Virus record (IMG/VR): IMGVR_UViG_3300042295_000068
Coordinates: 1 to 28,230 of that record
Length of the DNA: 28,230 nucleotides
Strand: one strand, 5' to 3'
From: a virus
Part shown: positions 1-28,230 of the stretch, in pieces
Layout of the letters: each line of letters starts with the position of its first letter
Position numbering within the stretch: the stretch's first letter is position 1
Made by a program: the position numbers and the translations under genes
The notes under the pieces: model-generated
Seen by the model: the letters and a program-made list of their open reading frames with translations, nothing else
The model's database searches: none
What the model was told of the DNA's origin: nothing

Positions 1-2
1 AT

Positions 3-449
3 AAACTTGGTGCTGGCGAGTCCTTCGACTTCCGCGAGTTCCGCGATGCTAAGCACTTCCGCGATACATCTGAACCTATCGCGAAGGCAATTAATAAGTT
101 GATTGCCATTCACAAGAACGTCAAAGCAAAAGGCAGCAAGATGATTGTTATCACTGCTCGTGCTGACTTTGATGACCGTGACGTGTTCTTAGATACCTTC
201 CGCAAACAAGGCATTGACATTGACGATATCCACGTGCATCGCGCTGGTAATCTTAATGCTCCGAACTCTGCAGAAGGCAAGAAAATCTACATCAAACAAT
301 ATCTCGATACAGGCAAATACGCTCGTGTTCGCCTGTTCGATGATGCCGTATCAAATCTTGAAATGTTCAAGGGGCTTGCTAGAGAATACCCGAACATCAA
401 GTTTGAACCTTACCTCGCTCATCACGACGGAACGATGACGAAATATTAG
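3..449 (+). CDS. HAD-superfamily phosphatase-like protein (5' end outside window)
   Basis: The frame is open from the left edge, so the start and the first catalytic Asp motif lie upstream. The visible part shows HAD motif II as ITAR after a hydrophobic strand (MIVITARADF), a Lys in KIYIKQYL suitable for motif III, and an acidic motif IV in RLFDDAVSNL. These fit a small soluble HAD hydrolase acting on a phosphate ester; similar proteins occur in T4-like phages, and the phosphatase half of polynucleotide kinase is a distant alternative. The substrate cannot be told. The gene ends in TAG immediately before the promoter of the next gene, so it belongs to an upstream transcription unit. HAD membership is fairly sure from two motifs and fold pattern, but without motif I activity is unconfirmed. 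Confidence 0.65.
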   Translation, partial: KLGAGESFDFREFRDAKHFRDTSEPIAKAINKLIAIHKNVKAKGSKMIVITARADFDDRDVFLDTFRKQGIDIDDIHVHRAGNLNAPNSAEGKKIYIKQYLDTGKYARVRLFDDAVSNLEMFKGLAREYPNIKFEPYLAHHDGTMTKY

Positions 450-452
450 GGC

Positions 453-481
453 TTGACATTTCATTCGTTTTATAGTAGAAT
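453..481 (+). promoter_or_regulatory. Sigma70-like promoter P1
   Basis: TTGACA (453-458), 17 bp spacer, TAGAAT (476-481). It is preceded by AGGGC, as in P2 and P3. The spacer end and -10 read TATAGTAGAAT, resembling the doubled TATAG element of P4-P6. It lies 24 nt upstream of the start of the small exported protein, with an AAGGAG ribosome site in between. Confidence 0.7.
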
Positions 482-504
482 GGAATAATAGAAGGAGAAA
501 GTTG

Positions 505-855
505 ATGATTAAGAATATTGTTTCAAGTTTGATTGCTCTCGCTGTGGTCGCAACTCCTGTTGCTGCTGAAGCACGCAACCGTGATGGAAACGGTTGGGAA
601 CAAAGTCGGGGTGACCGCCAGCATAAGCGTTCGCGCATTAGCACTGGTGAGGCAATCGCTATCGGCGTAGGTGCCTTCATCCTTGGTGCTGCTACCAGCA
701 GCAATCGTCGAACCGACGAACGTGCGACCGACCGAGAAGTCTACGACCGTGAATATAATTATCACTATCGTCGTCCTGTCTGCCGTGAAATTTTTACCAG
801 CGGCGTAGACAGATATGGTGACTACTACGAAAAGCGCATCACTCGCTGTAATTAA
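505..855 (+). CDS. Small exported protein, unknown function
   Basis: Not recognised as a named family. The start is taken at ATG 505 because GGAG lies 7 nt upstream; the TTG at 502 is less likely. The N-terminus is a clear Sec signal peptide (Lys, then a run ending in VVATPVAAEA) with likely cleavage near AEA before Arg-Asn. The mature part is very rich in Arg, Asp and Tyr, contains one small hydrophobic Gly/Ala segment (AIAIGVGAFILGAA) that could insert in or associate with a membrane, and ends with two cysteines about 23 residues apart that could form a periplasmic disulfide. It is a single-gene unit between promoters P1 and P2. An envelope-modifying or superinfection-related role is possible but is only inference from export and early-type promoter. 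Confidence 0.7.
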   Translation: MIKNIVSSLIALAVVATPVAAEARNRDGNGWEQSRGDRQHKRSRISTGEAIAIGVGAFILGAATSSNRRTDERATDREVYDREYNYHYRRPVCREIFTSGVDRYGDYYEKRITRCN

Positions 856-880
856 TTTATCCTGAAAGTAATTTTAGGGC

Positions 881-909
881 TTGACTTTTGCCTCGTTTCG
901 AGGTAGAAT
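881..909 (+). promoter_or_regulatory. Sigma70-like promoter P2 with palindromic spacer
   Basis: TTGACT (881-886), 17 bp spacer, TAGAAT (904-909). The last 13 bases of the spacer (891-903) form a perfect inverted repeat, CCTCG-TTT-CGAGG, sitting exactly between -35 and -10, a natural operator position. The CGTTTCGRGGTA stretch recurs in P3. The 5' leader contains ATTGATGAGG, whose GATGAGG is the ribosome site for the next ATG. Confidence 0.75.
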
Positions 910-936
910 GAAATATATTAATTGATGAGGTTCGTG

Positions 937-3189
937 ATGTCTATTTCCCATAAGTCTACCCTTGCTAAATTGCTCGCAACTGAGAACCTTCGGATTGAAC
1001 ACCAGAAGGTTCCGACCGCGATGTTCGACCTGAAGAACCGCACCCTTATCCTCCCTATCTGGAAAGATATGTCGACCGACCTTTATGACCTGCTTATCGG
1101 TCATGAGGTTGGTCATGCATTGTTCACACCTGCTAAGGGTTGGCATGGTGAGATTGATGCTCGTGGTATGGGTATCAAGTCTTTCCTCAACGTTCTTGAA
1201 GATGCTCGTATCGAGCGCAAGATTAAGGACAAGTTTCCTGGTATCCGCAAGAACTTCTTCGCTGGTTACCAGGAACTGTTTGACAACAACTTCTTCGGCG
1301 TTAAGGGATATGACCTCAACAAGTTGCGCCTCATTGACCGTATCAACCTGCATTACAAGGTTGGTTCCTTGCTTGCTGCTCCCTTCAGCGACGATGAGCG
1401 TAAGTATCTTGCTCGCGTTGATGCGCTGGAAACATGGGATGATGTTGCTGCGCTCGCAGTAGAACTCTACGAACTCGCCAAGTCTGAACCTGAGTATGAC
1501 TTTGATTCGTCAACATTCATGGGTGAAATGATGGAAACATCAGGCGACGATGATGCTGCTGGTGATGTTGATAAGTGGATTTCAGAAATGGATTCTGACC
1601 AGTCAACTGGCGATAGTGCTGCCGATAGCGATGGCGAAACTGCTGATAAACCTGCCGATGATGCTGATGCTGATTCTGGCAAGAATGCTGCTGGTGATAC
1701 CGAATCTGACGGTGACTCTGGTGAAGACGATGCTGGTAAACCTAATACTGGTGTGAAACTTCCAGGTTCGAACGATGTGCCAACCTTCGATGAAGACCCT
1801 ATTTCTATCACTGATCAAATGTTCCGCGAGAAGGAAGAAGAATTCATTGACTCGAAGTCGCGTCCATATGCTTACGGTATTCTCCGCAAGGTTGAACTCA
1901 AGGATTATGTCATTCCTATGGATTGGGTTGTCGATAACATGCGCCCTTCCGTATACACTGATCGCTGGTTGACAAAACCAGTTGACTACGACACGACTGC
2001 CAACGAAGTTTATTCTGACTTCCGCAGCAAGAACCAGAAGTATATCAACCTGATGGTTCAGGAATTTGAAATGCGTCGTCGCGCTTCTCAGTTCGCTCGT
2101 GCGCAGGTTGCTAAGACTGGTCGTCTAGACGTTGACCGTGTGTGGGCGCATAAAATCAGCGAAGATTTGTTTGCTCGTAACACAGTTGTTCCTGATGGTA
2201 AAAACCATGGTATGCTTTTGTTCCTCGACATGTCTGGTTCAATGGCATCAAACATGCGTGGTACGATTGAGCAGTTGGTAACTCTTATGATGTTCTGCCG
2301 TAAGGTTCGTATTCCGTTTGAAGTCTATGGTTTCACTAACAACGGTATGATCATTGACAGTTTCCCTCAAGGAAATGAAATGCGCGACCGTCGCGATGCT
2401 GCGGCAAAAACAAGCGACAAAGAACTTGTCATTGGCGACAACTCGTTCAGTCTGCTGCAGTTCCTTTCCGATAATTGTTCTTCTGGTAAGTTTAATGAGG
2501 TGGTTCGCAACCTTCTTATGTGTGGCATGGGATATGATTATCGTATGCGTCGCAAGAATTCAGAAAAATTTTTCCGCAATTCTAATATCATGGGTCTAGC
2601 ATCGACTCCTCTTGAGGAATCAATCATGGTTGCTCGTTCGATTGCTGATAAGTTTCGCGCCAAGAATCGCGTTGAAGTTTTGAATACCATCTTCCTGACT
2701 GATGGTGATGGCGATGGTAACATCAGCATCCAAGGTTCGCGTTACAGTGCGAACCATGTAAATATCACCGATTCCACCACTGGTGCTGTTACGACCGTTA
2801 AGTATGATGATAACAATTCTTACCAGATGCAAACTGCACTCCTCAACCTGTATCAGAAGGCAACTGGTTCGCGGACTATTAACTTCTTCATCGCCAGTTA
2901 CGCAGGATCTCATGCTAAGTGGACTGCGAAACGTATGCATAACTCTGGTGAAGATTTCGATGCGAAGTGGAAGGAAGAATGGAAGCAAAAGTATTTCCAC
3001 ACTAAAAATTCTTTCGGTTACAATGACCGCTTCCTGATTCCAGGTGGCGAAGACTTGAGCATCGATGGAGATGTTCTGGAAGCAGAAGATAATTCTCCTA
3101 AGAAACTTCGCCAAGCATTCAAGAAGTTTCAGAACAAAAAGCAGACCAATCGTGTTCTGCTGAACAAGATGATTCAAGCAGTTGCTTGA
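937..3189 (+). CDS. CobT-like VWA-domain protein with HExxH metalloprotease motif
   Basis: A 750-residue soluble protein. ATG 937 is chosen because GATGAGG lies 6 nt upstream; in-frame TTG 922 and ATG 925 overlap that ribosome site. The N-terminal domain has HEVGHALF (HEVGH at residues 56-60) followed by LEDARIERK near residue 88, the arrangement of a zinc metallopeptidase with a downstream Glu ligand. A low-complexity acidic linker rich in Asp, Ser and Gly spans about residues 190-280. The C-terminal half is a von Willebrand A domain with the MIDAS motif DMSGS (431-435). VWA proteins of this type work with MoxR/CobS AAA+ ATPases, and such an ATPase is encoded next. In bacteria CobS/CobT belong to cobaltochelatase; phage copies may instead remodel or process proteins. 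The family call is good, the biochemical role unknown. Confidence 0.8.
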   Translation: MSISHKSTLAKLLATENLRIEHQKVPTAMFDLKNRTLILPIWKDMSTDLYDLLIGHEVGHALFTPAKGWHGEIDARGMGIKSFLNVLEDARIERKIKDKFPGIRKNFFAGYQELFDNNFFGVKGYDLNKLRLIDRINLHYKVGSLLAAPFSDDERKYLARVDALETWDDVAALAVELYELAKSEPEYDFDSSTFMGEMMETSGDDDAAGDVDKWISEMDSDQSTGDSAADSDGETADKPADDADADSGKNAAGDTESDGDSGEDDAGKPNTGVKLPGSNDVPTFDEDPISITDQMFREKEEEFIDSKSRPYAYGILRKVELKDYVIPMDWVVDNMRPSVYTDRWLTKPVDYDTTANEVYSDFRSKNQKYINLMVQEFEMRRRASQFARAQVAKTGRLDVDRVWAHKISEDLFARNTVVPDGKNHGMLLFLDMSGSMASNMRGTIEQLVTLMMFCRKVRIPFEVYGFTNNGMIIDSFPQGNEMRDRRDAAAKTSDKELVIGDNSFSLLQFLSDNCSSGKFNEVVRNLLMCGMGYDYRMRRKNSEKFFRNSNIMGLASTPLEESIMVARSIADKFRAKNRVEVLNTIFLTDGDGDGNISIQGSRYSANHVNITDSTTGAVTTVKYDDNNSYQMQTALLNLYQKATGSRTINFFIASYAGSHAKWTAKRMHNSGEDFDAKWKEEWKQKYFHTKNSFGYNDRFLIPGGEDLSIDGDVLEAEDNSPKKLRQAFKKFQNKKQTNRVLLNKMIQAVA

Positions 3190-3198
3190 AAATAATTA

Positions 3199-3242
3199 CC
3201 CCGAAACGAAAGAAAGGGCTTGACTTTTTCCACGTTTCGGGG
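3199..3242. repeat. 10-bp inverted repeat flanking the P3 -35 box
   Basis: CCCCGAAACG (3199-3208) and its exact complement CGTTTCGGGG (3233-3242) bracket the -35 of P3; the right arm fills the spacer up to the -10. It could be a two-site operator or, in read-through RNA, a hairpin that attenuates transcription from upstream. The right arm shares CGTTTCGRGG with P2. Confidence 0.7.
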
Positions 3243-3248
3243 TATAGT
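3220..3248 (+). promoter_or_regulatory. Sigma70-like promoter P3
   Basis: TTGACT (3220-3225), 17 bp spacer, TATAGT (3243-3248), preceded by AAGGGC. It drives the AAA+ ATPase gene starting at 3289. The leader carries TTGATTGATGA, as in P2 and P5. Confidence 0.75.
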
Positions 3249-3288
3249 GGTTATATTGATTGATGATGTGATGTGAGGATTTTTTATT

Positions 3289-4428
3289 ATGATGAACCGT
3301 GATGCTTTAGTTGAGTACCTTTCCAACAACAACACCAACGGTGGTGTTTTCCGTAAACGCGACGTTGTCGCCGCTGCCGAATCGCTCGGTATGAAATATC
3401 CTGGTTGGATTTTTCAGCGCGACCGTATGATCAAGCGTGGTACGTATGACTTGTCGCCGCTGATGGCAGGTGTGTCTACCCCTGTTGCACAAATCCCTGT
3501 CGCTGCCCCTAAGATGGTTATCCAACCTAAGTTGCAGACTGTGGTTGACAACCTTGTTCCGACGGTTGACCCAACCTATGTTCCGTTTGGTTTCTATAAA
3601 GATCTGACGAAGGTTCTGAAGTCGTTGAACTTCTATCCGACGTTCATCTCTGGTCTTTCTGGTAACGGTAAGACCACCATGGTTGAACAGGCATGCGCTA
3701 AGTTGAAGCGCGAATGTCTGCGTGTCAACATCTCGATTGAAACTGATGAAGATGACCTGATTGGCGGTAACACCCTCGTCGACGGTAACGTTGTTTATCG
3801 CGAAGGTCCAGTTCTCACTGCTATGAAGCGTGGTGCTATTCTCATCCTTGACGAAATCGACCGTGGTTCGAACAAGATGATGTGCCTTCAGGCAATTCTT
3901 GAAGGTAAACCATACTTCAACAAAAAGACTGGCGAGACCGTTCACCCGAAACGAGGTTTCAACATCATCGCCACTGCTAACACCAAGGGTAAGGGTTCAG
4001 ACGACGGTAAGTTTATGTCTGCTCAGATTCTTGACGATGCGTTTCTTGAGCGTTTCGCCATCACTGTTGAGCAGGAATATCCTTCGCTGAAGATTGAGAA
4101 ACAAATTATTCTCAACAAGATGGAAAAGGTCAACAGTGTTGATGACGAATTCGCTGACAAGTTGGTAACTTGGGCGGATATTATCCGTAAGACCTTCTAT
4201 GAAGGTGGTGTCGAAGAACTTATCTCGACTCGTCGTCTCGAGCACATCGTAAATGCTTTCGCTATGTTCGGTTCGCGCCCTAAAGCAATCGAACTCTGTG
4301 TCAATCGCTTCGACTCTGACACCAAGAGTGCTTTCCTAGACCTCTATAAGAAGGTCGACGATGGCACCAATGATGTAGTTGAAAATGATGACGCATATTT
4401 CAACCAAATGGAAGAAGTACCATTCTAA
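3289..4428 (+). CDS. cobS: CobS-like AAA+ ATPase (MoxR group)
   Basis: A 379-residue AAA+ ATPase. Walker A is GLSGNGKT (residues 122-129), Walker B is ILILDEID near residue 190, and a C-terminal TRRLEHIV segment provides the Arg-rich sensor region. It matches the CobS-like ATPase conserved in T4-like cyanophages and related marine phages. Bacterial CobS forms a ring that powers metal insertion with the VWA subunit CobT; the neighbouring VWA protein here makes the pair complete. The N-terminal 100 residues are a small helical region plus a Pro/Val-rich linker. GAGGA 9 nt upstream supports ATG 3289; the adjacent ATG at 3292 would be less well placed. It has its own promoter P3, of the same subclass as P2. 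The ATPase call is certain; the phage role is not. Confidence 0.88.
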   Translation: MMNRDALVEYLSNNNTNGGVFRKRDVVAAAESLGMKYPGWIFQRDRMIKRGTYDLSPLMAGVSTPVAQIPVAAPKMVIQPKLQTVVDNLVPTVDPTYVPFGFYKDLTKVLKSLNFYPTFISGLSGNGKTTMVEQACAKLKRECLRVNISIETDEDDLIGGNTLVDGNVVYREGPVLTAMKRGAILILDEIDRGSNKMMCLQAILEGKPYFNKKTGETVHPKRGFNIIATANTKGKGSDDGKFMSAQILDDAFLERFAITVEQEYPSLKIEKQIILNKMEKVNSVDDEFADKLVTWADIIRKTFYEGGVEELISTRRLEHIVNAFAMFGSRPKAIELCVNRFDSDTKSAFLDLYKKVDDGTNDVVENDDAYFNQMEEVPF

Positions 4429-4437
4429 GGAGACATA

Positions 4438-4956
4438 ATGACAATTAATTACAAGTATGATGAGGGTGATCTCCTTCGGGAGATTACCCAGTATATTGAT
4501 GCCACCTATGGTGAGCATTACTCACAGAATCAATATCAGGCAACCGAGTTTATTATCGACGGTGGTCATGGTATTGGTTTTACCGTGGGGAATATCCTAA
4601 AGTATGCCCAACGTTATGGTCACAAGGGAACACCTGAAGACTGGCGTAAGGATTTGTTGAAGGTCATTCACTATGCAATCATTGCGATGCATGTGCACGA
4701 CAAGGAACAACAGATTAGTATACCCGAAAAATCTGAAAAAGTCAATACTAAAGTCTATGAATTGAAGACATCCTTGTCGCTTTCAGATACTATTAATATC
4801 AACCCAGAATATACGTTTCCCAAGACGAGTCTGGGAACAGGCGAATGGAACTATGATAACATGGGAACCACTTCTCTATTGACTTCCGACACTATTCCAG
4901 GTATAATTGATTTTACTGCAGAAAACAGTAAGAAAACTAAAAAGAAAAAGGACTAA
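4438..4956 (+). CDS. DUF3310-like protein
   Basis: A 172-residue cytosolic protein. The first 100 residues, with IDGGHGIGFTVGNILKYAQR and then EDWRKDLLKVIHYA, resemble the DUF3310 family (sometimes annotated as phage nucleotide kinase), a helical domain with a conserved NxxKYxxR core. No Walker A motif is present, so kinase activity is not supported by the sequence. The last 70 residues are Ser/Thr/Asn-rich without an evident fold and end in a Lys cluster. AGGAG overlaps the end of the preceding gene and sits 6 nt before the ATG, so it is co-transcribed with the AAA+ gene and leads into the clamp gene. The family call is tentative. Confidence 0.55.
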   Translation: MTINYKYDEGDLLREITQYIDATYGEHYSQNQYQATEFIIDGGHGIGFTVGNILKYAQRYGHKGTPEDWRKDLLKVIHYAIIAMHVHDKEQQISIPEKSEKVNTKVYELKTSLSLSDTININPEYTFPKTSLGTGEWNYDNMGTTSLLTSDTIPGIIDFTAENSKKTKKKKD

Positions 4957-4962
4957 TATATT

Positions 4963-5622
4963 ATGAAGATTTCATCCGAAACACTTGCGCTTCTCAAGAA
5001 CTTTGCAAGTATCAATACCAATATTCTTGTTCGTCAGGGGAATGTTCTTTCCACTGTCAGTGCAGGTAAGAATATCCTCTCTCGCGCAACAGTCTCAGAA
5101 ACTTTCGACCGTGAGTTTGCGGTATATGACTTGAACAACTTCCTTGCGTTGCTGAGTCTTTGGGAAAACCCTGAGATTGACTTTGAAGAAACAGGTATGT
5201 TCCTTCGTGAAGGTAAGTCTGAGTTCGAGTATGGTTATGCTGATCCCAGCGTAGTTACTGCTGCTCCAGATAAGACTCTCGAGATTGATCCATTCTTCGA
5301 CTTCACTCTATCCGCCGCTGACATCAGCATGGTGCAGAAGGCAGCGAACGTTCTCTCTGCTCCAACCATGAGTATTGTTTCTAAGGATGGTAAGGTTACT
5401 CTCAGCGTCAGCGACCCGAGCAATCCACGTGCGAATGCGTATCGTAAGGAACTGACTACAACTGATGTTGGTGACTTTGATTGCCGACTCAAGGTTGAGA
5501 ATCTGAAGGTCATTACAGATGACTATACTGTTGCTCTCGGTCGCAAGAAAGCAATGCACTTCAAGCATGGAACCAAGAACCTTGAGTATTGGTTGGCAAT
5601 GGAACCATCGTCAGTAGTTTAA
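4963..5622 (+). CDS. 45: Sliding clamp, DNA polymerase accessory protein gp45
   Basis: This 219-residue protein (T4 gp45 is 228) starts MKISSETLALLKNFASIN, closely matching the T4 clamp N-terminus, and contains YDLNNFLALLSL and ADPSVV where T4 has YDLNGFLGILSL and ADPSTV. The trimeric ring tethers DNA polymerase to the template and, in T4, also activates late transcription by linking RNA polymerase to the gp33/gp55 co-activator and sigma factor. That second role is relevant because TATAAATA late boxes occur later in this window. It begins 6 nt after the preceding stop and heads the replication cluster. Length and both repeated clamp domains appear complete. Identification is by direct recall of the T4 sequence. 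Confidence 0.93.
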   Translation: MKISSETLALLKNFASINTNILVRQGNVLSTVSAGKNILSRATVSETFDREFAVYDLNNFLALLSLWENPEIDFEETGMFLREGKSEFEYGYADPSVVTAAPDKTLEIDPFFDFTLSAADISMVQKAANVLSAPTMSIVSKDGKVTLSVSDPSNPRANAYRKELTTTDVGDFDCRLKVENLKVITDDYTVALGRKKAMHFKHGTKNLEYWLAMEPSSVV

Positions 5623-5635
5623 TTGGAGATTTTTT

Positions 5636-5818
5636 ATGGACAAGTTAGAAATTTCGTTTAGTTCGCGTGTACCTTATAACAGTGATGATGAACATCTTAA
5701 TCGCTCGACGAGTATGGATTTCGATTTAGATCTCAGTAATCCAGAAGAAGTTGTTCGTCAGTTTAATAAGTTTCTGCGTCTGAATGACATTGACATTATT
5801 GTATCTGGAGTGGAATAA
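5636..5818 (+). CDS. Small acidic protein, unknown
   Basis: A 60-residue acidic protein with no recognised family, no signal peptide and no membrane segment. It is Ser/Asp-rich in the first half; the second half (EEVVRQFNKFLRLNDIDIIV) looks like one helix followed by a strand. GGAG 8 nt upstream of the ATG and tight packing (13 nt after gp45, 3 nt before the peroxiredoxin gene) support it as a real gene of the clamp operon. In T4 the gene after 45 is rpbA, but this protein is half that length and no resemblance is visible, so that name is not used. Confidence 0.6.
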   Translation: MDKLEISFSSRVPYNSDDEHLNRSTSMDFDLDLSNPEEVVRQFNKFLRLNDIDIIVSGVE

Positions 5819-5821
5819 ACT

Positions 5822-6409
5822 ATGGCAGAGAAGTTTAAATTTAAAAATAAGTGGGACGACGACACACGCGAAGAGGAACTGCCTGAGATTGTTCCTGCCG
5901 TAGTCTTCAAGACCCGTGTCCGCGATGACTCGATTGAAGGTCCAAACCCATTTCGTTGGGAAGATAAGACAACCTATGATTACTTTGCAGGTAAGCGTGT
6001 AGTTCTGTTCTCTCTTCCTGGTGCATTTACTCCAACATGTTCGACATACCAGTTGCCTGGATTTGAAAAGAACTTTGCTGAGTTTAAGGCACTTGGTATC
6101 AAGGACATCTACTGTGTATCTGTCAATGATGCCTTCGTCATGAATTGTTGGGCAAAGGATCAGAAGATCAAGAAGGTCAAGATGATTCCTGATGGTTCGT
6201 GTAAGTTTACCGATGCAATGAAGATGGATGTTCACAAGGACAATCTTGGATTTGGTGTTCGCTCGTGGCGGTATGCATGTGTTGTGAATAACGGTCAGAT
6301 TGAGAAGTGGTTCATTGAAGGTGATGTTGTCGAGGACAACTGTGCCGACGATCCTTATGGTGTCACTTCACCAGAAAATATCCTTGACTGGTTGCGCAAC
6401 AACTCATGA
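5822..6409 (+). CDS. Peroxiredoxin (AhpC/TSA, Prx5-like)
   Basis: A 195-residue thiol peroxidase. The strand VVLFSLPGAFTPTCS carries the Prx5-type active site PGAFTPTC with peroxidatic Cys73, followed by YQLPGFEKN, as in Prx5 and Prx-glutaredoxin hybrids. The conserved active-site Arg is probably in GFGVRSWRYA. It would reduce H2O2 or organic peroxides in the cytoplasm, taking electrons from host glutaredoxin or thioredoxin, since no fused glutaredoxin domain is present. A charged extension of about 50 residues precedes the thioredoxin fold and is unusual. The gene sits between clamp and clamp-loader genes, where T4 has none, and overlaps the next gene by ATGA. It is best seen as an auxiliary stress gene; the fold call is strong. 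Confidence 0.88.
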   Translation: MAEKFKFKNKWDDDTREEELPEIVPAVVFKTRVRDDSIEGPNPFRWEDKTTYDYFAGKRVVLFSLPGAFTPTCSTYQLPGFEKNFAEFKALGIKDIYCVSVNDAFVMNCWAKDQKIKKVKMIPDGSCKFTDAMKMDVHKDNLGFGVRSWRYACVVNNGQIEKWFIEGDVVEDNCADDPYGVTSPENILDWLRNNS

Positions 6410-7143
6410 AGGTGTTAATTACTGGGTGGGAAGGTTTTATCGGACGGAATGCTTTACGCATTCTGTCCGACTCCTTCGAGATGATTCCGTATGAGGGAGA
6501 TATCCGAGAGTTTAAAATCTCTGAATATTACGGAGCAGTCCTGCATCTTGCCGCACTAGCAGGTGTGCGCAAGAGTTGGTTAGACCCTGTAGAATATTGG
6601 GATGTGAACGTTAAAGGATCGATGCAAGTCTTTTCCGAATGCGAGCGTCTCAATCTTCGTTGTGTCTATGCTTCCTCGTCTTCAATATATGAGTGGTGGC
6701 AGAATCCATATGCTACTACAAAGAAGGCAATGGAAGAAATTGCTCCAAAATATTCTGTAGGAATGCGATTTCACACTGTCTATGGACCTGACTCCCGTCC
6801 CGATATGTTCTACGACATGATGCTCAATGACAAGATTGAGTATCTTACTGATCATAAACGCGACTGGACTCATGTTGAAGATGTTGTTTCAGCGATGAGA
6901 ATTATATTGACAGATACCCGTATTCAGGGTAAGATGGATATTGGGACAGGTAATCCTGTCTCTGTTATTGATGTTGCTCGTGAATTTGGATACCGTGATG
7001 TTCCTATTCGTGAAGTAACTGGTGAACGAATTGTCACACATGCTGACAATTCACAATTGAGAAACTTGGGATGGACTCCCAAGTATAACATTATGGAAGA
7101 AGTGAAAAATGAACGTATCAAAAGAACAGTTCCTCTGGGTTGA
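6406..7143 (+). CDS. NAD-dependent epimerase/dehydratase (extended SDR)
   Basis: A 245-residue Rossmann protein. The dinucleotide-binding motif is TGWEGFIG (residues 6-13), the catalytic Ser lies in ASSSSIYE, and the Tyr/Lys pair is YATTK (102-106), all typical of nucleotide-sugar epimerases and dehydratases. At 245 residues it is shorter than UDP-glucose epimerases (about 330), mostly through a reduced C-terminal substrate domain. The substrate cannot be deduced; a sugar nucleotide used by the glycosyltransferase at 16761 is one possibility. The start ATG overlaps the preceding TGA (ATGA), and the 3' end overlaps the gp44 start by 35 nt, so translation of the three genes is probably coupled. 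It is an insertion relative to the T4 order 45-44. Confidence 0.85.
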   Translation: MKVLITGWEGFIGRNALRILSDSFEMIPYEGDIREFKISEYYGAVLHLAALAGVRKSWLDPVEYWDVNVKGSMQVFSECERLNLRCVYASSSSIYEWWQNPYATTKKAMEEIAPKYSVGMRFHTVYGPDSRPDMFYDMMLNDKIEYLTDHKRDWTHVEDVVSAMRIILTDTRIQGKMDIGTGNPVSVIDVAREFGYRDVPIREVTGERIVTHADNSQLRNLGWTPKYNIMEEVKNERIKRTVPLG

Positions 7144-8050
7144 AAAGTATCGTCCTCACAAACTTGATGACTGTATTCTCCCCGATGATCAACTAAAGAC
7201 GTTTCGCGAGTTCGTTGCGACTGGTGAAATCCCTAACATGCTTCTCTGTGGTTCGGCAGGTGTAGGTAAGACTACCATTGCTCGAGCGATCTGTGAAGAA
7301 CTTGAATGTGACTACATTATTATCAACGGTTCTGAAGAATCAGGTATTGATGTTCTCCGCACTAAGATTCGGGAGTTCGCCTCCTCTGTTTCCTTTGGTG
7401 GTAAGACCAAGGTAGTTATCCTTGATGAGGCAGACTATCTGAATCCAAACTCTACCCAACCAGCGTTGCGTGCATTCATCGAAGAGTTTGCAAACAACTG
7501 TCGGTTTATCTTCACTTGTAATTTCAAGAACCGAATCATTGCTCCTCTTCACAGTCGGACTGCTGTCATCGAATTTAAGTTGACAAAGGCAGACCGTCCT
7601 AAGATGGCAGGTCGTTTCATGAAGCGTCTGTCTGACATCCTTGCTACTGAGAATGTTGTATTCGACGAGAAGGTTGTTGCTGAAGTTCTCAAGAAGCACT
7701 TCCCTGACTATCGCCGTGTCCTAAACGAACTGCAGCGATACAGTGTCTCCGGAACTATTGATGAAGGTATCCTCGTCAACATTCAAGAAGTAAACATGAA
7801 GGAATTGGTTTCTTCATTGAAGAGCAAAGACTTCAAGAAGATGCGTAACTGGGTGGTCGATAACATTGACAATGACCCAAATCTTATCTTCCGTAAGATC
7901 TATGATACCATTCTTGATGAAGTAAAGTATCCTTCGCAGTTGGTTCTGTTGCTTGCAGATTATCAGTATAAGGCAGCATTTGCTGCTAACCCTGAGATCA
8001 ATCTGGTTGCTTGCCTTGCTGAAATTATGGCAGGGATGGAGTGGAAATAA
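7109..8050 (+). CDS. 44: Sliding clamp loader ATPase subunit gp44
   Basis: A 313-residue AAA+ clamp loader (T4 gp44 is 319). It starts with the conserved KYRPHKLDDCILP segment, has Walker A GSAGVGKT (48-55), Walker B VVILDEAD with Asp106 and Glu107, and ends CLAEIMAGMEWK, close to the T4 C-terminus. Four copies with one gp62 open the gp45 ring and place it on primer-template DNA. The clamp-loader SRC box reads SRT (149-151): Ser and the Arg finger are kept but Cys is Thr. The ATG lies inside the end of the epimerase gene, and the stop overlaps the gp62 start (TAATG), implying coupled translation, as in T4 where 44 and 62 are adjacent. Confidence 0.94.
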   Translation: MNVSKEQFLWVEKYRPHKLDDCILPDDQLKTFREFVATGEIPNMLLCGSAGVGKTTIARAICEELECDYIIINGSEESGIDVLRTKIREFASSVSFGGKTKVVILDEADYLNPNSTQPALRAFIEEFANNCRFIFTCNFKNRIIAPLHSRTAVIEFKLTKADRPKMAGRFMKRLSDILATENVVFDEKVVAEVLKKHFPDYRRVLNELQRYSVSGTIDEGILVNIQEVNMKELVSSLKSKDFKKMRNWVVDNIDNDPNLIFRKIYDTILDEVKYPSQLVLLLADYQYKAAFAANPEINLVACLAEIMAGMEWK

Positions 8051-8505
8051 TGACTGGAGTGCTCGATGGATTGGGTGCTCCGACTGTAGAATATGATGTT
8101 GAGGAGTACAAAGAAAAGAAAAAGGGTATATCTCCCTTCGATTTCATCAAGGATATAAACTACGAAAAGAAGAATCTGATTGTTGATGACTGGTCTGAGA
8201 AACAATACAATCCTTGGATCATTAATCGTGGGTTGACATTCAGTATTGATACTGTCCACCCTGCAAATGAAATGAACTGCCGTTCCCATCTCGATAAGAG
8301 CATGCAAAACATGTATCTTATAAATACTATTCGCGCTAGAAAACGTTTTGACAAATGGATCAAAATCGAAGACGATGCCGAAGTGGAGATGGTGAAAGAG
8401 TATTATGGTTATAGCAATGACAAAGCTCGCCAAGCACTCACAATTCTCTCTGAAGAACAAAAAAAATATATAAAAGAGAAATTGTTTAAAGGTGGTAAAA
8501 AATGA
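8050..8505 (+). CDS. 62: Sliding clamp loader small subunit gp62
   Basis: A 151-residue protein from ATG 8050, which overlaps the gp44 stop as TAATG; GTG 8041 is a weaker alternative. Position between gp44 and RegA and the sequence RARKRFDKWIKIEDDAEVEMVKEYYGYS, comparable to T4 gp62 GKRYGKWAKL with its following region, identify it as the non-ATPase subunit bridging the gp44 tetramer. It is shorter than T4 gp62 (187), as in marine T4-like phages. The C-terminus is Lys-rich. It ends in an ATGA overlap with regA. Sequence divergence is high, so the call rests on both synteny and the central motif. Confidence 0.8.
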   Translation: MTGVLDGLGAPTVEYDVEEYKEKKKGISPFDFIKDINYEKKNLIVDDWSEKQYNPWIINRGLTFSIDTVHPANEMNCRSHLDKSMQNMYLINTIRARKRFDKWIKIEDDAEVEMVKEYYGYSNDKARQALTILSEEQKKYIKEKLFKGGKK

Positions 8506-8918
8506 GCGAAGATTTTTTTGACATTGACTTTCCTGGGTATGCACCCTTGGAAGTCAACTTAAAGAATCCTGACGACTTCTTGAAAGTTCGCGAGACCCTT
8601 TCCCGTATTGGCGTTGCGTCAAGAAAAGAAAAGATTCTTTATCAATCATGTCACATTCTACACAAGCAGGGCAGATATTTTATTGTGCACTTTAAGGAAC
8701 TCTTTGCCTTGGATGGTAAAGATGCAGACTTTAGTGACAATGATTTACAACGCAGAAATACGGTAGCGCATCTTCTTTCGGATTGGGGATTAATTACTAT
8801 TCTAAATCCAGAGATTCATGAAGATAAAGCACCGTTGAATCAGATTAAAGTCATTGCGTTCAAGGAAAAGAATGAGTGGGAACTTGTTCAGAAGTATAAC
8901 ATTGGTCGCAAAAAATAA
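8502..8918 (+). CDS. regA: Translational repressor RegA
   Basis: A 138-residue protein matching T4 RegA (122) almost along its length: KNPDDFLKVRETLSRIGVAS, LYQSCHILHKQG, YFIVHFKELFALDG, LLSDWGLITI and EWELVQKYNIG all have direct T4 counterparts. RegA binds the start region of early mRNAs and blocks ribosome loading; in T4 its targets include 44, 45 and regA itself. A short acidic N-terminal extension (about 15 residues, SEDFFDIDFPGYAP) precedes the T4-like start. It is last in the gp44-gp62-regA run and is followed directly by a promoter and an intrinsic terminator. Confidence 0.94.
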   Translation: MSEDFFDIDFPGYAPLEVNLKNPDDFLKVRETLSRIGVASRKEKILYQSCHILHKQGRYFIVHFKELFALDGKDADFSDNDLQRRNTVAHLLSDWGLITILNPEIHEDKAPLNQIKVIAFKEKNEWELVQKYNIGRKK

Positions 8919-8947
8919 TTGACTTTCGTATAAAAATATAGTATAAA
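8919..8947 (+). promoter_or_regulatory. Sigma70-like promoter P4
   Basis: TTGACT (8919-8924), 17 bp spacer, TATAAA (8942-8947), beginning one base after the regA stop. The spacer end and -10 read ATATAGTATAAA, like P5 and P6. It points at the Hsp20 gene and overlaps the T4-type late box and the regA terminator. Confidence 0.6.
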
Positions 8948-8949
8948 TA
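8942..8949 (+). promoter_or_regulatory. T4-type late promoter box
   Basis: TATAAATA, identical to the T4 late promoter consensus recognised by gp55-RNA polymerase. Expected initiation, roughly 6-8 bases downstream, falls inside the left arm of the following terminator hairpin, so late transcripts would lack a complete hairpin. The next gene is Hsp20 at 9008. Confidence 0.6.
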
Positions 8950-8981
8950 AAAGGTGCCATGCTTCGGATGGCACCTTTTTT
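8950..8981 (+). terminator. Intrinsic terminator after regA
   Basis: AAGGTGCCAT (8951-8960) pairs with ATGGCACCTT (8968-8977); the apex contains CTTCGG, a stable UUCG-type loop with one bulged G, and the stem runs into a T tract to 8981. This is a strong rho-independent terminator closing the gp45-regA transcription unit. Confidence 0.9.
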
Positions 8982-9007
8982 AACACTCGCTTAACAGGAG
9001 AAAATAA

Positions 9008-9490
9008 ATGAAGTTTGATACTACAAGTTTACCGCAATGGGACCGTTATTTCGTTGGTGCCGATCGTGTCATGAAGAGACTAGCAGATATTGCTGATCAA
9101 TCTTCGCAGATGATGCCAATTAAATATCCTCCATACAATATCAAGAAGGTCGATGAAGATCGCTACGTAATCGAAATGGCAGTTGCTGGTTTCGGTAAGT
9201 CGGAGATTGATATTGAATTGCAAGAGGGACTACTGAGAATCACTGGAAAGTGCGACTCACCTGAATCCACTGAATATCTTTACAAGGGAATTGCTGAGCG
9301 AGGATTCAAACGTGAATTCAGTCTCGCAGATAACGTCGAAGTAAAGAGTTCTAGTCTGGCAAATGGTATGCTGAAAATCTTTCTTGAGGCATTCATTCCA
9401 GAAGAAAAGAAACCAAAGAAGATTGATATTCAAGATGAAGAATATCCTTCTCAAGCTGCTGAGTTTTTAGCAGAAGGTAAAACAAAGTAA
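9008..9490 (+). CDS. Small heat shock protein, Hsp20 family
   Basis: A 160-residue alpha-crystallin-type chaperone. The core domain, about residues 38-135, contains PPYNIKKVDEDRYVIEMAVAG at its start, LLRITGK in the middle, and the family signature NGMLKIFLEAFIPEE (the AxxxNGxLxI strand, with AN at the start) near the end. It binds unfolding proteins in the cytoplasm without ATP; Hsp20 proteins are common in marine T4-like phages, where a role in capsid or scaffold folding has been suggested. AGGAG lies 8 nt upstream of the ATG. A sigma70-like promoter and a late TATAAATA box both precede it, so expression in both phases is plausible. Confidence 0.92.
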   Translation: MKFDTTSLPQWDRYFVGADRVMKRLADIADQSSQMMPIKYPPYNIKKVDEDRYVIEMAVAGFGKSEIDIELQEGLLRITGKCDSPESTEYLYKGIAERGFKREFSLADNVEVKSSSLANGMLKIFLEAFIPEEKKPKKIDIQDEEYPSQAAEFLAEGKTK

Positions 9491-9499
9491 TTTAAATAT

Positions 9500-9526
9500 G
9501 GTGGGTGGGATTAATTCTCACCCACC
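9500..9526 (+). other. Stem-loop between Hsp20 and the Sm-like gene
   Basis: GGTGGGTGGGA (9500-9510) pairs with TTCTCACCCACC (to 9526) through an 8-bp perfect base plus a G-T wobble and two inner pairs, with a TTAAT loop. No T tract follows, so it is probably an RNA processing or stability element, or a factor-dependent pause, not a classic terminator. Confidence 0.6.
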
Positions 9527-9547
9527 AATAACAATGAAGGTGAATAC

Positions 9548-9847
9548 ATGAGCAATATTAAATGTGTGAAATTACTCAGTGGTGATGAAATTATCGCTGA
9601 TATCGATGAGACAATCCAAGGTCTTATCATTCTAAAGAAACCGCTGCAAATTATGATGATTCCAAATCAGAATAATCAATTCGGCATAGGTCTAGCACCA
9701 TTCTGCCCATACGCGAAAAATGATGTAGTTCCTCTTCGCGAAGGTGCAGTTATCACAATTTTTGAACCAGAGACTGGTATGCTAAACGAGTATAACACTC
9801 GGTGTGGTTCAGGTCTGGTCGTTCCAGAAAGTAAGATTATCATATGA
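9548..9847 (+). CDS. Small conserved phage protein, possible Sm-like fold
   Basis: A 99-residue soluble protein. The opening IKCVKLLSGDEIIADI, followed by a strand pair LIILKKPLQIMMIP, resembles the first strands of Sm/Hfq-like barrels, and short proteins of this kind are found in marine T4-like phages. No catalytic motif, signal peptide or membrane segment is visible. GAAGG 9 nt before the ATG and an ATGA overlap with the nuclease gene show it is translated and coupled to it. RNA binding is a guess from the fold impression only. Confidence 0.5.
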   Translation: MSNIKCVKLLSGDEIIADIDETIQGLIILKKPLQIMMIPNQNNQFGIGLAPFCPYAKNDVVPLREGAVITIFEPETGMLNEYNTRCGSGLVVPESKIII

Positions 9848-10491
9848 AACAATTAATCGCTGCTCTATTCCTGTTCGCTCTACCGACTGCTGCTAATGCG
9901 TCCCCCTGCGATCAGTTCTATCCGAATGGTAAAGAAATCGTAGTGCCGAACACCAAGGTTCTCTGTAACTCATTCTTTGCCATCGTCTATAATGACGATC
10001 TAAATGCAAACGTTCTCTCGACTGAGATCGCACAAGAACGAGTAAAGAAAACTCCACGCACCGACGACTTCCGTGCAGACAAGCGCATCGCAGACTCGCC
10101 AACTCCTGCTGACTATACCAACTCTGGTTATGACCGTGGACACATGGTTCCTGCAGCAAATGCTGATGATCCAAATGAGATGTCAGATACATTCCTGATG
10201 ACTAACATGACACCGCAATTGCCTTCTGTCAACCGTGTTGCTTGGCGTCTGCTCGAAGATAAAGTTCGTGACATGCCATTCAAGTGGGTTGTTACAGGTG
10301 CGCAGTATTCTAAGACACCAAAGAAGTTGGGTAAAGGTCAAGTCCCTGTTCCTGACATGCTTTACAAGGTTGTCTATCTGAAAGATGGAACAACCGTCGC
10401 CTACACTGTGAATAATCTTGTTGCTAAGTCTCAAATCGAAACGACAACTGTTGAACAACTAGAAGCAAAGTTAGGATATAAACTACGATAA
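9844..10491 (+). CDS. Exported DNA/RNA non-specific endonuclease (NUC1 family)
   Basis: A 215-residue nuclease. The first 19 residues are a clean signal peptide (Lys near the start, LIAALFLFALP core, cleavage after AANA). The mature enzyme has the family signature DRGHMVPAAN (from Asp97; general-base His100) and the metal-binding Asn region MTNMTPQ (Asn121), followed by RVAWRLLE; VTGAQY matches the following conserved strand. NucA/NUC1 enzymes cut single- and double-stranded DNA and RNA with one Mg or Mn ion. Export would place it in the periplasm, away from phage DNA. It overlaps the preceding gene by ATGA and precedes promoter P5. The enzyme family is certain; the biological use is open. 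Confidence 0.92.
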   Translation: MKQLIAALFLFALPTAANASPCDQFYPNGKEIVVPNTKVLCNSFFAIVYNDDLNANVLSTEIAQERVKKTPRTDDFRADKRIADSPTPADYTNSGYDRGHMVPAANADDPNEMSDTFLMTNMTPQLPSVNRVAWRLLEDKVRDMPFKWVVTGAQYSKTPKKLGKGQVPVPDMLYKVVYLKDGTTVAYTVNNLVAKSQIETTTVEQLEAKLGYKLR

Positions 10492-10496
10492 ATCCC

Positions 10497-10525
10497 TTTA
10501 CTTTTGTTATGTTTTATAGTATAGT
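10497..10525 (+). promoter_or_regulatory. Sigma70-like promoter P5
   Basis: TTTACT (10497-10502), 17 bp spacer, TATAGT (10520-10525), with the doubled TATAGTATAGT at the -10. The leader TTGATTGATGAGGG resembles those of P2 and P3 and supplies the GAGGG ribosome site of the polymerase gene. Confidence 0.65.
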
Positions 10526-10550
10526 AGTATTTGATTGATGAGGGATTTTT

Positions 10551-13088
10551 ATGAAATTTTATACATGCGCACACCAGTATGGTTCCAAGGTTCTTGTCCG
10601 TGGAGTACATAACGGTGTGCGCTTTACCAAACGAGATGACTTCAGTCCGACCCTGTTTGTAAAATCCAAGGGTGGTGAAGAAACAATATACAAGTCTCTG
10701 TATGGAGAAGATCTCCAACCGATTGACTTTGAAGACAACAATGCTGCCAAGCAGTTTGTCCAAACATATGGACAAGTAGACAACTTTGAAATCTTTGGTC
10801 AGACCAACTATGGTTACCAATACATTACAAAGAAGTATCCTGGCGAAATCCAGTGGGATATGTCTCAACTCAACATTCAGACTGTCGATATTGAGACCTC
10901 TGCAGAGCATGGGTTTCCTGATGTAAACAATCCTATCGAAAGTGTTCTGCTGATCACAGTCAAGAATCTCATCACTCGTCAAATCGTCACATTCGGTTGC
11001 GGTGAGTTTGATGATAAGAACTCTGAGATTGTGCAGACCCTGAGAGATGCAGGTAACAAGTTTCTCTATGTGAAATGTGATGATGAGCGCGACCTACTGG
11101 AAACTTTTTTGCGTTTCTATTCTGATGATCTCCCAGATATTATCACAGGTTGGAACTGCGAACTGTTCGACGTTGCGTATCTTATCTCTCGGATAGATCG
11201 TCTGTTCTGCACCGAAGAAGATACCACTATGCGCAAGAAGTTCTCGCCATGGGGTCTTGTTCGCCGCAAGAATTTGACAATCATGGGTCGCGAACATATC
11301 TCATATGATATTACTGGTGTCGCAGTCATCGACTATCTCGATCTCTATAAGAAGTTTACATATACTCGTCAAGAGAGTTACAAGTTGGATCACATTGCCA
11401 AGGAAGAACTTGGCAGGAAAAAACTTGAACATCCGTATGAAACATTCCGTGAGTTTTACACCAAAGACTGGACACGGTTCGTCGAGTATAACATCATCGA
11501 CGTTGAGATCGTTGATGAACTTGAGCGCAAGATGAAACTGATTGAACTTGTGCTTACGATGGCATACGATGCTAAGTGCAACTATACTGATGTGTTCTCG
11601 CAGGTTCGCACGTGGGATTGTATTATCTACAATCACTTGCATGATCAAAATATCCAGATTCCCCAGAAGAAAGAAAACAGGGGTAGGACTATTGAAGGTG
11701 CGTATGTGCAAGAACCAAAGGCAGGAAGGTATGACTGGGTTGTTTCCTTTGATGCCACCTCGCTGTATCCATCAATCATCATGCAGTATAACCAATCACC
11801 AGAGACTTTCGTTCAGGGTGTGGTAAAAGATACGACTGTGAAGGGATTGCTTGGACATAGTTATGACCTTGACTCTCTCAAACAAGATGATGTTTGCATG
11901 ACTGCCAATGGTTATTGCTATACTCGTAAGAAGATGGGAATGTTTCCTGAGATTGTGCAGAAGTTCTTCGATGACCGTCAACGTTACAAGAAACTGATGA
12001 TCATTGCTCAGAAAGAATATGAAGAAACCAAAAACCCCAAACTAAAGAACGACATCTCGAAGTATAATAACTTCCAGATGGCAAGAAAGATTCAGTTGAA
12101 CTCACTGTTCGGTGCGTTGGCGAATGAATATTTCCGTTACTATGATGCTCGTATTGCCGAGGGCATCACTACCACTGGTCAGTATATTATTCAGGAAGTA
12201 GGTAAGGCACTTGACGTCTATCTTAACAAGGTTGTAGGAACAAATGGACACAACTACTCTTTCTACAGTGATACTGATTCTTGCTATATTTCCTTGGACC
12301 CTCTTGTTCGTAAGTTTTATGGCAATCTATCACGTGATAAACTCATTGACGTTCTCGATAAAATCTGCGAGGAGAAAATCACAGAGGCAATCAACAAGAG
12401 TTGCGATGGACTTGCGGACTACACGAATGCATTTCAAAAGAAAATTGTATTCAAACGTGAGGCAATCGCAGAACGTGGTCTCTGGGTTGCGAAGAAAAGG
12501 TATGCACTCAACGTCTACGATAATGAAGGTGTCCGATACAAAGACCCGAAACTTAAAGTCATGGGTCTCGAGATCGTTCGTTCTTCCACTCCTGCTCCTG
12601 TTCGCGAAAGTCTCAAGGAAGCAGTAAGACTATCATTGACTGCAGATGAGGTAACTCTACAGAAGTTTATTGAGCACACTCGTGGGTTGTTTAATAAAAT
12701 GGAACCTGAAGATATTGCTTTCCCACGAAGTGTCAATGGACTTGCTAAGTATACATCAAGGGCAGACATCTACGCAAAGGGAACACCGATGCATGTTCGT
12801 GGTGCGTTGATGTATAACTATTTGCTCGAGAAGCACAATCTTACTATGAAGTATGAAGCAATCCAAGAAGGCGAGAAGATTAAGTTCCTATACTTAAAGG
12901 AACCAAATACTATTCGTGAAAATTGTATTGGATTTATTGGTAAAATTCCAAAAGAGCTTGACATTCATAAGTATGTAGATTATAATACAATGTTCAATAA
13001 GAGTTTTCTTGAACCATTAAAACAAATTGTAGAAGGCATTGGTTGGAATACAGAACCAGTTGCCACGTTAGAGGATATGTTTACATGA
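10551..13088 (+). CDS. 43: Family B DNA polymerase gp43
   Basis: The replicative polymerase, 845 residues (T4 gp43 is 898). The 3'-5' exonuclease has ExoI VDIETS (Asp113, Glu115), ExoII DIITGWNCELFD and ExoIII VEYNIIDVEIV. The polymerase domain shows motif A SFDATSLYPSIIM (Asp401), motif B QLNSLFGALAN and motif C YSDTDS (Asp574, Asp576); the usual Gly of YGDTDS is Ser. The C-terminal tail that binds gp45 in T4 is short (TLEDMFT), and an LEDMF-type end is consistent with clamp binding. P5 lies just upstream, with GAGGG before the ATG. The stop overlaps the uvsX start (ATGA). No split or intron is seen. Confidence 0.96.
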   Translation: MKFYTCAHQYGSKVLVRGVHNGVRFTKRDDFSPTLFVKSKGGEETIYKSLYGEDLQPIDFEDNNAAKQFVQTYGQVDNFEIFGQTNYGYQYITKKYPGEIQWDMSQLNIQTVDIETSAEHGFPDVNNPIESVLLITVKNLITRQIVTFGCGEFDDKNSEIVQTLRDAGNKFLYVKCDDERDLLETFLRFYSDDLPDIITGWNCELFDVAYLISRIDRLFCTEEDTTMRKKFSPWGLVRRKNLTIMGREHISYDITGVAVIDYLDLYKKFTYTRQESYKLDHIAKEELGRKKLEHPYETFREFYTKDWTRFVEYNIIDVEIVDELERKMKLIELVLTMAYDAKCNYTDVFSQVRTWDCIIYNHLHDQNIQIPQKKENRGRTIEGAYVQEPKAGRYDWVVSFDATSLYPSIIMQYNQSPETFVQGVVKDTTVKGLLGHSYDLDSLKQDDVCMTANGYCYTRKKMGMFPEIVQKFFDDRQRYKKLMIIAQKEYEETKNPKLKNDISKYNNFQMARKIQLNSLFGALANEYFRYYDARIAEGITTTGQYIIQEVGKALDVYLNKVVGTNGHNYSFYSDTDSCYISLDPLVRKFYGNLSRDKLIDVLDKICEEKITEAINKSCDGLADYTNAFQKKIVFKREAIAERGLWVAKKRYALNVYDNEGVRYKDPKLKVMGLEIVRSSTPAPVRESLKEAVRLSLTADEVTLQKFIEHTRGLFNKMEPEDIAFPRSVNGLAKYTSRADIYAKGTPMHVRGALMYNYLLEKHNLTMKYEAIQEGEKIKFLYLKEPNTIRENCIGFIGKIPKELDIHKYVDYNTMFNKSFLEPLKQIVEGIGWNTEPVATLEDMFT

Positions 13089-14155
13089 ATGCACTAATCG
13101 ATAAAATTAAAAAGAACAGTACCATTAAGGAGACTAATGTTCTCTCTAAGAGTAAGTTGTTTAGCACTAAGGATCTGATTCAAACATCAGTTCCTGCTTT
13201 GAACGTTGCCCTGTCAGGTAAACTTGATGGAGGATTGACTCCAGGATTGACTGTCTTTGCTGGTCCATCAAAGCATTTCAAGACAGCGTTTGCTATGATG
13301 CTGGTTAAGAGTTTCCAGACCAAGTATCCCGACGGTGTCATTCTGTTCTATGATTCGGAGTTTGGTGCACCGCAGTCATACTTTGAGAATTTCGGTATCA
13401 ATACTGACATGGTAATTCATACACCAATCACTGACATTGAACAGTTGAAGCATGATGTCATGCAGCAAATTAATCAGTTTGAGCGTGGCGATAACGTTAT
13501 GATTGTTGTTGACTCTGTTGGTAACTTGGCATCGAAGAAGGAAGTCGACGATGCGCTTGATGGTAAGTCAGTTGCTGACATGACTCGCGCCAAGCAGATG
13601 AAGTCACTGTTCCGTATGATCACCCCACACCTTACCATTAAGGATATTCCTATGGTCGTGGTCAATCATACTTACATGGAAATCGGTATGTTCCCGAAGG
13701 CAATCGTGTCTGGTGGTACTGGTATCTATTACTCTGCTGATAATATCTTCATTATCGGTCGCCAGCAAGAGAAGTCTGGCACTGAGGTAGTTGGTTACAA
13801 CTTTATCATTAACGTCGAGAAGTCTCGTTATGTTCGCGAGAAGTCAAAGATCCCTATTGAAGTTACCTTTGAGGGTGGTATCAGTAAATGGTCTGGTCTG
13901 TTGGATATTTCGTTGGCATCTGGTCACGTCGTAAAACCAAGCAATGGTTGGTACCAGCGTGTTGGTGAAGAAAAGAAGTATCGTCTCAATGACACCTACA
14001 ACAAAGAGTTCTGGATGCCGATTCTTACCGATCCGACGTTCGGCGAATGGATTGAGAATCGTTATCGCATGGGTAATGGACAAATGATGGAGGGTGATAA
14101 TGTGGACATTTCTGATGAAGATATTTCAGAAGAATACGACAATCAAGATATGTGA
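13085..14155 (+). CDS. uvsX: RecA-like recombinase UvsX
   Basis: A 356-residue strand-exchange protein. The start is ATG 13085, overlapping the gp43 stop as ATGA; the in-frame TTG 13043 lies inside gp43 and is unlikely. The P-loop is AGPSKHFKTAF, the T4 UvsX variant of Walker A with Phe in place of Gly, and the Walker B strand is VMIVVDSVGNLASKKE. Further T4-like blocks are FYDSEFG, DMTRAKQMKSLFR, INVEKSRYVREKSK and HVVKPSNGWY. UvsX coats ssDNA and drives recombination-dependent replication and repair. The C-terminus is acidic, as in T4. Its last 56 nt overlap the next small gene. Confidence 0.95.
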   Translation: MNALIDKIKKNSTIKETNVLSKSKLFSTKDLIQTSVPALNVALSGKLDGGLTPGLTVFAGPSKHFKTAFAMMLVKSFQTKYPDGVILFYDSEFGAPQSYFENFGINTDMVIHTPITDIEQLKHDVMQQINQFERGDNVMIVVDSVGNLASKKEVDDALDGKSVADMTRAKQMKSLFRMITPHLTIKDIPMVVVNHTYMEIGMFPKAIVSGGTGIYYSADNIFIIGRQQEKSGTEVVGYNFIINVEKSRYVREKSKIPIEVTFEGGISKWSGLLDISLASGHVVKPSNGWYQRVGEEKKYRLNDTYNKEFWMPILTDPTFGEWIENRYRMGNGQMMEGDNVDISDEDISEEYDNQDM

Positions 14156-14330
14156 TCAATGTGGGGTCGTTCTGAAAAAGAATGACCCTGCTATTTGCCT
14201 TCACGGTATTGATGATGGTCTCGAGTACGAGGTCTTTGTTTGTGAACCATGTTGCATTAAAATTGCACATGAATATGATGAGATAGAGGATTTAAAAATT
14301 GCAGAAGATCGAGACGATTATACTGAGTAA
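14100..14330 (+). CDS. Small zinc-ribbon-like protein
   Basis: A 76-residue protein not recognised as a named family. It carries CDQCG and, about 40 residues later, CEPCC, with an extra Cys-Leu-His in between; two CxxC knuckles suggest a single structural zinc. The C-terminus is strongly acidic. ATG 14100 is chosen because GGAGG lies 6 nt upstream; GTG 14094 and ATG 14115 are alternatives. It overlaps the uvsX 3' end by 56 nt and the start of gp41 by 32 nt, so its translation is likely coupled to both. This position between recombinase and helicase suggests a small replication or repair accessory, but this is context only. Confidence 0.65.
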   Translation: MWTFLMKIFQKNTTIKICDQCGVVLKKNDPAICLHGIDDGLEYEVFVCEPCCIKIAHEYDEIEDLKIAEDRDDYTE

Positions 14331-15687
14331 GTTGTTTTCTGATGAAGACTATGCTCGTAAAGTTATACCATTCATAACACCAGAATATTTCCATGATTCT
14401 TCCGAGCGTAAGATTTTCAATTACGCAAAAGATTTTATCGAGAAGTATAATTCGCTTCCGTCAGTTGAAGCAATTGAAATTGCGGTGCAGAATGACCGTA
14501 GCATAAACGAAAATGATTTTAAAAATATCAATGAAAAACTGACACATCTAGATGATTCTCTTGATGTGAATGCCAAGTGGTTGCTCGAAGAAACTGAGAA
14601 GTTCTGTAAGGACAAGGCAGTTTACAATGCAATCATGCAGTCGATTCAGATTATCGATGGTGATGATAAGCAACACACTCAAGATGGTATTCCTTCTATT
14701 CTACAGGATGCGTTGAGTGTTTGTTTCGACAATAACGTTGGGCATGATTATCTTGACAACTCGGAATCACGTTATGACTTCTACCATCGTGTTGAGAACA
14801 AGTTGCCGTTCGATCTTGACATGTTCAACAAGATTACTAATGGTGGTCTGCCAAATAAGACGCTAAACATTGCGCTTGCTGGCACTGGCGTTGGTAAGTC
14901 GCTGTTCATGTGTCACATGGCAGCAGGTGCGCTGGGGCAAGGTAAGAATGTTCTGTATATCACCATGGAAATGGCAGAAGAACGCATCGCTGAACGCATC
15001 GATGCCAACTTGATGAACGTTAATATCCAGGATCTTAAAGATCTGTCCAAGTCCATGTTCGATAATCGTATCGATAAGATTAAGAAAAAGACTGAAGGTA
15101 AGTTGATCATCAAGGAGTATCCAACTGCCAGTGCGCATGTCGGTCACTTCAAAGCACTACTAAACGAACTGCAACTGAAGCGCAACTTTGCTCCTGATAT
15201 TATCTTCGTAGATTATCTTAACATCTGTGCATCCAGTCGTTTTAAAGCAGGTGCTGGTGTAAACTCTTATACATATGTGAAGGCAATCGCTGAAGAACTT
15301 CGTGGGTTCGCAGTTGAGTTTGACCTTCCTGTTGTATCTGCCACTCAAACTACTCGTGGTGGATATGCAAACAGTGATGTTGACTTGACTGACACTTCGG
15401 AGTCATTCGGATTACCAGCAACTGCTGACTTGATGTTTGCTCTAATCTCGACGGAAGAACTTGAGAACATGGGGCAACTTATGGTCAAGCAGTTGAAGAA
15501 TCGGTATAATGACCCTGCTATAAATAAAAGGTTCATGGTTGGTATTGACCGTGGGAAAATGAAACTGTTCGATCTAGAGTTGTCTGCTCAACAAGGTATC
15601 ACCGATTCAGGACAAGATGCTGTTCCTGTTTTTGAGCGGACTCCATCTGGATCTCGTACGAGGGAGTTGTCTAAATTTGACTTCTAA
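14299..15687 (+). CDS. 41: Replicative DNA helicase gp41 (DnaB type)
   Basis: A 462-residue hexameric 5'-3' helicase (T4 gp41 is 475). The N-terminus IETIILSKLFSDEDYARKV lines up with the T4 start, supporting the TTG at 14299, which has GAGGA 8 nt upstream. The RecA-like domain has Walker A GTGVGKS (195-201), MEMAEERIAERID, Walker B DIIFVDYLNIC and the later SATQTTRGG motif. It unwinds DNA ahead of gp43 and interacts with primase gp61, which is not in the window. Overlap with the zinc-ribbon gene points to coupled translation. Confidence 0.94.
   Translation: MQKIETIILSKLFSDEDYARKVIPFITPEYFHDSSERKIFNYAKDFIEKYNSLPSVEAIEIAVQNDRSINENDFKNINEKLTHLDDSLDVNAKWLLEETEKFCKDKAVYNAIMQSIQIIDGDDKQHTQDGIPSILQDALSVCFDNNVGHDYLDNSESRYDFYHRVENKLPFDLDMFNKITNGGLPNKTLNIALAGTGVGKSLFMCHMAAGALGQGKNVLYITMEMAEERIAERIDANLMNVNIQDLKDLSKSMFDNRIDKIKKKTEGKLIIKEYPTASAHVGHFKALLNELQLKRNFAPDIIFVDYLNICASSRFKAGAGVNSYTYVKAIAEELRGFAVEFDLPVVSATQTTRGGYANSDVDLTDTSESFGLPATADLMFALISTEELENMGQLMVKQLKNRYNDPAINKRFMVGIDRGKMKLFDLELSAQQGITDSGQDAVPVFERTPSGSRTRELSKFDF
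15519..15526 (+). promoter_or_regulatory. Possible late promoter box inside gp41
   Basis: TATAAATA on the + strand, within the gp41 gene, about 150 nt upstream of the 2OG-oxygenase start. It could give that gene late expression, but it may be chance coding sequence. Confidence 0.3.
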
Positions 15688-16267
15688 TTTTATAGAACTA
15701 TATCCGAACGTATTGACTGCCGAGGAATGCGCCGAGGCATGTGATAGAGTCGATGATATTATTTCACGCCCAGATCCTGGGAATAGTTGTGTGTTGTCTG
15801 ATGATGCGTCTAGGACAGACTGGAATATATTTACCAGTTGTTATGGTTCATTGAAACCATCAGAAGATAAGATAATGGAAGCGTTGGCACGTGCATGGCG
15901 CAAGTATAATACCAAATATCCATCGACTGGAAAATCAGTGTATGAGGTTTTGTCGCCAGGATGGAAATTCCAGCGCTCTGAGACGGGCGGAGGATTTCAT
16001 CGATGGCATCATGAACAAGGTTCGGGAAGAGAATCTGCAATAAGATTTGCAGTTTGGATGTTATACTTGAATGATGTTGAAGAAGGCGGGAAAACCGAAT
16101 TTAAATATCAGGATTTAGCATTCACGCCTACTGCTGGAACACTGGTTATTTGGCCCGCTGCATACACTCATGTTCATCGAGCAAATCCAGATCTAGTCGG
16201 GAAAAAATATATTGCAACAGGATGGTTTGTTTACCCTGAACGAGATAGATTTCGAGAAAAGACTTGA
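15677..16267 (+). CDS. 2OG-Fe(II) oxygenase, phage prolyl-hydroxylase-like
   Basis: A 196-residue dioxygenase. The iron-binding block is FHRWHHEQ, with the phage-type WHxE arrangement (His111, Glu113) in place of HxD; MLYLNDVEEGGKTEF and GTLVIWPAAYTHVHR (distal His165 or His167) follow, then KKYIATGWFVY for 2-oxoglutarate binding. This is the form common in T4-like marine phages; it would hydroxylate a protein or small substrate using O2 and 2-oxoglutarate. No ATG fits: TTG 15677 is preferred because AGGGAG is 10 nt upstream and it overlaps the gp41 stop by only 11 nt, while ATG 15617 would add 20 hydrophobic residues encoded inside gp41. The target is unknown. Confidence 0.85.
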   Translation: MTSNFIELYPNVLTAEECAEACDRVDDIISRPDPGNSCVLSDDASRTDWNIFTSCYGSLKPSEDKIMEALARAWRKYNTKYPSTGKSVYEVLSPGWKFQRSETGGGFHRWHHEQGSGRESAIRFAVWMLYLNDVEEGGKTEFKYQDLAFTPTAGTLVIWPAAYTHVHRANPDLVGKKYIATGWFVYPERDRFREKT

Positions 16268-16292
16268 CTTCTCGCGATAAGTATAGTATAGT
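16264..16292 (+). promoter_or_regulatory. Sigma70-like promoter P6 for tRNA-Arg
   Basis: TTGACT (16264-16269), 17 bp spacer, TATAGT (16287-16292), with doubled TATAGTATAGT. The -35 overlaps the stop of the oxygenase gene and the -10 ends 12 nt before the tRNA, so the promoter yields a tRNA transcript with almost no leader. Confidence 0.7.
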
Positions 16293-16304
16293 TGAATAGT
16301 AATT

Positions 16305-16381
16305 GGTGCCATAGCTCAGCTGGATAGAGCAAGAGCCTTCTAAGCTCTAGGTCGTAGGTTCGAATCCTACTGGCATCACCA
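16305..16381 (+). tRNA. tRNA-Arg (anticodon UCU)
   Basis: A complete 77-nt cloverleaf. The acceptor GGTGCCA pairs with TGGCATC (one G-T), D stem GCTC/GAGC, anticodon stem AGAGC/GCTCT around loop CTTCTAA with anticodon TCT at 16339-16341, T stem GTAGG/CCTAC with TTCGAAT, discriminator A and an encoded CCA. It reads AGA/AGG codons. T4-like phages commonly carry tRNAs that supplement codons under-served by the host. Confidence 0.97.
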
Positions 16382-16402
16382 TTTTTAAAACAAGGATAGA
16401 TT

Positions 16403-16774
16403 ATGACTGAAGAAACTGAAACACAAGAATTGAAATTGAAGTTGGTTGCAACCACGTTGGTGTGGACTAATGCAGGAACAGAAGATATGCCTCTGTGGAG
16501 AGCATCTGGTGGTAAAGAATACATTATTGCTAGGTTTGATTATGAACCGACACTACCTGAGATTGGCAAGGTTATGGATTCTAAGAGACATCTTATCGAG
16601 AATCACTATCCACAACTTCATGAAACTCTTTCTGGTTGGCAACTGTATGTTGAGGAAACAATGACTCATAATGAATACATGCAGTATCACTTGACCGAAT
16701 CGGTTGACTTTCCTGCGACTGACTTGACTGTTGTAGATGCCTCCGAGGAGATGGCGGGAATTGTTGCGGAATAA
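16403..16774 (+). CDS. Hypothetical protein
   Basis: A 123-residue acidic cytosolic protein with no family I recognise. It alternates predicted strands (LKLVATTLVWTN, EYIIARFDYEP) with a central helix and ends in an acidic Asp/Glu/Ala tail; there is no signal peptide, membrane segment or metal motif. AAGGA lies 9 nt before the ATG. It follows the tRNA by 21 nt and could be read from P6. Its 3' end overlaps the glycosyltransferase start, which suggests a two-gene unit. Confidence 0.6.
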   Translation: MTEETETQELKLKLVATTLVWTNAGTEDMPLWRASGGKEYIIARFDYEPTLPEIGKVMDSKRHLIENHYPQLHETLSGWQLYVEETMTHNEYMQYHLTESVDFPATDLTVVDASEEMAGIVAE

Positions 16775-17480
16775 TATAACAATAATTCAAACGTATTACA
16801 ATGAAAGACTCCACCTCGAAACACAAATAGAGAGATGGAATTACTTTAATACTCCAGTAAATATTATATTATTTGATGACGGTTCTCAAATAGAACCTGC
16901 AGAAAATGTTCTTAGAGAACATACATTAAATGATAATATTAATTTTTCATTGTATAAAGTTACTGAAGATATTGGATTTAACAGTCATGGTTGTCGCAAT
17001 CTTGGCGCAAGACTAGCACAATCTAACTGGTTATTGTTTCTGGACATAGACTACACACTACAACCATCTGATCTTAAAAGATTACAGACCGAAACCCTCG
17101 ATCTTGATTCTTGGTATGAACTTAATGCCAAGTTTCATGGTCGAGGAGACACGTATATGGCATTAAATCAATTTCTAATACCGAGAAAACTATTCTTAGA
17201 TTCTGGTGGATATGATGAATCCTTCGTGCCTTTTCATTATGGAGATCGTGAACTTTTATCTCATCTTGGGCGTAAATATCAAAAACATAATTTAGATTGG
17301 TTGATTTTAACCTGTCGTCGTGGCGGTAGAAAAGCACAAGTTGATGACACTATTACGATACCAGTTTACGATGATGAGAATATGTTAATATATACTCCAC
17401 GGTTTGAAAGGGAATCTATTGTGCACACAGACACCAAGTTGAATTTTCCATGGGAAGAAATTGTTATAAATAGGGGGTAA
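16761..17480 (+). CDS. Glycosyltransferase family 2-like protein
   Basis: A GT-A fold glycosyltransferase of about 239 residues. ITIIQTYYNER is the usual first strand, IILFDDGS binds the nucleotide sugar, GCRNLGARLA is the conserved helix, and LLFLDIDYTL supplies the DxD metal site. Later GGYDESFVPFHYGDREL is the acceptor-side GGFDE-type motif. The start is uncertain: TTG 16761, with GAGGAG 10 nt upstream, puts the first strand at the normal distance; ATG 16737 gives eight extra residues and no ribosome site. The coding sequence is visibly richer in A+T than its neighbours, hinting at separate acquisition. It might modify DNA, host envelope sugars or a virion protein; the epimerase at 6406 could supply a sugar. 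Confidence 0.82.
   Translation: MLRNNITIIQTYYNERLHLETQIERWNYFNTPVNIILFDDGSQIEPAENVLREHTLNDNINFSLYKVTEDIGFNSHGCRNLGARLAQSNWLLFLDIDYTLQPSDLKRLQTETLDLDSWYELNAKFHGRGDTYMALNQFLIPRKLFLDSGGYDESFVPFHYGDRELLSHLGRKYQKHNLDWLILTCRRGGRKAQVDDTITIPVYDDENMLIYTPRFERESIVHTDTKLNFPWEEIVINRG
17465..17472 (+). promoter_or_regulatory. T4-type late promoter box
   Basis: TATAAATA inside the last codons of the glycosyltransferase gene, 26 nt upstream of the DUF6267-like start. Spacing and position at the entry to the virion-gene region support use as a late promoter. Confidence 0.65.
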
Positions 17481-17498
17481 CATTATATTGGGAACCCT

Positions 17499-18614
17499 AT
17501 GCAAAGTTTCATATCATTTCTTTCCGAAGCAGCAATTCTTCACATTGAGCATCCATCCGATAGATTATTCGATGGTCCACAAGCAGCAAAACATGCACTA
17601 AGAACTCTGAAGCAAGTTTCTTCGAGTAAAGCACCAAGCATGACTCGTAAGATTGATGACAAAATGTCATTCAATGTTATTCGAAGAGCAGACGGTAAAG
17701 TCGGTGTTAAGTATAAGGGAACAGGTTCTTCCTACAATTTCTCCCAAGATGATATTGAAAAGCAGCATGGTCACAAACCATACCTCGCTAAACCTCTGGG
17801 ATTACTATTACAACATCTTCCTAAAGTTATTCCGCATACTCCAGGCGAGTATCAGGGCGGATACATGTCAGATCGAGAATCTAGAGAGCATGAGAACGGC
17901 GTCATCTCTCACACACCAAACACAATTAAATATGACACAGACGCTGATAGTCCTGAGGGTAAAGCACTTGCCAAATCTAAAGTAAGTGCTGTAATTCATA
18001 GCAAACTAACTTCCTCTGGTGCCAAACCGCTGGCAAGTCTAGCAGGATTTAACAATCATCCTGATGTTCATCTTGTTCAGCACCTTGTTTCTAATGACGA
18101 AAACAAAATCCCGAAAGAATATAAGTCTAAAGCAGATGAACATCTGAAAAAGGCAGAACAAATGATGGCATCGCATAGTCATGATCATCATGTTGGACAC
18201 GAGCAAACTCTTAGACAGTATATCAATTCGACTCTTACTTCTAACGAGACACCCTCGGCACAGGGGTATAAAGGTTATCTTGCCAAGTGGCATCAGAAAA
18301 AGATTGATGCTGTCAAGACGGAAAAGACAAAAACTGCTAAGAAAAAGATAATGGATGACATGATTGATCATGTCTCTAAGAACCAAAAACAATTCTATAA
18401 TACATTTGAAATCCACCACCACCTACAACAAGCAACTAACCACCTTGCTAGAGGAATCGATTCTTCTGGAGCAGGTGGTTTCCGCACATCAATTGGTGGT
18501 GCTGCATCAGGTGGTGAAGGATATGTCCACAATGGTCTGAAGATTGTTGACCGCGAAGGATTCTCCGCTGCGAATCGTGCACGTAGTGAAATCTTAAGAG
18601 CGAGCAGAGGATAA
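17499..18614 (+). CDS. DUF6267-like protein with capsid-targeting-like N-terminus
   Basis: A 371-residue basic protein. The blocks ISHTPNTIKYDTD and NGLKIVDREGFSAANRAR, plus the opening FLSEAAILHIEHPSDRLFDG, match the layout of DUF6267 proteins from marine T4-like phages. The central 130 residues are Lys/His-rich and probably helical. The N-terminus MQSFISFLSEAA resembles the T4 capsid-targeting sequence (MKTYQEFIAEA as recalled) and holds LSE before Ala, a gp21 prohead-protease-type site; this suggests packaging inside the head. In relatives a KWDG motif stands where this protein has KIDD (from Lys51); resemblance to ligase-type nucleotidyltransferases is speculative. A late box precedes it, and its stop overlaps the next gene by ATGA-type spacing. 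Confidence 0.65.
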   Translation: MQSFISFLSEAAILHIEHPSDRLFDGPQAAKHALRTLKQVSSSKAPSMTRKIDDKMSFNVIRRADGKVGVKYKGTGSSYNFSQDDIEKQHGHKPYLAKPLGLLLQHLPKVIPHTPGEYQGGYMSDRESREHENGVISHTPNTIKYDTDADSPEGKALAKSKVSAVIHSKLTSSGAKPLASLAGFNNHPDVHLVQHLVSNDENKIPKEYKSKADEHLKKAEQMMASHSHDHHVGHEQTLRQYINSTLTSNETPSAQGYKGYLAKWHQKKIDAVKTEKTKTAKKKIMDDMIDHVSKNQKQFYNTFEIHHHLQQATNHLARGIDSSGAGGFRTSIGGAASGGEGYVHNGLKIVDREGFSAANRARSEILRASRG

Positions 18615-19225
18615 TGAGCGAAACTCATCACTTGACAATAGGTAGATTTGCACCTGTTCATGCTGGTCATGCGCTGATGATCAATCATGTTCTTAATGCT
18701 GCAAGGCAAGACAATGCACACCATACAATCCTTACTACTGCAACGCATGATGGCAATAAGAATCCGCTGACTCCAGATCTTAAAGTCAAGCATCTTAAGA
18801 GAGCATTTCCTGCTGCGAATGTCGAAGCATTGGGTAAGGGTGCACCAACTCTGCTTCATCACTTGTCTAAGTTACACAGTCAAGGTGTCAAGAATCTAGT
18901 TGTTCATGCTGGATCTGATAGAGCACATGAATATCACACATTAATACACAAGTATAATAATGTCGAAGGTCGCCATGGTCATTTCAATTTTGATTCGATC
19001 AAAGTCAAGACAGTTGGTGGAACCAGAACTGATGCTGATGAAGGTGTCGCTGGTGCATCTGCTACTAAGATGCGCAAGGCGGCATCTTCTGGTGATGAGA
19101 AAACATTTCATTCAATGGCACCAAGTTCTATGTCAACTGCACATAAACGTGAGATGTATAAAGATGTTCGACGTGGTCTTGGAATCCAAGAGTCATTTTC
19201 ATTCAAACAGTTTCTAGGAATTTAA
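18614..19225 (+). CDS. HxGH nucleotidyltransferase-like protein (cytidylyltransferase superfamily)
   Basis: A 203-residue protein with the adenylyl/cytidylyltransferase signature: GRFAPVHAGHALMINHV carries HxGH as HAGH (residues 17-20), and GASATKMRKA (from 147) matches the second phosphate-binding motif. Such enzymes transfer a nucleotide to a phosphorylated substrate such as NMN or a sugar/choline phosphate; the phage substrate is unknown. It is very His/Lys-rich. The C-terminus, IQE followed by SFSFKQFLGI, looks like a capsid-targeting segment placed at the wrong end, with an IxE protease-type site before it. It starts in the stop codon of the DUF6267-like gene, so the two are co-expressed and may act together in the virion. 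Confidence 0.75.
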   Translation: MSETHHLTIGRFAPVHAGHALMINHVLNAARQDNAHHTILTTATHDGNKNPLTPDLKVKHLKRAFPAANVEALGKGAPTLLHHLSKLHSQGVKNLVVHAGSDRAHEYHTLIHKYNNVEGRHGHFNFDSIKVKTVGGTRTDADEGVAGASATKMRKAASSGDEKTFHSMAPSSMSTAHKREMYKDVRRGLGIQESFSFKQFLGI

Positions 19226-19226
19226 G

Positions 19227-20048
19227 ATGGCACAGATTAGAGCGAATGACGAATTCTATGAGACCCACGGTCTTGTAACATCCGATGGTGAACTCGTAAC
19301 AACTGCTAATCCTCTACCTGTCACACAAGCAGGTGGTGCTGCCGTCTCTGAGAATAGCACATTCGGATTGAACATTGCTCGTGGTCTAGTGTCAGGTATG
19401 TCTGGTATTTTTAAGACAGGTGTCAATTCTGCATTTTCTAATGGAGTCGAGGAAAGTTTCTGGTCACACTCTGTAATTTATCCTTGGTCTGGGTGGGGTG
19501 CAGGTGGAACACTAAGTTGTTACAGTTCTTCTGCCAGTGACACTGGTTCTCTTATAATCAGTGGTCTAAATTCCACCACATGGGCGACACAGACAGAAAC
19601 AATTACGTTAAATGGAACAACTCCTGTTGTGACATCTGGTTCATTTATCCGTATCAATTCTGTAAGATATAATAGTAGTTCTACTAGCAACGCAGGTGAG
19701 ATTCACCTCGAAAGAAATGGTTCAACAGTCGGACATATCGCTGCTGGCGACGGTATCGGGCAAGGTGCACAATACACTGTTCCTGCTGGATACACTGCAT
19801 ATATGATGCAGGGAACTGCTAATATTGGTAAGGGTCAGGACGGAACAGGGTATTTCAAGTATAGATTATATGGTGGATCGTTCAATCGTGCCATGACATT
19901 CTTGCTTTATCAATCAACTTTTGATTATACGTTCGCTGTTCCTCTGCAACTGCCAGAGAAAACAGACTTAGATGTTACGATGATTGCCGCGAACGCTGGT
20001 ACTGCGGCGTCTTGTGAATATAGTATTCTATTGATAGCAAATTCATAA
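19227..20048 (+). CDS. Putative virion fibre or decoration protein
   Basis: A 273-residue protein of beta-rich, Ser/Gly/Thr-rich composition. It opens AQIRANDEFYETHGLVTSDGELVTTANPLPV, a form I associate with conserved virion proteins of marine T4-like phages, and its C-terminal half (from about residue 120) reads as a jelly-roll-like series of strands (GSFIRINSVRYNSS, YTAYMMQGTANIGKGQDG, FDYTFAVPLQLPEKTDLDVTMIAA). No enzymatic motif, signal peptide or coiled coil is seen. It begins 1 nt after the preceding stop and lies between the head-type genes and the lysis cassette. A structural or receptor-contact role is inferred from composition and location. Confidence 0.6.
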   Translation: MAQIRANDEFYETHGLVTSDGELVTTANPLPVTQAGGAAVSENSTFGLNIARGLVSGMSGIFKTGVNSAFSNGVEESFWSHSVIYPWSGWGAGGTLSCYSSSASDTGSLIISGLNSTTWATQTETITLNGTTPVVTSGSFIRINSVRYNSSSTSNAGEIHLERNGSTVGHIAAGDGIGQGAQYTVPAGYTAYMMQGTANIGKGQDGTGYFKYRLYGGSFNRAMTFLLYQSTFDYTFAVPLQLPEKTDLDVTMIAANAGTAASCEYSILLIANS

Positions 20049-20049
20049 G

Positions 20050-20057
20050 AATAAATA
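20050..20057 (+). promoter_or_regulatory. Possible late promoter box
   Basis: AATAAATA, a one-base variant of the T4 late box of the kind described for cyanophages (NATAAATA), lies 23 nt before the i-spanin ATG. The lysis genes are expected to be late. Confidence 0.45.
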
Positions 20058-20080
20058 TAGGATAATTGAGGGAAATTGAT

Positions 20081-20593
20081 ATGCTCAGAATGATTCCATT
20101 GCCATATAAGTTGCTCGCTATTGCTGCAGCATTTATTGGTGTCTTTGTTTATGGTTACATGAAGGGATCCGCTTATGCTGAGGTGGAACTGCAAAGATTT
20201 GCTGCTAAGAATGCAACATTAACTGCAGATATGGAAAAGAAAAATTCAGAGATCTCCACTGAAGTGGTGACTCAATATGTTGACCGTGTAAATACAATTA
20301 GGGAAAAAGAATATGTCTACCGCGATGCCGCTAAAACTGTTGTGCCTAGTCAGTCTGTGCTTTCTAATGGGTGGGTGTTCACGCACGACATTAGTGCCAC
20401 AGGCAGTGATGCCGACGCCACCAGAAGTGCTGATGCGTCCTCCTCAGGGTTTAAAGACACTGATGCCCTCTTCACCATCGTCGGAAACTACGCAACCTGT
20501 CAAGCAAACTCCGAGCAATTGATTGCTCTTCAGAAATGGATTGCGGATAACAAGACAGCGATCGACGAACTAAACAAGAAAGCGAAAAAATAA
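20081..20593 (+). CDS. Rz-like inner-membrane spanin
   Basis: A 170-residue i-spanin. ATG 20081 is chosen because GAGGG lies 8 nt upstream; TTG 20066 is inside the leader. One N-terminal membrane anchor (LLAIAAAFIGVFVYGYMKG) is followed by a periplasmic helical region (about residues 25-80) suited to coiled coil, and the end GNYATCQANSEQLIALQKWI is typical of phage Rz proteins. With its outer-membrane partner it fuses the two membranes at lysis. The partner is encoded entirely inside this gene in another frame. Its stop overlaps the following ATG (TAATG). No holin or endolysin is seen in the window. Confidence 0.85.
   Translation: MLRMIPLPYKLLAIAAAFIGVFVYGYMKGSAYAEVELQRFAAKNATLTADMEKKNSEISTEVVTQYVDRVNTIREKEYVYRDAAKTVVPSQSVLSNGWVFTHDISATGSDADATRSADASSSGFKDTDALFTIVGNYATCQANSEQLIALQKWIADNKTAIDELNKKAKK
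20313..20522 (+). CDS. Rz1-like outer-membrane lipoprotein spanin, nested in Rz
   Basis: A 69-residue protein in the +1 frame wholly inside the Rz-like gene. It has a lipoprotein signal: MPLKLLCLVSLCFLMGGCS, with LMGGC as the lipobox (Cys22), followed by a short mature chain rich in proline (VPQAVMPTPPEV and further PxxP), exactly the Rz1 design. AGGGA sits 8 nt before ATG 20313; the in-frame ATG 20325 is an alternative start. After lipidation it would sit in the inner leaflet of the outer membrane and bind the Rz C-terminus. The nested arrangement matches lambda Rz/Rz1. Confidence 0.85.
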   Translation: MSTAMPLKLLCLVSLCFLMGGCSRTTLVPQAVMPTPPEVLMRPPQGLKTLMPSSPSSETTQPVKQTPSN

Positions 20594-22776
20594 TGGCAGA
20601 AAAAAAGTATATCGGGAAACCTGGAAAACAAGACGATCCTTGCTGGAAGGGATACGAAATGGTAGGCATGAAGAAGAAGGGTGGACGCAAGGTTCCTAAC
20701 TGTGTGCCTGAAGCAACCGATATTATTGCCAAAGCAAAGGCAGTAGTTGCAGAAAAAGCAGATTCTAAGGAGTATCCTAGAAAGGGATTCCCAGAAGAGG
20801 GTGACTATGGTTATCATCCAAATCCTGGTCTGAAACCACAAGAGAGTGACAAAGACGAAGATATGGATGTTGCATATAAAAAAGCAACTGAGAAAGAAGG
20901 TCGCAAACCATTGAATGCCAAGGTGCTAGAGATCGAAGAAGCATTGACTCGTGTTACTTCAGGTAACAAGGGTTATGGTTACCATGGTACTGTCGAAGCA
21001 CGCGACGATGCTGAGAAAGATAAGAGATATTCCGCCATGCACCGTTATGCTAAGAAACTGGTGGGTGATGCTGGACATCTTCAAGATGCGAAGAAACCAA
21101 ACGTAATGGTGAAGCATTTCCTAGACTCTCCCCATGGTCGCCATATCGCTGATAATCCAACTGACAAAAACATCACCAGCAGATTCTCTGAATTCAAAAA
21201 GAAATATAAACCAGAGATGCACGAAGAAGTTGAACTTGAAGAAGCATACGGTATGTGGAAGGTAGACTTCCCTAAGCAACACGCTGGTAAAGCAGTCGCT
21301 GCTGGTTCTGTTCACGTTAAGGCACAGAACACTGCTCATGCTCACAAGGTTGCTGCTAAGAGAGTCGGTGTTGATCATAAGATGTTCAAGTCAAAGGTTA
21401 CTAAGTCTTCCGTGCTTCCAGAAGAAGTTGAGCAGGTTGACGAATACAATAACTATCGCAAAGCAGGCAAAGATCCATTCGCTGCAAGAAAGCAGTATAT
21501 AGCAATGGATAGAGCAGAGAAAAAGGGTGTGATGCCTGGATCTTCAACCTCAACTGCAGATGCAATTGCTGCGTTCAAAGCAAAGGGTGGAAAACCTAAG
21601 AAGTTTGATACTAAGGGTAATGTCAAAGAAGAACTCGGTAAGAGCAATGAATGGGGTCGCCCAGAACTACGCAAGAAGTATGCTGCTATGACTCCTGGAC
21701 AAGAATCAATGGCAGCAGACAAGATCCCAACTTTCGATCCACGTTACGATGATGTAACAACACAGTATTGCGGTGGTATCAAGGAAGGTTATCTTGCTGA
21801 GATCTCTGCCAAGGGTGCTGAAGCACGTGCTAAATTCCAAGCAAAGGTTAGACAAACACTAGCAGATCCAAAGAATATTGCAAGAGCAAAGAAAACTCTT
21901 GCTAAGAAAAAAGAAGCAGAAAAGGCAAAGGAAGCACCGCACCTTGTAATGCAACTGCGTAAAGCAGTAAGCATTGGATCCAAGGTCCACTTCCAAGATG
22001 GTCAGCATCATACGATTGCTCCCAATCATGCTGACATTTTCATGTCGAAGTATAACTCTGCCAAGACTTCTATTGAAAAAGAAGCACTACAGAAGCGTGC
22101 TCATAAATCTCACTCAGAATTTATGAAGACTATTGCTGAAGAAGCGCATGAGAATTGCGGGACACCTGATTGCTGCCAGATGTGCGACACTGCTGAAATG
22201 GGAACACACCACGTTGATTCCTATGAAGCGCACAAGGGTTCAGGTGATCAGATCTCACCAGTAATTTCGCATGATGATGAAGACATTCGCTTTCAAGATT
22301 TCGACGAAGAAGCATTTGAAAAAGAACTAGAAGCAGATGTTCTTGCTCTCTCATGGGATGACTTAGTAGATCTCTATGACGAAGATGAAATTGAATATGA
22401 TGAGACACCTGAAAAAGAAGATGAGGGTGAAGATCTAGAGGAAGGTATTACACCTTCTGGTCGCCTCAAGAAAAAATTCAATGCGATGCGCACTAAGAGT
22501 CGTCGAATGATGGCAAGAAATATTGCAATCAAGCGTGTGTCTTCACCAGAAAAACTTAAATCGAGATCAGTTCGTGCTGCTCGTCGTATGGTTTACAAGA
22601 GACTACTGCGCAATAGAGATATTTCTTCAGTATCTTCTGCTGAAAAGACACGCCTCGAAGCACAGATAAAGCGTATGGCACCAATGGTTGCTCGCCTATC
22701 TGTCAGAGTCATGCCAGCAGTTCGTAAACTGGAGCAATCCAGAATTAAGAACAGCAGAACAAGAAAGAAAAAGTAA
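20593..22776 (+). CDS. Large modular Lys/Glu-rich protein, probable head-internal protein
   Basis: 727 residues, no enzyme recognised. Modules in order: a Cys-containing start (DPCWKGYEMVGMKKKGGRK, about 15-40); a region rich in charged residues; a segment from 117 to 217 with YGYHGTVEARDDAEKDKRYS; a module AYGMWKVDFPKQHAGKA through KMFKSKVTK (218-271) seen in other marine phage proteins; a PEEVEQVDE link (276-284) also used in the protein at 23535; a Lys/Ala helical stretch; a Cys cluster CGTPDCCQMC (about 522-531); a long acidic stretch (560-617); and a very basic C-terminal domain (620-727). Sites IEE116-Ala, LEE217-Ala and LEE617-Gly fit the gp21 protease consensus and fall at module borders. 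It starts in the Rz stop codon and is followed by a DUF6321-like gene. Confidence 0.6.
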   Translation: MAEKKYIGKPGKQDDPCWKGYEMVGMKKKGGRKVPNCVPEATDIIAKAKAVVAEKADSKEYPRKGFPEEGDYGYHPNPGLKPQESDKDEDMDVAYKKATEKEGRKPLNAKVLEIEEALTRVTSGNKGYGYHGTVEARDDAEKDKRYSAMHRYAKKLVGDAGHLQDAKKPNVMVKHFLDSPHGRHIADNPTDKNITSRFSEFKKKYKPEMHEEVELEEAYGMWKVDFPKQHAGKAVAAGSVHVKAQNTAHAHKVAAKRVGVDHKMFKSKVTKSSVLPEEVEQVDEYNNYRKAGKDPFAARKQYIAMDRAEKKGVMPGSSTSTADAIAAFKAKGGKPKKFDTKGNVKEELGKSNEWGRPELRKKYAAMTPGQESMAADKIPTFDPRYDDVTTQYCGGIKEGYLAEISAKGAEARAKFQAKVRQTLADPKNIARAKKTLAKKKEAEKAKEAPHLVMQLRKAVSIGSKVHFQDGQHHTIAPNHADIFMSKYNSAKTSIEKEALQKRAHKSHSEFMKTIAEEAHENCGTPDCCQMCDTAEMGTHHVDSYEAHKGSGDQISPVISHDDEDIRFQDFDEEAFEKELEADVLALSWDDLVDLYDEDEIEYDETPEKEDEGEDLEEGITPSGRLKKKFNAMRTKSRRMMARNIAIKRVSSPEKLKSRSVRAARRMVYKRLLRNRDISSVSSAEKTRLEAQIKRMAPMVARLSVRVMPAVRKLEQSRIKNSRTRKKK

Positions 22777-23063
22777 TGCTATCTTTCAAACAATTTATTA
22801 CTGAAGCAGCAGTTGACGGTAAGGGTCATAAGAGTTCTACTGGTGGTCTGACGCAGAAGGGTCGCGACCATTACAACAACAAATATGGCAGCAATCTGCA
22901 GGCACCAGTTACTACTCCTCCATCAAAACTGAAGGCAGGTAGTAAGGCAGCAGGTCGTCGTAAGTCTTTCTGTGCTAGAATGTCTGGCGTTGATGGACCA
23001 ATGAAAGATGAAAAGGGTCGTCCGACTCGCAAGGCACTAGCACTAAGAAAATGGAATTGTTAA
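22776..23063 (+). CDS. DUF6321-like small basic protein with capsid-targeting-like N-terminus
   Basis: A 95-residue basic protein. The C-terminal half, GRRKSFCARMSGVDGPMKD to ALALRKWNC, matches the DUF6321-type motif found in many phage proteins, with two conserved cysteines. The N-terminus MLSFKQFITEAAVDG is the best match in the window to the T4 capsid-targeting sequence and contains ITE before Ala, a gp21-type cleavage point that would release an 85-residue DNA-binding-like product. ATG overlaps the preceding stop (TAATG). An internal head protein ejected or packed with DNA is inferred; no direct evidence of function. Confidence 0.7.
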   Translation: MLSFKQFITEAAVDGKGHKSSTGGLTQKGRDHYNNKYGSNLQAPVTTPPSKLKAGSKAAGRRKSFCARMSGVDGPMKDEKGRPTRKALALRKWNC

Positions 23064-23064
23064 C

Positions 23065-23502
23065 ATGGAAGAACTAAGCACATCAATGAAGATAGTACTC
23101 GCAAATACTTTTGCGATGTATCTCAAAGCACAAGGTCATCATTGGAACGTAGAGGGTAAAGACTTCTCTCAGTTGCATGACTTCTTTTCAACACTCTATG
23201 AAGAACTATTTGCTGCGATTGATAAGATTGCTGAAGAGATTCGTGCATTAGATGTGTATGCTCCATATGGTTTGGATACCTTGTCAAGTATTGCAACAAT
23301 TAAAGACTCATCAATCTATGGTAACAGTGTCCCGTCGATGCTTCAAGACTTGATTGAATCCAACGTTGCAGTAGTAGAAGCATTGAATACTGCACATAAA
23401 ATGGCAGATACAGCAGGTAACAGAGGTCTAGTAAATCTCCTCGAGGAAAGACTTGATGTTCATGCAAAGCACATGTGGATGCTTCGCGCAACCTCAAAGT
23501 AA
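23065..23502 (+). CDS. dps: Dps-like ferritin-family protein
   Basis: A 145-residue four-helix protein. KAQGHHWNVEGKDFSQLHDFF is the Dps signature; by comparison with E. coli Dps the inter-subunit ferroxidase residues are His26, His38, Asp53 and Glu57 (DKIAEEI), but the position of Asp67 is Ser42. Dps dodecamers oxidise Fe(II) with H2O2, store iron and shield DNA. The Lys-rich N-terminal DNA-binding tail of E. coli Dps is absent. It starts 1 nt after the DUF6321-like gene, within probable head genes, so it may be made late or carried in the virion. The weak ribosome site suggests translational coupling. Confidence 0.88.
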   Translation: MEELSTSMKIVLANTFAMYLKAQGHHWNVEGKDFSQLHDFFSTLYEELFAAIDKIAEEIRALDVYAPYGLDTLSSIATIKDSSIYGNSVPSMLQDLIESNVAVVEALNTAHKMADTAGNRGLVNLLEERLDVHAKHMWMLRATSK

Positions 23503-23510
23503 TATAAATA
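23503..23510 (+). promoter_or_regulatory. T4-type late promoter box
   Basis: TATAAATA starting at the stop codon of the Dps gene, 24 nt upstream of the next ATG (GAGGA ribosome site in between). It is the only obvious signal for the large repeat protein and following virion genes. Confidence 0.65.
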
Positions 23511-23534
23511 GATAAAAGATTAGAGGAACACTTA

Positions 23535-25307
23535 ATGAGACTAGAACAAGTTATCAGGTCAACCATGACTGAAGCGATGGATATGGACGGTAGACTCGAC
23601 CAGTTGGTTCGTGCTGGTCTGATGCCAACAAGTTCGCTGCCACTGTTGAAGCGTGCCATTTCTAGAATGCATGCTGGTATGTCACTTCAGGGTGCTGAAC
23701 GTGATGTAATGAACATGTTCATCAGTTCGATGATGTTCATTGTTCTCGGTGATGATACCGTATTCAATAAGGCACGTGCTGGTGCCAAGTCATATGCGAC
23801 CGAAGCAAAAGAAAAGACAGAGTATGACTACGAAGGCGACATGGCAATGGGTCAACTGAAGTCAATCATTGCTAACTCGCAACGTATGCATGACATGCTT
23901 TCTGATGACACCAATCTCCCTGAGTGGGTGCAGTCTAAGATTACTTTGGCAGAAGATTATATCTCAACCGCAAGCAACTATATGCAAGGTGAGATGAATG
24001 AAGAAAAAATGCCATTCGAAGGTCCATATAGAAAAGTCGGCGAGCGCAAAGACAAGTATGGTAACCCAGTAAAGAACGTTGCTAAGCACCTTGCTAAGAA
24101 AGCAATGAATGCTCAGAAGAATGAAGAAGTCGAGGTAATCGACGAACTCTCTAAGGCAACTATGGGTCGCTACATCAAGAAAGCGGCAACTAAGATTGGC
24201 ACCCAAGGTGTTACTGCTGGGTTGAAGATTGCTAAAGACGAAAGATCTCAGAAAAACTTTGACACTATTGGTAAGCGCGAACGAGGCATTTCAACTGCAG
24301 TTAAGAAACTTACCAAGGAAGATGTTGAGCAGGTCGATGAGATCTCAAAGGCAACACTTGGTTCTTATGTTAAGAAAGCATCTGGTGCTGAGCAACCAAA
24401 GAATGTAATGTCCCCGAAGAATGTTCCTCTGACAAAAATCGCTGCTTACCAAGGTGACAGTGAAACAGGACACTTCGGCAAAAGATTTAACCAACACACT
24501 TATGATAAAGCAGAGCGTCTTCGTAAGAACCGCGAAACAGGTATCAAAAGAGCAGTTGATAAACTGACCAAAGAAGAAGTCGAGATTACCGAAGCATCAG
24601 TGGCAGATGTAGCAAAAACCGCACATCTACATGTCAGAGCAGGTAAGCATGACAGTATCCATACTGCTATTCAATCTGCAGTTAATACGCATTTCCCATC
24701 TTCGGTGCACTCTTCAGTAACTCGCAAAAAGGTTGCTGCTCAAGCGTTGAGTAGAATTCAATCGATGAATAAATCTAAGATGACTAAGGAAGATGTTGAA
24801 CTGGATGAAGGTAATACTACTCCAGAAATCAAAAAAGCGTATGCGGATCTCATAAAGACACCATCTGGATCTTCTGAGCGCAAAACTGCGATTCGCCATT
24901 ACAAGAGTTTACGTCAGAATCTTGCCAAGGAAGAAGTCGAACAGGTCGATGAGGTTTCAAAAAGAACACTTGGTCGCTACATCAATAAAGCAAAAGACTC
25001 TATTGACATGACTTCATACAGAAGCGGTATAAAGGACGGAACAGCAATTTCTTCATCGACTCCGTATAAATCAAATAATCCGCTGGAGAAGAAGTTATCG
25101 AAGCGCCACAAGGGCATCGAAACTGCAGTCAAGAAGTTGACTAAAGAAGATATTGATGCAGTAAAGAAAATGAACGAGTCATATAAGACTGCATTTGAAT
25201 CTGCACTTAATGAATATGGCATCAAGTCTCCCTCGGAACTTGATGAATCGAAACGAAAAGAATTTTTCAATCACGTAGATCTAGAATTTAAAAAGGGAGA
25301 CAATTAA
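23535..25307 (+). CDS. Repeat-containing modular phage protein, probable head-internal
   Basis: 590 residues, no enzyme recognised. The N-terminal 90 residues are helical (VIRSTMTEAMDMDGRLDQLV onward); 95-152 is a module with EYDYEGDMAMGQLKSII and NLPEWVQSKITLAEDYIS, common in marine phage proteins. Three copies follow of a unit built as E(V/D)VExxDExSKxTxGxYIxKA ... RxxGIxxAVxKLTKE(D/E) (about 198-264, 264-350, 467-540), with a different helical insert between copies two and three. The C-terminus AFESALNEYGIKSPSELDESKRKEFFNHVD is another widespread module. ITE353-Ala and LDE425-Gly, bounding the insert, and MTE13-Ala fit the gp21 protease consensus. A late box precedes it and its stop overlaps the next ATG. 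Confidence 0.6.
   Translation: MRLEQVIRSTMTEAMDMDGRLDQLVRAGLMPTSSLPLLKRAISRMHAGMSLQGAERDVMNMFISSMMFIVLGDDTVFNKARAGAKSYATEAKEKTEYDYEGDMAMGQLKSIIANSQRMHDMLSDDTNLPEWVQSKITLAEDYISTASNYMQGEMNEEKMPFEGPYRKVGERKDKYGNPVKNVAKHLAKKAMNAQKNEEVEVIDELSKATMGRYIKKAATKIGTQGVTAGLKIAKDERSQKNFDTIGKRERGISTAVKKLTKEDVEQVDEISKATLGSYVKKASGAEQPKNVMSPKNVPLTKIAAYQGDSETGHFGKRFNQHTYDKAERLRKNRETGIKRAVDKLTKEEVEITEASVADVAKTAHLHVRAGKHDSIHTAIQSAVNTHFPSSVHSSVTRKKVAAQALSRIQSMNKSKMTKEDVELDEGNTTPEIKKAYADLIKTPSGSSERKTAIRHYKSLRQNLAKEEVEQVDEVSKRTLGRYINKAKDSIDMTSYRSGIKDGTAISSSTPYKSNNPLEKKLSKRHKGIETAVKKLTKEDIDAVKKMNESYKTAFESALNEYGIKSPSELDESKRKEFFNHVDLEFKKGDN
24126..24326 (+). repeat. Coding repeat unit 1 (SKATMGRYIKKA type)
   Basis: First of three protein-level repeats: EEVEVIDELSKATMGRYIKK to RERGISTAVKKLTKED. 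The core is a predicted helix followed, after a variable loop, by a second helix that leads straight into unit 2. Confidence 0.8.
24324..24584 (+). repeat. Coding repeat unit 2
   Basis: DVEQVDEISKATLGSYVKKA to RETGIKRAVDKLTKEE, with a longer middle loop than unit 1. Confidence 0.8.
24933..25154 (+). repeat. Coding repeat unit 3
   Basis: EVEQVDEVSKRTLGRYINKA to RHKGIETAVKKLTKED. It is separated from unit 2 by an unrelated insert of about 115 residues. Confidence 0.8.
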
Positions 25308-26875
25308 TGTCCGCATGGGGTAAATCAGATAATGCATCATCAGACGGTACAGTAACTCTTACTGCACCTGCTATCACTTTCAATGCTGCTACAGGTCATG
25401 CCGCTGGTGTGTATACTTCAGCAGGTCATCCATTCCAACTAGGCGATCCTGTTGCATATGCAAACGGTGGCGGAACTTCGGTAGTTGGTCTGACTTCAGG
25501 TAGCACCTACTATGTAACTAATGTTACTGCTAATACTTTCAGCGTCGCAACGTCAGAAGCAAATGCACTTCATAATGTTCCAACCATTGTTGCTTCAACT
25601 GATGGTGTTGGTGCATCGCATACTTTCACAGTACCGCTTTCGCTTGGTCGCGGAACACTTACTGGAACTGATACGTTTTTTGAGACGGATAATGAAATTG
25701 GTCAGGTTGTTCGCGTTGGTAACCAAGAAATGATTTTGACTGCTATTGCAAGTGACACATCTGCTACAGTGATTAACGCAAATCCAGGAACAACTCTTAC
25801 TGCCTTTTCTGCGGAAGAGTATACAGTCAATGAAAAACCAACATCAATTGCTTCGATTTCAACGACTGACTTTGAATCGACACAAGTATTCGGTGTAAGA
25901 AGCACTGAAATTCACGGCGACCAATCAGGTGGTTATATTTCGGCGGTTGCTCTGATCCAAGGTGGTTCGGGTTATACTGAAACTCCAACTGTAGCATTCT
26001 CTGGTGGTGGTGGATCCTCTGCTGCGGCTACTGCAACCATTTCTGGTGGTGCAGTTACCGCAATCGCTGTAACTAACAATGGTTCATCATATGAAACTGC
26101 ACCAACAGTATCAATTGATGTTCCTCGCCGCACTATTGCAACTTCGGCAGTAACTATTGCTGAAGAAAAGTTTACATATGCCTCGCATGGTTTGGTTGCC
26201 GCTGATGAAATCAAGTATTATCACGGTGGTGGTACTGCTATTACTGGTCTATCAAACGCAACATCCTACTTTGTTTCTGCTGCTGGATTCACAACTGGTC
26301 TGTTCCGTCTTGCTGCTTCTACCTCTGCTGCTGCTGGTCGCACTGCTCTTGCTGGTGTTGCCATCTCTGGTACTGCTGGTGAGTTTACTTGCACCGCAAC
26401 AACTCTAGCTGCTGGTGATCGTATTGTGATTACTGGAACACTAGGTGGAACTGGTACTATTTCTGGTTATGCATCAGGAAATATCTATACTGTCTCTGCT
26501 GTTACAGGCACTTCGCCATCTGTGACTGGGTTCACTCTAACGGGTGAAGATGGCAGTGCTTTGACAACAACAGCGGGTACACCAACTGGTTTGACATACA
26601 AACCATACACTCTTGTTCTAATTTCTGGAACGGGTAACAATGCTCAGTATTTTGATGTTGTTGGTAAAACAACTGCAACTGCTAATGCAGCGCTCGGTGT
26701 AAACCAAGGTGTTGACAACGCAGAATCTGGTGCAGTTTCTCACACTGGTTGGGTAAAGCGTAAGGTTCTAACAGGTGCTCATGCTGGTCGTATCCAGTAT
26801 GAAGTTCTGGTTGCACTGTCTAAGAACGGTATCACTAGTGATGCTGCTGATGACATCGAATTCCCAGAGGATTAA
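25307..26875 (+). CDS. Mosaic beta-rich virion structural protein
   Basis: 522 residues, low in charged residues, dominated by Gly/Thr/Ser/Ala strands. The N-terminus SAWGKSDNAS and the C-terminus (GAVSHTGWVKRKVLTG, AGRIQYEVLVALSK, SDAADDIEFPED) match a conserved T4-like marine phage virion protein. Between them are inserted modules: A (about 36-83 and again 289-339, with HPFQLGDPVAYANGGGT and HGLVAADEIKYYHGGGT), B (210-271, two half-repeats GGSGYTETPTVAF and NGSSYETAPTVSI), and C (353-431, AGDRIVITGTLGGTGTIS to TPTGLTY). These look like exchangeable surface beta domains. Its ATG overlaps the preceding stop. It probably sits on the capsid or tail surface; exact location cannot be told. Confidence 0.7.
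   Translation: MSAWGKSDNASSDGTVTLTAPAITFNAATGHAAGVYTSAGHPFQLGDPVAYANGGGTSVVGLTSGSTYYVTNVTANTFSVATSEANALHNVPTIVASTDGVGASHTFTVPLSLGRGTLTGTDTFFETDNEIGQVVRVGNQEMILTAIASDTSATVINANPGTTLTAFSAEEYTVNEKPTSIASISTTDFESTQVFGVRSTEIHGDQSGGYISAVALIQGGSGYTETPTVAFSGGGGSSAAATATISGGAVTAIAVTNNGSSYETAPTVSIDVPRRTIATSAVTIAEEKFTYASHGLVAADEIKYYHGGGTAITGLSNATSYFVSAAGFTTGLFRLAASTSAAAGRTALAGVAISGTAGEFTCTATTLAAGDRIVITGTLGGTGTISGYASGNIYTVSAVTGTSPSVTGFTLTGEDGSALTTTAGTPTGLTYKPYTLVLISGTGNNAQYFDVVGKTTATANAALGVNQGVDNAESGAVSHTGWVKRKVLTGAHAGRIQYEVLVALSKNGITSDAADDIEFPED
25412..25555 (+). repeat. Beta module A, copy 1
   Basis: Encodes HPFQLGDPVAYANGGGT, GLTSGSTYYV and ANTFSVATS; paired with copy 2 at 26171. Shared pattern: H-(P/G)-hydrophobic, Tyr, GGGT, GL(T/S)xxTxY(Y/F)V, then FxxATS-like. 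Confidence 0.7.
26171..26323 (+). repeat. Beta module A, copy 2
   Basis: Encodes HGLVAADEIKYYHGGGT, GLSNATSYFV and GLFRLAAS. It is diverged from copy 1, so not a recent duplication. Confidence 0.7.
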
Positions 26876-26881
26876 TAACTA

Positions 26882-27334
26882 ATGGCAGACAGTAAAGTAA
26901 CCGCCATGATTGCAGCGACATCGGTCTCACCGACCGATGTCCTGTATCTCGTGAAACCAGCGACAAGTCCATACGATCATAAGGTTACTGTTGCCAATTT
27001 ATTTGGTGGCATTCCAGTTCCCGTAGTTTTACAAGACGATCTGATTCTTGGTGGCACCGTGCAGACATTAACTTCTGCTGGTGCCATCAGCGTTTCTACA
27101 CTAGTAACAAGAATCAACTCACCAGATGGTGCAGGAACTTTGACTATTCCTGATGGTGTAGATGGTCAGATTAAGGTTATTGTGATGGTCGGCAACAATG
27201 CTAATCATGCATTGACAATCAATTCTAATATTGGTCACTCTTCGATTGTCTTTAACTCGGCAGGTGATACTGCTACTCTAATATTCTTGGCAGGGAACTG
27301 GTATTTCCTTGGGGGAACAGCGACTGTAACATAA
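26882..27334 (+). CDS. Putative tail-fibre or virion-associated protein
   Basis: A 150-residue protein. The first 45 residues, DSKVTAMIAATSVSPTDVLY followed by LVKPATSPYDHKVTVANLF, form the short conserved start seen in many phage fibre or capsid-associated proteins; the rest is a small beta domain (GAGTLTIPDGVDGQIKVIVM to TLIFLAGNWYFLGG) of the kind that ends fibre-like proteins. No enzymatic residues stand out. It begins 6 nt after the mosaic structural gene and ends 1 nt before the next. Structural role inferred from composition and neighbours. Confidence 0.65.
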   Translation: MADSKVTAMIAATSVSPTDVLYLVKPATSPYDHKVTVANLFGGIPVPVVLQDDLILGGTVQTLTSAGAISVSTLVTRINSPDGAGTLTIPDGVDGQIKVIVMVGNNANHALTINSNIGHSSIVFNSAGDTATLIFLAGNWYFLGGTATVT

Positions 27335-27335
27335 T

Positions 27336-27698
27336 ATGCTTGATTTAAATAATGATACCTTCTTGATTTACGCGATAAAAAATTATGACAATCCCAGTTG
27401 TAATGGGATGCCTGATTTAGAAGAAGACCTAAAGAGATTTAAATATATCAAACGATTGTTTAAGAGATATGAAAAAACTGATGTCTTGAACGAGCGTTTG
27501 ATATTAAATCATATAATTGTTTTATATAATGTGTTTGGTAATGCGGCAACTAAGATGCTGTTTTATAAAATAGAAGAAAAATATTGGCACTACTTGAAAA
27601 CATTCCTCGTGTTTCTCAACAGAATGACAAGTAGTTCTATGGTTGAAGTCAACTTGGACCACAACATAGTTACAAGATTAAGGGAACTTAATGTCTAG
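27336..27698 (+). CDS. DUF7207-like conserved T4-like phage protein
   Basis: A 120-residue helical protein. NDTFLIYAIKNYDNPSCNGM, EDLKRFKYIKRLFKRY, RLILNHIIVLYNVFGNAA and TKMLFYKIEEKYWHYLKTFL correspond to a short protein (DUF7207) that I recall next to virion genes in many marine T4-like phages. No motif indicates a reaction; it is probably a structural or assembly helper. It starts 1 nt after the preceding stop and overlaps the next gene by 8 nt. Confidence 0.75.
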   Translation: MLDLNNDTFLIYAIKNYDNPSCNGMPDLEEDLKRFKYIKRLFKRYEKTDVLNERLILNHIIVLYNVFGNAATKMLFYKIEEKYWHYLKTFLVFLNRMTSSSMVEVNLDHNIVTRLRELNV

Positions 27699-28230
27699 AT
27701 TTGTAGATGCACTAATAACATATCGAATTCTAAGGTTGTTGACTACACCTTTCGATCAACAAGATGCATTTCGTCTGGGGTTGATTGATAAGCATGGTAA
27801 TCGATTGAAGAAAGAGAATGAGATAAATACCACGGAAGAACAAGAGGCATATAGTTTGCTTCATAGAATGGTATTTAGATTAAAAAGAATCATTGAAAAG
27901 ATTCCGCTGGAAAATAAGAACTTCCTATCGTTTGCTACTGCAGTTGCTCTAGTAAGGGAACAGATAGAATATGATGATGACGTATTAGAGGAAGTATTTT
28001 ATATGACACAAGAACGCCAAGACGTTAAAGACCTCGCCGAAGAACTAGAGGCAGGAAAGATTAGTTCGTTTAAACAGTTTATGGAAGAGATGGGTGTCGC
28101 TGGGGGTGGAGTTGCTGGGATTGGTATTCCGCATCCAACCAAACCAAACCAAGCAGAACCTGGAATCACCAAAAGACAACAGAAAAAATATAAAAAGAAG
28201 AACAACTCAAGTTCTCCTGTATTGGTAAGA
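27691..28230 (+). CDS. Conserved T4-like marine phage protein (3' end outside window)
   Basis: Open for 180 codons from ATG 27691 to the right edge, so truncated by the window. It begins SRFVDALITYRILRLLTTPF, has EEQEAYSLLHRMVFRLKRII and FLSFATAVALVREQIEYDDD, all helical, and is familiar as the usual neighbour of the DUF7207-like gene in marine T4-like phages. Near the visible end comes ISSFKQFMEEMGVAGGGVAG, containing the same SFKQF string found in the proteins at 18614 and 22776, followed by a Pro/Lys-rich tail. Function unknown; its ATG lies inside the preceding gene. Confidence 0.75.
   Translation, partial: MSRFVDALITYRILRLLTTPFDQQDAFRLGLIDKHGNRLKKENEINTTEEQEAYSLLHRMVFRLKRIIEKIPLENKNFLSFATAVALVREQIEYDDDVLEEVFYMTQERQDVKDLAEELEAGKISSFKQFMEEMGVAGGGVAGIGIPHPTKPNQAEPGITKRQQKKYKKKNNSSSPVLVR

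Follow-up and report, generated by a model that had tools for sequence, protein, structure and literature searches.

Do the late-region proteins of this virus enter the head and are they cut there by a gp21-type protease? The window, by which we mean the whole 28,230-nucleotide stretch of IMG/VR record IMGVR_UViG_3300042295_000068 that was analyzed, had been read in an earlier note as encoding a packaged set of such proteins between positions 17,499 and 25,307, with two large members possibly processed like polyproteins. Taken as a whole, we consider it reasonably probable that tagged cargo is trimmed by a gp21-type protease and that the modular proteins are most likely cut at their borders, with the tags carrying the firmest part of this explanation.

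Probable capsid-targeting tags in the window

In T4, the gp21 cleavage motif is L/I-x-E, and within the capsid-targeting sequence of IPIII residues 4 and 7 govern targeting and residues 8 and 10 govern processing (PMC9026906). Two genes of the window, which like all features given here lie on the plus strand, begin with a ten-residue tag as in T4, confirming the two N-termini claimed in the earlier note. The DUF6267 gene (17499..18614; DUF6267 E=6e-40) starts with MQSFISFLSE/AA (MQSFISFLSEAA; tag at 17499..17528, register F4/F7/L8/E10), and the DUF6321 gene (22776..23063; DUF6321 E=2e-26) with MLSFKQFITE/AA (MLSFKQFITEAA; tag at 22776..22805, in the T4 register), the slash marking the predicted cut after Glu10. 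Both match the IPIII sequence at residues 4, 7, 8, and 10, where they have two aromatics (4 and 7), L/I (8), and Glu (10); by chance, 0.01 tags in this register would be expected among the 32 window proteins. Relatives of gene 17499 keep the tag. Supported by the register match, recurrence, and the virion proteomes of relatives, the assignment of both N-termini as T4-type targeting tags is in our judgment very likely correct, and both genes are predicted to encode head cargo.

The same register is absent from the two large modular genes, 20593 and 23535. Gene 20593 starts without a tag, and the MTEA at residues 11 to 14 of gene 23535 (23565..23576) is a weak candidate that lies outside the T4 register, though its Glu13 is invariant in 18 relatives. 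For these two genes, membership of a packaged set can therefore be argued only through shared modules and mass spectrometry of relatives.

Next to the DUF6267 gene lies a cytidylyltransferase/NMNAT-like gene (18614..19225; phrog_3041 E=1e-43) without an N-terminal tag, relatives of which have been found in cyanophage virions by mass spectrometry (PMC10665884, PMC9602691). Its sequence ends in a tag-like ESFSFKQFLGI (19190..19222) without the cleavage Glu, and the S-SCSM1 virion protein gp93 has a comparable C-terminal end, RTFKEFLEYIE.

Tags, protease and virion proteins in relatives

Across T4-like loci the tag occurs on about 30 protein families and 136 distinct ORFs, against a null mean of 2 and maximum of 6, so that the N-terminal register recurs at roughly 70-fold over null. 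Outside DUF6267 and DUF6321 there were 51 tagged ORFs in 3.3 Mb of T4-like loci, and none were found in 0.66 Mb of T7-like loci. The tagged cargo of relatives includes DUF6267, DUF6321, NMNAT, kinase, SAM hydrolase, nuclease, and ADP-ribosyltransferase-like proteins, and the P1' residue is frequently A, with E, K, D, Q, and S also present. DUF6321 had the motif upstream in 35 of 37 T4-like sequences versus 3 of 66 T7-like ones, being preceded by the tag in T4-like loci and lacking it in T7-like loci. On the domain tree, the T4/T7 split amounts to only two well-supported independent contrasts, or five with weak branches included, and the Fisher value therefore overstates the evidence; the effect is large yet nearly one phylogenetic event, and the Fisher test was set aside.

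A gp21 homologue (PF03420), which the earlier note proposed to look for, was found on the contigs of 12 of 16 relatives, syntenic ones such as G001 among them, but the window, a 28 kb fragment, carries no gp21-type (S77) protease. All 8 T4-like isolate genomes tested encode it, and none of the 5 T7-like or siphovirus genomes tested does. In the major capsid proteins of relatives the inferred gp21 site is always L-x-E (ALFE/T, ALFE/D, SFLAE/A, LLTE/A, SLLE/A, and NLWE/A).

Published virion mass spectrometry of S-CREM2 lists five of its six tagged proteins (gp6, gp13, gp14, gp136, and gp154, but not gp175; Fisher p=0.003), for a tag pattern that was partly widened after the N-termini of this phage had been viewed. 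With a narrow pattern (F/Y at 4 and 7, L/I/V/M at 8, E at 10) the count was three of three, and with a loose one (first 22 residues, wide classes) the association was not significant (p=0.09); the T4-register pattern was adopted after the loose one, a choice made partly with those N-termini in view. In S-SCSM1, one of two tagged proteins is listed in the virion proteome, and its NMNAT with the tag MKSFLQFLKE/A is a virion protein. DUF6321- or module-bearing virion proteins comprise gp137 and gp160 of S-CREM2 and gp29 and gp92 of S-SCSM1, and module-type proteins without tags were also detected in published proteomes of relatives. The S-CREM2 authors considered that such proteins might be contaminants.

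Motifs at the borders of two modular proteins

Genes 20593 (20593..22776; 727 aa) and 23535 (23535..25307; 590 aa) encode large modular proteins that are predicted head proteins. Whole-protein searches in isolated phages returned no match for gene 20593 and single modules only for gene 23535, and a fold search with the predicted model of the latter gave no match at E<=0.001. The MTEA and the five internal motifs named in the earlier note all lie at the residues claimed. In gene 20593 these are IEE/A at Glu116 (20932..20943), LEE/A at Glu217 (21235..21246; pLDDT <50 at 207 to 219), and LEE/G at Glu617 (22435..22446), which precedes a basic C-terminal module and is invariant in 16 relatives; in gene 23535 they are ITE/A at Glu353 (24585..24596), where pLDDT <50 at 333 to 349 gives way to a confident module at 350 to 413, and LDE/G at Glu425 (24801..24812; pLDDT <50 at 414 to 428). 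Four further borders with V or I at P3 had been missed: QVDE/Y at Glu284 of gene 20593 (VDE/Y, 21436..21447; pLDDT <50 at 274 to 290) and, in gene 23535, VIDE/L at Glu204 (IDE/L, 24138..24149), QVDE/I at Glu269 (VDE/I, 24333..24344), and QVDE/V at the nearly invariant Glu473 (VDE/V, 24945..24956). Several borders thus fall in segments with pLDDT <50 adjoining modules at 70 to 85, in models of low overall confidence (52.6 and 51.3). L/I/V-x-E at residues 40, 54, 277, 346, 398, 403, and 516 of gene 20593 lies outside definable borders.

The expectation that the motif would be commoner here than in the upstream genes was borne out only modestly. [LI]xE[AGS] occurs 7 times in the two large proteins against 2.5 expected (p=0.005) and 15 times in the upstream genes against 9.8 (p=0.07), or 5.3 versus 2.8 per 1,000 residues; bare [LI]xE is near expectation in the two proteins (14 versus 10.8, p=0.18). 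Raw motif counting was too weak and was dropped as the main test; relatives offer stronger evidence. Of 94 upstream contexts, 70 have [LIVM]xE precisely where the module begins, compared with 0 to 6 for shifted registers, and the basic C-terminal module of gene 20593 is preceded by [LIM]xE in all contexts. The motif is located precisely at borders and is kept when modules move, with composition as a partial confounder; two module types retain it poorly (YDYEGDM, 33%; NQQYV, 25%).

These data bear on a possibility that we take seriously while thinking it improbable: genuine tags, combined in genes 20593 and 23535 with internal [LIV]xE borders that stay uncut, as acidic linkers serving as recombination seams between modules. 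Border linkers are acidic throughout, modules are shuffled among genes and phages, and the two proteins show no enrichment of [LI]xE by itself. In a motif-blind analysis of breakpoints, EE (2.6- to 2.75-fold) was enriched as much as [LIVM]xE (2.1- to 2.5-fold), so breakpoints cannot separate cleavage from acidic linkers. Against uncut seams, P1 Glu and P3 Leu/Ile/Val are constant over unrelated upstream contexts in which P2 and P4 to P8 vary, and the motif adjoins the module in a way that shifted registers do not. Upstream of the DUF6321 module, moreover, lies a tag or a border, each with [LI]xE at its end, and in phages that lack gp21 the module is not preceded by the motif. Judged from these sequence patterns, cleavage of proteins 20593 and 23535 at their borders is plausible, and we lean slightly toward it.

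It is unlikely that the modular proteins instead form a core or scaffold like T4 gp22 and gp67, whose several gp21 fragments mostly exit the prohead (PMC9026906), rather than functional cargo. Like gp22 and gp67, they hold several gp21-type motifs in one protein, and between its gp20 and gp21 genes the relative G001 encodes a protein with the same KKEEVEQTDE/A linker. That protein (50551), however, has T at P3 and no family match, and its gp68-like label comes from gene position only. Unlike the acidic T4 scaffold, moreover, the motifs lie at borders of shuffled modules, the predicted fragments are mostly basic, and module-bearing relatives stay in mature virions. A third reading, that these proteins are rich in glutamate and match the motif by chance with no relation to gp21, fits the raw [LI]xE count of the two large proteins but is very improbable and already contradicted for the N-termini, whose recurrent register follows T4-like genomes and virion detection.

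A possible modular head-cargo system in marine T4-like phages

Under our preferred explanation of trimmed tags and cut borders, residues 4 and 7 of the tag would steer proteins 17499 and 22776 into the prohead core, where a gp21-type protease would then cut after Glu10 and remove residues 1 to 10, leaving free cargo in the DNA-filled head, ready to be ejected later. Genes 20593 and 23535 would encode strings of small modules joined by acidic linkers ending in [LIV]-x-E, and the same protease would most likely cut these borders to release separate, mostly basic modules in the head. Packaging and trimming in this phage, internal border cleavage, and ejection are all steps that we infer.

The tags resemble those of T4 IPI, IPII, IPIII, and Alt, which are loaded in the prohead and carry an N-terminal propeptide of about 10 residues in which positions 4 and 7 are aromatic, position 8 is L/I, and position 10 is Glu, and gp21 protease is present in the same phage group as the relatives of the window. 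In contrast to the T4 internal proteins, the cargo belongs to unrelated families, P1' is not only A, and trimming is a prediction. Large head-internal proteins with propeptides that are cut after a short Glu-containing motif are also found in phiKZ and SPN3US (gp175/gp245 prohead protease). Those giant-phage proteins, by contrast, lose N-terminal propeptides, and no border-by-border swappable modules are described for them in the literature compared.

Together, the tag, the matching border motifs, and the tagged proteins in related virions suggest a swappable cargo-loading system. We tentatively extend this to marine T4-like phages, which may or may not share a modular head-cargo system in which one tag loads unrelated proteins and gp21, acting within the prohead, cuts polyproteins of swappable modules at sites built into them. 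The tag might also serve to address foreign proteins to phage heads, a use to which the T4 tag has already been put, and the polyprotein idea becomes testable on existing mass-spectrometry data. NMNAT-like enzymes, kinases, and SAM hydrolase, which authors of cyanophage virion proteomes could not separate from contamination, may recur in those proteomes because such a system loads them. If the explanation is true, one polyprotein gene would supply several small proteins along with the DNA, and, for a virus group that ranks among the ocean's most abundant, a sequence rule would predict the phage proteins that go into the head and are codelivered with the DNA.

N-terminal tags in the T4 register

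The window, an IMG/VR virus record of 28,230 bases, derives from a T4-like phage (DNA polymerase 48-50% identical to cyanophage gp43), and the N-terminal tags of two of its proteins very probably serve as T4-type signals for targeting and processing. T4 IPIII needs residues 4 and 7 for targeting and 8 and 10 for processing, and gp21 cleaves after L/I-x-E (PMC9026906). The tags MQSFISFLSE (DUF6267 protein, gene starting at 17499) and MLSFKQFITE (DUF6321 protein, gene 22776), each with a predicted cut after Glu10, agree with the IPIII register at 4/4 of these positions. Two of the 32 window proteins match the tag (0.01 expected), as do three proteins in the close syntenic relative G001 (0.03 expected), and among relatives of the DUF6267 gene the tag is conserved while the residues downstream vary. 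Across all loci examined, the tag occurs on 136 distinct ORFs, which fall into about 30 sequence clusters; with the same residue classes placed at random positions, the count averages 2 and never exceeds 6. The set is weighted toward the DUF6267 and DUF6321 clusters, since these families were used to fetch loci. Without these two families, 51 tagged ORFs remain in 3.3 Mb of T4-like loci and none in 0.66 Mb of T7-like loci.

Among the further tagged families are a HAD/polynucleotide-kinase-like protein, cytidylyltransferases, the S-CRM01 kinase, a nucleotidyltransferase-like protein, a sigma-region-4 protein, and an ADP-ribosyltransferase (PF03496, E=1.8e-14). The tagged ADP-ribosyltransferase at L199:264-1046 (MKSFKEFLFE), on a contig also encoding gp21, is a possible counterpart of T4 Alt. 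At the window's left edge, the truncated gene at 3-449 has a G001 counterpart that starts MIGFKDYIFE, in tag register, and resembles HAD/polynucleotide kinase (phrog_415, E=1.7e-6). The window cytidylyltransferase (gene 18614) ends in ESFSFKQFLGI (19190-19222), resembling a tag without its Glu, and the virion protein S-SCSM1 gp93 ends in RTFKEFLEYIE; the tag may possibly have a C-terminal version. Within gene 27691, SFKQFMEE (28066-28089) stands ahead of a Gly-rich stretch, a tagged ORF of L052 runs on as EEAPANSVGAGMQGLGSAQGQPIAGYDTIL, resembling capsid protein directly past its processing site, and similar segments occur in S-CREM2 gp160 (GFTGAAAPEGPVAGYDPLM) and S-SCSM1 gp97.

Head protease and virion proteomes

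The gp21 homologue (PF03420) for which the earlier note proposed a search is not found in the window, itself a fragment, and is present in 12/16 contigs of relatives and 8/8 T4-like isolate genomes tested; it is absent from 5/5 T7-like or siphovirus genomes tested. G001 has the gene order gp18-gp19-gp20-X-gp21-gp22-gp23, and the assignment of its head protease, scaffold, and capsid-protein genes was confirmed. Capsid-protein sites of relatives, aligned to T4 gp23 processing, read ALFE/T, ALFE/D, SFLAE/A, LLTE/A, SLLE/A, and NLWE/A (slash, cut), all with Leu at P3 and Glu at P1, from which we infer an L-x-E protease specificity in this group.

The S-CREM2 virion proteome holds 52 proteins (PMC10665884). 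Six of 218 S-CREM2 proteins carry the tag and five were detected in the virion (Fisher p=0.003), under a pattern that was extended, once these sequences had been seen, to admit L at position 4 and F at position 8; the narrow pattern gives 3/3 detected (chance ~0.013 by our own arithmetic). Those detected are gp6 (SAM hydrolase, MKDFDSFLEE), gp13 (MKDLHSFLTE), gp14 (kinase, MKRFDAFLTE), gp136 (MQTFSMFFSE), and gp154 (cytidylyltransferase, MKNFSSFLTE); gp175 is tagged, yet not among the detected virion proteins. The nuclease gp12, also virion-detected, has an offset tag, RFASFMAE/A, at residues 18-26; it looks HNH-type, and its annotated name of Cas9 is doubtful. The virion NMNAT of S-SCSM1 begins MKSFLQFLKE/AA, its second tagged protein, gp30, not being on the virion list, and the S-CRM01 kinase, a virion protein as cited in PMC10665884, begins MISFDQFLSE. 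For the S-CREM2 authors, contamination remained a possibility (PMC10665884); the tag is an independent reason for believing these proteins packaged.

Module borders of the large proteins

The earlier note also proposed that two modular proteins of no assigned function, 20593 (727 aa) and 23535 (590 aa), are processed like polyproteins, and every motif it named is present at its residue. Together they hold 14 [LI]xE against 10.8 expected by shuffling (p=0.18) and 7 with A/G/S at P1' against 2.5 (p=0.005), while upstream genes hold 15 of the same motif against 9.8 (p=0.07); the resulting densities, 5.3 vs 2.8 per 1000 residues, favor the large proteins, though unimpressively. Such raw counts are weak support, and relatives were therefore examined.

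The modules reappear in other genes and phages behind differing upstream sequences. Among 94 distinct contexts from 12 module families, P1 is Glu in 84% and P3 is L/I/V/M in 78%, with both in 70/94, a test of conservation rather than a blind one since each family's anchor offset was picked knowing where the motif lay. Registers shifted by 1-4 residues leave 0-6/94 with the motif. P1' is mostly Ala or Gly (Leu in the DELSK repeat), and two of the 12 families, YDYEGDM and NQQYV, do not retain the motif. In a blind test at alignment breakpoints, [LIVM]xE lies near 45-55% vs 22% expected, with EE enriched to the same degree. Predicted structures of the two large proteins have low overall confidence (52.6 and 51.3), and in these models border segments at 414-428 (23535) and at 207-219, 274-290, and 578-634 (20593) have pLDDT under 50 and adjoin modules scoring 70-85. 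Most predicted cleavage fragments are basic and two are acidic.

S-CREM2 gp137 and S-SCSM1 gp29 are untagged virion proteins ending in DUF6321; S-CREM2 gp160 (border EETEISE/GKKDACY) and S-SCSM1 gp92 (KEEVELDE/R) are likewise virion proteins without N-terminal tags. All four have modules in common with the window proteins, with no whole-length orthology. EF-hand-like loops (DANKNGKIDGHDF, DVDNDGKKNTKSD) in some modules (G001 50551-50934, S-SCSM1 gp92, Melnitz-3 gp21) suggest putative calcium-binding head modules.

T7-like podoviruses carry DUF6321 too, at a site between their scaffold and capsid genes. [LIVMF]xE precedes the domain in 35/37 distinct T4-like sequences, mostly 12-14 residues ahead of its GG anchor, vs 3/66 T7-like ones; what lies upstream can be a tag at the N-terminus or the border of a polyprotein, with the identical motif in the identical place at the end of either. 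The domain tree yields only two supported independent contrasts (five counting weak branches), which point the expected way almost without exception and in no case the other way; being so few, they do not make the T4/T7 association statistically independent evidence. Neither gp21 nor gp23 is found on three large contigs of 107-140 kb whose DUF6321 is untagged. On balance, the putative cleavage of the large proteins as polyproteins is slightly favored.

A proposed packaged set and its relation to T-even phages

The packaged gene set proposed earlier stands in part: membership is likely for 17499 and 22776, and plausible for 20593 and 23535. Nearby lie a spanin-like gene (20066) and, between the tagged DUF6321 gene and 23535, an untagged Dps/ferritin-like gene (23065-23502; PF00210, E=1.7e-25). 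The open-licence literature searched neither describes cyanophage tags of this kind nor mentions DUF6267 or DUF6321. CTS-like sequences on other basic proteins are already known in T-even phages (PMC9026906), and the present tags are therefore a variant rather than a new kind.
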